From positions 99,664 through 163,663 of the forward strand of contig MU129024.1 of assembly GCA_014904985.1 (NCBI GenBank): a stretch of DNA of 64,000 nt, written 5' to 3'. Shown here piece by piece: positions 1-64,000 of the stretch. Made by a program: the position numbers and the translations under genes. Source of the DNA: Hydnum rufescens UP504. Lineage: Eukaryota; Basidiomycota; Agaricomycetes; Cantharellales; Hydnaceae. A model generated the notes under the pieces. That model was given only the letters and a program-made list of their open reading frames with translations. It did no database searches and had not been told where the DNA came from. Numbering within the stretch: position 1 is the stretch's first letter; each line of letters begins with the position of its first letter.

Positions 1-1762
1 GCAAAGTCTGAAAGACCCTTACAAAGGGTGCGAGTCCGCAGAACAGCTTGGCTCTCGGTGGTAGGTTTGTCAAGACCTCCCGACTTTCCGACAATTTGCT
101 GATCTTCGTGTCTTTATCCGTGGAGATGCCGCTAATCTCTTGGGCAGCATCCCCAGTAGAGATCTGGCCTGAGACCTCTTCACGCGCGAGTACCGTGGAT
201 AGAAGCCAATTTGATAGTTGTCGGATCGACGTCGCCTCATTAAATGCCCACCACAATTCCTCGTCGTCTTGATCACTGCCGTCTTCCAGAGGGGCATCCG
301 CAGGCCGTCTTCCCCAGACGAAGACAAAATATGCCCAATTTGCCAGCCGATTGCGTTCCGATTGGGAGAGGCCTTTATTGGCACCCGAGCCTTTGCCGCT
401 TACTTGAGGATGCGACAGGGCGTAATACGTGCGACCTTCGTGGTCGACCCCAAGAGGTTCGTACCGAAGGTGATTGCTTTGTACGTCAGTTAAATGGTGT
501 ACGTTGATCTTCAATAAGGCAATTCTGTGTGTGTCTTGAGCAGGTCGAAGCTAGAGGATTCCCAAGACGTAATGTTAAGCACCGACGATGGATGAGAAGG
601 CTGCTCGAGCGCTCACTTTCGCAGATAAAGCAGAGTGCTCAATTTTATGTTTCAACTTCTTCTCTTCATTAGTCAATGCAGACTGGTTGATATCATTGCG
701 TGTGTTTTCCCTCTCTTGAGTAAACATCTTGCGCACAGCTATCCAGCGGTCAGTCTCTTCTTTCACGCGGACCGCGCGTTCCTTGTTCAATCTCGTTATT
801 TCTTTCATTCTGGTGTAGAACGGATCAGCAGAAGGCGCCTATCCAAGGAAGAAGAACGCACCCATCGTCAAACTCCTGCCGAATAAAGGAGGTTTGAACA
901 GCTTCCAAGATGAGGGAATTGATAGCGGGGATGAGCTGTCTAGCCTGCACAAGATCTGGGCCCTTGCGCGTGACGCGTGTCGTACGTGCCGCCTCTCCCC
1001 TTGGAGGTGACGGGTACGCAAGCGGTACTGTAAGACAGGTTGGGGCCAAACTATGCACGGCATCCCATATCTGGTCCAAATTGATCTGACGTGCTCGCAA
1101 ACGTTTGACAACGGCACTGATTTCCTTTGAAGGAAACGTGGCTTCAGCCAAAAGGGATCATTCCAATTTAAAAGGGACTTGCATGTTTAGCAGACGCGTT
1201 GGGTTCATCGTCCGCGATGATGTCTAGAAGGCCGATAAGAAGAGCTTTGCATGTGGCTTCAGAAAAGGAATCGAATGTGTCCAACGAGTCTACGTGTGTC
1301 TTAGGGATGCGGAGAATGTTCCGAAATCTCTTTATAAATTCGCGGCACTGTATGGCGGAAGACCATGGGTTCACAAACAAAGAGGGTCCACAATATAGCC
1401 ACTGACCATAACACGGTCTTCAACGTCTCTCGAGACTCGGCACCATAGATAGGGGTCCATTTTGGACAACGGGCGACTATGATATTCTTCTTCGGCACGA
1501 CGGGTTTAGAAACAATCGGTTTTGTGGCCTATATACACGTGTTTCGAGTTAGCTTGATTTCAGTTGTGTGAAGTCATTGACGCACCTCAACGACTACATT
1601 GACACTAGGTTTCGGAGCATCAATGCGTTTTTTCTTAAGTGGCTTCCTCTCCCCATACTTCTCGGCCGCGAAGCCAGGATCTCGACGCGTGTTTTCATCA
1701 CTGGCGATAATTTCGAGCTTGCGTTTTAACGGAGTGTCACTTCTATGGATTTTGCCGACCAA
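1..1762 (-). CDS. DDT/WHIM-type chromatin-remodelling accessory protein (partial, runs off left edge)
   Basis: Multi-exon minus-strand gene, cut by the window edge. The N-terminal exon (1762-~1578) is rich in Lys/Arg with a nuclear-signal-like stretch (KPLKKKRID). A segment at ~1360-1170 (EFIKRFRNILRIP...SFSEATCKALLIGLLDIIADD) looks like a DDT helix bundle. A coiled-coil block lies at ~800-575. At ~480-250 is a WHIM-like block (LRYEPLGVDHEGRTYYAL, then WAYFVFVWGRR and an acidic ELWWAFN patch). DDT plus WHIM is the layout of ISWI partners such as Itc1/ACF1 and RSF1, which couple the remodeller to nucleosomes in the nucleus; the assignment is by motif only. No in-frame ATG precedes the 1762 end, so the true start is probably in an upstream exon I could not place, and exon borders near 1300-1440 are unresolved. 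Divergent from BMT2. Confidence 0.5.
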
Positions 1763-1912
1763 AGGGCTTCTCGCAATGGCGAGTATGGAATTTCCACGAA
1801 GACACTATGCCGCTTCAAGTGGTTCATGGGACAAAGTGGGGAGTAGGGTTCAGTGGGCGTGGTCAATTGATGGCGGCTTGTTTACGTCGGTGTTCCCCGA
1901 GGCACGTGATAT

Positions 1913-3152
1913 ATGGCTCGCAAGCGCAAGGCCTCTATCACTGGGAACTCAGTGGAGGCTTCCTCTCGCTCCCCCAGGGCCACACGCTCTACAATACGCA
2001 AGGTATGTCAAATCTTTGAACGTCTGGGCACCTCTCTTGCCAACACCAGCCAATCAGTTTCATATCCTCCGAAAGCGCGAGGTGAATAGTTCTGTTTTAT
2101 CCGCAATAGTGGGGTATGTTTTAAGCCAAAGTAGGCAACTCTTGCTTCCCAGAATGATACAGAAAAATTAGATCAAGTAAGGAAAGAAATGGAGCGCATT
2201 GGTGGACTGAAGGGTAAAGCCATATCAATTGTGTGCATATACCGTATGCTCATCCCTAGCCGTTCAGTATACCAGGAAATGGCAAGTTTGTTAACCAGAC
2301 CTATTATATATCTCTAACTGGGAAATATTTAGTCAAGCATTGGACAGGGGAGCGACAGAGGGGGAGGCAGCGAAAAGGTGCTCCTGGAATGGCTACCCGG
2401 ACTCTTACCGGAAACTCATGGAAAAGGCAAGGGCAAGGAGAAAGTCAAGTGAGTTAAGCGAATTTGGTATGTTATGACACAGCATTTTTTTACTGTGAAC
2501 CCCAAGACTTTTAGAAGTCGGCAAGTTCATATCAGGAGCTTGCAGAGAGTTGGGGAGCATTGCTGACGGGCGTGCCCTGCAGGAGCACTGAAGCCAGACA
2601 ACTACGATCGATATAGATCATGGATATCCAATACCCCCATTGATCTTCGATCAAGACATCCTCAAATCAAAGAGCAAGATTTTCTTCAGATCGATGTGGC
2701 AACAAATGCTGGGCAATGGGACGTCATTAGTTTGAGCCTCGTTCTCAACTTTGTACCGCAGGCTCGAGACCGAGGTGAAAATCTCCCTGGAGATGTGAGT
2801 GATAGTCGTCAACTGAGAACCTTCTTTGTATATAGGGAAAATGCTGCGTCTTGCGCGCACGTTTCTTCGGAATAGAGGTCTTTTGTTCATTGTACTTCCT
2901 CTCCCATGTGTCCAAAACTCGCGGTATCTGGACTTTCAGCGACTGACACAAATTCTTGCGGCGGTGGGTTTCTCCATCGTAAAAGAGCGTCATAAGCAAG
3001 GTGGGAAGTTGATATATGTCCTCTGTCGGGCGGAGCAATTGTCTGTTAGCGGAGAGCAGACTCACCTGGGCGAGGAGGCTTTTCCACCTGAATTAACTGC
3101 AAAGCGAAGTTTGCGGACAGGCGATAGAAATAATTTCGCCATTCTCTTGTGA
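1913..3152 (+). CDS. BMT2: 25S rRNA adenine-N(1) methyltransferase (BMT2 family; metazoan homologue SAMTOR)
   Basis: Eight predicted exons: 1913-2002, 2058-2081, 2135-2213, 2268-2281, 2333-2448, 2507-2520, 2583-2774, 2836-3152. They sum to 846 nt (281 aa). The protein starts MARKRKAS (basic, nucleolar-like) and has the family signatures RSTIRKFHIL, GSDRGGGSEKVLLEWL, LLEVGALKPDN (SAM-binding glycine loop), DVISLSLVLNFV and GLLFIVLPLPCVQNSRYL. The yeast enzyme places m1A in helix 65 of 25S rRNA in the nucleolus, using S-adenosylmethionine. The start is the first in-frame ATG and directly precedes the conserved N-terminus. Two introns (2282-2332 and 2521-2582) begin with GCAAGT, so they are GC-AG introns, and two exons are only 14 nt. 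The gene lies ~150 bp from the divergent DDT/WHIM gene, suggesting a shared promoter. Confidence 0.9.
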
Positions 3153-3450
3153 CATGCATGTATGTGTTCACTCTCTAGAGCCGGACTTTGGCCACCGTGG
3201 CTCCACGATCCCCCTTCTAATAAAACACCTTTGCCTCTTGAAATCGAGTCTAGTCTTTTGCTTAATAATCAAATGACTTGGCTTGGCTCGACTCACAACG
3301 GACTTGGCTCGGACTCGGGCCGGCTCAAGCCCGAGCCTTTCAGTCACACAGACGTTTGGTTACGAGACTAAGTCCGCAACACTGTCCGCATGGCGCCCAA
3401 AGTCAAAAAAGCCAAAAAAGAGGCAGAATCCGGGGGAAAATACCCCTAAA

Positions 3451-4676
3451 ATGCCACCTGGTCAAGGACGCACGGCCGCCGCACCGCCCATAATGGAGTT
3501 CGTATACATTCGAGTTCGCCAAGCTCGTATTCTCCCAATCCCAACTCCACCCCCTGCTGCGAACCCACTTCCCGCTGGTCCGCCTCCCGCTGGTCCACCT
3601 CTCACCGGTCCACCGCCGGCTGACCATTTGTATCTGATCGAAGGCAGGCTGGAAGACGTCATGCGATACGCTGGCCAAACCGTGGATTGGCTCATAAGGG
3701 TTGCCCACCTGATCTGTGAACCGCTCGGCGCAGGTCGACTGTACACCCACCCCACGGGCACTGCTTCCGACTGGTACCACTTGGATAGAACCCCCATCTG
3801 GCACCAAGTGAATCCGGGCGACTTGCTACTCCCTGGGATCTATGAGTTTGAGTTGACGGGCCTCCTCTTGTTATCCAAGATAAGTGAACGTGACCTCCAT
3901 TCAGTGACCACCGCGGGTGCCCAGTCGAGTTCTACGATGTTCAGAGAACTCCTCCACCTTCGTGATGGTTCCCAATGCGTCGTGACTGAAGCAGTGACTT
4001 CGTTAATTGCATCTCATCTTATCCCCAAGCGCCTTGGCTCAGATGGTGCAAGGGACGTCGTAACAAGGTTTTCGGGGGCGCAAGCGGCCCTTGGCATCTA
4101 TTCATTTGCTCCGAAGATTGGGATCCTTCTATGGAGTCCCTTGGATACACTGGTGGACCATTTCCACCTGGGCTTCTATCACGAAATGGTGAGAAACTAT
4201 ATGGACTTCAAGCTCTTGTTATTCAGTATTGCGCTGTGTAGGGTGATACTTACACCCTCCACAACTTTCATCCCACTATTCGCACTCTATCGGTCCTTGG
4301 CTCGCAGCCAATTCCAATTCTCACCGCGCCCCCTCTTCACCTACACTCTGTAACCCTTTCGGTCCACGGCGGAGATATACCCGTGCCCGCGCCAGGCGTA
4401 TTTGATTGGCACTATCTACAATGTGTCATCGGTATGTTCGGTACTCCCCAGTACAAGAATGTGCCAAACATCCGATTCTTTGTCTATCCCTTCAAAACGG
4501 CGGATGATTTGAATGATGAGAGCATGGATGATGAGTATATGGACAATAATGGGATTGAGCCACCACATCCGACCTACAACTTTGATAAATATCGGAGACA
4601 GCTAGGGGAAAGGCAGATGGCACTAGAACGTGATGAAGCAGTGGCACGCTGGTCTTCTGGAGTTCAATCTGGCTGA
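3451..4676 (+). CDS. HNH-nuclease-like domain protein of the expanded Agaricomycete family
   Basis: Two exons, 3451-4188 and 4242-4676 (390 aa), with a 53 nt GT-AG intron between. After a Pro-rich N-terminus (repeats of PAGPP, ~residues 28-50) comes a conserved block with GRLYTHPTGTASDWYHLDRTP and the HNH_2-type core RDGSQCVVTEAV...ASHLIPKRLG...VTRFSG...IGILL...LD...DHFHLGFYH, where ASHLIPK holds the expected His. Splicing restores GDTYTLHNFHP, and the C-terminus has DWHYLQCVIGMF and FFVYPFK followed by an acidic tail. Many such paralogues exist in Rhizoctonia-like genomes and their function is unknown; nuclease activity is only implied by the fold. The first in-frame ATG could also be at 3283, but the stretch 3283-3450 is low in family similarity, so 3451 is preferred with moderate certainty. 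Confidence 0.75.
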
Positions 4677-5621
4677 GGGGTTTGTTATCTTGTCATGGGT
4701 GGAATCTCTCTGACCACCTCTGTGGCTCTACTACCGTGTATATTTGATGCATATTGTTACCCCACTGCATTGGCTTTGGGTTTGTGTTGGTCTTGTTTTT
4801 TGAGTGTGGCCTTTTTGTCTGCTCCGTCCCCCTGTACCCCTGAAATATAGATCCTCCGAAGAGGTGTTGGAGCCCTCATCGCGTTTCGTTCCGGCGGGAT
4901 AATGGGGATTATTTCCAACAACGCTTCGAGAGGGAGTGCACTTCGCACTTCAGAGAGCTTCCTTCAACATCAGCAAAACCAATTGTACTTTGGAGCCTAA
5001 CATTCTAGGCCAAATTTTTGGGTTGTGATGGCAAATTTGGGAGCTATGAAAGCCCTCTTTGGATTGTGACATTATTTTCAGAAGATAGCACTGGATGTAT
5101 CGGCTGCGACATGACACTTTCATATACTTACAGTATAATATAACCTAGATGGGCGGGGGAGCGCCGCGACACGCTGGCGACAATAGAGATCTTGAGAGCG
5201 TGATAAATTATAGAGATCAGCCCCATGAGTGGGGACCGAGCAAGCCCATACCTTTGTCTCTCGATGAGAGCCATATTTCGCTAGCACCGATGGCAAACGT
5301 AGGTTACAATATGACTGGACGAGCGCTTTTATCGGGGCTAGGCACCAAATTTTTTCTCTTGGATGATATTGAGTGGGGTGCTACATGTCGTGTGACTGCT
5401 CGTAAATACATTCGACCTTGGTACTGAGCTGCCATTTGCCAGTTGAGTCCCAAGGCCTGGCGAGGATTGGGTCAAGGTTGTATTGTGATGAACTAGGTAT
5501 GCACGCATGTAAGTGGGATACTGGACACTTCTGAAACTAGATGCAGGAGGCTGAGACGGTAATGCAGTCATAACATATGGGATCGTGAAATAAACGAAAA
5601 AGAAACAAAACATGAACCAGT
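4677..5621. other. Intergenic; one weak ORF (5149-5427, +)
   Basis: No gene is convincingly supported between the HNH gene and the TOM1 3' end. A 92-codon ORF on the plus strand at 5149-5427 begins MGGGAPRHAGD and contains no motif I recognise; it could be a remnant or a small orphan gene. The rest is AT-rich spacer that must contain the convergent 3' UTRs. Confidence 0.3.
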
Positions 5622-8600
5622 TCAGGCAAATCCAAAGCCTTCCCCTCCTTCGTTGATAGCCAGGAGCAGTTGCATTCGAAGCTTTTCATAGGAAGAGTAT
5701 TGCGGCAAGTCAACTGGGAAGTAGACATTGAGAGTCAGTCTCTGGCTCTTAACGCGGGAATGAAAGGGACACACTTTGGTTGAAGCCTTGTTGAGAAGAT
5801 GAACGGATTGTGATCAGTTGAAGCTGAGAAGAGAGCGGCACAAAGGAGCTTACAAGTATGAGCTTGAGGTAGACGATCAGCTTCACCATAAGCACGGTGA
5901 ATAGAGAACCGCTGAACCCCTTGGACGCCCTGAAGTAGTCGACACATGAACACTAGTTATCCAGGTAAAAATATAACTCCCGGCGCACCTGTAGCTCCAC
6001 AAATCCTCCAAGGGGAACGCGGGAAGTGCCTTGGAAATCGCGAAGTCAATGTCAGGATGAGGGTTAGTTAGGAAATGTGCTTCGAAATTTACCGGTCGCA
6101 AAGCTAAGGACTTTCGCCCGTTCGTCTCGATTGAATGATTTCAGTGCTCGCCACCACCAGGCGATTACTGGGTCCGTTTGTGTGTAACCGTGGTAATCTG
6201 TTGCAGCTCGCCATTCATCGATGTCGATGTCCGGAGTCCCAGAGATAAGCAGCTCGACCTCTTGTTCGTTGAACTGGGAAACTTGTAAATGAGCAGGTCC
6301 AACGTGTCAGGATGCATACGTACAATTGAGATTAGCTCTTTAGGGATAATTTCGTAGAATCCACCAAGAAGGGCATTGATTTGGTCTTTGATTGACGAAT
6401 AAAGGCGGTACTGCGCAGATAGCTGAACAAATTCCCGCTTATTATCCTGGGTTACTGGGATAGTTGCTCCGCCTTCTTTCAATTCCACGACTTTTCGCAG
6501 CCCAAACTGAGGTGAAATGAGTTAGCACAAGATACTGGTCCCGAACTGTAAGGGACCAACCTCATCAGCCTCCACTGTGAAGTTCATGTCAAGTACCGAA
6601 GGGTCATTTTCTAGAATCCAGCAAAGACTATTGTAGTATTCTGGATCGACCCATTCGACATCCCGATAGTCAACTGGCTTGCCAAGGATCTGGCGGTATA
6701 ACGACCGCGCGAAGTATGCGTCTAGTAAACGCCCGTCATAGATTGCTTTGCCGATTACTCGCCCTACAAATTTGAAGAATAATAGATGTTCCGGGTTGAC
6801 GGACGATGCGCGATTGGGTTGATACGTCAACTTGTCCCCGGCACAGGGCTGGAAAAGCGCATAGTCTGGGTTGAACATACGCCGCGCAAGGATTTGGAAC
6901 CACTCCCGCGTAACACCACCAGCATCGACGCCTTCTTCATCATAGAATCTGACGTTGAGTTTGCCGTATTTGATTTGATCTCCAGTTTTCCGATGGAGAT
7001 ATTGGTAACTATCCTCGAAGACATGCGGTCGTCGAACATTCAACTGTAAAGTCGTATGGTGTTCTCGAGAATGCGGGCGCCGACGTAGTTGTTGCCCAAA
7101 GTAATTTCGTTTGTTGTCGAAATCAAGGACCTTCGGGTTATTGACCAGGAGGGAGAAGGAGCCACTCATAAGTGAGGGGTTGTTGCGGACCATAACGTTG
7201 AGAACCTTTCGGTGGGCGTCAGTGAAATTGACGAAGAGGTCTTCTGCGGTTTCACGACCAGAGGTTGCCGAACGGGGAGAGGCAGAGCCTGCCAAGATCG
7301 CAGCCGAGGGCCCAGATTTCGGTCCAACGTGTTTACATACGACCATCAACGATTCGATCAGGGGAAGTAGCACCGTGGCAATGTGGTCGAGTTCGGCTTT
7401 GGACTCTACTACAGATAACGAATCTCCCAATCGCTTCCAAAGAGGAGCGAATTGGAAACTCTCGTAAATCTTGTGAACCTGCTCGGCTTCCGATTCGGAT
7501 GGTTGGGCCAGAGGGATTGTATCTGAAGGGGTTGCACTCTGTGAGGAAGACGGACGAGGAGTGTACATGAAGTCCAGTGTTTTGAGGACACGTAAAAGCT
7601 TGGCTTGATCCGAGGAGGCAGGCGAAAATTTGGATACTACCGAGCTCTGTACCGCGCTTCCGGACTGGGTTGCCTCAAGACCCTGTGTCAATTCATCCAA
7701 GTCACGACGGAGACTCAATCCTAATTGCTCCGCCCTCGTTTTAAGCTCTTCAGCGATGATTTCTCGAGCGTTGGGCAGACACAAAAGGTGTTGGATGAGG
7801 GACAAAGTCAGCTGGAACGTTCGCCCGGAGCACTCGCCTGTTGTCAAAATATTGGCAATAAGACGGAGAGATGACGAAGGGATTTGCGGAGGACTGGATC
7901 CCAATTTCTGGGCAAGGTCTATTCCTTTGCTGGATATGGAAGGCGCGGAATCAGGGGGTGCTCCAGCAGCTGAGAAGGGTACATTAGCAGAGGAAGATAG
8001 AGATAACAAGGCAATATTACCAGGTGAATCGAGAGGCGGATTTTCGCTTATAGGTATAGTGGGCTCAGATCCTCCCCTTTCGCTTACAGCGGGCCCAGCA
8101 GGGCCCTCTGAGGGTGCGTCTTTGAGAGTTGACAATGGGCGTGTCACGCTGGCAAGTAATAGCGCTACCGCACCCATCATCGGTGGCGAGCGAAGCAATC
8201 CTTCACGATCTAACAATCCGAGGAGAAGAACCACAGGGAATTGAGTTTGGGTAGTCTGTTTCTCCTTTCCTTTGCCTTTACGAGAGACGGATCGCTTCAA
8301 GGCAGGTAAGGATTCATGCTCCGTCAGGAAGTAATACGCCGCACTATCGTTCGCGCTAACAATGAATGTGAGTGCTTCGAGGCATCGATGAGTGACCAAA
8401 TGGGGAATGCTGTCGGTTGAGCCGGCTGCAAGAGTGGAGGGGGTGAGAAGAATATCCCCTGACTTCGACTTCGATGGGGTTTTCGAGGAAGAGCCAGCCT
8501 GGGATTTCGTGGAGCGGAATGATAATTGCGAGAAACTCTTGTCTACGGTGGCGATATCCCCAGTACCATCCTGTAAAATGCCTAGCAGAAGATTGAAGAG

Positions 8601-11600
8601 ATCCGTGCGTGTTTTCGAATTCTCGCATAGGTTCATCAACACCTTGTGAAGGGCATTCTTTCGAAGAACTTGCGGGAAGAAGAGAAGTCGGACTAGTATA
8701 GCAACACCTGCCTTATCCAGCAATTGTATAGAATCGCGCTGGACCTGGGTCTTTCGAGCTGCTGGAGCTGAAGTAGGGTTCGACGGAGCTGTGCGAGGAT
8801 TACCGGCCCGAGGCCCTCCAAAAAGAGCAGTTGCTTCAGCCAGAAGGGCAGACGGAAGGGTTTGGAGGAAGCCATCCTCTTGCTCCATAAGAACGGCCTG
8901 ACGAAGTTGAGGATCCAAAGATGCTAGGAAACTTGCCGAATCGATGTCGGAAGGGCCCACGGGCGCGGCACCATTCGGGGCCGCAGCACGTTCACGTTCA
9001 CGACGAGCACGTTCGAGGGCTTCTTGCTCTTGTTGCAGGATTTCCGCTCGAATTTCTGGCGGCAAAGCTTCAAGGAAATCGGGACTGATTTGAGATTCCG
9101 CTGGGCGGATTACCGGTTGCGCAGCGCGGCGCTCGCGGAGATGTTGATTGAGTACTTCCTCCCGCATGTCATCCGGAAGAGCCTCCAAGAATGTAGGATC
9201 GATACCAGTGTCGGTAATATCAACTGGAGCGCCATTTACGATTACTGTGATACGAACCGCGGGGGCAGAGGGCCCAGCTTCTCGTGATTCTTCCTCTGGA
9301 GATGCACTAGTGGCTGGTGCAGAGACCTCCTCAGACCGATCCATTGTTGGCTCATCGGATGTCGGAGCAGGTGCTGCTTCTAACAGAGGACCTTCCGGGA
9401 CCGTATTGGTCTCAATTTCTGGAGACTCTACGGCCTCGATCATTTCGATATCGGCGGCTCCCAGCGTCGTACCAACAGGTACCACAACAGGAGCTGAAGG
9501 TCCGATTGTACTGGAAGGTTCAACATCCATCGCGGAGGAGGGTGCTTGTTCGGGTGCCACATTGGAGTCGGAATTGAGCTGCGAGGGGTCAGGATCCGGA
9601 GGAGAGAGTGTGATGTTCGATGCTTCTCCAGCCTGCTTTCTCGTCTCCCCCTCTTTTTGCAGCTCGATATCCCTGAGCAACTTCTCTTCCTTCTCTTCCT
9701 TCTCCCGCTGTTCCTTTTCTTTCTCCAGGCGGGCGGCCTCACGGGTTCTGGCATCCGGAAGAAGAGTAAGGGTGATTCGATTGGCAAGAGCGCTTACTCT
9801 ATCAGCGACATTCTTTCCTTGGGTCATCTTGCCTTCATCAATCCACCGTTGCTGGGTGGCAACTGGGGAGAATTCCTGGACCTGGCGAGCGGCATCTTGC
9901 TGAGGCCCGTCGAGAGACTGTGCTGCTGTAGGAGGGGAACTGCGGTGGGCAGCGCGTAAATGAGCAATGGAGATGGGAGGCCCTCCGTCTGCTCGCACTT
10001 CCACAATTGCGTCTGCGGTTCCACCACCTCGTGCCATCATTTGTTCTACCATATGGTAGCCGTCTTCACCAATAAGGTCCTGTATCATGGTGAGCAATCC
10101 GTTCGATCCCCCTTCAGAGTCCCCCCCTAAAAGGCCGGAACTGCGGAGAACCCTACGATGCGATACTCGAGGGTGGTGATGCGTGGTAGTGTTAGACGTC
10201 GCAGGCCTGTTAGGGGCCTCGGCCATCAACGGATGGGTAGAGGGATCGGGTGCGGCACCGGCCTGTCTCGGCCTGCCAAGTAACTGGAGGTACTGCTCCA
10301 TATCTTGGTCCATACAAGATTAGTATTCCGCAAGGAAACAAAGTGGAATTGTACACACCAACGAGTCGTCCCCGGCGAGCAGCTGGAGCCCTGGTAAATA
10401 GTTCGAAGCCAGTGCGGCCAGTGTCTCTGGGTTCGAACTGCCAAGAATCTGAAAATTCTGCACCAGATGGATCACCGAGCTGAATATCCAGAGTGCCGAG
10501 ATCTTGACTGGGATATGGTCAGATGGTTCAGTTACTGATCCCTAAGCTATACTCACGCTTCGTCTTCGCCCGCTCCATCATCTTCATCATCTTCATCGTC
10601 TGCGTGGGCTAAAAAATGGATCAAACAATGAACTTCAACAAAAGACACCCGCATACCGTGTGCCATTTCAACCTCATCTTCCAGTTGATCCATAGCATCC
10701 CCCAGGGGATCATCCCCAATACCCTCCTCGCCTTCATCCTTCGCAACGTTTTAGAATAAGCGACATTTCACGATGCAGGGCACAAAATGGGAACCAACCT
10801 CCCACAGAATCTCATCGGGCTCAATTTCCGCATTTCTGGGATCCTCAGGATCGGAATCCTCGTCCTCTGAGCCATCATCGTCTTGCCACCCTGGGTCTTC
10901 GGACCCCTCGCTGACGACATCGATGTCATCCTGGGCATCATCGTCTTCATCTTGACTGGTCTCAGAGTATGATCGGACCCGATATCTTCATCAGCGTACT
11001 CCATCTCCACGTCGTCTTCGTCATCTTCATCTTCGTCCATGTCAGCTTCGCGAGCAGGATAGGCCATATCTTCCATTTCCTGAAAACAACATCAGAAATA
11101 AGATACATCATAATAACGGGGTGGCTTACCCCTCCGTACCTGGTAGAAACCGATGAAATAAGTATACTGCAGGCAACGCAGGTGGGAAGATATAGTCACT
11201 CACATCCCAAGGGCAGAAGTTCGATACAAGTCAGGGGTTCCCTCTCGGTCTGATGGTTCTTGTTCGTCGTCCTCTACTGAAAACCCGGATGATGCGCTAT
11301 CATCGGCAGGAACCGTCGAGGTCTTTGTTTTCTCGGTGGCCCTTCCCATTTTGATGGCTATCTTCGTTCTGAGAAGAGTGATGTTCAATTATTAGGAACA
11401 ACTCTGGACATGCACACTCACAGATGTTCCAATGGGCGAAGGATGGTGGTGACTAGACTCTTGACGTTGGGATAGTTCAGATCGATTTCACCGAGTGTAG
11501 TCGTGAACAAGGAAACGAAGTTCTTCTCCAGCATAAGCTTCGGAATATGAAGGTTGGCGTCACCCTGGGATTTGTTAGAGCCCGAAGTGCTTGGTCGGAA

Positions 11601-14600
11601 GCTAAGAAGTCGAAAAGCGAGGTCGGCGAGAGAGCTCAATCGACTATAACGCGCATCCAAAGACTCCCCGACAGGCGCATCTTTCAAGGCTTTAGAGATT
11701 GCATCCAATACAAGCTTCCGGACAGTGACAATCTCCGACGGAATGTCTTTGAGATTTGATGCGACGGAAGAGTCAACACATAAGGACACGACCACGGACA
11801 TTGCCCAATTGCTCAGTATGACCCTTCGCTTGGCATTGGGTGTCGGTGCTTGAGCGCTGATCTCGCCCGACGACACCATCTCCGACAAAAGGAAGTGCAG
11901 TAAAGTGCCTCTATGTCTCGACGCATCTTTTGCAGGGGTCCCAGTTCGCTTCCGCGCATACGTTAAGAAAGCCAACTTGCAGGAATTGTATGCTGATAGT
12001 ATCTCCGTTAGACACTGGAGAATAAAGCAGGTATAAACATAATCCGCTGTGCCATCGTTTGGGTTCTCCGGACTCGAGGCGGCAGCTACCTGACTCGCTT
12101 TAGCACCGTCCCCGTGGGAAGTTCCTGGGATATCTCCTGTCTGTGAGGCAGCGACAGCAGTTTTTCCGGTGCGGGTGAGTTCACCAATAAGATACTTCAG
12201 CATCACATCCAACGACTCGACACCCTGTGGGGGTGGTATATCGTCCATAGTGGTCTCACCAGGCGGAGGCTCGGAAGTTAGGGGTACCACTGGAAGCTCG
12301 AAACCAGTTGGAGGATCGATTGAAGCCGGCTTCGATGCATCCTTCAGTATGAGATGATAAAGCGAGTTCGCCGGATTGGGGGTCGTAAAAGTGCAAAGAG
12401 TCTTTATGGTGTCAATGAAAACGCTTGGATCACGAAGTGCAACATGGCTATTGTGGCGAAGAAAAGTTTGAACGTCGGAAATGCGGGAACGAGGCTGAGA
12501 GAACCATCTCGTAATATCCTGCTTCATGATAGTCTCGAGGACTGCTCGATCCTCGATGACATGACGGAGAATGATAATGACATGAACTTGACATCCTCGA
12601 TTATCCGTGCCTGGGGCCTTGAATCGATCCAACAACAAAGAAATCCCACCACGAGAGACGAAGTCGGTAGCTAGGGAATGATCACGGGTAATAAGGACCA
12701 ATAATCGTAACACAGCAATCAAGTCATTTCGATCCACATCGCGTTTCGCCAAGAATTGCAGGGCGAAGTCGAAAATGGCAGACCGAGCTGCAGTATGAGG
12801 CGCAACGAATGGGAACTCAACCACGGGTACGTCTTCCTCGGGGGTTGGAATAGGCACATTTTTCGTCTCCTCCCCCAATACCAAGAGATTTTCCAATGCG
12901 AGGAGCAGGGGTGCCAGCCAGGGAGGACTGGGGTCGCTGACAATGTTCGAAATGGTTTGTAGCCGACGGATGAACAGGTCTACTAGGGCTGAAGCGTTAT
13001 CTTGAATGATCTGAGAATCGGACGGCCGCATCTCGTTGGAGACCAGAGCGAGAAGGCGTAATCGTCCGGCCAATATCGCATCATTGTTGCTTCCAGAGAT
13101 ATCGAACAATTTCGCGTCAGTGAACAAGCCCTTTGCTGCTTGCGCTTGGTATTTGTCATCTGGACCGACAAATGCTCGTTTGATCTCGAACACTAGCTCA
13201 GGACGAAGATCAACGATCCTCAGGGCACGGTTTGCGATGTTGTCCGCAGCCGCTTCTCTCCATGTTTTGAGCTCGGCTTTGTAGTCCTTGTCGTCACTGG
13301 GAATAAGTGTCTCCGGTAGTTTCGGTTCTGAATTAGGGCGATTCCCCGGGCTGCCAGCATTGTGAACCCCATCCACCATTTCAACATCGCTCCCGAGAAC
13401 CAGAGATTCGGCTGCCTCGTCCTCAACCACATTATTGCCAGAGCCCTCGTCGATTGCCGCAGGATCATCATCTTCCTCGAGAAATTCGGGCTCTGGGTCT
13501 GCTTCAGGTGCAGGCGGAGCACCAAGAGATGGGAAAGGGTGCGAAAGCAAATACTCCGTCGCGGCGCTCAAGTTGTTGTGAGTGCGAGCAAGTGCACGTT
13601 CCGCTGATGCACGCGGGAAGCCCATATCGCAGAGCTGACGGATCCGATTCTCGTCTGGACCGGGAGCAGGGATCCGCCTGCCGACGCCACCGGAGATACC
13701 GCTGGAAAAGGCCATCACCTCAGCCAATGAGCTCGAAGAGGCTGATGGCTCTTCATTGTCGGCACCCATGATCTCCAGGAAACCCTGAACAACGAGCTTC
13801 ACGATATCGGGCTGTGCGGTGTCGAGCCAAGGACCATTCCAATACTTAGAGAGTAAGGGGAATATCGAAGCACGAATCCTGACGAGGAAGTCGTGAGGCT
13901 CGAAGTAGTCTGGGTCTGTCTTTGCTTTGTCGCGTGTGATAAGCATCGTGGTCTGGCCCGACTCCAGTAGGGGACGAGAAGAGACGAGCGCATGGAAGAG
14001 ATGGAGCCCAACTCCAAGCCCTGTTGATGCCGCGGTGACCTCACTGGTCTCCTGGGCGGTCTTAGATGATGTTTCGGAAGAGACAGCAGACGCAAGGGTT
14101 GTAGCGTATGAGTCACAGATCTCGAGAATGGCATCGAGTGCACCAGTTTGTCTCAACGTCACCAGGAGCAGTGTGTGCAAGGTATTCTGCGTCGTTCGCT
14201 CTGCAAAAATAGAACCCTTGGTTAAAATATCATGAAAGATTGAAAAGGCCAGCCAACCATCAAAGAGCAGTACGGCAATAAGGCCAATGATCAACGTCGA
14301 GTACGTAAATGACGCAATTTTGTCATCTACCATCATGTCATTAACATATGACGTCCAAATAGGACACTGCAAAAACTACTCACCAGATCCACGCCACCGA
14401 AGATGTTGTAACAAAACTTGGGTCACAAGCTTCGCTGTACTCCTCGCTTGATTCTTCTGGGTGATGTCGGGGTTGCGACGATTGTAAAGGAAGAGTTTGA
14501 CAACAGCTATTCAAAAAGCACAAAACTTGAATGGAAAATAAGGGCGGGCGAAGATTCAAACATACCCTGAAAGAAAGGTGTAGTGACCTTCGACAGATTC

Positions 14601-17600
14601 TGGACGATCGTCCTAACAGCCTTCGTGTTCTGCTCTTCAATTAAGGAGCCGGATTTGACAGCGCCAGGGGCCGTAGTGAGAGATAAGGACCCTTCCAAAA
14701 GGATATCCTGGACAGCATGTTCGTCTGGCTCGTTGACGGGCGTTTGATTGGCCAGAGTGACATTACTGCCCACTCCAGAAATCTTCTTAAAGGGATCTGG
14801 GCCTTTGAGAATTATGGCTTCCCACAAAAAGGTGCGATACAGAACTCCAAGATCAGCGATCAGATCCACCCCATCAGCACTGCTTATGATTTGCAAGATG
14901 GTACTTGTCGAGCGCCCATGAGTATACCCAGCAGTAGAGTACACCTGGGCGAGAAGATGCACGTGCAGATGCAATGTGACCAGCTGGCGAAATCTGCGAT
15001 TGGCTTCAGGGGCATCATTGGCACCTGACGAATAAGGCCCTCGTCGTAAGTCAAAACCATCGTGAAGGAGACAGGACCATACCTTTAACTTCCATTAACG
15101 ACACAATATTGGGAGAGGCACCTTCTTGTGGTTGCCAAATCGGACGTGTCTCATCCAAGGACTCTTTCACGAGCTTAGAAAGACGCTCGAGCGTCAGCGC
15201 TGGAACAGCTTCAGCCATGGTTCGGATAACCGCAATCAGAGAATGGGCCGCAGGGAGTTCCGAGAAATTCGCTGGTAAGCATGAGAGAGCGTAGAGCCTG
15301 CATAGGCGCTCGACACCTCCAGTCTTAGTCACGAACTCCCTACAATGGGCAGTATGCTGAAACAAACCCTCCAGGAACTAGTTTGTGAGAGAAGTCAGTA
15401 CCGAAATACAATGGCAAGTACGTCAGCAATTGGACGGGGCTTACTCGACCCATGTTATCAATATAGGTCACGATAAGGTTATTGCCTTCTTCAGATGACG
15501 CCGACTCACCATCTTCGGCCTGGGGGAGTCCGGCACCTGGTGTTGTTTGACCAGAAGTTGTGAGCTCTGGCTGGCTGATTGTGAGGGCCGGGTCCTCAAC
15601 CGTTAATTCCAGATCTTGGCCATTTGGCACTACTGCACGAAGTCCATATGACCCCATTTCTGCCTTGGGGATGACGAACTCATTGCCTAAATCTTCGATG
15701 CGCTGAAGTGTACTTTTGATAGCATCAAACACGGGCGTCCTGATGGAAGGATGATGCCTGATGAGCTCATCGATCGAGGCACCGATGTACGTCGCATTAT
15801 CCTTCTCCTGGAGCGTCTTGACGTGACGATCGGACGTCAGAATAGAAAAAATGCGGGGGATAATGGTGGGCCTTTGAGCAAGCTGATCCAGCCCAGCTTG
15901 ATTGAGACAAAGGGCTCCAATGGCTCCGGGCAACGCGGTAATTACCTGAAGAATACCTCATGAGTTGTGGTCGTGGCTAGAGACATACAACTGTACCTCA
16001 TGGGCTGCCTCAAGACCCACGTCGATCGCTCTGTAAAAAGCTTCAGGTAAACCGGCCTCTTGAATAATCGTCAAAGACGTTGGCTCGTTATGGACGAACG
16101 CGGCCATGATGTTGATAGCTATTGAACATTGTCAATGGTTCTGCTCCAACAATCACTTCCCATAAATTAGTGTGTGCGGACCTATTGAGAAGATCGCAGG
16201 TCCAAAGAGACCTCGATGCTGGATTATCTTCTTGATAGACTGTGGGAGAGATGAATCAATCAAACCGCGGAGACTCTCGGACGTGCCAGAAGCCTGCATC
16301 ATTCTGTGCATAGAACGTAGGATGTGCTTGAGAAGCAAAGAACGTGGAAAGGGTAGTCGGCCTAAAGGAAATGAGATGCAATCAAAGCTATGAGAACTTT
16401 AGAATCCGACTTACCGTATGCGGTGGAAACAGAGGGGTCATCCATTGTGCTCTCCTCAATATCTATATTTACCTCATCCTATCACAATCATAACGTCAGT
16501 CGCGCGGGAGGGTGGAACCAGAGATTAAATGATACCTCGACTCGGGTTAGCAATACTTCCACACCTCGGAGGTTGCAGAAACTCTGGAAAGCATTCCCGT
16601 AGCCGTATAATGTGACGTCGATCAGATTGGTGACCTTAGATATAATCTACACGTATGATGGTCAAGGGAATTAGAAGAGAAATGCAAGGAGGTACGATGA
16701 AAATTTCTTACTTGAAGCCTCGTAGGCACACGATTCTGCAGCAACTGGATTAACAAGGGAACAAGGCCCGCACCCACAATCATACTTCCACCAGCAGGAT
16801 TCGCAGAGAGGGATCCAATGAATCCAATGAGGGATTCTGGTAAATCGCTTGTGACCTCAGCTACCGAGAATACAAGAGAGTCAACATTTGCTCTTGTCCA
16901 TTATCAGGGGAAAACACTCACAATTAGGTTCCGCCAAGCTAATGACAGTGCGCCTCAATAAACTCATCAATATGCCGTGAGTCACACCAGCATTAACGGC
17001 GCTAAGGACCTCCCCAGTCTTTCCACGGTATCTCGCAAGACCATCCAAAGCCGCGATGGCCGCGGTCTGTATCCCCATGGACAGGGCACGGTCAGGATGA
17101 ATAAATTCCGCCAGATGAAGAATAAGGTCGGGCTCGTAGATGAAAAGAGCGGTTTGAGCCTCATTCTCGCTTATTGTGTGGGCGAAAATGGCAATAGCGA
17201 GAAGCCTGATGATGGCAAGATTTTCTCGCTCCTTCAACTTTACTAGTCCGTTCCCCAGAGCAAGTGCGCATCGGATACGACAGAGCAATTCGAACTTTTC
17301 CTCATCGGGAATCGAATTTGCTTCGATCTCATCGGCCAAGATGTCGACAGCACGTTTCTCGGAATCGATGAGACTGGGAATATTGATGGTAACCATACCT
17401 GACACAGTTGGTGATGGCGCGGAGCCAAAACCAGCGGAAGGCGTTACAGGGATTGCAGATCCCGCTGCCTTGGGCTTGACAGGGGTCTGACTGGGCGCCA
17501 CATCAACTTTGTCCGTCGTTGAGACAGAAGCACCCTTCTTATAGAAGGTGTGCGTCACTTGTGCTGCCTCTGGAGGAATCTGGACAGTTTTGGACATGGA

Positions 17601-18246
17601 GAACAGATCGACGAAATCCAGTCCGTGTTCGCGGATGCCGGGCCAGCGATTCGCCAGCGCAATCAGACGCTTCGTAGATACATGCAATGTATGGGAGGCT
17701 GACGGCTGAGAAGAGTATTGTTGAGAAGGCCTCAGCAGAAGCTGCAAAGCACCGATGACGACCTCTGTGTCGGTTGAGAAGAGAAGTGAATTGATGCGCT
17801 AGTCATGTGAAAATAAATATAATGTATCGGGCGCAAGGACAAAATCCGCTCACATCGTATGAGGCAAATAATTTGCGATTTGTCGAGTTGTCCAACAGAA
17901 GAGTCTCGAAGCGGAGAATCTCTGTGATGATGGCCTTTGTCAAAGGGGTGAAGGGGTTTACTTGAAGCTTCTCGAGTTCGTATTGTTCTATGAAGCCTCT
18001 GAGAATATCATCGAATTTGTTCAGGCTTGAACCCATGAATGTAGGTCTGAACGCGGCCACAGCCAGGAAGGAATAGTGGCGAGAAAGACGGGTAACTCAT
18101 CCTGGGGTAACTCTACGAGTTTTTTGATGACCTCGACGAGTTCAGGGTGCTGTTTCGACCGTTGTAAGCCGGCCATCTGGAGAGATGAGGCAACAAATGA
18201 TGCTTACAGGTGCAGCAACCTTCTTCCCTAATTTGTGAATTTTCAT
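5622..18246 (-). CDS. TOM1: Giant HECT-type E3 ubiquitin ligase, TOM1/HUWE1 family
   Basis: A 12.6 kb gene with many short introns; roughly 3,500 residues are expected, in line with fungal Tom1. The N-terminus (18246 onward: MKIHKLGKKVAAP, HPELVEVIKKL, WLWPRSDLHSW, then FDDILRGF and EILRFETLLLDNSTNRKLFASYD) and the blocks down to ~14380 are the armadillo-like DUF908/DUF913 arch. A UBA domain (RIRQLCDMGFPRASAERAL) lies at ~13660-13535. Highly acidic Asp/Glu exons occupy ~11060-10560. UBM-like motifs (FLEALPDDMREEVL, FLEALPPEIRAEIL) lie at ~9210-9040. The HECT domain runs from ~7150 to the stop (FYDEEGVDAGGVTREWF, FKFVGRVIGKAI, TPDIDIDEWRAATDY, catalytic Cys in QAHTC, end GEGFGFA). Tom1 ubiquitinates excess ribosomal proteins, histones and Cdc6-type substrates in nucleus and cytoplasm. 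A one-base frame break occurs at ~18023-18027 between HSWVQ and LNKFDDIL, probably a sequence error. The codon of the catalytic Cys is split by an intron. Confidence 0.92.
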
Positions 18247-18451
18247 GTCTGCAGCGGGGTTTTAGCACTAAAGCACGACCCGCGTATCTGACAGGAATAA
18301 GATGGGGGAGCAGGCAGAAGCTTGCTCGCTGACAAGAAGAACGCGAGGCAGCGAAGTCAATTTGGAGACGGGAAGACGCGATAGTCTTCCCGGCAAACGC
18401 CGGTTAGAGACTCTTTTCGCTGCTGAGTGCTCAACCAAATCTGAATCGCTC
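18247..18451. promoter_or_regulatory. Shared divergent promoter, TOM1 / mitochondrial bS6
   Basis: About 205 bp separate the start codons of TOM1 (-) and the bS6m gene (+), so both promoters and 5' UTRs must share this stretch. No TATA box or other element stands out. Confidence 0.4.
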
Positions 18452-19020
18452 ATGCCTTTGTACGAGCTTGTAATCATCAGCGCTCACTTTAAAGAATTTG
18501 TCAGTGGGAATGTAACAACCATTGTGACCTGAGGGTCCTAACATCTGGCCTCAGTTCCATCTTAAAGATCTCGTCCGCACAAGCGCCATCCATGTTATGA
18601 GCAACGGAGGAGTTGTTCGTTCCTTGACCTCGATGGGCACAAGATTACTGGAGCAACGGATGCGAGCGCATGGACAATATCACACTCAGGGCGAGTGAGT
18701 ACAATACTTTAGCCCTGTGACCTCTTGACACTGATCAAGTTTCAAAGCTATTGGACGATGCGCTTTGATGCATCCCCGACTCTCATGAAGAGCCTGCAAA
18801 ATAGACTTCGTCAAGACCCTCGAGTAGTGCGTCAAAGGACTTTGAAACTGGGCGAGAAGCTGGAAGACGTAGCGAAGCCTTCGTTTAACAAGACAATTAG
18901 TATGAGCCTCTCACATCCTCTCTGTGGTCCTTTCGTTGAAACTTTTGAAATTTTCCAGTGGAGACAAGTCAACTCCGACGAGGGATGTCTAGACCAACCG
19001 CCGCTGCAACGCAGCCATAA
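18452..19020 (+). CDS. MRP17: Mitochondrial small-subunit ribosomal protein bS6m (MRP17 type)
   Basis: Four predicted exons, 18452-18499, 18555-18694, 18748-18899 and 18959-19020, give 133 aa in frame. The N-terminus MPLYELVIISAHFKEF is the bS6 first beta strand. The body has HVMSNGGVVRSLTSMGTRLLEQRM, YWTMRFDASPTLMKSLQ and LRQDPRVVRQRTLKLGEKLEDV, matching fungal mitochondrial bS6, which binds 15S rRNA beside bS18 in the mitoribosomal platform. The last intron (18900-18958) is less certain: without splicing the frame stays open to 19069 with an unrelated tail, while splicing gives a short basic tail ending at 19020. It ends tail to tail with the HAD gene. Confidence 0.85.
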
Positions 19021-19043
19021 TTGTCCAGACATGTATCTATCAA

Positions 19044-20160
19044 TCAGGCGTAACTGCCTCGCTCCTTGAGGATCCACGTTACTACGTCTCCCAGGTGTGA
19101 CACGATAGGAATCCCGCTCAAGTCTTCATTAGGCGTCTTCCATTCCTCCGCACCCAGCAGCCCTGGTCTTCGCAATAATAGGGCGTGTAGACCAGCCGCC
19201 GTGGCGCCGTAGTAGTCGCTGTGGTAGTGGAGCAGCATATAATTTAATATCCGTATCGTCACAGTGAAAAGCTTACCACTTCAGCTCGTCCCCAATGTGA
19301 ACGACTTCTCTGGGCCGCACGGTTTGAATCCCGGACTTCGCTATGGATCTAGTCCATATCTCTGATGAAGGCTTTGCGCAACCTTCCTCTTCACTGAGGA
19401 TGCATGGTTTCAAAAGATGTAATATTTCGAGAGATTCCAGTGCTGCGCCTGAGCACGCCCCGAATTCAGCATACCACCCGCAGGTACTGGAGTACCTACT
19501 CCAATATCTTTACTTACGAACACGACTATCGGCGTTAGAGGTGACCCCAGCTTGGATTTTCATGCGTTGCAATTCGCGGACTAGACATAAGCACACTGTT
19601 AAGATGGGTGGCAAGAAAGCTTACGGTACAGGTGAACGCACGAGCAGGCAGGACATCGTCATACAGTTCGTAGCCTTCCTTCGAACTAAACCGTGCCATG
19701 AGCTGGGGGACTATCACGGGAAGAGATTCATCGACCACTATTAATATTAATTCAATGTTATGGCTGGGCGACGACCTCGTCTGTGCAATCGCGCCGCGTA
19801 CCAATCGGATCGGCACCAGCACCCAATGCAGTCTGTCTAATCACCTCTCCCCACCATCCCTGGACTCCTTCGACATGAGAATACACTGGTTTCTTGTCCT
19901 GCAGTCCTCTGAGCGCTGCTAGTATGTTAGGGGACACAGAAATGCACGACACGGACATGCATCCAATCGCATACCTGTCTTGAAAGACGATTTGATGTCC
20001 TCTTCCTTAAGAACAAAGAAAGGACCTGGAATCCCATTAGTTTTCATCGTGCCTGCCTCCTTTCCGTGTCCATACCAAAAATTTCAGAATATTGGGTAGC
20101 AATTGGACGCCGCGGCTTAATGAGAGTAGCGAACGCGTCGAAGAGCACAAGTCGAATCAT
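19044..20160 (-). CDS. HAD-superfamily hydrolase (HDHD3-like)
   Basis: Start ATG at 20160: MIRLVLFDAFATLI, then PIATQYSEIFG. The first introns are 20075-20026 and 19974-19919, joining FFVLKEEDIKSSFKTAALRG and a cap region with GVQGWWGEVIRQT. Later exons carry a TSNAD-type motif II, LKPCILSEEEGCAKPSSEIW (motif III Lys), PREVVHIGDEL (motif IV acidic residues) and a C-terminal YYGATAAGLHALLLRR. This is the usual order of a HAD Rossmann hydrolase. The nucleophile Asp of motif I is present, but the second Asp is replaced (FDAF rather than DxD), as in many HDHD3-type members, so phosphatase activity is not assured. Substrate unknown. Confidence 0.8.
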
Positions 20161-20811
20161 TTACTCTCGTCTCCCACCGTGGGCGGGGAGAGCAGTTTCA
20201 CGACTCTAGTTGGTAATCCGGATCTCGTGAGCAACTTCCCCCGACCCAAGAACAGTGTTCTCTTGGAATATTTCGAACGGCCAGACGGTATATATATTTT
20301 CGCGACTCGAATCCTCTGGGATACAGTAGCTCTTAGTTATTCCGATCCCCAAAATGTGGCAACAGCTCTCGTTACGGGGCGTACATGTTATGGGAGGTCA
20401 TTACGCCAGTTCTATTATGAAATAGTAATCGAATCGATAGTAGGGTTTGGCTCCTGCCTTGGTCCAGATAAAGTAGGCCTTATGTATAATATAAAAGGCT
20501 TTGACTTGACTAACACTTGATCAAGAAAATGTCACTCGGCGGACCGGACAATGCGTACGAAGACCACCCTACGCACCTTATAGCTGCTTGTGGGTATTCC
20601 GAAGCGGTATAGCAGAGCTCCACCGTGGAATTGACAGCTGGGGAGTCCACGCTCGATACGGCAATGCTCAGTGATGTGATTTGTAAGGTCCGGTACCTAG
20701 TTCCTTGTGGCGTCTCTAGAGTCTAGCCAATTTGGCAAGAGATTAGAGCCGGTCCCGTGCATGCCAGTTAGATTGTCTCCCTTCCGCCCACTTCTCTATT
20801 TCTACAAGGCC
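20161..20811. other. Intergenic, no supported gene
   Basis: The upstream regions of the divergent HAD gene and glycosylase gene. A plus-strand ORF (20092-20520) overlaps the HAD first exon and shows no recognisable motif; I treat it as chance. Confidence 0.4.
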
Positions 20812-22624
20812 ATGCCGTCTACTAGATCTGCGACCCGTGCTGTGAAAGCTGCCGGTAACCCGTCACCTGTCGAAGCGCCTGTATCTGGAGAGGAGAATGG
20901 TAAGAAGCGTAAGGCAGAAAGCACCGACGCTGGGGCCTCAACAAAATCCAAGCGAGCGAAACCGGTTGAAATTGCCAAAAGACAACCCAACCCCAATGCC
21001 CCCAAATTCACCCTCGATATCGATCCTGATGCTCAGGTCATACCAGCAAAACTTGCCTTCTCGTTCGACGAGGCCAAAGCCCATCTCATAGCTGTGGATA
21101 ACCGTTTTAAAGAGCTCTTTGATAGAGTAAAGTGCAAACCATTTCAAGACTTGGAGCCTGTCGATCCCTTCAGGTGTGTTTTTGTGATCTCTGAGGACTT
21201 TTCATCACCCTTACTGCAAGTACCAGGACACTTGTTATATCCATCTTGTCTGTATGCCTTATTCTATGACTGTGGCCATTTCCTCACATTCCCCTAGAGG
21301 ACAGCAGATATCATGGCTGGCTGCACGCTCCATTGTTCACAAATTCCGCCGCCTCTTTGATTCTTCGCTCCCCGAGAAAGCCCCACAGGATGGAGAAAAG
21401 TAGATAGACAGTTGTCATTAAGTCTCATCAGGAAGCTCAATTGTTTCTTTGTAGAGATCGCACTTCATTTCCTTCGCCTCAACAAGTAGCAGAAATGGAG
21501 ATAGCGACTCTGCGCACGGCCGGATTGAGCCTTCGTAAGGCGGAATACGGTAAATGCCTTCCGTTCGTTCGTTCGCCCCAAAGAGTTTCATCGTGCTCCC
21601 AGTAATGGACCTGGCGAAGCACTTCCAGAATGGACGTCTCTCGGCTCCTAAATTAGCCCAATGGAGTGATGAAGACATGGAGGAGAACCTGATTTCGGTG
21701 CGAGGGATTGGAAAGGTGTGTGCACCATGTCTTGAGGAAGGTGCCATTATCGCTGATGCGATTCGCCTACAATGTTTCAGTGGACTGGTGAGAAGTCTCC
21801 TGGAATCCGGTATTTCAACTGCAGGACGCTGAAGTGTGACTTGAGTGCACATGTTCGCCATTTTCTCCCTTCGCCGTCCTGACATTCTCCCCGTTGGTGA
21901 TCTCGGCCTCCAAAAGGTCTTCGCTCTCCCTCTCACACTTCGAAATAAAGAACGTTTGTTGATCCCTGTGCTTTTAACAGGGCCTCCTGCGCTGGGTCAT
22001 CTCATCGCACCGAGGCATGAACCTCGCCATCAGCCCAAAGAAGCTCCCCAATGGGCCTGGAGTCGATAATAATAATCCCTCTGTGGAGGATGCCTCTGCT
22101 TTTCCCCTCGCTCCAGACAAACAGTCTTCCTCGGGAATCCCAGAAGTCTCGGACGAAGAATCGCGTCGCACCCCTGATCGCGATGCGAACGGGACTGCGA
22201 AACCTATAGATCAGGCCACAGTACCGCATACGCCGGATAAACATCAGAACCCTACTTTACCTTCAAAAGGTCCTGTCACACCCATCAAGGCCAAGGACTT
22301 CTTAGATGTGAACGCGACGCCAGTAGAACTACCCGAGGGTCTTACTCTTGCGACGTTGAAGGCACGATTTGATGGGAAGAAAAATGCCAAGTACGCATTT
22401 TGCTCACCCGCCCGCGATTCTCTGTCGTGAAACTGAGTTTGACGGCTGATTATGCAGGAAGCAATACCTGAGTCCAGAAGAGATGGATGCCCTCACAAGT
22501 GCTTGGGCGCCCTATCGATCCTTGGGTTAGCAGTGTTTGGTTTATTTTACTCTGCTGACAGCCTGACAAATCTATGGTTCGTCGGATAGCTTGTTACTAT
22601 CTATGGGCCCTTTCGGAGCAATGA
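20812..22624 (+). CDS. MAG1: DNA-3-methyladenine glycosylase II (HhH-GPD family)
   Basis: Ten predicted exons (20812-21173, 21227-21247, 21298-21399, 21455-21549, 21603-21715, 21781-21787, 21846-21916, 21981-22390, 22458-22525, 22590-22624) sum to 1284 nt, 427 aa. After a basic, disordered N-terminus come the family landmarks: VISILGQQISWLAARSI, the hairpin VRGIGKWT, and PVGDLGLQKGLLRW with the catalytic Asp. It excises alkylated purines and starts base-excision repair in the nucleus. The long insert after the catalytic core (exon 8, rich in Ser, Pro and Asp) and the extra C-terminal YLSPEEM...WAPYRSLG block are typical of fungal Mag proteins. Exon 6 has only 7 nt and encodes the WT of the HhH motif; the whole-gene reading frame is open only if this microexon is included. 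Confidence 0.9.
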
Positions 22625-22893
22625 AAATGAAATCACGACGATCCTAAGCTGCCGATGCGTCTTATAGCTCTCTTCGCCTTGTAATTTAATGTTGGCAGAT
22701 ATCGATATTGTTTGTGTCCTTAAGGTGACGTCAGGTCAAGACCCCCGCGATCTATTAGCACTTTGAGGCATGGTTCACAGATTTCAGGAGGGCAAATGCC
22801 GTCTGGAGGATCAAGAGCTCGCAGGGGTCCTGCCAGGTCTCCACTCAACTCCGCCCGGTAGTCACCGAACGCCTGAATCCTTCCGCAAGCACT

Positions 22894-24406
22894 ATGCTGT
22901 TTCTCGACGACTCCCCGCCTGCGTCTGTGGTTCCCAGCCATGACCCTCGAGTTGACGCTACTGTTAATGTCGTGAATTGGGAGATTCTCCGGGCACTTGC
23001 GTGCCAACCTTATCCCGCCCAATCTGCTTACTGGGGAGACCAGATCTCGGGCGGCCATAATGTTGTACGCTTCCTTCACATTCCGGAGCCCAGCCAGACA
23101 CCGTTGTCGTTCGAGTGCCACTTCGACTTCCAAATAACTTGACTGTCGAGCACTCGGAGGCGTTATGCAGCCGGATAGCGAGCGAGGTGGCGACGATGCA
23201 ATACATCGAGGCGTATACCTCCATTCCGATACCCCATATCCTTCATTATAATACCGAGGCAGATGGTGGCGGTGCAGCCTCGCCATATATGATCATGACG
23301 AAAGTGGAAGGTTCCCCTCTCTGTTTTGTGTGGGATAAAATGGAAGACACGAAGCGCGACGCCGTGCTTAGACAGATCGTTGATATCTACCTAGAGCTGT
23401 CTTCACACCGCTTTGATAAGATCGGAGCACTGTTCAAACGTGACGGTGTCGGGAAAGATGCCTGGTATCTGAAACCCCTATCATACATTACGGATCCCGA
23501 TTATCCTTCCCCAGGCCAATCAAGCCTGGGTACCATGCACTCTAGCGGCACCGATCACTGGATGGCTTATTCCAACGCCTACCTAGAAAAAATATCGAAT
23601 GAGGACTTTGGCTCAGATATGAAACCGTATTTCTATGCACACGTTTGGTTCTTGCAGTCTCTCATCCCTTCCCTGTACGACAACTCGCTCGACGCTAAGG
23701 GTTTTCCACTCATGCCCGCCGACTTTCACTCGCAGAATATCATGGTTACCGACGTGGATTCTGTCCCACGGATCGTGGCTGTCATTGATTGGGAGTTCTC
23801 CTCAACGGCGGCCACTTCCTCTTTCGCACAATATCCTTTGTTCATCGTTGATCACCCGCAGTGGGACGATGATCATCCCTTGCGATCAAGAAATCTTCGG
23901 GACCAAGCCAAATTCAACGTATTCATGAACGAAGCGGAGGGTAGACGAAAACCTGACGGTGGTCATCGACTCTCGAACGCCTTCGCCAATTGTTACAACC
24001 TTTATCTATTTGAACAGTCGATTCAATATCCCCCGCATGGCGACGTTCTCTATTACGTGCTCTTCGCCCAGATTTATGGAGCTCAGGCTCGGCCGTGGAT
24101 TACTACTGGGAACTGATGAGATATGGTGCTCTGAAGCAAACGACGAGCCGTTTTGACAAAGAAGTGAAGGTTTGGAATGAATTGTCCACCCTGTTACATG
24201 ATGAAGTTTCGGACAAGAGTTTCACCAGGCAGTCTATCAAGGACTTTATATTGGCGAATCGTTGGAGGTTGGCTGGGGACAGCAAAGCGCTGAAATGGGT
24301 GGCTTCAGAGGACAAGCTAAATGCTTGCCTACACACCAGCCCCAGACTCCCACACTTGACATATTTACAAACAAACTCCTGTAGCCCCACCAGTGACCAA
24401 CAATGA
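22894..24406 (+). pseudogene. APH/choline-kinase-like phosphotransferase, frame broken twice
   Basis: Aminoglycoside-phosphotransferase fold: GGHNVVRFLHIPEP (glycine loop), TVVVRVPLRLP (ATP-binding strand), FPLMPADFHSQNIMV (Brenner-type catalytic loop with His and Asn) and VIDWEFSS (metal-binding Asp). Fungal members of this clade are numerous and their substrates are mostly unknown. The frame shifts at ~23090-23095 and again at ~24080-24088, before YYWELMRYGALK. The first could be a 29 nt intron, but that is too short to be likely. Each shift would be cured by a single inserted base, so this may be an intact gene with sequencing deletions rather than a true pseudogene. The 3' end (24406) is only the end of the last open frame. 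Confidence 0.65.
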
Positions 24407-24968
24407 CATCCCACTGAAAACTTCCCCACTTCGTAAAAAGGACAACAAAGGAGAGGGAAAGGTGACCGCCTACACCTTTCTCTTCTTGCGATGTACCAAT
24501 GTATATAGTAATTTGCACCACTGATACTTCATACTGGCAACACCCAGGTTCACTGCACGTTCTACAACACACCCAAGGTCATCGCCGTAGCCAGCCTCCC
24601 AAGGGAACCAGGAGCTTGTCCAGACTGCGCCCAGAGTCCGTAGCGGATCCTGATTTCTGGAGATCCAATTTCGGCTCACTCCGTAACGCCGCCTCCAACT
24701 TGACGTCTACCGAGCCAGAGTGGGTATCTATCCGTTAGCATGGTGTGTCTAGGGTGGCTCGGAAGGGCATGTTGAATCCCCTGGTGCCTTGTCGCGATGT
24801 CAAACGGCCCATATTTGACTGGATGTGGCAATCCACTTTTGGATGCACTGTAGAGCCATCCGAAATATCCATGCGTCTTGGCTTGCCTGATTCCAATTTC
24901 TTGGCCATCGTACTGATCAGGCTCATTCCGTTTGTAGCGCTCTTCGGCTCTCGTCTTAAAATTCTGTC
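24407..24968. other. Intergenic, upstream of RPS0
   Basis: About 560 bp with several short overlapping ORFs on both strands, none with a recognisable motif. It must hold the RPS0 promoter and 5' UTR; the stretch before 24969 is pyrimidine-rich in places, as is common for ribosomal-protein promoters. Confidence 0.35.
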
Positions 24969-25970
24969 ATGTCGTCAAAGTTGCCATCAGTACTGAGCGC
25001 CACGGACGAGGACATTCAACTCCTCCTCTCCGCTCAGGCACACATTGGAACCAAGAACTGTGATAAACAAATGCAACCATACGTGTGGAAGCGTCGCGCA
25101 GATGGTACATTCGAATCCTTCGTATTTTTACATCCTTCATTTGCTCACGACCTAAGGATACACCCATCTAAGGGATCCACATCATCAACATTGGGAAAAC
25201 CTGGGAGAAACTCATCCTTGCCGCCCGCATCATCGCACCTATCGCCCCAGAGGATATTGTCGTCATTAGTGCCCGTCCATACGGACACCGTGCTGTCCTA
25301 AAGTTTGCCGCAAATACTGGAGCACAGGCTATTGCAGGCAGATTCACTCCCGGTTCATTCACCAACTATATCACCCGTTCCTTCAAAGAGCCCCGTCTGG
25401 TCATCGTTACGGACCCACGCGTGGACCACCAAGCCATCCGCGAGGCTTCGTACGTCAACATCCCTGTAATCGCCCTATGCGACACCGACGCCCCACTCAA
25501 ATTCGTTGACGTCGCCATTCCAACAAACAACAAATCCCGACACGCTATCGGCCTCATCTGGTGGCTCCTCGCGCGCGAAGTCCTCCGTCTCCGCGGAACC
25601 ATCCCCCGCACGCAGGAATGGGACGTCATGGTGGACATGTTCTTTTACCGTGATCCAGAAGAAGTCGAGAAGGAGGCACAGGAGGCTGCTGCTGCCAAAC
25701 TCGCCGCCGCCCCCGTGGACGAGCCCGTACAAGGTGGTGGCCTTGATTGGGATGCCTCAGCACCGATCCAACCTGGCTTGGCTGCTGCTGATGGTTCGTA
25801 GCTCATTCTCTACAAATTTCTTTTGCTAATATCACGTTTTCCCCTGTTGAGTAGGTGCCGGTTTGGATTGGGCAGCAGATGGTGCTGGTGGACAGACGGA
25901 CTGGGCTGCCGAACCTGCATCCAATTGGGCTGACTCGGCCGTCCCCGCGGCCACGACATCTTGGGATTAG
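24969..25970 (+). CDS. RPS0: 40S ribosomal protein S0 / uS2 (RPSA, laminin-receptor family)
   Basis: Three exons, 24969-25104, 25173-25793 and 25855-25970, 290 aa. Diagnostic uS2 blocks are [57 protein letters not shown] and [19 protein letters not shown]. It is a structural protein of the small subunit head-body junction, needed for 18S rRNA 3' maturation. The acidic C-terminal tail carries repeated Trp motifs (GLDWDA, GLDWAA, TDWAAE, NWAD), as in eukaryotic RPSA. Full length for the family. Confidence 0.96.
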
Positions 25971-26146
25971 ACAGAATCTTAAAAATGGTTGGGAGCACGC
26001 CCAACATGCGATCTTTGCAAGAGCGATCATATGCGTATCCCTGTCGTAGGTTAGGGTCTGTTTATGCAATTTTCCCACTTAGCTGCCCCTGTGTGACCAC
26101 GTATAATGCCTCTATGCACCTCAATTTTCATTTATGGAAGGCCATG

Positions 26147-27559
26147 TTAGAATACCTTGGGTGTAAAGCAGAATTCAAAGGTCTCCGACGCTTCTAAGTC
26201 CTGTCTCCTTCGCGATGATACATCTCCCTTTATCTCTTGGACTCGCGCTCTCAAATGATTTGATGAGTGCTGATTGTCCTTCGTCCATCCTAAATCAGGT
26301 ATCAGCGTGGTCCACAAATGAGCCAGATGAAAAGACCGCCCAGACCATTCGACAGCATGAGCCTCCTTTTGCAAAATAATTTTGACGGTCGCCCAACTGA
26401 ACCTCGCAATATTTGTGAAACCGAACGTAGGCTCCATCGTCTTCTTCAACCATGCTTGCGTCCTGGGATCTACATCGAAAACAGGAGGGCCAAAAATCCA
26501 GTGAATAGTATCCCCTTGACCTTCGATCCACTGGAAGAAAGTGGGGCTATATCACGAACCGGACGGATAGCCACTACCCCGCTCTTCTGTGAGCCAATTC
26601 ATGGGCGCGGTGGAATCCTTCCCTTTGCTAGCATTGAGAGTTTCTTCAAATATCCAACTTTCAAGCCAGGCATCCCGCGTTACTTTTGCTGCTATACTGG
26701 CCGCACTGACGATTGGATATAAGGAGTCGGCCTTCCTAGATTGCGAATATTTATGTGCATCTAACATAATAAGATGAAAAGAAAGGACGCACGGCTTGAC
26801 GGTGATCGACATTGTGGGGAAAAGACCAGATAAATATGCTTGATAGGGAACGGAGGGCCCCAGAGCATCAACATACACCTGAAAAGCGTCGAGAGAGATT
26901 ACTGCGTGTATTAAACAAGGCGAGATGCGGAAGAGTTCAGACCTCGGCGATGTCAAGGCCAGCAGCGAGAACTTCACGGATGAGAAGAATGGTCGCATTC
27001 TCACTTTGAACATTTAGATTCGTGGGAGGGTGGCGAAGCATCCCGCTCGATATCGCCTGGGGACTGGCATCGATGAGTCCCCCATCCACGCTCATCCTGG
27101 TAGTATATTCCCGACGGACCTGAGAACCCGAACAGACCAACCAAGATTCGTTGGGTCGGACGACAAAGTAGTCAAGAGAGCATCCCGAGTTGCAGACCCC
27201 AGAGTTTTGGAATCTGGACACAACCAAAACGCGTGGCTTCAGGTGCTGGATAATTGTTATTCACGCCGTGACCAACCAGCAAATCCCATTTCTTCAAGCT
27301 GTGTTTTATACTCTATCGGACAGTAGGCTATACCATACACGAGTGGCCCCAATACAGGGCCCCGGCCAGCTTCATCGACGCCAAGGAGATATCGGCCGCT
27401 GGCGGACGGTAGTGGTGAATGGAACGTGTAAGATTCGGTGAGAACAGAATCATCCGTAGATCCCGGGATGCGTGGGGGCCCTGGACGCGAAACAGATGGA
27501 ATTTCCCCGCCAAGACGCGAGGGCGAAGCGCGACGCGCCGTATCTTCGCGTTGAGACAT
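26147..27559 (-). CDS. RNH201: Ribonuclease H2 catalytic subunit A
   Basis: The type 2 RNase H catalytic motif [17 protein letters not shown] is in exon 1. Later exons hold VYVDALGP, the [21 protein letters not shown] block with further catalytic Asp residues, GSGYPS joined over an intron to [11 protein letters not shown], and [11 protein letters not shown]. With Rnh202/203 it removes ribonucleotides from DNA and RNA:DNA hybrids in the nucleus. The last exon has a basic tail. A Pro/Arg-rich N-terminal extension of ~45 residues precedes the core. The start codon at 27559 is only 35 bp from that of the divergent Rdx gene, so they share an extremely short promoter. Confidence 0.9.
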
Positions 27560-27594
27560 GTCCGGCGATTCGCAGGTCCCGTGACCCCGCCTTC

Positions 27595-28222
27595 ATGTCC
27601 AACAGCGAAACTTGCGAGACCTGCGATCCAGGTCAGAACGACGGTGATGGCACCCGCGAAGTCATCAAGGTGCCCGTAGAGAATGTGCTGGATCCATCCA
27701 CTTTCATTCCCCCATCTGCACTGCCTGGACCAGGAGTCGTTATCGAGTTCTGTAATCGAGTAAGCAACTCGTCCGTTGATTTATCTACACTCCTTATGTT
27801 GAGGATATTTAACAGTGCCGCTGGTGCGTATGTGCCCATGAGAGCATGCTCTAAGGCGCATTAATAATGTTATCCAGGCTTCACCGTGCGACATGGGTCC
27901 AAACGGAGCTCTTCCTTACTTTCCCTCCTCCCACCCTGGGATCCATAACCGTAATTCCCTATGACTCTGCAGAGACCGGGGGCCGGTTTCGCGTGTGGCT
28001 TGCCGTGGAAAGGAACTCAACTCCAGAATTGATCTGGGATCGAAAAACTCAGGGTGGATTCCCAGAGCTCAAGGATCTGGTGAACAGCTACATCCATTGA
28101 CCCGCCGGAAATTCTTACTGAGGTGACCTGTCACTCATCCTTAGAAGCAACGTATTCGCGATAAGATAGCCCCAGGCACTTCCCTCGGCCATTCAGATAA
28201 ACACCCAGTGACCCAGCCGTGA
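27595..28222 (+). CDS. Selenoprotein-W-like Rdx family thioredoxin-fold protein (Cys form)
   Basis: Four predicted exons, 27595-27759, 27816-27823 (8 nt), 27878-28079 and 28145-28222, total 453 nt, 150 aa. The core VVIEFCNRCRWLHRATWVQTEL is the Rdx beta-alpha start with a CxxC redox motif (Cys in place of Sec), followed by LIWDRKTQGGFPELKDLK and RIRDKIAPGTSLGHSDK, the family C-terminus. Probable thiol-redox function; the physiological partner in fungi is unknown. The 8 nt microexon supplies the second Cys of the CxxC, and without it the conserved CRW and the frame are lost. The N-terminal ~45 residues are low in complexity. Confidence 0.87.
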
Positions 28223-28402
28223 ACTGGGTACTGCCACTGTACTGCCCTTCTCTCCCACCCTTTCTCTTGTACCTCGCATCTCACTATAGCAAATGTAACA
28301 CCATTGGAATGGGCTAATTATTGTGGTTTCCACACGATGTGCGTCGATCACGCGAGTACAAGGAAACATATAATAAGAATGTGAGGGGAAATGGTTTTAT
28401 CG

Positions 28403-29219
28403 TCACCGCCTCCCCTTTATACGAGCCTGAGGTGATGGATCCGCACCCCCACGCTTCTCGGCCTTCTTCTGCATCTTTTGTTGTTTCTTGCTTAGCAATT
28501 CGGTATCTTTAGAATCCCCGTTCGCCGGTCCATTGGGCGAAGCGGCACCCGCCTGGGAAGGCGAGTTCATTCTCAGGAACGGTGCCAAAAAGCTCACATA
28601 TATCTTGTACGCTGCGTATAACGGAATCTGTATGAGAGAACGTTGATGAGCAAGTGGGCGCCAAGGAGGGAAGACTCCAGACAGGAAATTATGTGCACTG
28701 AGACCAGTGACTCACCGAAAGATAGAGCCACCACACATAATCCCCGATCAACGAGCTGCCAACTTGGCACGCCCAAGTCACGTAGATGACATCGAAGCAC
28801 CATTCCGTCACGCCTTGCTGGCTCAGATCTTCGCCAGCCGCAATAAGCGTCCCAGTAGTGGGATCGCGGCGCGGAAGGCCAACAGACGAGAGATGCCGAA
28901 AGAGCACGAATTCCGGAATGCCAGTCATGAAGTAGAGCGTTAATTGCCGCATTGTGGGCGGGAAGGACCGGTTTGGGAGGATAAAGCGAAGAAGAAAGTA
29001 GAGCATCTATATTAAATGAACAACGAAAGGCTTGAGAGAGGGGCGGTACGAAGATAAATAAAAGGAACAGACTGACGTTGGCTATGACCATGCCAACCTT
29101 GAGGTTCCTGATGGTGACCTCATTTTGGGCGGCTGTCTTTTTGGCAGACGCATTTGCCTGGTTGAAGGCCTCGTCAGCGTGGAACGCAACGAGTTGCAGC
29201 GAGTGTTTCAGCTTGCCAT
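28403..29219 (-). CDS. SND2: TMEM208/SND2-type ER targeting membrane protein
   Basis: Conserved ASAKKTAAQNEVTIRNLKVGM at the N-terminus, two hydrophobic hairpins (LYFLLRFILP, LTLYFMTGIPEFVLFRHL), then RRDPTTGTLIAAGEDLSQQG, EWCFDVIYVTWACQVGSSL and YVWWLYLSVPLYAAYKIY, ending in a Lys-rich tail (KKQQKMQKKAEKR). This is the SND2/TMEM208 pattern; the protein sits in the ER membrane and serves the SRP-independent targeting route. No ATG is in frame with the first conserved exon. A start at 29219 followed directly by a GC-AG intron (29216-29158, donor GCAAGC) would give MANASAKKTAAQ, which fits the family; this first exon (3 nt) is inferred. Confidence 0.8.
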
Positions 29220-29317
29220 CGATGATAGTTTAAAAAATAGATGGACTCGCGAGCACGTGGTAGTCACGGAAGCAACAAGGCGCCTATATATGGTAGTTGG
29301 TACTTCGTAACCCGAAT

Positions 29318-32003
29318 TTAGTTACACCACAGAGAAACGACACCATCGGCCCCTGAACTAACTAGCCATGGACGATCTCGAAGCCATCGTATTTCGAGAA
29401 CACCCAACCCTTCCACAATTTTATGCCCTCGAAGAACCTTCAGTGGAACTATGAGTGGATCCGTCAAGTAGTCACTGAACACTCTGGCATGGAAGATTTG
29501 AATCGTCCCATCATCGGAGGAAGAAGCGAATAATGGATATGTTGGATGGAAATGAAGCGATCGGATCGCCTTGGAGTGGTATCTGCTCACGTAATTTGGC
29601 GTCAATTTGAAAGTGCAGGGCACAGCATTGTGGGTTAAACATACCTCAAGACTTTGTAGGGTTTTTCGCTCAGCTCCAGGTCAAACCAACATAACTTACG
29701 GTCATATCCTCCGACGATAAGATGGTCACCAGAAGGGTGGATATCGAGACTTGATATCCATCGGATGCCAGACTGGAGGGTCCGCAGAAGCTTTTGGGCC
29801 GCCAAGTCATACATCCGGACGTATCGTTGGGTCTGCAGAGTTTTGGCGGGGGCATTAGAGGGTGGAATGGCATGGATGCAAGTATATGCCTCACCGCAAC
29901 GAAGAAATTAGGCTTGGTCGGATGGAACTGTACTCGCTGAACCGTTCCTTTTATTTTCTTGAATGGTGCTTGTGAGTGGCGCTTGCTTATCTGATGAATC
30001 CACACAGAGTCAGATTCACCTATTACAAAGCAAGTCAGTATAATGCTATGTAATTGGTTGGGTAGTACATACTAATGGAGGCAAGGTAATCTCCTCGTCG
30101 GTGGAAGGTAATTTGCTTTACTAGAGACGATGAGGGTGGCATGTGAATAGTCAAAAGAGGCGAAGGGGATCGAGAAACGGGTGCAGTCGACGATGCCACC
30201 CATTTCAAAGACGGAGATGATGACGAAGGTGGTTGAGGGGGGTTCACGGGCGTTAGAAGAGCAAGAGTTGTGATTAACATCGCCAGGGGGATGTATGGAG
30301 GGACGAGAACGTGGATGGCCTGGTCTCTGCATTCTTAAGAAGTGAATAATAATTCGTACCTGATAGCTAAAGGTGAGGATACCCACATTCCAACGACAAA
30401 GAAGTTGACATCGTCCCTTGGACACCATGCGATCGAACCGACACGGCTCTCGAACTGATACCGAGCGGCTTCTCTGCCAACGGCAATTTCCCAAACCTTG
30501 ACCAGGCCGCTCTCGTCTCCTGATGCCACCCATACACCATCAGGACTAATCGCAATACAACGGGCCTTTGAACCATGCTCTTGCCGAAGCAGCTCGAATA
30601 TGGGGAAAGGCTTCAAGGACTGGGGGGACGGCAACTGGGGTAGGAGAGAATCTGGATCGATGTTGAGCTTTTTGCGTTGAATTCGTGGGGCAAGGTACAG
30701 ATCAAGGAGCCGGGAGAAACGTTCTTGAATGAATTGGTCATATCCAGGCACCAAACGTAGCGCACTATATTTTTGTGGGAGGAAGTTTCGTTCGCGATCT
30801 TCTTTGTCAGTGGCTTCCCACTCTGTCTTTTCTTCTGGAGTTGGAAGATACTCAGCAGGTGGATTGTACGACTCGGCATTCGTTGGAAGGGGAGGCTTCG
30901 GCGCCGGAAGCGGGGGAGGGTGATCCGATGCTGGAGTAGCCCAGAGTTGATAAAACTGAGGTTGAGTGGATGTTGGTTTCCGCGGCAGAATGCGCCCTTG
31001 TCTAATAGCTCGGACAATCTTCATGACCTGACGACGGAACAAGTCAATAGAGGCCGCACGGGGTCAGAATTAGGATACTAGACCTTTTGTTTCTCCCATT
31101 TACTAGGTTGCCACCTTCGCTTGGGTTCTGGACGTGCGCTAATCGGCATGACTTCCTCCTTGCCTTTGCCTGTGAACCATTCCACAGTATCCTCATATGG
31201 ATTATATGATGCATCGGGAACTTCGGCCGCCTGCAGACGTCGAATAATGTCTAGTTCTTCGGAGGTCAGTTGTTGGTCGCTCTGTGTCAGTTTGTCAAAG
31301 CCAGAGGTCCTTAACAGGGATAAATAAGTGCAACAAAAAAATTAAATAAGCCATTAAAATTACCAGCTGGAAGGATCATCAACAGTAGAAAGAAATTTGT
31401 CCAGTTCGTCGCCCTTTGCTGGCCGCAGCACTTTCTTGCCGTCGATATCGTAGCCAAGATGGGGTAGATCATCATACCAGTGCATGGGTATGTTTCCAAC
31501 ACGGTTGGGATCCTGGGACATAGGGTGGGTCAACTACAGGGAATGTAATTGGCAGAGGAACGTACATCTTCAGTGGAAGAGTCTGAATCATAATCGGGAA
31601 CAATTTCTGGATAGACGCGTTTTGGACGTCCAGTAATTTTAGATAGAATAGTAGTAGCTCGAGGTCCGATGTTAACGACGTCATCTTGAGAAACATCCAC
31701 TTCGTCTTCGGAATCCTCCAGCAGGTAACTAGATGAACTCGAGCCGTCGTGTTCCTCAGGATCGTTTCCTTCATCAGAGGTGTCATCCTCACTATCATCC
31801 CGAGTGTCCAATTCAGGGAATGATTCGTGGTCACTCTCGCTCTCTTCGTCGCCAGAACCTACTGCAGCATTTTCTTCGTCGCTGTGCATTTCCATTCCTA
31901 GTGGCCCAAATGAAGGCAATTCTGGCGCTCCATTTGTCTCGTTCTTCCGTTTTCTTTTTTGTCCAGAAGCCTCAGCCTTGGGCGGAACGGCAGGAACACC
32001 CAT
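29318..32003 (-). CDS. ERB1: Ribosome biogenesis protein ERB1/BOP1
   Basis: Acidic N-terminus with many Asp/Glu/Ser after a basic KRKRKNE, then the BOP1NT domain ([57 protein letters not shown]), followed by [19 protein letters not shown] and a WD40 propeller ([40 protein letters not shown]), ending [10 protein letters not shown]. With Ytm1 and Nop7 it forms the PeBoW complex required for 27S pre-rRNA processing and 60S assembly in the nucleolus. Several 50-60 nt introns. The start is taken at [12 protein letters not shown] (32003); an upstream in-frame extension to 32108 exists but lies in the short divergent promoter shared with the methyltransferase gene. Confidence 0.92.
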
Positions 32004-32142
32004 TTCCGTGCGAGGTATAGGGAATTTGGGGAATTTGATCCCGCTCACGGCTGTAGCCGGCGTTGAATTGCGTCGGCAATCTATGTTTCGAGCATTGAGT
32101 CGGCTCACGAACGTCTCACTTCACTTATCACCTCGCCGAGCC

Positions 32143-33083
32143 ATGTCCGATGTCAAGGGGGACTTCCTCCCCGAACAGAAAGAGGCCATCCAGCGCATGC
32201 GAGCTATTCTCGGACAGAATGATTATGATTCATCGGCCAGCGCTGCAGCTGCAGCTGTTAGCAAAGGTTGGGACAAGGCTTGGTATGAGAGTTGATGTCC
32301 TACATTCGATTGCTTGTTCATGTGGAAGTGCAGGCAAGAGGGTATCACCCCATGGGCTGTTGCGCGTTTCCAACCCCCACTGGATTACATCTTGTCCCAT
32401 AGGTCTCTCCATCTTCCCAAACATGGGAATGCATTGGTTCCTGGGTGCGGAAGGGTAAGAATTAATAGATTCATATTGTACATAGTGCACTGAAGGATTT
32501 TAAACGTTCAGGGCGATGACGTCGTATTACTTGCCGCGCTTGGATTCGACACCTTAGGCATCGACATCTCACCTACAGCTGTGAACGTAGCTCAACAGTA
32601 TGCATATATTCCGCTTACATTTATCCAACTAAATAGTCTGTGCTAGATGGCTCGAGTCTCTGCCTGATAAACCGCCGACAGCAAAAGTCGAGCTTCACAA
32701 CTTTTTTGAGTTGGAGCACCAAAGGATGGTTTTGACTTGATCTACGATTATACGTTGGTATAATGCGGACCGCGCCTTGGCCTTCTCCATTACATATCTA
32801 TTAATGCACGCACTTTAGGTTCTTCGTCGCATTCCCTCCCAAGGTCCGTCCTGACTGGGGAGCGAACATGACACGGTTGATTCGTCCGGGTGGTCATCTG
32901 ATCACGTCTGTATGGCCGATTGATGGCGACCGCCCTGACGGGCCTCCTTTTTCAGTCTCTGTCGAAGATTACCGAATGGCTCTAGGTCCGAAATGGGAAA
33001 CGGTGCTGGACGAAGTTCCTCCTGGCCTGACTGAGACTCACGTTGGAAGGGCCAAGATTGTGGTATGGGAATCTACAAAGTGA
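32143..33083 (+). CDS. TPMT-family thiol/thiopurine S-methyltransferase, one frame break
   Basis: Predicted exons encode WDKAW then GITPWAVARFQPPLDYIL, HGNALVPGCGRGDDVVLLAALG (SAM-binding motif I), DTLGIDISPTAVNVAQQ, GFDLIYDYTFFVAFPP and RLIRPGGHLITSVWPIDGDRPDGPPF, ending in a KIVVWES strand. This matches fungal TPMT/HOL-type methyltransferases, which methylate thiols or halides with S-adenosylmethionine in the cytosol; the substrate is not predictable. At ~32714-32720 the frame slips by one base between NFFELE and APKDGFDLIYDYT; since both sides are conserved and one extra base restores it, a sequencing deletion is more likely than a dead gene. One intron donor is GTTGGT. Divergent from ERB1 with ~140 bp between starts. 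Confidence 0.82.
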
Positions 33084-33423
33084 CCGACCTTCCTCCTAGA
33101 TTCAAGGATGTGATGTCAATTGTGGGCGTTCCTGCCTTGTTTTATGAGTATTTTCCGTTTTCACACCCTGAAAACCTGCACTTGTATTTGTAAATATATG
33201 TAGCTTTCTGTCCGGTGCTTTGGAACTATCCATGGATGGGGCCATACATTCCAATAGATGCAGTCTTGCTTACGAACTGGAGCTCTCGCCGCTGGAGGCT
33301 AAGTAGATCCGAAGCTTGGCGGCTTTCTCCGGGAATTGCCTGGTCAAACACGAGCGATAAAGCCGTTTCGTCCATAGCGATTGTACCGACTCTTTATCCG
33401 TTCCAAATCCCCCCACATTTCTG
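33084..33423. other. Intergenic, no feature seen
   Basis: Spacer between the methyltransferase stop and the PEX11-like start, holding a 3' UTR and a promoter; nothing further recognised. Confidence 0.4.
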
Positions 33424-34841
33424 ATGTCCTACAACCCTGAAAACCCCCCGTGGCCTTCCACGGCCCATTCCTCGAGTAGTGCGGGCTCTGGGTATTTTCC
33501 TACACCCGACCACGAATCATCGATGGGCTCCCCAAATCCGGCCTATGCTCTGCATTCGTCGATCCATATCAATCCAGGTTCTGAGCTCCCTCATCAGGCG
33601 TTATCCCCTTTGTCGCCTCAGTCACAAGCGCGCCCACGCAAAGACGGGAGTCATACTGGCTCCGCCCCAAAGAATCGACCTTCGTCTATACCCTTAACAT
33701 CATCTTCCAGAATCATTAAATCTGCTCCGATAATATTAGTTAGACCAGAAGAAGTCTGGAGAGAAACTTTGAAGACTGCGTATGGTCGCGACAAAGCATT
33801 TGTGGGTACATTTTCCGATTTTGCCATAAAAGGCAGGGACCGCCGCCTACTGAAGCGGTCTGTAACAATGCACATAGAAAATAATGCAATACACAATGCG
33901 GGTGCTGCTGCTTGGCCACCAACGGACGGTTTCTGTTCTGAGGAAACCTATTGGGGACAAGGTTGTGGGGCGGTTAAACATCGCAATTAGACATCTATCA
34001 GTTACACGGTACGCTTACCGGTGGGCTGTACATGGTTATCACGCTTTGACCGTTCTACCTGTTCCAGGAAGTGTTTGATACTTTTCAATTGGTTAACACC
34101 ATTGATCCAGATAACTTCGCCGTCCGAGACCTCAGTGCCCTTTGCATCTTCGGCTGCGGGGCTTTCTTCACCAACCCTTCTCCATCGGTTTCTGCATGCC
34201 CCTCCACCAGTTCTGCTAGATCTTTTCAATTCGGTCTTTGATGATGTGGCGACGTTCTCAAAGTTGGGACTTGTGGGTGCTGGGATCGGACGACGCGCGG
34301 GGAAACTCGCGGATTGGATGTGGTTCGCTAGTACCCTCGCTGGCCTAGTTGAGGTGGGCGCAGAGCGCTCCATGGTGAAAGGAATGCTAAGTGAACGTTC
34401 GTGGGCATCTGCCTCGTTGAAGATTCGCACGAACTGACTGGGCTCCTCAGTGGAGCGTCGAATATACGAGGCTGAGGTCGAAAAAGTGGGCGATTTGTCG
34501 ACGTTGGAAGGAGATGAGGACGAAGTCAAGAAGCTCCGATCTCAATATGGCTGGCTTGGGCTCTCCCGCGTCAAACTTTACATGGACTTGATATTCGTTT
34601 GTGCGTGTTGTCCTCGTGTTACGTGGATCGTGCTTTGATGGCTCTTCACACAGCGTACAACGTCTTTGAGCTTCAGAGAGCCCGCGACCCTGTTCAAACA
34701 TTCACTGGCTTGTTCGCAGCCCTTCTAAGGTGTGTACTTAATGTATTTCGCCATATTTTTCATATTGCTAACTATCGAGGGGCCAGCTCATATAAAATGT
34801 ACGAATCCCAGAGGAGTGAGCTCTTCAAATCGGCGACATAG
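33424..34841 (+). CDS. PEX11: PEX11-family peroxisomal membrane protein (intact copy)
   Basis: Six predicted exons, 33424-33801, 33878-34008, 34068-34390, 34451-34600, 34654-34729 and 34787-34841, sum to 1113 nt (370 aa). A Ser/Pro-rich N-terminus of ~105 residues precedes the PEX11 core: YGRDKAFKIMQYTMRVLLL, RHLSVTRKCLILF, a region with GRRAGKLADWMWFASTLAGLVE (amphipathic/membrane), an acidic linker, and SRVKLYMDLIFV...FELQRARDPVQTFTGLFAALLSSYKMYESQ, the typical C-terminal helix. PEX11 proteins remodel the peroxisomal membrane for elongation and division. The N-terminal extension is longer than in yeast Pex11. The 3' two-thirds of the gene is duplicated, in degraded form, at 37731. Confidence 0.82.
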
Positions 34842-35672
34842 ATGCGAACTGTTCTGGTCTATGGTGACGAATATCCGCCATTGTTCTTAGCAATGGCCGG
34901 GTTTGCAACGCCCCAGACTCTTGGGTCCCATCTGATTTCTCTGCTCATCTTCATCGCAGGCAACAATGCCTCTGCGTTCTGCCCCTCAGTCGATCGTTAA
35001 CTTCCTCTGTTGAGGTGCATTGTTCTCGGACCCATATCCAGCCGATGGTCACAATATAACTTGACTGTTGATACACGATGACATCGCGTAATGCCACCCT
35101 ATGTGTTTTAGTACACGTATCCGTCTGACATCAAATAAATCCCCAACCCCAACCCTGGCGGTGGCGATCCTTTGGGATGGCTGGGCCAAATGAACGATCA
35201 TTGTTATAGGCTGCTCGAAGTTTTTCGAGTTCATTCTCGAGCTCTGCGATGCGGCCACGCGCTTCAAGTACGTATTTGTCATGTGCAAGATAGGTTTGCG
35301 TTAGGTGAAGAGCCTATGGGAATGTGAAAGTGTTAGATGAAGAGTACAATTCAGTTATAGTTTTGGTGGGGCTTGGATCGAGAATAACTCACAATATATA
35401 CGGCGGAGCCTAGTATAAATATTGGAATCATTGCGGGGACCAGCTCACGGTAGAATACAAAGTGACCAGATGGCCGACTAGGCTCCGTTTTCCCTGCGTT
35501 CGAATTGGCACGTGTAGTCGAGGAATACGACGCCATCACGGAAGGGTACGGTGTAGGAGATGCAGAGTAAGTGAAGCGCAGGGGGTGTATGGTCCTCCGG
35601 GTGACATATCCCAAGCGTGTAAGACACGAAGTTCGGTAGATTTGGTGGGGCATTTTGCATCGACGCCGGAAG
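34095..35672. repeat. Segmental duplication, copy 1
   Basis: This stretch (PEX11 exons 3-6, the intergenic space and most of the small membrane gene) recurs at 37731-38841 and 39768-40233 in the same order and orientation. Here the reading frames are intact. Confidence 0.9.
35131..35653 (-). CDS. Small mitochondrial-type single-pass membrane protein, unknown family
   Basis: Two exons, 35653-35393 and 35313-35131, 147 aa in frame. The N-terminus (RTSCLTRLGYVTRRTIH...) is rich in Arg, Ser and Thr without acidic residues, like a mitochondrial presequence. A hydrophobic span follows (ELVPAMIPIFILGSAVYIALHL), then a charged coiled-coil (ARGRIAELENELEKLRAAY) and a C-terminus ending RHRQGWGWGFI. 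I do not recognise the family; the layout would suit a small inner-membrane protein. A second, frameshifted copy lies downstream, which argues that this is the real gene. Confidence 0.65.
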
Positions 35673-36093
35673 CAAAACCTCCACTCCAGTGGAGTTCCTG
35701 CAACCTACATTTGCTGGCGATGGTCCCAAATTCCCGTGTTTCTCGACATCGGTGCTTGCGGAATATGGCTCTCATCGGGAGTCGGAGCTGTGGCTTTGCT
35801 TGGTACCCACTCATGGGACTGATCTCTACAATTTCTCACGTTCTCAAGAGCTATTGCCACCAGTGTGTCGCACCGCTCCACCCCACCGGTCTATACATCA
35901 CTCCCAGGACGATTCCCAAAAAGACATTTAATGGCTAGGCATGGTTTCCTTTGTATTCTCTTGACTGCCCACCATTCAGGAAAGTGTGGTCATTTCTGTC
36001 ATGCTCATGCAGCCTCTACTGAATGTTCTATCAATCCATCCAACAATGTCCAAAACAAGCTTGTGAGTGCTCTGTGGGGGAAACTGATGCCTG
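35673..36093. other. Spacer between duplicated segment and copia relic
   Basis: Several short overlapping ORFs but no recognisable domain. The left side is where copy 1 and copy 2 of the segmental duplication stop resembling each other. Confidence 0.35.
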
Positions 36094-37404
36094 ATGTTGG
36101 TTTATAAACAGGCAATGGCCTTGCCAGAAGCCCTGCAGTGGCTTGAAGCTTGCATATATGAAATAAACGTGCTTACAAAGATGAACACATTCAAGTGGGT
36201 AGAAAGGCCACCACCAGAATGGCAAGTGGTGGGAAGTTGCTGGGTCTTCAAGGTCAAATGGACTTTGAGTGGTGAAATTGAAAAATTCTGTGCTTGGGTA
36301 GTTGCAAAAGGATATATGGAAGTTCCTGGGTCGACTTCTTTGAGACATATGCCCTGACCATCCAAAAGCAATCATTTCTTGTTATCCTGGCTCTAGCTGT
36401 GAAACTTGATCTAGAGCTTGTCCACTTTGATGTAAAATCAGCTTTCCTAAATCCAGTCCTCAAGCAGCTTATTTGCATGGAACCACCACCTGGTTTCCAT
36501 CCACCTAAGCCTGGACTCATATGGCAACTCCTTCGGAGTCTTTATGGCCTTAAGCAGGCAGTATGCAAGTGGTACCTGGAAATGAGAAGTGAGTTCTCTA
36601 AAATTGGTTGGACTTGAACAGATGTGGACTATGCAGTCTTTGTCCAACAAGACAAAAATGGGAGGAGTATCCTTGGTGCCCATGTTGACAACATCTTACT
36701 AGCCACACCAAAACTCTCTCTCACTCACTGGAAGACCGATCTCCTTGGTACCTTCGATATGCACTATATGGGAGAAATTGGGTGGTTTACTGGAATTTGA
36801 GTTGTATGTGACCACCCCTGACAAGCCATCACCATTCCCCAAGATCTTTATACTTGTAATATCCTTGAGTACTTTGGGATGGATAAAGCCCATCCTACAG
36901 CCACTCTGATGATAGCTAAGCTCAAACAGGAAAAGTTGAGCTCACCTGCTGTTGACACTCAATTCTACCAGTCTATGCTGGGGTCTGTAATGTATGCCAT
37001 GACAGGAACCCAGCCAGACCTTGCCTTTGCTGTTGGTTATCTTAGCCGACATGCTGCAACACCCAGAAATGAGCATTTGGCCGCCCTAAAACAGGTGTAC
37101 CAGTACCTCCTCAAAAACTAAAGATGTGAGTCTCACCTTTGATGGAATGAAACCCAGTATCCTTGAAGGGTTTACAGACTCAGATTGGGTGGGCGACCCG
37201 ACAGACCGAAGATCGATTACAGGAATCTTGTGGACCCTCTGTGGTGCACCTGTTGGCTGGAGTTCTCAAAAACAGTCAACAGTTGTATTGTCCAGCATGG
37301 AAGCAGAATATATTGTGATGACCCAAGGGACTCACAATGCCCTGTGGTTCTGCCACCTGCTCAGTGACCTCGATTACCCTATGTCCCAGCCGACAGTTAT
37401 CTGA
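36094..37404 (+). mobile_element. Ty1/copia retrotransposon relic (RT and RNase H)
   Basis: Broken pieces of a copia polyprotein in order: start of RVT_2 (TFKWVERPPPEWQVVGSCWVFKVK), the RT palm (VHFDVKSAFLNPVLKQLICMEP, GLIWQLLRSLYGLKQAVCKWY), the catalytic strand, then QFYQSMLGSVMYAMTGTQPDLAFAVGYLSRH and the RNase H (EGFTDSDWVGDPTDRRSITG, STVVLSSMEAEYIV). Stops and frame changes near 36350, 36617, 36800 and 37121 break it. The polymerase motif normally YVDD reads HVDN, so it is dead at the active site too. No gag, integrase or LTR was found nearby. Confidence 0.88.
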
Positions 37405-37489
37405 GTAGACAATCAGTCAGCCAGCCTGGACAGCCATCTTCAGTACCTAAGATAGGCCCAAAAATGAGTCACAGGATGGGCCTAGTTAG

Positions 37490-37690
37490 GGTTACAAAAC
37501 CAGGGGCCCAATGGGGCCCCAAAACAATATCAAAAAACATGCAGTAGACTGATTTGGGCCCCAAATTTGGGTATTTTAGGCCTCTGGGGCCCCAATATTC
37601 TTAGGCCTATTGGCCCATTGGGGCCCCATCAAAGTTAGGTGCCCTTTTGGCCTCTGGGGCCCCACTTAGTGAGGAACTTGGTCAAATTTC
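37490..37690. repeat. Cluster of GGGGCCCC palindromes
   Basis: Five copies of the self-complementary core GGGGCCCC or GGGCCCC lie within ~150 bp at 30-45 bp spacing, separated by AT-rich or GGCCT-containing pieces. They follow the copia relic directly and may be part of its end. The same core recurs at both ends of the 5.2 kb foldback. Confidence 0.6.
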
Positions 37691-37730
37691 TCACTAGCCA
37701 ACTTCAATCTGAAGTAAAGATTCTTTATAT

Positions 37731-38500
37731 AACACCATTGATCCAAGATAACTTCGCCCTCCGAGACCTCACAGTGCCCTTTGCATCTTCGGCTGCGGGG
37801 CTCTTCACCAACCCTTCTCCATCGGTTTCTGCATGCCCTCCACCAGTTCTGCTAGATCTTTTCAATTCGGTCTTTGATGATGTGGCGACGTTCTCAAAGT
37901 TGGGACTTGTGGGTCTGGATCGGACGACGCGCGGGAAACTCGCGGATTTGGATGTGGTTCGCTAGTACCCTCGCTGGCCTAGTTGAGGTGGGCGCAGAGC
38001 GCTCCATGGTGAAAAGATGCTAAAGTGAACGTTGTGGGCATTCACTGCCGTTGAGAATTCGCACGAACTGACTGGTCCTCAGGGAGGCGTTCGAATATAC
38101 GAGGCTGAGGTCGAAAAAGTGGGCGATTTGTCGACGTTGGAAGGAGATGAGGACGAAGTAAGAAGCTCCGATCTCAATATGGCTGGCTTGGGCTCTCCCG
38201 CTCAAACTTTACATGGACTTGATATTCGTTTGGTGCGTGTTGTCCTCGTGTTACGTGGATCGTGCTTTGATGGCTCTTCACACAGCGTACAACGTCTTTG
38301 AGCTTCAGCGAGCCCGCGACCTGTTCAAACATTCACTGGCTTGTTCGCAGCCCTTCTAAGGTGTGTACTTAATGTATTTCACCATATTTTCATATTGCTA
38401 ACTATCGAGGGGCCAGCTCATATAAAATGTACGAATCCCAGAGGAGTGAGCTCTTCAAATCGGCGACATAGATGCGAACTGTTCTGGTCTATGGTGACGA
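37731..38500 (+). pseudogene. Degraded partial copy of PEX11 (exons 3-6)
   Basis: Nearly the same sequence as 34095-34860, but with roughly two dozen small differences that are mostly single-base deletions or insertions in short runs (for example in TGCCCC, GCGGGG and GACCCT contexts). The reading frame is lost at once and the 5' exons are missing. The error type resembles uncorrected long-read consensus rather than ordinary sequence divergence. Confidence 0.85.
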
Positions 38501-38841
38501 ATATCCGCCATTGTTCTTAGCAATGCCGGGTTTGCAACGCCCAGACTCTTGGGTCCATCTGATTTCTCTGCTCATCTTCATCATCAGGCAACAATGCCTC
38601 TGCGTTCTGCCTCAGTCGATCGTTAACTTCCTCTGTTGAGGTGCATTGTTCTCGGACCCATATCCAGCCGGTTCACAATATAACTTGACTGTTGATACAC
38701 GATGACATCGCGTAATGCCACCCTGTGTTTTAGTACACGTATCCGTCTGACATCAAATAAATCCCCAACCCAACCCTGGCGGTGGCGATCCTTTGGGATG
38801 GCTGGGCCAAATGAACGATCATTGTTATAGGCTGCCCGAAT
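38501..38841. repeat. Segmental duplication, copy 2a (rest)
   Basis: Continuation of the second copy (matching ~34861-35220). It includes the C-terminal end of the small membrane gene, where loss of one base in the ACCCCAACC run replaces the WGWGFI terminus by another frame. It stops at the N gap. Confidence 0.85.
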
Positions 38842-38866
38842 NNNNNNNNNNNNNNNNNNNNNNNNN
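38842..38866. other. Assembly gap (25 N)
   Basis: Twenty-five undetermined bases, a conventional gap length, inside the second copy of the duplicated segment. Confidence 1.
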
Positions 38867-39767
38867 CTACCAAGGTATGGAATGTAGAACCACAAAATTA
38901 TGCAGCATGTAACCAGGAGTCCACATGATCAGGGGCATTCAGAACCACAGCATCAACCTCTGACAGTGCCTCCTCCAGTTCCCCTCCATCATCATCATCA
39001 GAACTTGCATTATCTGACAATCCATTTATTATCACCAACTCCACAAGGTCTTCAGTCTTGGTGTGAGATCTAGCCTTTTGTAACAATGGCAGCTGTGGCA
39101 TCACATCCCATTCTGGGCCACCGTCAGCTCCTGGCAATGCAACGGCATCAGCCTTCCACTGCAAACCTATATCATTGAGGTAGTGGAGTTTGATCAATAG
39201 GAAGTACTTGATGTCTAGGTCTGAATCAATTTTCAGTACCATATCATCACCCTAAACAAAGACCAAAACACACCGCTGAGACATCAAAGGCCTTCTTTGT
39301 GGCTTAAATTCAGCATTGAACCAAGCATGCAAATTTGAATATTCTGCCCAACATTGGAGCAGGTCTTGCTTGCAGTTGATTATTTCTTGTGCCACACAGA
39401 TATTAGTGCACACTGACTCATCTGCCAGCCAATCAGGAACATTCCCATTGGGAAATCAGCAATATTGGCATCCTGCCAGACTGGCTGATCGACATCCATC
39501 TTCAGGAGACCATCAGGCTCGATCTCTGGGGGACGTAAGCATTGTTTGGAATGCCATTCTTCCCTCTCATGGAAAGAAGTTGCTGAATCTTCTCATTATA
39601 GCGTTTCAGATTTGACTGGATTGCAGGTGTGCAACTTTTGACCGCTGCATTGATGTGAGCATGGTGGTTGTGATCTTAAGTATAGGTGGCGGTCAGGAGA
39701 AAAGGAACACATCATGACAAAGAGTAAATACCTAATTTTCGATTTGCGTGGGCATGATCCAGAGAAC
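38867..39767. other. Foreign 0.9 kb insert splitting the duplicate; unknown ORF (38898-39242, -)
   Basis: Sequence without counterpart in copy 1. On the minus strand, 115 codons begin MVLKIDSDLDIKYFL and have an acidic Asp/Glu run; I recognise no domain. It resembles repeat-derived DNA but I cannot name a class. Confidence 0.45.
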
Positions 39768-40239
39768 TGAAGTTTTTCGAGTTCATTCTGGAGCTCTGCG
39801 ATGCGGCCACGCGCTTCAAGTACGTATTTGTCATGCGCAAGATAGGTTTGCGTTAGGTGAAGAGCCTATGGGAATGTGAAAGTGTTAGATGAAGAGTACA
39901 ATTCAGTTATAGTTTTGGTGGGCTTGGAAGAATAACTCACAATATATACGGCGGGGCCTAGTATAAATATTGGAATCATTGCGGGGACCAGCTCACGGTA
40001 GAATACAAGGTGACCAGATTGACCAGATGGTCGACTAGGCTCCGTTTTCCCTGCGTTCGAATTGGCACGTGTAGTCGAGGAATACGACGCCATCACGGAA
40101 GGGTACGGCGTAGGAGATGCAGGGTAAGGGAAACCCAGGGGGTGTATGGTCGTCCTCCGGGTGACATATCCCAAGCGTGTAAGACATGAAGTTCGGTAGA
40201 TTTGGTGGGGCATTTCGCATCGACGCCGGAAGCAAATCG
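39768..40239 (-). pseudogene. Second copy of the small membrane protein gene (5' part, copy 2b)
   Basis: Matches 35213-35672. It differs from copy 1 mainly by substitutions and a few in-frame indels (an extra 9 bp repeat of GACCAGATT type, one extra codon after ATGGT), so this half looks like a real second allele. Its second exon is split off by the 0.9 kb insert and gap. The open frame runs further upstream than in copy 1. Confidence 0.75.
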
Positions 40240-40407
40240 GTAGCGGCGGCAAGCGCCAATCCCCGACTCTAATGCCTGTGCATGGAGTGATGCTTAGTTA
40301 CTCGGATTAGTGATTTGTGTACACGGAGTGGTGTCTTCGTGTAAGTGGGTTCCCCGCTTTATTGACACCCTCTCGATTAGCCCACACCCATATTAGTCTG
40401 GATACAG

Positions 40408-40758
40408 GTCACGCTTGTGCGTTCTGGTGCTATCGCCGGCGGACACTGGATCCAAACCCCGAACTATGTGCAGATCATTGGCACCGGAGACTTCACGCTC
40501 CTCAACATCCTGGAGAATGAGGCACGGGCAAACTCGATCCTTGCGTGCGTCATGTTGGTCTACACTCCATGTCTCCTTTTATAAGAATGTTCTAGGGTGC
40601 GGATGGAAACGGCAATCCCATGCGCAGGTTTCCCTCTCATTCTCATGTGACGTAGATTGACCTTTTGCGTAGGGGTTCTTGTATTTGGTACGTGGTATGG
40701 CGGCATGCTACGCCAGTATCACGAATGGACAAATTTCATGGGCGTTGTATATTTCTGA
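40408..40758 (+). pseudogene. Fragment of a secreted macrophage-activating-glycoprotein-like gene
   Basis: Three exon-like pieces read VRSGAIAGGHWIQTPNYVQI...GTGDFTLLNI, then GADGNGNPM, then GVLVFGTWYGGMLRQYHEW...TNFMG, joined over two introns of ordinary size. The motif order recalls the basidiomycete secreted proteins annotated as macrophage-activating glycoprotein; this is from memory of the family and not verified. The signal peptide, the N-terminal half and the downstream part are missing, and a stop follows within a few codons. Confidence 0.5.
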
Positions 40759-40817
40759 CATCATTCGAGCGCATGCACCAGAACAGCTCAAAGTTCGACC
40801 AAATCACCCTCGATCGT

Positions 40818-41235
40818 TCATGACGACCACTCCGTCAGCTGTCCCCGAGCTCGATGAGGAAGTCGATCATATTGATTCCCGCTCTTCGATAGATTCAGTG
40901 GCCGAGGAGGCCCTGCGAACGGCCACCACGTCTACCGTGAAGACTTCGGCACTTCATCATGCGAAAAGTGTTCCAAATCGGATGGGTTCCCTAACTCCAC
41001 CGCGGGCATCCTCGACAGCCTCCCCACGATCACCGTCCTTCCCGCATTCCCCAACAAGTGATCTATATCGCTTCAATCCCTCTGAAATCTGTATTGCCTT
41101 GTCGACGACCGGCCCACATCCAACTAATCCTAAAGGAAGTCGACACTCCCACCGGTAAAGCTGCCTCGCCCTGGTGCATCGCTGGACGAGAATTTTCCAT
41201 TACCACCGTGGTGACCGTAAGAAGAATAGGGAATC
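40818..41235 (+). CDS. Hypothetical Ser/Pro-rich protein (possibly partial)
   Basis: An open frame starting MTTTPSAVPELDEEVDHIDS with Ser/Thr/Pro-rich middle (SPRSPSFPHSP), then DLYRFNPSEICIALSTTG and, after a possible short intron, TPTGKAASPWCIAGREFSIT. I do not recognise it. It may be the N-terminus of a gene cut by the transposon complex that begins at ~41.4 kb. Confidence 0.3.
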
Positions 41236-41456
41236 AATAGGGGAAGTGGCCGCGGGGCAGGGCTTCAGGTGAGGAGGACGGCGATGACGGTGACGATGGA
41301 GTCACGATGTGAGCCTTCGTTGAAGATGAGGCGTGAGGATGACGAGAGCCTGTGGACGCGGAGGTCTTGGGCGGCCAAGCATAAACTGCACCTTCCTCCT
41401 GAGAACCCCTCAATTTCTCTTGTTCCTTCATCCCGGTCGCGGAAATGTTATAATCA

Positions 41457-41860
41457 GACTCGCAATTAGACAAGCGGCGGAGCGATCGAGTCACGTGTTC
41501 ACAACTGCGCTCCATCCTCTCCTGTCCTCTATCGCTCTCAATCATTAGTTGCATTAGTTTTGGACCCTCTTTCTCGACTCGCAGTTAGACAAGTGGGGTG
41601 CGATAGAGTCACCTGCTCCCGACTGCGCTCCATGCACTCTCCGTCGAACAGTTGAATACATAAGAGGCAGGTAACTCTGCAGACTGCTTAGCTATGAAAG
41701 CACGGTGTATATTGGACAGCAAGCGAGACGTCTCATTGGAAGCAAAGTATGTGCAGTTGCCGGAGTCTGAGAACGAGGCACGAGTATCAGACTCACAGTT
41801 AGATAAGTGAGTGGTTTGAGTCACACTTCTCCGCTTCAACTTCTGAGACTCAAACTGCTC
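41457..41860. repeat. Three diverged ~65 bp repeats before the DIRS gag
   Basis: Copies begin at 41457, 41576 and 41790 with GACTCGCAATTAGACAAG, GACTCGCAGTTAGACAAG and GACTCACAGTTAGATAAG, each followed ~15 bp later by GAGTCAC and, in the first two, by ACTGCGCTCCAT. They sit immediately upstream of the DIRS-like gag and may be part of its terminal repeat or promoter. Confidence 0.6.
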
Positions 41861-41885
41861 AAGCAAGAATCCTATCATCTTAAGC

Positions 41886-43129
41886 ATGGTTTCTCCTGGC
41901 ATTCTTAACCCTGTTACAAGCCCATTGACTGCTGCAGCATCTGGTGAAGGAGGAGGTCTTGATGTAGCCAGGGCTAGCCCTGCCAGTATCTCAGAGCCGA
42001 CAGTTCAACCTCAGAACAATGTGAATGTTGGCGGCCGGAATGAGGCATGTGAGATGTTCACTTGGCTTGTCACAGCTAGGAACATCTGCCTCAATCAAGT
42101 GATGTCTGAGATGGAGGTCACCAATGCTGTTAATGATTTGCTTGTCGATTGGGATCTCGCCAAAGGGTTAACTCATGCACCTGACAATCAGCCATCCTCT
42201 CCACCCTCCATAACTCTTCCCGGCAAGTCCAGTACTGCTAAACAGAGCACCACTGAGGTTGGGAGCACTGTCCTAACTTCAAGTGAGGTGGTGATCCAAC
42301 CAGGCCGGAGTTTCAATGCCTTGCTGGCTAGTGGGGAGTATGCTGCCCCAGACCTTGTCTGGCATGTTTGTAACTTGCAGTATGCACCTCTCCCCATGTT
42401 TGCCATCAAGGAGATGCATGAATGCCACCTGTTGAATATTGCCTACCCCACAAAAATCGAGGTTGACATCATAACCTCAAAGAAGAAGATTGTTATCAAC
42501 ACTGATGACTTTGCCACAATGGAATGATCTATCACCCATGATGAATTCATTGAATGCTACAAAGGTTTCACTCATGTTCATCAGGAAGTCTTTCCAGCAG
42601 AGGTGCACAGTGACTTTTGTTGATACCAGCAATGCCTTTTCCTTCACAAATTCTTTGACTGCCCTGGTTTGTTCAGTGTCATCTCACGCTTTGATGCCTA
42701 CATGCGTTTGACCTGGATACAACCACATGGCCGCTTTGCAATGGATAGTGATGACACCTTTCGAGTCCTGGAGCGATTTGATCAGGAGGTCTGTGAGGAA
42801 TGTGAGGCTGACACACATAGGCAGCTGGATTCCATGGATTGCCCATCTGGTAGTTGTAGGGAGGATACACATGGGGGTTCTCAGAGGTGCAGTGCCTCCC
42901 CTGGCCCATGGTTTCATACAGGTGATGAGCATGCTCCCTCCTCTGCTCATTGCATCCTCTGTGCAAAGGCAGGACATTTGGCACTGACATGCACTGTCCG
43001 TTCCTCCAAGTGCACCTTCAAGAATGGGGCCCTCACTTCCAAAGCCGACAATTGCTGTGTCTGTTTCTTATTCAACACTGCCAAAGGATGCATTAAAGGT
43101 CATGAGCACAACCATGTCTGCTCTGTCTG
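41886..43129 (+). pseudogene. DIRS-like retroelement, gag part (left half)
   Basis: The first frame (41886-42527, MVSPGILNPV...) leads into a region with frame changes that ends in Cys/His-rich segments: CEECEADTHRQLD, CILCAKAGHLALTC (CCHC-like knuckle) and FNTAKGCIKGHEHNHVCSVC. Such a gag with a terminal Cys/His cluster is typical of basidiomycete DIRS elements. The frame is interrupted exactly at 43129 by the LTR element and resumes at 61891 (LATTHLAQKC, stop 61934-61936), reading straight on when one copy of the 5 bp duplication is removed. Confidence 0.75.
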
Positions 43130-43641
43130 TGTTAATTTGGTAGAGTCCGAATTAGGTTTGGGGCGGTTAAGCAGTCCTGGCAGGGGTTCCGGATTGGGCT
43201 TTGGTCCATGTTTACCTTCGACAGGTTTGCATGTTAGTTCGAAGGTAGGGTCCGGGAATGTTCTAGGATGGGTCTTTAGACATAGGTCCATAGGTCCGGG
43301 TTTTGCCATGACATTAGAAATAAGAGTAAAGTTCTGTGGTAAGGTCATGCAGTGCGAGAATCGCAGTGTACTGTTCCAGTACACTGTGGGTAGCAGCCAA
43401 GTGAGTGGAAAAAGATGCATTTCCGGATCTTCCCGTGGCTAGCTATTTGAGTCTACTTACGTAAACAGATACAAATCTAGCTAAAGCCGGGCAGCACCAA
43501 ACTCCTGTGGAGAAGCTTTCCACCAGAGTGTTTGAGAAGAAAAGGGAAAAAGGAAGTAAGAAAGGAGGGAATACATTGGTTCATAGTAGTAGTGACGTTT
43601 TAATAGGGCCAAGTGCCAGTCGGACTAATATCCCACTAACA
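43130..43641 (-). repeat. 3' LTR of the 18.8 kb element
   Basis: 512 bp. It is ~98% identical to the 61373-61885 LTR, with one indel and 11 transitions, all at CpG sites. Ends TGTTA/TAACA are intact. Confidence 0.96.
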
Positions 43642-43656
43642 ATGCCCCCCAGTCTG
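43642..43656 (-). other. Polypurine tract of the LTR element
   Basis: On the minus strand, GACTGGGGGGCAT directly abuts the TGTTAGTGGG start of the 3' LTR. This is the expected second-strand priming site and fixes the element orientation. Confidence 0.7.
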
Positions 43657-43965
43657 GCGGAACGAAGGCTTTAATGTCGGTCGGAGTGTCCCCATCGGTC
43701 GTTCGGGTGCCTGTCCTCATCGCTGTCGTAAGAGCTATGGTATCAATCCCTATGTACTTCCGAACGTATAGCCCTTCTTTGAGGCCCACTGGTTCCTGCA
43801 CAAGCCATTTCCAGTTCCGTTCATTCATGGGGATGGAGTCGATCCAGCCTAGGGGAAAGGTCCCCAGTTGGATCACGGGGGCCTCTTGCCAAGAGCCATC
43901 TGCGGCATTTACGAAGGGTACGCTGCCCACTATTTGGGGCCGGGGTGGTAAAAGTGTTTGAGGTG

Positions 43966-44838
43966 TCAAGTAGGAAGCCATCGTATTGGGCCAGCCGAGT
44001 AATACCAATCTAGGGTTTGTGATGGGGAGTTTCGATGATTTTTGATCTCTTCATATGAAGATTCCTGTGGTCGAGTTCGACATTCCGATGAACGTGGCTG
44101 TCTGGACGTGCCGGACTGGTGTGAGGCTTCCTCGTGCTGGTGCGGGGTTTCTTCGTTGGGTTGCCAGTGTCTGTCACTCTCCAGTATTCCTGGGATACAG
44201 TTGGGCCCTGTATGAGGGTCTCTTTGACAGCCCCTTGACACCATTCGGGAGGCATAATCGGTGTAGACTGGGGCAGGTTCAGAATATCTGACCATGGATG
44301 GGGCTGGTAATGTGGGCAGAGTATCCCACCACTTGTCTGGGTCCATGTCGCTCCTCAAGGTATTTTCAGAGGGTTCCGTAGTAGGATTGTCATCTTCCCA
44401 CGTTGGTGAGGACATGGGTATGTCGAATGATGGGACGGTAGGTTCTGTGACATCTCCCTCCAGTAGTGGTTTGGTATTCATGGTTTGATGTTCTGCGGCC
44501 GTCATGAAGGTACCATCTGGCCGGTAGTACACTGCAGAGTACAGGTGTTTTGTAGCATTGTCCAGGACATCAAAGTTGTCTGGACGTGGTGGCGGCCCTG
44601 GGAATATGTCTTCCCACTTGTAGGTTTTGCGACTATCCATTCCCAGAAATGGCGGAGCCTCTCCTTCGAAGGAGTCGCATAGGATGAGTGGTTCCCATAG
44701 TCTGGCCTCATTAGTCGCAAAGTAGCCGTCTTGTATCAGTACTAGTTGGGATTCTGGTAGAGCTTCGGTTGTATGGATGGTATGGCTGGAGTCAGCGAAC
44801 GCACACAGTCTATATGCATGTAACTGTTTCCAGAGCAA
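43966..44838 (-). CDS. Extra 3' ORF of the LTR element, unknown function
   Basis: 290-codon open frame between chromodomain and 3' LTR. It includes LILCDSFEGEAPPFLGMDSR, HLYSAVYYRPDGTFMTAAEH and KWWDTLPTLPAPSM, with a Pro/Thr/Glu-rich tail. A shorter frame (44008-43625) continues with WLVQEPVGLKEGLYVRKYIG. It is remarkably open compared with pol, which has several stops. I know no domain for it; it may be a lineage-specific accessory ORF. Confidence 0.5.
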   Translation of the reverse strand: MLWKQLHAYRLCAFADSSHTIHTTEALPESQLVLIQDGYFATNEARLWEPLILCDSFEGEAPPFLGMDSRKTYKWEDIFPGPPPRPDNFDVLDNATKHLYSAVYYRPDGTFMTAAEHQTMNTKPLLEGDVTEPTVPSFDIPMSSPTWEDDNPTTEPSENTLRSDMDPDKWWDTLPTLPAPSMVRYSEPAPVYTDYASRMVSRGCQRDPHTGPNCIPGILESDRHWQPNEETPHQHEEASHQSGTSRQPRSSECRTRPQESSYEEIKNHRNSPSQTLDWYYSAGPIRWLPT

Positions 44839-45437
44839 GGTACTCGTGGTCTCGTTGCAGACTTAGTCCAGATGAAACCAATGGGGGCACTCAGAAGCCA
44901 TGGAACGGCAGGCATATCTTTGGATCGTCCATACGGGGGATGAGAACTAATGAATAGCCAGTGTGCGACGACATAGTTGGAGTATGCCAAAAGTACTGTG
45001 ATTATTCATGTGATTTGGAGGTAGCGGGCATGGAGAGCGTCGCTACAATACCAGGGTTTGAACAGGTTTTCGAATCGTGGGTGGTCAGGTGCATCGATAT
45101 GGTAATGGATATTTCTGATATAGATAGGGATCAGGAGGTTGGAGCTCCATTCATTTTCCTCTGCTTGACCCCAGGTGTAGTCCCACAATGATCGAAGGGC
45201 ATCCAGGCATTCCTTTCTGACGACAGCTTGTTTGTTTTCATCTCATGTTTTGCAAATCGGTTGTAGGAAGGTCAGTACGAATGCTGCCAGTAGACTAAGT
45301 GGTTGCACAGAGGTAATCAGTTCAAATGAGGGCCGTTGTCCTAAGATATCCAATATTCCCATATGTCCTGACTGGGTGAGATGTGCGATTGGTGGCGTAA
45401 GGACGTGGTGGTAAGTCTTGTGGAAGGTATAGCCGTA

Positions 45438-45765
45438 TCATGCCTCTCCCACATAACGGGCTGGACTATGGTCTTGGAAATCGGTACAGGACCTCATGTT
45501 GGGGTTAGGGAACGGTGTGTCATTCTCAAACCTGGCTATCACCGTGAACAGGACAGGTAGGACTCCGGGGTCCGGGATAATGTTAGTGGCTGTGCGATCC
45601 TTGAACTCCTTCACTACCTCCGGAGTGTTACATAGGTCTCGATTGGATTGCCATGAGTCATGTTCGGGTCCGTATCTGTGCCAACGAACCTGGTACTCCA
45701 CGGCACATTTTTTCTTGTTGTACCATGAACCTATAATCCTCTCTACTTCGTATTCTTCTGAAGTC
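45438..45765 (-). pseudogene. Chromodomain of the LTR element
   Basis: EYEVERIIGSWYNKKKCAVEYQVRWHRYGPEHDSWQSNRDL, followed by TPEVVKEFKD, is a classic retroelement chromodomain with the aromatic-cage region (Y, W, W). Such domains steer integration to methylated-histone chromatin. It lies ~1.6 kb beyond the integrase end instead of directly after it, because non-coding sequence (45960-47395) separates them. Confidence 0.85.
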
Positions 45766-45959
45766 TTTAGACCATCCCAAGGATTTGCCAGTGTGGGTCG
45801 GTCCTTATCTTGGGACTGGTATAGAAGAAGGATTGGGAGCTCTGATGACTGTCAAATCAAACTCTGGTTCAGCCAGTGTGTAGATGGGAGACTGTATTTC
45901 TGTTGTTATTCGTTGGGCTGGTTCGCTCTGATGGTTGATCACTCTCTAACAAGTTAGGT

Positions 45960-47398
45960 ATGGTATTCAGTGGAGGATAAGATTGTGGTATGGACTAGCT
46001 ATAGTCAATGATATATCGTGGGATGCTTGTGAAAGGCTTATATGTGTTGTATTGAACTGTTTACTGCTATTTGTAGGTACCTATTTGTGTCCTCCTGGTC
46101 AAAATGCAGATTCTAAAGAGGACTCTAGACTAGTTTAAGCTTGATTTAGTATGTCAATGTGTTTCTTTCTTCTTCTGACTTAACTTTGTTTTTACTCACC
46201 TTTCCTTGGATGTCCAGCAACTCTAACCTTAGGTTCTGCAACTATCCTTGGCTCAGTATTTCGCGTAGAGGGCTTCCAGTGACTTAGTCTTAACAACCTT
46301 GTATATGACTTAGCTCCAGATGGCTTTAGATCAGTACTCTCTTAAGATGCAAGCAGATTTGTAGACAGTAGTATATTCCAGTAGTGAGAAGATGATGGGG
46401 GGATACAGGAAAATCTACCAGCTTTTATACCTTTCTGAAGGTGGCTGTGTTTAAAGAATATGACTCACTCCTAGGTGAGTCATATGTGAGAACAATAGGG
46501 TTGTCAAGGAGGGTGAGTCATTCATAAAGTGGTTGCATGATAGGTGAGTCATTCATAAAGTGGTTGCAAGGAGGGTGAGTCATTCATAAACAGAACAAAA
46601 GGGTTGCTAAGAAGGTGTTATCTTTCATAAAGTGGTTGCAAGGAGGGTGAGTCATTCATAAACAGAACAAAAGGGTAGTCAAGGGAGTGTTATCTTTCTT
46701 ATCTGTGAGGTTCTAGAAGTTATTTGTGGCAATGGGAGATGAAATCAAAGGATATTTCCGAGTTCTTGGAGATTAATTTGTTTGTAGTCCAGTGGTTAAG
46801 ATGTTTTTGTTGCTGGTTGATAATGGGGACAAGTGCATGGGATGGGATTTGATGCAGAAACAACAGTTTACATCCATAATAGACGTTCTTGGTATCATTC
46901 GATGCGGATTTTTAACAGCTTTCTGGGCGCGGTGGTTCCGAGCAGATCCGGTGTAAACCGACAGAGAAATTCGTTTTTTACTGATGGGTGTTGATTCTGA
47001 TAGTAATATTGTTCTGTAGAGTTCAGTTTTGATCTGTTCTTTGTGTGCTTAGTACCGTTGGATGCGGATTTTTTATATCTTTCCAGGCGTGGTTGTTCCG
47101 AGAGGATTGGATGCGAACTGACGGAGAAATTCGTTTTTTACTGAAAATCCCGGATTTTGACAGTAATATTGGTCTGGAGAGTGCATTTCTGGTCCGTTCG
47201 ACTTGTGTTTGGTACCGTTCGAAAGGTGTGAATCGTAGCTTTCTAAGCGTTATATGGGCGTACCTCTCCGATCAAAACTGACGGAGTTATAGAACGAATT
47301 CAATTTCTGCGCATAGCCGTAATTAATTTCGTAATTGGTCATGTGATCATCCAAAGGCTGGGAGTGGTGTGATTTCGCGTTTTCTGATACTGGATGTT
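45960..47398. repeat. Non-coding insertion-like block with two tandem repeat families
   Basis: 1.4 kb without ORF between integrase and chromodomain. At 46470-46700 a ~26 bp unit (GTGAGTCATTCATAAAGTGG, GAACAAAAGGGTTG) is repeated. At 46889-47280 a ~160 bp unit starting near GGTACCGTTCGATGCGGAT recurs three times. The same ~160 bp unit is found twice in the separate insert at 49756-50933, and their right ends also look alike (TTTATC-TTCCA-CACC against TTTATCCCTCCAACACC). I infer a second insertion of the same repeat family, but I could not define its target duplication. Confidence 0.6.
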
Positions 47399-47399
47399 T

Positions 47400-48469
47400 T
47401 TATCTTCCACACCAGCGGTATAGGGTGAGGTGCTCCAGGTTGACCACATTATGCATAGGCATCGAGTCTGGGAGTCTCAACCGGTAAGTACTAGGGCTAA
47501 GGACCTTGGTAATCTCAAACAGGCCGATTCTACGTTGCATAAGTTTATGGCCTGTGCCTTTGACGTCCACGAGTTCCAGGGAATGTGGGTTTAAAAGTAC
47601 TTCATCCCCTACCTTGTAAAGAACAGCCCTTCGTTTCTTGTCATACTGGTATGCTTGCGAGTTGGCAGCCCAAATAATGGCGTCATGGGCCAAGTCCCAT
47701 CATACTCAGAGGGCACCTATGTGATGGTCTGCTAATGGACTATCGGTGAGCATCAACCCTGTTGACTCTTGTAATAGATGTAGTGGCGTCCGGGGCGTAT
47801 ACCCCAATAACAGTATGGCGGGCAATGTTTGTGTGGCCGAATGCGTAGCCCTATTATAGGCAGATGCTAGTACGTCCAACCAGTCAGCCCAATCAGTACA
47901 GTTGGCATTTACGTAACATCGTATCATGGTCTCCAAATGCTGGTTCATTACTTCAGTCTGGCCGTCGGTTTGAGGGTGATGTGAGGTAGACATGGCCAGT
48001 TGGGTGTCGAAGTAATTCACTAGGGAGTGCCAAAAGTTACTTATGAAACAAAGGTCACAATCGCTCACGATTCAGGTCGGCAATCCAAAATGTTTGTACA
48101 CCTCTCTGTGTAGCAGGGCAGCCACCTCATCCGCGGTTATGTGGGTAGTAGTAGGAATAAAAATACCATATTTCATAAATTTGTCCACAACGACCAGTAT
48201 TGCATCGTGTCCCTTAGATTTAGGTAGTCCTGTAACAAAGTCCATACTGATGACCTCAAATGGCAGCTTGGGTACGTCGAGCGGCCTTAGGTACCCTTTG
48301 GGCCCCAGTCAGTTGTGTTTAGTCTTTTGACAAATGTCACAGGTTTCACAGTAATGTAGAATGTCCCTTCACATGGTTTTCCAGTAGAACCCTTGCTGGA
48401 GTACTTCCAAGGTCTTCCCCCACCAACCATGGGCGGACTCGTGGGGAGCATCATGGGCTTCTTTGACAA
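47400..48469 (-). pseudogene. Integrase of the LTR element (broken)
   Basis: From the N-terminus: a zinc-binding part (HDAPHESAHGWWGKTLEVL, CETCDICQKTKHN), a catalytic core (FEVISMDFVTGLPKSKGHDA, then STSHHPQTDGQTEVMNQHLE) and a C-terminal barrel (QYDKKRRAVLYKVGDEVLLN, STYRLRLPD, HNVVNLEHLTLY). At least three in-frame TGA stops interrupt it near 48376, 48300 and 48073. The residues expected to be Arg in the SDRD-type motif read Cys (SDCD), fitting CGT to TGT change. Inactive as it stands. Confidence 0.9.
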
Positions 48470-48584
48470 GGATAAGCTGTTCCTTTACAGGTACACATAG
48501 CCTGGAACGGCCATCAGCATCCTTGAAGAGTAGGAGTCCATTGTCACTTTTGGTGAACCGGCGAAATCATTCGAGTTTGACCTT

Positions 48585-49754
48585 TCATCCTTGGGCAGTC
48601 TGGGGTTTAGTGTCATCCTCTGTTCTGGTCCAGACCATCTTGAATTCTGGATTGTTAACGTATCCTTCATGGAAGCGTCTGATCATTTCTAGGGATATGG
48701 ACAAGTTTAACCCTGGTGAGTACTTATCCGAACCTCGGGTCGCGATGACTGGCTCCGAGGCTTCAACAGGGTAGACCCCTGACAGGGCGTTTGTGGAGGA
48801 CTTGTTCCACATGGTTGTTTGGGATCGTGTTAGTACAAACGTGGCCTTTCCCAAACTAGGCGGTCTGTTAGAGAGACCTAGGTTACTGGATTGGTCGGTC
48901 TCGTTCATAATCAATTTGGGGAAATTGGGATCCTTGGGTGACACTACTTCAGGGGTCAGTGGTAATCGGGATAGGGGGTCCACATTGGAGTGGATATGAC
49001 CCGGCCGATGTACTATGATCATCCCGGGAAAGGCTGCAAACACAGTTCCCCATGCGCTAAGACGACGGTTGGCATTCTTGTAGGTCTTTGCCCATTGTAG
49101 TGCTGCATGGTCGGTTATGAGGAGAATTTGTTCTCCTTCTATAAAAGGCAGGAACCGGATTAGGCTGTCCTTGGCCGCTAAGGCCTCCCGTTCCGTAGCG
49201 GAGTACCAGGTTTTGGCGGGTTTACAAGTGCGGCTCCAGTAGGCAATGACCCTTTCTACGTGGATGGTAGTATCCTCGAATGAACTTGCCCACGAACCTG
49301 GTGCTGGACGATCATTGTGGATCTCGGAGAGTTTGATGGTCAATTCAGGTACTGGACTCCCCTCATCGTATGCTTTACGGAGACGCTCATAGGTTTTGGT
49401 GTCTCGTAGGTCCCATATTAGTATGGGCTGGATCTGTTGCAAGGCTCTGGCAAGGGCCACATCAGAAGCGTCGGTGTATAGTCGGTAACTCTGGCCCCGG
49501 ATGGGGTGACCCCGAACGGGTGCTGACGTCAACGCTAGCTTCATCATTCTATAGGCCTCCTCATGCTCGGCTTTCCAGCTCCAGGGTGAGGCCTTTCGGA
49601 GTAGCACGAATAAAGGCACGGCGATTCCGGAGAAACAGGGTATGTACACGGTGAAGTAGACAGCCATCCCCAGGAAGGTCTCTAGGTCCTTGTGATGATG
49701 AGGAGTAGCTAGAGTGGTAACTGCTGTAAGCAGGATGGTTAAGAACCAATCCAA
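48585..49754 (-). pseudogene. RNase H part of the LTR element
   Basis: Long open frame with the RT thumb/connection (HHHKDLETFLGMAVYF, FVLLRKASPWSW) and RNase H: YRLYTDASDVALARALQQ (first catalytic Asp), TWYSATEREALAAKDSL (Glu), LLITDHAALQWAKTY (Asp), HRPGHIHSNVDPLSRLP. Separated from the RT by the 1178 bp insertion at 49756-50933. With the insert removed the frame joins directly to the RT. Confidence 0.88.
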
Positions 49755-49755
49755 C

Positions 49756-50933
49756 TACTGTCCACATTGTTGAGGAGAGGACAAAAGAAGGGAGCCACGG
49801 GGACAATTCGAATATTCAGGTCCAGGAAAATGAAGGTCTTTTAGGATAATAGAAAATCCCAATGAACAGTGATTGCCCAAGGGAGTAGATCAGTGTCACA
49901 AAATAAGATGTCAAGGCCACACCCTGAAGTTGTCCTCTTGACTATTCAGTCTTAATGCAGCTGTACACAGTCTTGACAAGTGGGAAATCTCCTCCAAACA
50001 GCGGCAATACTTCAGTGCCTCAGACTGTGATAGGGGGAAAAACCAAATATTTACATGCCCCCTCCCCTTTATATACATTCCAGACCACAATTCAAAATTC
50101 CGGAAGAAAAGCGGAAATAAGGGAAGCATAATGAAAAAGAAATGAAGTCAAAAGCTTCAAAACTGGTGGAGATATTCAAGAATCAAGTGAAAAAGAGACA
50201 AAAAACACTTTACAAGGCATTCCTCCCTTGAAACTGGATAGATTCCCTTAAGGAATGGTGGAATAGGTCGCCCTGAGTGCCCTTTGCATCGGAATTAAGA
50301 GGGCCGGAACCAATTTGTCATTTGTGTTGGTGGAGCAAAGGGGGAGTCATGGGGAGGGAGTTGTCTTGTGAAAAATGGAGTTCGCGTCTGTTTGTTTTTC
50401 CCTTGGTACCGTTCGATGCGCATTTTTAACAGCTTTCAGGGAATGGTACTCGCGAATGAATCCGATAAGAATTGGCTTTGAAAATCAAGAAATACTCCTT
50501 CAGAGTATGAATCATGGAAAGATATTGTTACAGGGACCGCAGTTTTGATCCGTTCGTCGCGTGTTTGGTACCGTTCGATAGGTACGATTCGTATATTTCT
50601 GGGCGCGGTCGTTTCGAGTTGATCCGATCAGAAATGATGGAGAAATTCAAAAAATACTCCTTTAGAGTGACATAATCCCTTTTTGAATCATGTGACGGGT
50701 CCGCGGGTCCAGAACGAAGGCTAGGCACAGTCCGCGTCATTACATAATCACAATTCTCCACCCTTAAGGCAAAGGAACGATGTGGAATGAGGGGTTTTGG
50801 ACATATAGAATTTGGACTGTTTCTCCAATGAATGAAAGGTGTGAAAATTAAGAATCGGATGGACATTCAGTCCATTTGTTTGGTCATAAAATTGGCCTCG
50901 GATGGTGTTTCTATGGTGTAGGGATTTATCCCT
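49756..50933. mobile_element. 1178 bp non-coding insertion between RT and RNase H
   Basis: Flanked by CCAAC at 49751-49755 and 50934-50938. Removing the insert and one CCAAC rejoins the pol frame without a stop (AVL followed by DW on the minus strand), which supports a 5 bp target duplication. No ORF of note is present. It carries two copies of a ~168 bp unit beginning GGTACCGTTCGAT. The ends are not clear TG...CA LTR ends, so the class is open. Confidence 0.7.
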
Positions 50934-50938
50934 CCAAC

Positions 50939-52080
50939 ACCGCTTGTATTTTTTCTGCATTGGTGGACAGTCCTAATCGTGACACCTTTTGTCCTAGAAG
51001 CTGTATACTGCGATACCCTACATGACACTTGTGCAGTGCCAACGTAATACCAGATTTCCTGATGGCTTCAAGAACTGTACTAATGTGGTTGAGGTGTTTG
51101 TCGAAAGTCCCGGAGTAAACCACAATATCGTTGATGTATACTAGTGTGAATATCCACAAGTAAGGGGCTAGGATTTCTTGCATTACTCGTTGGAATATAG
51201 GAGGTCCGTTTCTCCATCCGAAAGGCATTCTCGTGAACTGGTGTAGCCCACAGTGCGTCCTCATGGCGGTGTATGGTTGGGAAATATCGTCGAATTCCAG
51301 TTGAGTGAATCCGGCTAGGGCATCAAAAGAGGACAGATATTGCGCCCCTGAAAGGGCTTGGAGGATGTCGCTTTGTCGTGGTATAGGGAATTGGTCAGGC
51401 ACGGTGGCTGCATTCAGTTTTCTCCAATTGATGCAAAGTCGGTCCTTGCCATTTTTGTGCATGATTAACACAGGGGCTCCCCAGGGGCTGTTCGATGGTT
51501 CAATCACTCCCTGTTTTAACCACAGATCCAACTGTTTGTTGATGAGGTCCCTTTTGGCTGGTGAGGCAATGTACGGAGTGGCCGAGATAGGCTTAGTACC
51601 AGGCATTAATTCGATGTGTACCTTGGTAGGGTGTTTGCCTAATCGTATGTCGAACCCAAAAGCCATTTTGTGTTTTCGTAATACCCTATATAGTTGAGTG
51701 CGTTGGTCGGCCATCAACGATGGGTCCACGTCGATTAAGGATTCCAGGTCCTGGGACTTTAGTTCATCCGTGTTGCCGGACTCTGCAGTTTTCGGGCCTC
51801 CCCCCGTAAACTCTGGGGCTCCCATTTCTAGGGCGTTAACCCGAACCTTGTCATGGTCGTCTGGTTCTCCCCGGTTTAGATCCTTTTTGCTGAGGGACCC
51901 GTCTATGAGCGTATGAATGAACAGGGCTTTTCGTTTGAACTGGTCCCTATCTTCTGGGCTCAAATTGGCTTCCTTACTGAGGCATACAGCAGGATTTAAC
52001 ATCTGTCCTAATACTTCGCCCTTACAAAGCAGTTTGGGTGAAGAGGAGGGGTTGGTGACTGGTAGGGATAGTTCCTCCAA
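50939..52080 (-). pseudogene. Reverse transcriptase of the LTR element
   Basis: Open frame with KVHIELMPGTKPISATPY, LKQGVIEPSNSPWGAPVLI, DRLCINWRKLNAATVPDQFP, LSSFDALAGFTQLEFDD, HQFTRMPFGWRNGPPIFQ and the polymerase motif YINDIVVYS. Ty3-type enzymes have two Asp in this place (YxDD); here the first is Asn, by a change that fits CpG-to-CpA in the codon, so polymerase activity is probably lost. Confidence 0.9.
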
Positions 52081-52257
52081 TGTGTCTACTATGCAGTTGA
52101 CTGTGGCTAGGAAACTATGGCTACCTCTCCATATTATCCTCTTTTCGATTAATTGTGGACCGTCATTTTGATTGTAGTTTCCCTTAATTCGTACTCAAGC
52201 CACGTGTCCTCCTGGGATGAGAGTGTCTTCTAGGGCCACAACCCATCCTTGGCCTGC

Positions 52258-52995
52258 TCATTCTCTTTTAGGGGGGATAACGTTCGGATTCCTTTCCGAA
52301 TCAGCCTTTATGGATGATTCATCTTCAGTTCGCCAGGAGGCAATGAAGGCCTCTTGGTCCTTTCGGGTACGGCTGGTGGGTATTCGGTGTTCTCTATCTC
52401 CTACTTGCCAGTAGGCTTCCCGTTCGGGCCTCATGGTATGCAGTTGCCAAGCCCGGTGTGTGTCTTCCCCGATTAGGAGGTTGGTGTTCATTCCTTCCAC
52501 TACGTAGGCTTCAACACCTCGTAATAACATGGGCCCCAATTGGCTATGAAAGTATAGATCGAGTGTGACATAACCCAGGCATTTGGCTTCTCCCGTAAGG
52601 TGTAGTAGTCTCAGTTTTAACCCCTGTTTAATTGGGGGGGATTGACCCTTCAGGGCTCCCAGGCACTTGGCAGACACCAAGGTGGCCGCGGCTCCAGAAT
52701 CGGTGACCACCTCAAGTATGGGCCCATTCACATCATTGACACAACATTCCAACTTAAAGGCGTCCATGCCCAGACTAGCCAAACCCGGAGGCCTTTTCAC
52801 TGTGGGCTCCGGGGCGTATATGTCTCCAGGAAGGACCTCGTCCTTTTTAGCACTTAACTTGGGGACAGGCCTGTTCTTACTCGAAGCAGTGTAACAGGCA
52901 GCTCCCTCTAGGGGCGATTCATCAGGTACGACAAATAAAATGTCAGTTTCCTTGTCCTCTTCCCCACTGCTGAGAGCTTCATGGGCAGCCATCAT
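52258..52995 (-). pseudogene. Aspartic protease region of the LTR element
   Basis: Retropepsin-like stretch VVTDSGAAATLVSAKCL (active-site DSGA, also used by many retropepsins), a strand-rich middle, and MNTNLLIGEDTHRAWQLHTM (the ILG/LLIG motif near the flap end). A charged linker on either side connects it to gag upstream and RT downstream. Confidence 0.8.
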
Positions 52996-52999
52996 AGCA

Positions 53000-53213
53000 G
53001 CTTGATAAACTTCTTCTTATCCCAAGGAAATAGCGATGTAAGCTTTGCGATAAGCAATGTCGCACCTGGTACTTGTAGACGGCTTGGCACGTTTGGGATC
53101 CTTTTTGTAGGAGCCACAGTCGTAATCATAATGTAGCTCACTTCCACAGTGTCGACATGGCCGAATAGGTTTCCTTTTAGACCTCATGTCACTAAGGTCG
53201 TACTCGTAGGTGG
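53000..53213 (-). pseudogene. Gag zinc knuckle and linker to protease
   Basis: CRHCGSELHYDYDC gives the spacing C-x2-C-x4-H-x4-C of a retroviral-type nucleocapsid knuckle, preceded by a basic RSKRKPIRP. A TAA stop lies between this part and the protease frame. The 614 bp solo LTR separates it from the rest of gag. Confidence 0.8.
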
Positions 53214-53218
53214 GTCCC

Positions 53219-53832
53219 TGTCAGGGCCACGCTGCGATGAGAGCACCAAACAAATATAAACACAGATAACTCCGACTAAGTCTGGTGTGAGTCTGGCTAA
53301 GTCCAGGAGAATCCGGGCAAGAACGAGATAACAAGATTGAGATGGAGAGGCAGTCCAGCAGCCCGGAAGGGACTAGGCAGAAATGAGCACAGCGGTCCTT
53401 AAGCTCATGGAGTCAACTGGGAAGTACTCGGACTGTAGTCCGGAGTAGAAGCAGAAATCCTGAGATTAACATTAAGGGAATAGGTACAGTGAGGCTAACC
53501 TGTAGTCCGGAGTAGAAGCAGAAATCCTGAGAGACCAAAGCTGAATCTCTGGATTTCGCCCCAGACTACTTATACATAGTTCCTATACTACGGGGGATTG
53601 ATCACTTAATGAGAGGTGGTTACAGGGGGGCAGGCACAAGAGGGGGAGCGGGCAGGGGATGGGAAAGTGGAGGGGACAGGGACAGGGCCAGGGGTAAGTG
53701 TGTGGGAACCGGAAGTAAAGGAAATGAGGAAATGAAGGGGAAATGAAACGGAGATGGGGACAAACCGGAAACAATCTGGAACAAATCCAGAAACAAATCC
53801 GGAATTAACTGGGAAATGGATGAACTCTGACA
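53219..53832. mobile_element. Solo LTR (614 bp) inserted in gag
   Basis: Begins TGTCAG and ends CTGACA, with perfect 5 bp duplications GTCCC at 53214-53218 and 53833-53837. Contains an internal direct repeat of ~33 bp (GTAGTCCGGAGTAGAAGCAG at ~53433 and ~53501) and a G-rich tract at ~53620-53700. It has no internal coding region, so it is the product of LTR-LTR recombination. Confidence 0.9.
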
Positions 53833-53875
53833 GTCCCATGGTACTAGTACTGGCCAACATCACAGGAGTACGGAA

Positions 53876-55663
53876 TCAACTCTGTCTGAGATCTTCCCGT
53901 ACACGACGTATTACCTCGTTGGCTATGTCTTTGGTTTGCCATACGTTGGAAAGGTTTGATATGGCAAGAAGGGCATCTTCTTGGTCCTTGACCCTGGTAA
54001 ATAGGGTGTCTGTGTCGTGGCAAAGATCCACATCCACATAGGCCTGCCAAGAAGGTGGGGCATGTTCCATGAGGGTACCCACCTCCAGGGAGTCAAATGT
54101 GGGATCTGGGATTTCAGGGGGTGGATGCAGGACCCGGCGAGCCCTCACCTTTCAGGTCAGCCATTCGGTGGGAGTCTCTCTCTTGTGCCCACAATTACAG
54201 AATCATAGTTCGTCATAGATAGTAACCTGCTTGTCGTACCAACGGGTACCTAGTAGTCAGGTCCACATGATAAATTTTAATGAGTCCCAATCTTGACTAG
54301 CTTGTATCTTTGTAGCATTGGGCAGACTTCGCCACCAGACATCTGCATGTTTGGTAAACCGCATAGTAGCGGCGAAGGCTAGTTGTTCTCACATCCGACA
54401 ACTTCCTGTGGCGTAACGATCTAGATCTTCAGTCCAGGAGACAAAAGCATTGTCCGATCCGTCATATTCTGGTAAATCACTGGGTCGGAATTCGAGTTTG
54501 AACTTGGGTTCATAGTAGGCTTCGCATTGCCTGAGTCCATTGGGGACCTCATTGGCACCTACAGACAGAGCTCCTCCATCGGGGGGACCGGGCCCAGGTG
54601 GACCGTTACTCGGCCATCCTCATTCGGGGTACCCACCCCCGGGTCCTACAGGGGGACGACCGGGGTGGACAGATCTCCATACAGGGGGACCTCCTTCATC
54701 TCCAGGATCGTCATTGTCTGGGGGCCCTCCACCTGGTGGGTTCCAACGGTTACCTTCTGGTCTACCTGGATCGGGTCGTATGTGTTGGGCCGAAGAGGGG
54801 TCCATTGCCTGGGACAGCAATACTGATCTATGTTCCCAGGACCCAATTCCTCACAGGTTCGGTGTCTTGGGGGCATTCACCGTGATCTGTTGTCATAACG
54901 GGTCCACCGAGGGTTGAGGTCGTCTAGTGTCAAACCAGGGATGGGGAAGTTGAGTCCCCTTGTCGCTGACCAAGGTTCCAGGCGTCAGAATCTCCTGGTT
55001 CCACCATGGTAGCCCTTGCTCTTGTTCAGAGTACGCAGCTAATGGCGAGATGACTCTAGGGGGGTCATTTACTACTCCTGTCATGTACCCCTGTGCTTTG
55101 GAGTTCGTAGTATAAGCCACCGATTTGCTTTTGTCGACGCTTTGGAGATGTGCTATGATCTTGAGTCCAGTACGTAACCGACATAAGCCCAGGGCAGCTA
55201 ACTGTAGGACCTTATCTTCTGATGGGACTCCCGCTTCCATATGGACAGCAAGTACTCCTCCTGGATCGAATTTGTAGGGGTCTGGGTCGGATACGAAGTA
55301 ATGCTTGGCAATTTCGGCTGCAGTATCCTGTAGTATTTGGCCACACTGTAGTAATGTCAGGCTGAATTCCGTATCAGGCTTAAAGACTGTAGGTTGACCC
55401 GTACGGGACACTCGAATGATGGTGTCAGTAAAGGAGGATGATTCTATGTTGAGAATGTACGCCAGGTGGTATAAGGACATGTTAATCAGACGTATATTGG
55501 CCACTGCACTAGGTCCCTGTTCCCGACGTAGGGATTCGACTACTGAAAACAGTAAGGTTCTATGACGAAGTACCTCCTGGTCCATGGAGGCTTCAGCAGA
55601 TGGAAGCTCGTTGGTCGTGGATCTGGCCCTTTCGTCCATGACGGACAACTCAGTCAGCCACAA
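53876..55663 (-). pseudogene. Gag (capsid region) of the LTR element
   Basis: The N-terminal open frame (55663-54893) starts MWLTELSVMDERARS. A Gly/Pro-rich middle follows (~54880-54560, WNPPGGGPPDNDDPGDEGGP). The Ty3-type capsid then reads FKLEFRPSDLPEYDGSDNAF, FAATMRFTKHADVWWRSLPN and IQASQDWDSLKFIMWT, and the end reads DEDALLAISNLSNVWQTK-like sequence. At least four premature TGA codons occur (after VDPL, CRM, MWT and WLT), each where CGA would be expected. Confidence 0.85.
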
Positions 55664-58389
55664 ATGTAGGTCTAGTTAGATATTACGAGCCTTGCATTTA
55701 TATAGTCTAACTAGAGGTTTTGATGCTGGGGCCCCTGGGGCCGGCTAACATGATTTGCGTGATTCAGGCAGGGGCCCCTGCCTCTCACCTTAGACTGGGA
55801 CTTAGAGATTCTCAGACGACAGTGGGCTACACAGGCTTATTGGGGATAATCACCATTGTTTATTATGATGTAGCGGGCCATATGGGCTTATCGGGGATAG
55901 TTCCATTTATAATTATTTATTTATTATATATTAAACATAACCTGGGTGGGGTTTCGTTCAGTGGTCCCATTATTTTAATTATTGATTTATCCCTCAAAAT
56001 TAAAAAAAAATTAAAACTACTTAGTAGCACCACACACCCACTAGGGCGGGTGTGTGGTACTGTCCATACAAATCAAAAAGAAAAAAAAAGTACTACTTAG
56101 TAGCACCACACACCCACTTGGGCGGGTGTGTGGTGCCATCCCTCAAAATTTAAAAAAAAAAAGGATTGAGTAGCACCACACACACCCGCTAGGGCGAGTG
56201 TGTGGTACGGGGGGCTGGGCTTGGTGATTCACCATTGGGCGGGTCGTTGGGACGAGTTGCAGGTCGCGGGTTGCAGGTTGTCGTTTTGGGGGCTTCAATT
56301 TGGATCCTAAAATAATAGCGTACATTAGTAAAAAAAAAGTTGAAGTGATGCAAAGGAGCAGCTTGGGCCGCTCCTTTTGTGTCGCTGTACATATAAAAAT
56401 CTAAAAAAAAACCTGCACACCCGCCAAAGTGGGTGTGGTACTGATTTTGCGCCCGGATCGCGTGCTTTGTACTCAGTTTGCGCATGGGGGGTGTCCGTTG
56501 GGGTGGGTTGTCGTTTCAGGAGCCTTGATTTGATTCCTAGAATGATAGTGTATGTTAGTAAAAAAATTTTGAAGTGATGCAAAAGGAGCAGCTTGCGCTG
56601 CTCCTTTTGCGTCGCTGTACGCATAGAAATTGAAAAAAAAAACCTTGTAGTACCACACACCCACCGAAGTGGGTGTGTGGTACTCATTTGTACCATGGTC
56701 ACGCATTCGGATTTGCGTATGGGGGCTGGTTGTCGTTTGGCGAGTGGTTCGTTTGTGGGTTTCCATTCTCGTGTGTTTTTTCGGCAGGTGTCATGGGTCT
56801 TGATTGGGGGTTGGTTGGGTTGTAGGATCAGAGAAAACCTAGGAATAAATAATGGGTTAGTAAAAGAGAAGAAACAACAAAACAAAAGCCACACAAAAGG
56901 AGCAGCATATGCTGCTCCTTTTGTGCGATTGTACTTACCCTGAATTACCACACACCCGCCTGAAGCGGGTGTGTGGTTCGTCTGGGGTCCTGTCGCATTG
57001 CGTCGTCTGTTCCCGTTCCCGGGTTTCGTTTGGCGGGTGCATTGTCATTTCCGAGTGGGGGGTTCGTTTGCCAGCTCGGGCAAAACCTAGAATAATATGA
57101 TAAATGATGTGTTAGTTAAAAATTAAAATGAAAAATGAATGCAAAAAGAGCAGCCCTTGCTGCTCTTTTTGCGTTGTTGGGGGTGTACTATATCACTTAC
57201 CTTTTGTAGAACCACACACCCGCTATCGCAGGTGTGTGGTTCGTGCGGTTCGGTGTCCCTTATTTGATGCGCCGCGGTTCGGGGAGGGGGAGGTGGCTTC
57301 GCGGGCCTTCATTTGTGGTAACGATAGCCTAGAAGACTGCATTATTAGTCAAAAAATTTAAACCAGCGCAAAAAGAGCAGCAGGTGCTGCTCTTTTTGTG
57401 CCGTTGCGGGTACCCAACATTACTTACCTTGCATAGAACCACACCCGCTATGGTGGGTGTGTGGTTCTATGGGTTTGGGGTTGGCTCGTGTCTTCGTTTG
57501 GCGCGTCGTCGTTCATTGGTTTGGTTTGGGGGGCTGGTCATCGTTTCGGGGGTGATTCATTTCGCCGATCTTCATTTGTGGCAGCCTAGAAGAAAAGATG
57601 TATTAGTTAAATAATAATAACCAGCGCAAAAAGAGCAGCACTTGCTGCTCTTTTTGCACCGTTGTGGGTACCCAACGTTACTTACCTTGTATAGAACACA
57701 CACCCACCATAGCGGGTGTGTGGTTCTACGGGTTTGGGGTCGGCTCAGTGTCTTCGTTTGGCACGTCATTTGTTGGTTTCGTTTTGGGGGCCAGTCATCG
57801 TTTCGGGGGCGATTCGTTTCGCCAATCTTCATTTGTGGCAGCCTAGAATAAAAGATGTATTAGTTAAATAATAATAACTGGCGCAAAAAGAGCAGCACTT
57901 GCTGCTCTTTTTGCGCTGTTGGGGTGCACAAGGTAACTTACATTATATAGAACCACACACCTGCCGCAGTGGGTGTGTGGTTCCTGGGGCCTCCCATTGG
58001 GTGTCTGTTGCCGGTTCTGGTTTGGCTCTTGCCGTTCGGGTTCTCGTAAACCTGAACAGTGACTAAATAATAAAAGCTACGTTAGTATAAGACTTCAAAA
58101 TGGCGCAAAAAGAGTAGCTTTCACTACTCTTTTTGCGCCCTTGTATCTACTGAAACAAAAACTCACCTTAGGACCACACACCCGCAGCAGCGGGTGTGTG
58201 GTCATGTCCGTGCCTTTCTGGGCCATTTGTTGAGTGTGGCTGCATAGTTGCACAATTCAATGCCGGCAATTGCCGGTCATTAAAAAGCGCCGAAGTGTAG
58301 TGCCACGAGCAGAATACATATTGATAACAAGTATATAGATGTAGAATCAATACTATATAATACATATTTGTCCAAACAAGCAAAGAAGA

Positions 58390-58770
58390 TGATGATAATG
58401 AGTCAGAGCTCAAATAAGGCACAATATGCCTAATTGAAGAGTGGATTGAGCCACTTCTATGGGTCATAATTGGCCCAAATATAGATATAATGATGGTATA
58501 TGCGAATCCCTACATGGGGGACCAGGTATATTGGACGATTCTGGCATTTTTCAATTTTTCACGCCTTCAATTCCCTAAATAGGGAATTGAAGGCGCGAAA
58601 AATTGAAAAACGCCAGAATTGCCCAATATACCTGGTCCCCATGTAGGGTACATATATCTCACCAATATATTTAAATTTGAGCCGATTCTGAACCATAGAA
58701 ATCGCCCAATCCACTTTGCAATCTTCATGCCTTAGTGAACTCTGACTCATTGTCATGGTCTCTTTATTTC
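58390..58770. repeat. Central inverted repeat of the foldback
   Basis: The inner 140 bp (58515-58655) is an almost perfect palindrome centred on TTCCCTAAATAGGGAA, with arms containing ACCAGGTATATTGG and AATTTTTC. Similarity continues outward, more diverged, through AGTGGATTG and AATGAGTCAGAG on both sides. The flanking first exons of both arms also match (GGCAATTG-CGGCATTGAATTG against GGCAATTG-TGGCGTTGAGTTG). A bidirectional promoter is possible. Confidence 0.85.
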
Positions 58771-59214
58771 CTTTCGACAAATATTAATTATATGGTATTT
58801 ATTTTACATTTAGTCACTTGCTACTAATTCATACTGTAGTCGTGGCGCTGGACACTTGGGTGCTTTTTGGATGCTGGCAATTGCTGGCGTTGAGTTGTGT
58901 TTCTTTCTCGCAACCACCACCTAACAGGAAAACCACCCAAAGAAGGAAAGATGACCACACACCCGCCGATGCAGGTGTGTGGTCACAAGGTGAGTTTTTT
59001 TTTATCATAGTAGATACAACAGCGCAAAAAGAGCAGCGAAAGCTGCTCTTTTTGTGCTGCTTTGAACTTGTTTACTAACACAATACCTTTCATATAGATC
59101 GTGACCTGGTCCTAGGGACCAGTTGAAAATCAGCCAAACGACGAGGACCCAACCTGCCAGGGCGCAAACAGGACCATGCCAAGCAACAATACAAGAAGGA
59201 AGACCATGACAACA

Positions 59215-59380
59215 CGACAAACGCAACAAACGTGACGAGCGCAACCAACGTGACCAACACAACCAACGCAACCAACGCAACCAATGCGACCAACACGACC
59301 AATGCAACTAACGCGACGAGCACGACGAGCACGACCAATGTGAGCAACGTGACGAGCACGACCAACGCGACCACGACAGA
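59215..59380 (+). repeat. 9 bp minisatellite encoding Asn-Ala-Thr repeats
   Basis: Units of the type AACGCGACC / AACACAACC expand one unit of the right arm to 462 bp. One frame reads NATNATNATNTTNATNAT, a string of N-glycosylation sequons. No evidence that this frame is translated. Confidence 0.8.
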
Positions 59381-60910
59381 CGACAACGCGCCCAGTGAAT
59401 GGCCGCACGAACCCCACACCCGCTACAGCAGGTGTGTGGTTCTCTATGAGATGAGTCCCCCCCCCCTCTAATATATCCAGCCGTGCAAAAAGAGCAGCGA
59501 AAGCTGCTCTTTTTGCGCTGGTTTTCATTTCTCACTAATGTAAATATTTTTTCTAGGTTATCCCCTGCCCTACAACCAACGAAATGAAGAGAAGAACCAC
59601 CCAACAAAGAACGAGCGGAATGGAGCCCTGCCAAATGAACCCCAACCCCCCCCCAAAACGACAGCCCGTGACATGAACGCACGCCAAAACCCACATGCTA
59701 AACGAAAAGCATGCGAGTGAAGAAGGACCATCACACAAAACGACGTGGAGCTAACAAGTGGCCCCAGGAACCACACACCCGCTGTGGCAGGTGTGTGGTA
59801 CTTCAAGATAAGTGTTTATTGTTTATTTTTTTTTATTTTTGTGGCACAAGAAGAGCAGCGTAAGCTGCTCTTCTTGCGATGCTTTAATATTTAACTAACC
59901 TGTTCATTTTTCTAGATATTGAACTTGAACCCCATGACACCAAACCCATGGAGCGAAACCCGCGATGCCCAACCCGCCGAATGATGGCCCGCGACGCCAA
60001 ACCTGCCGAACGGAGGTCCGTGATGTCAAACCTGCTGAACAAAGGCCCGCCCCCCATGAATGAAACTGCGAAACGACTGATGACTGACATGAACCCGCGA
60101 ACTGGGCCGCACAGGAAAATAGGGAGCCACACACCCGCTGTGGCGGGTGTGTGGTACTCTAAGATAAGCTTGTTTTCATTTTTTGTGGCGCAAGAAGAGC
60201 AGCATAAGCTGCTCTTCTTGCGATGCTTTGATGTTTAACTAACACCCTTATTTTCTAGATCTCGAACCCCGCACGAACCCCCGACGCCAAACCCGCGACC
60301 TGAAACCCTGCGACCGAAGCCCGTGACCTGAAGCCCCGTGACCCCAAACCCACCAAACGAAACAAAACCCCGTGAATGAAACCATGAACGTGCAAGTACC
60401 ACACCCGCTGCGGCGGGTGTGTGGTACTCTCAAGGTAAGTCTTTCTTTCTGGAGCTACAATCGCGCAAGAAGAGCAGCCATGGGCTGCTCTTCTTGCTCT
60501 TCACTACATTAAAGTAACACATCTTTTATTTTAGGTGACAAAATAGCCTCCCCCCCGAATAAGCCCCTGCGAGATGTGCGCACTGGGCCCCACGCAAATG
60601 GGCAAACGGGCCCATACAAACGCGTGAGCTAGGCCCGGGGTGATCATTTACGGTATGAATTTTCATTTTGCTACAAGTGCGCAAGAAGAGCAGCCTGTGG
60701 CTGCTCTTCTTGGGTGCATGGGTCCCCACTGGGTGAGCCTAGTGTATATAATAATAATCAATAAATAAATAATCCTAATGGCTAGGGGCCCCAGGGGCCC
60801 CTGGGCTGCTTGACCAGCCCCCTTGACTGAATTGCAGGGGCCCCTGGGGCCCCCCGGGTCTGATATCTAGTTAGAGCATATAAATGCAACCCTTGAAATA
60901 TCTAGTTAGA

Positions 60911-61372
60911 TACCGATAATTGGCTGACCAGGCTGATGACAGATGTAGCTGGTCCGCTACTTTGACGAGAGTCCTGGGGAGTGCCTCGGGAAGTGTGCAT
61001 GGCAAGATCACGATACGTAGGCCTAGTATACTTTACGGACCTTGGACATTCCTTAAGTACGTTTTCAGGTTCATTTAGCTGTAGGTCTGAGTGATCACGG
61101 CATGGCAGGTGGCCAGGTTTCCAGGCCGTTCTTGTGAGGCTGGAAGCAGTGGAGTCTGGACTACTGCCAGATCCTAGACTGGATCTGGCCCAGTCCCTGG
61201 AAGTGAAGTCTAGAGCTTCGTTATTTTTTGGGGGAGTGACCACCCCTTTTGAGGTATCCACCCTGGTTAAGAGGGGGCTGCGAATCTTCGACGATAACAT
61301 ATCATAGGCTTGGTCAAGTATAGGCGAAATGAGTGTTGAGCCCCAGATACGGGTTCTTACACACTCCACCAG
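60911..61372 (-). other. Leader of the LTR element with primer-binding site
   Basis: The minus strand directly after the 5' LTR reads CTGGTGGAGTGTGTAAGAAC. TGG one base after the LTR end is typical of a tRNA-primed binding site; I did not identify the tRNA. The frame opening in the LTR continues through the leader to 60902 (WARSSLGSGSSPDSTASSL) but has no recognisable domain and ends at the foldback border. Confidence 0.55.
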
Positions 61373-61885
61373 TGTTAATTCGGTAGAGTCCGAATTAGGT
61401 TTGGGGCGGTTAAGCAGTCCCGGCAGGGGTTCCGGATTGGGCTTTGGTCCATGTTTACCTTCGACAGGTTTGCGTGTTAGTTCGAAGGTAGGGTCTGGGA
61501 ATGTTCTAGGATGGGTCTTTAGACGTAGGTCCATAGGTCCGGGTTTTGCCATGACATTAGAAATAAGAGTAAAGTTCTGTGGTAAGGTCATGCAGTGCGA
61601 GAATCGCAGTGTACTGTTCCAGTACACTGTGGGTAGCAGCCAAGTGAGTGGAAAAAGATGCATTTCCGGATCTTCCCATGGCTAGCTATTCGAGTCTACT
61701 TACGTAAACAGATACAAATCTAGCTAAAGCCGGGGCAGCACCAAACTCCTGTGGAGAAGCTTTCCACTGGAGTGTTTGAGAAGAAAAGGGAAAAAGGAAG
61801 TAAGAAAGGAGGGAATACATTGGTTCATAGTAGTAGTGACGTTTTAATAGGGCCGAGTGCCAGTCAGACTAATATCCCACTAACA
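61373..61885 (-). repeat. 5' LTR of the 18.8 kb element
   Basis: 513 bp, ~98% identical to the 43130-43641 LTR. Target duplication GTCTG follows at 61886-61890. Confidence 0.96.
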
Positions 61886-61890
61886 GTCTG

Positions 61891-63730
61891 CCTTGCCACC
61901 ACACACTTGGCTCAGAAGTGCACTGTTGCACTCTGAGTCCCCTATAACTCCTCTGTGTGCAGATGCCTTCACTTCTGCCCTTGACCATGCTCACTTATCC
62001 CTTCATTATCCCACTCTTGTTCATAACATTATTCATGGTTTCCCAATTGGGTTGGATATGCCTCCCATTTCTGTCACATTCCTTCCCCCCAATCACTACA
62101 AAACCTCCGAAGAAGATCAGATTATACAGGCCAAACTGGACAAGGAAGTGGCACTTGGGCACATGTCTGGCCCTTTCACTGTCCAGCAGGCTGAACAATT
62201 CTATGGGGGTTCTTTCCAGACTGCTCCTCTGGCCATTGTCCCAAAACCAGGTGATGGTCCAGATCACTGACGGATGGTCCAAAATCTCTCCTTCCAGGAT
62301 CAGTTTGGCATGTCTGTCAATGACTTTATTGATTCTGATGATTTCCCCACCACTTGGGGGACAGCTCAGATTATGGCTGAGTGGGTGAGTGTCCCATCCT
62401 TTATCCTTTGGTGTTTGCCTTTGGCACACCCAACATGTCCTTTTTTGGAATGTTGTCCTTTAAGGCATTGTCTTTGGCATGTTGGCCTTGGGGTGTTAGC
62501 CTCTGGCTCACCTCGCATTCCTTGAATGCATTGTCTTTTGGGCATGCCTGACATGGCCTCTGTCATCCTGTCCTTGGTTTTGGGCCTTTCCAAATTGCCT
62601 TCCTTGGTGCTTACTGTACCTGCTCAATAGGTGGCTTCTTGCCCTCCTGGGGCCCAAGCTGCTCAGCTTGATTTTGCTGCTGCCTATCATCAGATGGCTG
62701 TTTTTCATGCACACCAGCCTTTTCTTGCTGTTATGACCTCTCTGGGAATTTTCCTCAATCACTGCAATCCCTTTGGCCTCTCCTCTGCTGCAGGGACCCT
62801 TGGTGTTGCCACAGATGCCACTCTCAATATCATTCGGGCCAACCTTCCAGTTCCTTTCTTCATCAAGTGGGTGGATGACCTCTTACCAACCCGCATACCA
62901 GTATCTGAATCCCCCCCTGGGGTCTACCAATACTCATACGAGCTCATCAACATTATCACAATTGTAAAGTCCCTCAGTTGGCTATTCAATGATATCAAGA
63001 CCAAAGATTTTGCTTCAACTGTTGTCTATGTAGGGTTTCAATGGGACCTTGCAAACAAGCATGTCTCACTGCCTGAAAAGAAGTGGTTGAAGCATCTCCA
63101 GAAGCTGTTGGATGTTTTGTCCATTATTGATACTACTCATTGCTTGTGGCTTGAACCATTGGTCAATCTCCAAGGTTCCCTTGCACATATCTGTTTCATC
63201 TATCACGACAGTCACTCCAGGATGCCATCTCTTCACCATTTCATTGCATCTTTCAGTGCCAATATTTTCATCTCTCACTTCCCCCCCCCCACACCTCCTC
63301 ACAGATTTGACTTGGTGGCAGGTGGCCTTGGAGTCACCCAACTTTTTGCGCCCTATTGGATTCCAACCAATTGTCAATCTTGACATCTATGTTGATGCCT
63401 CCACCTCTTGGGGTATCAGTCTGGTTGTTGGGTTCCTTTGGCATGCCTGGCAGCTCCTCCCAGGCTGGCAGGCTGAGGGTTGCAAAATTGGATGGGCAGA
63501 GAGCATTGCCTTGGAATTTGCTGTCATGGAGGCAGCAGCATGCAGCTTACATGATGTTCATGTTCTTGTTCACAGTGACAATAAAGGTTCCATTGGTCAA
63601 TACATCCATGGCTGGAGCCGCAACCCCTTCATCAATGAATCCATCATATGCACTTCCTCAATCACAAGGGATGCAAACTTTGATATCCTCCTTGAATATG
63701 TCAAATCATCAGAGAATTGCGCTGATTGTC
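61891..63730 (+). pseudogene. DIRS-like retroelement, RT/RNase H part (right half)
   Basis: After the gag end, a frame reads HNIIHGFPIGLDMPPI and VPKPGDGPDH, a TGA, then RMVQNLSFQDQFGMSVNDF, a gap (62383-62629), AQAAQLDFAAAYHQMAVFH (RT motif A), NPFGLSSAAGTLGVATDA, FFIKWVDDLLP (motif C with VDD) and FQWDLANKHVSLPEKK. RNase H follows in another frame: NLDIYVDASTSWGISLVVG, GWAESIALEFAVMEAAA, VLVHSDNKGSIGQY. These are the hallmarks of fungal DIRS polymerases. The tyrosine recombinase would lie beyond the right edge. Confidence 0.82.
62383..62629 (+). other. Intron-like interruption inside the DIRS RT
   Basis: The frame breaks after WGTAQIMAEW at a donor-like GTGAGT and resumes at VASCPPGAQAAQLDF after CTCAATAG. 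The ~245 bp between are rich in TTGGC/CCTTTGG tandem-like motifs and are not coding. It could be a real intron or a small insertion. Confidence 0.5.
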
Positions 63731-63870
63731 AGGGTTTGTCCCTTACTCCGGTCCACTCTGGTCCACTCTGGTCCACTCTGGTCCACTCCGGTCCTTGTCC
63801 AGGTTTGTCCCTTACTCCGGTCCACTCCAGATCACTCCGGTCCTTGTCCACCCACCTCCAGTCCAGTTCT
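63731..63870. repeat. GGTCCACTCT tandem repeat
   Basis: Four to five head-to-tail copies of a 10 bp unit (GGTCCACTCT/C) nested in two copies of a ~70 bp unit starting CAGGTTTGTCCCTTACTCC. It follows the RNase H of the DIRS element and disrupts its frame. Confidence 0.85.
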
Positions 63871-64000
63871 CCGCTTAGTTCCTTCGCCCAAGTCCACTTT
63901 GCTTCTGGCTTGATTCTGGTTTGACTCCGATCCAACCCTATCGTGGTTTCATTTCCCTTTCATTCCCCATTGCTTCCGGTTTGTCCCCTGGGTGAGTTCC
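63871..64000. other. Window edge, pyrimidine-rich DIRS continuation
   Basis: No feature recognised beyond CCACTT/TTCCGG-type low-complexity sequence. Confidence 0.3.

Follow-up and report, generated by a model that had tools for sequence, protein, structure and literature searches.

The 64-kb window, meaning the whole stretch of Hydnum rufescens DNA that was analyzed, contains a mobile element of 5,290 bp at positions 55646–60935 (no strand assigned), delimited by collinear boundaries and end sequences. Its boundaries are collinear with those of the copies at L009, L010, L011 and L013, with ~91–95% identity, L011 being cut by a contig end. The element terminates in 15-bp inverted repeats, CAACTCAGTCAGCCA at 55646–55660 (plus strand) and CAGCCTGGTCAGCCA at 60921–60935 (minus strand), the latter a 15-mer identical to the end of KDZ repeats. 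Comparison of the flanks reveals a target-site duplication, ATGACGGA at 55638–55645 on the left and ATGACAGA at 60936–60943 on the right. The 8-bp duplication matches at 7/8 bases in the window copy and at 8/8 bases in L009, L013, L021, L022, L029, L030 and L031 (for L021 and L022 the left boundary was placed by eye at the end motif), and at only 3/8 in L010, one of the eight copies considered besides the window copy. The original prediction placed the object at 55671–60910; the object is real, and the aligned copies and the ends place its true limits farther out on both sides. Terminal repeats, target duplications and many genomic copies bear out the proposal that it moves as a whole, and support its description as a foldback-like, non-autonomous element, almost all of whose repeats carry the full set of splice signals. 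Its inverted repeats and unit direction define the long inverted arms with internal repeats that characterize foldback elements. An autonomous copy within a 4.7-kb subfamily was considered and rejected on frame length, as L029, with the same ends and arrays, has no frame longer than 229 aa; L030 and L031 are ~93% alike to L029.

Thirteen near-full units lie in the window, all within 56307–60536, eight on the minus strand to the left of the centre and five on the plus strand to the right. A profile built from 12 of the window units found no further unit in the rest of the 64-kb window at E ≤ 0.001. Read outward, the order is hairpin A, donor, hairpin B, CTAAY branch site and YAG. Profile matches on the right comprise unit 1 at 58954–59097 (hairpin A and intron 58990–59097, donor GTGAGT), unit 2 at 59411–59556 (intron 59451–59556, ATGAGT), unit 3 at 59770–59915 (intron 59808–59915, ATAAGT), unit 4 at 60126–60258 (intron 60164–60258, ATAAGC) and unit 5 at 60396–60534 (intron 60435–60534, GTAAGT). 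Those on the left are unit 1 at 58063–58202 (intron 58166–58063, donor GTGAGT), unit 2 at 57843–57981 (intron 57941–57843, AAT/GTAAGT), unit 3 at 57586–57724 (intron 57685–57586, GTAAGT), unit 4 at 57337–57465 (intron 57427–57337, GTAAGT), unit 5 at 57087–57240 (intron 57200–57087, GTAAGT), unit 6 at 56839–56977 (intron 56938–56839, GTAAGT), and units 7 and 8 at 56537–56681 and 56307–56441 (introns 56643–56537 and 56412–56307), both with the weak donor GTTTTT. The profile search thereby confirmed the eight left and five right introns that had been predicted to share one outward order; intron lengths of 91–114 nt and spacings of 224–456 bp agree with the anticipated ~95–110 nt and 220–460 bp, and the predicted junction 58990/59098 is exact. 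The expected donors, GTAAGT or GTGAGT, are present in most units, but not in three of the five right units, which begin with AT, nor in the two outermost left units, and because of these donors full splicing would be impossible for some units.

The same layout recurs in 263 distinct units from 24 loci, a non-random sample picked by best matches to window positions 57000–58000 and to the ends (264 distinct rows were counted, of which 263 have both anchors mapped). YAG is present in 261/263 units, 214 of these having it 15–20 nt past the branch A. The 63-Mb genome contains 2,201 exact matches to the hairpin-B core, versus 0 to the reversed pattern. With every unit assigned to its nearest centre, 212/219 are oriented outward, and 52 more lie without a recognized centre. 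As read from the DNA, the array has the layout of spliceosomal introns, with donor, branch site and acceptor in the corresponding order and spacing.

Between the arms lies a palindromic centre (58299–58849) containing the inverted repeats I1, I3 and I4, which is proposed to be a bidirectional promoter. TATA-like motifs occur near 58350–58364 (minus) and 58787–58795 (plus), and the consensus of 44 half-centres retains ATTATATAGTATTTATT. Possible poly(A) signals, AATAAATAAATAA, can be read at 60760–60772 (plus) for the right transcript and at 55913–55925 (minus) for the left transcript. The T content is 10.7% in exon bodies and 37.4% in introns; in exon bodies TAA reaches just 0.21 and TAG 0.39 of expectation, and TGA is 3.5 times over expectation. 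The longest ATG frames, of 96–129 codons, fall below the 95% level of shuffles under the assumed transcript limits. Protein coding was rejected on these short frames, on the TGA excess and on a Pfam search that matched 0/10 frames. A known RNA family was also rejected, as none of eight matches at E ≤ 0.1 attained the gathering score. Exon 2 contains tandem repeats.

The right-end 15-mer occurs 193 times in the genome, and its reversed control 0 times. When the first 100 of these 193 sites were compared with 103 of the 154 KDZ matches, a KDZ match lay ≤4 kb inside at 11 sites, in the same sense in 11/11, and outside at four. Three repeats chosen because they carry both the 15-mer and a KDZ match (L040, L041 and L042) are 95–96% alike, and their alignments stop ≤2 bases from the 15-mer; L041 has CxC1 and KDZ domains. 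Left ends and target duplications were looked for in these three repeats and not found. The window element and the three KDZ copies compared have only the end in common, and a borrowing of the hairpins from KDZ elements was rejected because these copies contain no match to them. The interior of the element has no frame of 250 aa, and the ten frames of ≥110 aa searched against Pfam included no transposase. Since it encodes no KDZ transposase, the element is not a member of the KDZ superfamily in the strict sense. Because the right-end 15-mer also terminates KDZ transposase-coding repeats, the likeliest identity of the element is that of a non-autonomous transposon mobilized by KDZ transposase. 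On the evidence of ends that match KDZ repeats, the suggested kinship with MULEs is not supported. An 8-bp target duplication is reported for Zisupton (PMC12730594) and Cryptococcus KDZ1 (PMC12810828); two Kyakuja families reportedly have 7 bp and lack inverted repeats, and KDZ2 and KDZ3 have 4–8 bp (PMC12730594, PMC12810828); 8-bp duplications are known in hAT elements too, and those of KDZ members range from 4 to 8 bp (PMC12730594, PMC12810828).

Among 73 unit-cluster consensi, the difference is 25.3% in the donor, 14.2% in the branch site, 14.9–17.1% in the stems and 48.3% at other intron positions; similar copies are not independent, and clustering into 73 corrects kinship only partly. The 31 clusters of three or more give 22.8%, 11.0%, 11.6–15.4% and 47.2%, respectively. 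Lower values were obtained from unit 1 (donor 6.1%, branch 12.5%, stems 6.0–7.4%, other intron positions 27–49%), in a comparison that labeled arms by contig orientation and in which some consensi mix two arms; the 73-cluster comparison is the cleaner and less favorable figure. Conservation stops ~five bases past the acceptor. From one unit lineage to another, the donor, the branch site and the stems have thus stayed more alike than the remaining intron, and the splice signals appear to be selected in the propagating lineage. A fixed-versus-private contrast between six F1a and three F1b copies (the subfamily labels F1a–F6 were coined in this analysis) gives p = 0.002 for motifs plus hairpins, but does not reach significance when the splice motifs are taken by themselves (2:8 vs. 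45:68, p = 0.31). In six young copies, private changes hit donor, branch site and stems at about the average rate or a little less often; the hairpins have 22 recent private changes versus ~32 expected from the rate in exons and the rest of the intron, so that neutrality of the young copies is not clear at these positions. On the outward strand, hairpin A outside CpG has 14 wobble versus 3 A-C pairs. In hairpin B the corresponding ratios are 12:7 in the core, which covaries with few wobble intermediates, and 61:9 in the three basal pairs, and the next pair, 72-113, is reversed at 2:25; a wobble excess is absent from the CpG pairs. This mixed result lowers our confidence in the spliced-cassette explanation. 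Further points against it are the nonsignificant contrast for splice motifs, the low number of private changes in the hairpins of young copies, the AT and GTTTTT donors, the scarcity of TAA and TAG in exon bodies, the end being all that links the element to the KDZ copies, the occurrence of 8-bp duplications in hAT, the 4–8 bp range of KDZ members, and the poor flank match of L010.

Even so, we consider it reasonably probable that the element is a non-autonomous, KDZ-mobilized transposon carrying divergent arrays of spliced non-coding cassettes kept by selection. Its mobility anatomy, the order and direction of its cassettes, the constraint between unit lineages and the U-poor exons are observed. 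The element probably gives rise to spliced non-coding RNAs which aid its own spread; that it is a source of spliced RNA we infer from constraint and composition. Splicing seems to matter for its spreading, because splice signals are alike between lineages that are nearly half different at other intron positions. Transcription, splicing, mobilization in trans and a benefit to the element would then be connected as follows. A KDZ transposase would act in trans, recognizing the 15-bp ends and cutting and pasting the element. Two divergent non-coding transcription units, each an array of one repeated cassette, would start at the palindromic centre, with hairpin A in the exon directly before the donor and hairpin B inside the intron, where it would shorten the donor-to-branch distance. 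The spliceosome would excise hairpin B with each intron, leaving an RNA poor in U that carries hairpin A many times over, and transcripts would terminate at the AATAAA-type signals close to the element ends. In a genome where inserted copies decay fastest at CpG, the cassette would be retained by selection on the mobilized lineage, as spliced transcription would promote spread; the likeliest benefit would be that continued transcription keeps the element open to transposase.

It is quite unlikely that the hairpins and motifs work as DNA, as transposase sites or cruciforms, with splicing irrelevant. The stems are near-perfect palindromes, and palindromes are common in foldback elements; the covarying hairpin-B core with few wobble intermediates, the CpG pairs without wobble excess and the A-C preference of outer pair 72-113 also favor such a role. 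However, the order and spacing of donor, branch site and acceptor are not demanded by a DNA function, which leaves the boundary at the acceptor and the U-poor exons versus U-rich introns unexplained, and the hairpins are absent from the three KDZ copies compared. A degenerate satellite or an ancient protein gene, with intron-like motifs kept only through recent duplication, would account for the tandem repeats in exon 2, and low T lengthens open frames; it is very improbable, given ATG frames (96–129 codons) below the 95% shuffle level, TGA at 3.5 times over expectation, 0/10 frames matched in Pfam, and ordered units that are found again in different subfamilies, where the exon bodies have diverged. 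Independent multiplication of single units as introner-like mobile introns, with insertion into genes, is extremely improbable: units have multiplied within arms, each with splice signals, but one direction per arm is kept and the target duplications belong to whole elements. Single-unit spread of this kind, raised in the original prediction, is not supported, since the one isolated-looking hairpin fetched lay in a three-unit array.

The AT-starting donors, found in 42/263 distinct units, deserve separate consideration. In 37/42 of them positions +3 to +6 are GAGT, AAGT or AAGC, and a CT(A/G)AY branch site and YAG are both present in 42/42. By rank in ordered arms, AT donors occur at unit 2 in 21/43, unit 3 in 10/41, unit 4 in 8/35 and units 5–10 in 0/66; both cases at unit 1 (2/44) are in arms whose innermost donors are farther apart than in sibling copies. 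The spacing in these two is as if the true unit 1 had been missed. The seven AT-unit consensi differ by 42% at other intron positions versus 5.3% in the donor, and by eye they have hairpin A and a short stretch just before the donor. In the Aspergillus telomerase RNA, an AU donor is reported to block the second splicing step in a context-dependent manner (PMC4299874), and the telomerase RNA donor site is given as AUAAGU (PMC3603654). With this precedent, it is possible, if on the unlikely side, that AT-donor units undergo the first step only, giving an RNA of exon 1 and exon 2 at unit 2, or stalling the spliceosome. A released RNA would be a defined non-coding RNA with its 3′ end just past hairpin A; stalling would feed or overload small-RNA silencing. 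The intact branch sites and YAG, the unit-2 enrichment, the similarity of the AT donors and their presence in at least three unit lineages favor this possibility. Against it, AT is the minority state within lineages, as GT and AT stand at 32 to 3 genome-wide in one (those three being sampled loci) and 161 to 37 in another; L025, L026, L027 and L028 have 0 AT donors in ordered arms, a U-rich Sm-like site was not seen by eye before AT donors, and shared descent may account for part of the unit-2 bias. It is doubtful that the transposon encodes paired non-coding RNAs, with unit 1 fully spliced and an AU-type unit 2 cleaved by the first step only to produce spliceosome-made 3′ ends. Whether any RNA besides telomerase RNA has such an end was raised as a question in PMC4299874, for which the AU donors are a candidate. 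If true, unit-2 cleavage would be, to our knowledge and from the literature searched, the first spliceosome-made 3′ end outside telomerase RNA, and the spliceosome would become part of the life cycle of a DNA transposon.

Non-autonomous DNA transposons are usually viewed as passive cargo between two ends. If the spliced-cassette explanation is confirmed, the element would provide a testable system for introns that help or silence transposons. No transposon built of repeated splice units was found in the literature, as covered by titles and abstract openings with few subscription papers. Foldback and long-inverted-repeat elements resemble it in having two arms, inverted order and internal repeats; they differ in that the window arms match mainly in the centre and cassettes, and each repeat of these arms consists of an intron flanked by a hairpin. 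Introners are likewise mobile sequences with splice signals, but here the whole element moves and carries many introns in two directions, not one removable intron. In Cryptococcus, stalled spliceosomes are reported to trigger transposon silencing, which would tie poor transposon introns to small RNA. With KDZ transposons (Kyakuja-Dileera-Zisupton) the window element shares the 15-bp end of this genome's KDZ repeats and, as reported for Zisupton and KDZ1, the 8-bp duplication; no transposase was found inside it, and it has nothing but the end in common with the three KDZ copies compared. Fungal telomerase RNA (PMC4299874, PMC3603654) has an AUAAGU donor that resembles the AT(A/G)AGT donors, which are likewise combined with a good branch site and acceptor; it differs in that the window units form a repeated cassette in a transposon, with no Sm-like site seen by eye before the AT donors.

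The divergent foldback of repeated putative splicing units that the original prediction placed at window 55671-60910 is a real, whole, repeated and recently mobile element extending over 55646-60935, in a genome of 63.2 Mb and 539 contigs. Its left boundary is common to the genomic loci L009, L010, L011 and L013 and its right boundary to L009, L010, L013 and L014, in alignments to the element at about 91-95% identity, and its ends are CAACTCAGTCAGCCA and, reverse-complemented, CAGCCTGGTCAGCCA. Comparison of the flanks revealed an 8-bp target duplication, which is identical at 8/8 bases in L009, L013, L021, L022, L029, L030 and L031 (the left boundaries of L021 and L022 being placed by eye at the end motif), at 7/8 in the window copy and at only 3/8 in L010. 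The subfamily of L023, L025 and L027 has a different subterminal sequence and a related end, CAGGCTGGTCAGTCA. G+C-rich palindromes, GGGGCCCC, lie just within both ends of the window copy (55727-55780 and 60784-60854). L012, located where a contig ends, has been rearranged, with right and left ends back to back and the arm order changed, and the right flank of L023 past 9210 reads TTACTAAC..TTCTAG after the copy's end, this copy having apparently inserted into an intron-like stretch of another copy.

The window copy splits a minus-strand open frame into 54893-55675 and 60902-61681, and the two halves are in one frame, because 6,006, the distance between frame starts, exceeds the length of the element plus one duplication (5,298) by a multiple of three. 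Neither piece matches any Pfam family. The split frame is upstream of minus-strand retrotransposon pieces (48585-53016) with reverse transcriptase and RNase H-like domains and a protease-like match below the cut-off.

With a profile built from 12 window units, the window yielded 13 near-full units and a set of 24 loci yielded 271. Both anchors could be mapped in 263 distinct units. Their donor is GT (216), AT (42) or other (5), most often within AAG/GTGAGT (62) or AAG/GTAAGT (53); the branch site is chiefly ACTAAC (127) or ACTAAT (92); and YAG is present in 261, lying 15-20 nt beyond the branch A in 214 of these. Introns have a median length of 104 nt. Sequence conservation sets in with hairpin A and, from the sixth exon base onward, does not exceed 0.28 bits per base; the hairpin-B core has 2,201 exact occurrences genome-wide. 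Where a centre was recognised, 212/219 units point outward from the nearest one, and the remaining seven (L015, L023, L026), situated toward the margins of the retrieved sequences, are taken to belong to neighbouring copies; 52 further units are in loci without a recognised centre. The shared layout and this orientation bear out the proposal that the repeats are splice-signal units diverging from a centre. Left unit 2 (57941-57843) has the donor AAT/GTAAGT in most copies of subfamilies F1a and F1b and in L043, so that unit 2 shows a further conserved deviation from the consensus besides its AT donors. In the right arm, exon 2 contains a tandem repeat with a 9-base period (CAACGNGAC-like, 59192-59389), and unit spacing there varies between copies.

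The best indication that RNA may be made from the outward strand is the T content of that strand, which is 10.7% in exon bodies (200 pieces, 29,393 nt) vs 37.4% in introns (267 pieces, 27,869 nt). Counts of wobble against A-C pairs on this strand in 73 cluster consensi are mixed: 14:3 in hairpin A outside CpG, 12:7 in the hairpin-B core and 61:9 in the three pairs at the hairpin-B base, reversed at 2:25 in the adjoining pair 72-113, which may not be a pair, and at CpG positions 19:16 in hairpin B and 13:26 in hairpin A. A TATA-like motif is kept at the centre in the consensus of 44 half-centres, and AATAAA runs were seen by eye close to both ends. The putative arm RNA is read as non-coding; after in-silico splicing the longest ATG frames (96-129 codons) are below the 95% level of shuffles, and TGA stands at 3.5 times expectation in exon bodies, with TAA depleted to 0.21 and TAG to 0.39. 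Matches to Rfam families all fell short of the gathering scores.

In six young F1a copies, private changes number 295 in 4,185 CpG cells vs 129 in 25,232 cells elsewhere. Because the non-CpG private changes are near or somewhat below expectation, both in splice motifs (8, vs 6.8 expected at the whole-element rate, or about 10 if the rate in exons and the rest of the intron is used) and in hairpins (22, vs 21.0 and about 32), inserted copies show little or no constraint on splice motifs and at most mild constraint on hairpins; the ends and centre have still fewer such changes. Between lineages, the 73 consensi differ by 25.3% in the donor, 14.2% in the branch site, 14.9-17.1% in the stems and 48.3% in the other intron sequence (22.8%, 11.0%, 11.6-15.4% and 47.2% in the 31 clusters of at least three members). 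Unit 1 alone seemed tighter (donor 6.1%), with arms labelled by contig orientation and some consensi mixing two arms. When six F1a copies were compared with three F1b copies, the table of fixed versus private changes gave p = 0.004 for hairpins, p = 0.002 for hairpins with splice motifs and a non-significant p = 0.31 for splice motifs alone. The simplest reading is that these signals would be selected for propagation, mattering in the lineages that go on jumping.

A special role of the AT donors, as in first-step splicing of the telomerase type, may be considered as a lead. Positions +3 to +6 are kept in 37/42 AT donors, and branch site and acceptor in 42/42. In ordered arms, which take in composite runs in L017 and L024, AT accounts for 21/43 donors at unit 2, 10/41 at unit 3, 8/35 at unit 4 and 0/66 at units 5-10. 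AT at unit 1 (2/44) occurs in an arm of L010 and an arm of L029; the innermost donors are 1,315 bp apart in the former (819-825 in its siblings) and 1,097 bp apart in the latter (830-831), as if unit 1 had been overlooked. AT units fall into at least three lineages by intron sequence, and seven AT-unit consensi, taken outside the ATTGTT type of L029-L031, differ by 42% in the intron rest and 5.3% in the donor. Against a special role, AT is outnumbered by GT in both lineages counted genome-wide (37 vs 161, with 212 of any base; 3 vs 32). The AU donor of Aspergillus telomerase RNA is described as stopping splicing after the first step in a context-dependent manner (PMC4299874; site in PMC3603654).

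None of the ten element frames of at least 110 aa matches a transposase or other Pfam domain, in line with the suggestion that the element is non-autonomous. The genome has at least 154 KDZ transposase domain matches, and the right-end 15-mer occurs exactly 193 times (reversed control, 0). When the first 100 of these sites were set against 103 of the KDZ places, a match lay at most 4 kb inside at 11 sites, all 11 oriented alike with respect to the end, and outside at 4. Three of the 11 places are 95-96% alike, with alignments ending at most 2 bases from the 15-mer, which is therefore the true end of the KDZ-adjacent repeat; these three share no stretch with the element beyond that end, and no left end could be located for them. 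CxC1 and KDZ domains are in adjoining frames of one of them (L041). Among the listed KDZ matches, in-frame stops are mostly TGA, as expected if CpG deamination decays CGA codons, which agrees with CpG-driven decay of element copies. We place the element as non-autonomous and infer that it is KDZ-mobilised.

The original prediction raised the possibility that the element was undescribed; its intron-array interior is new as far as the literature searched shows, and its mobility is of a known kind. According to PMC12730594 and PMC12810828, Zisupton and Cryptococcus KDZ1 make duplications of 8 bp, two Kyakuja families 7 bp, and KDZ2 and KDZ3 4-8 bp; the 8-bp duplication of the element is like that of Zisupton and Cryptococcus KDZ1, a length that hAT elements likewise produce.
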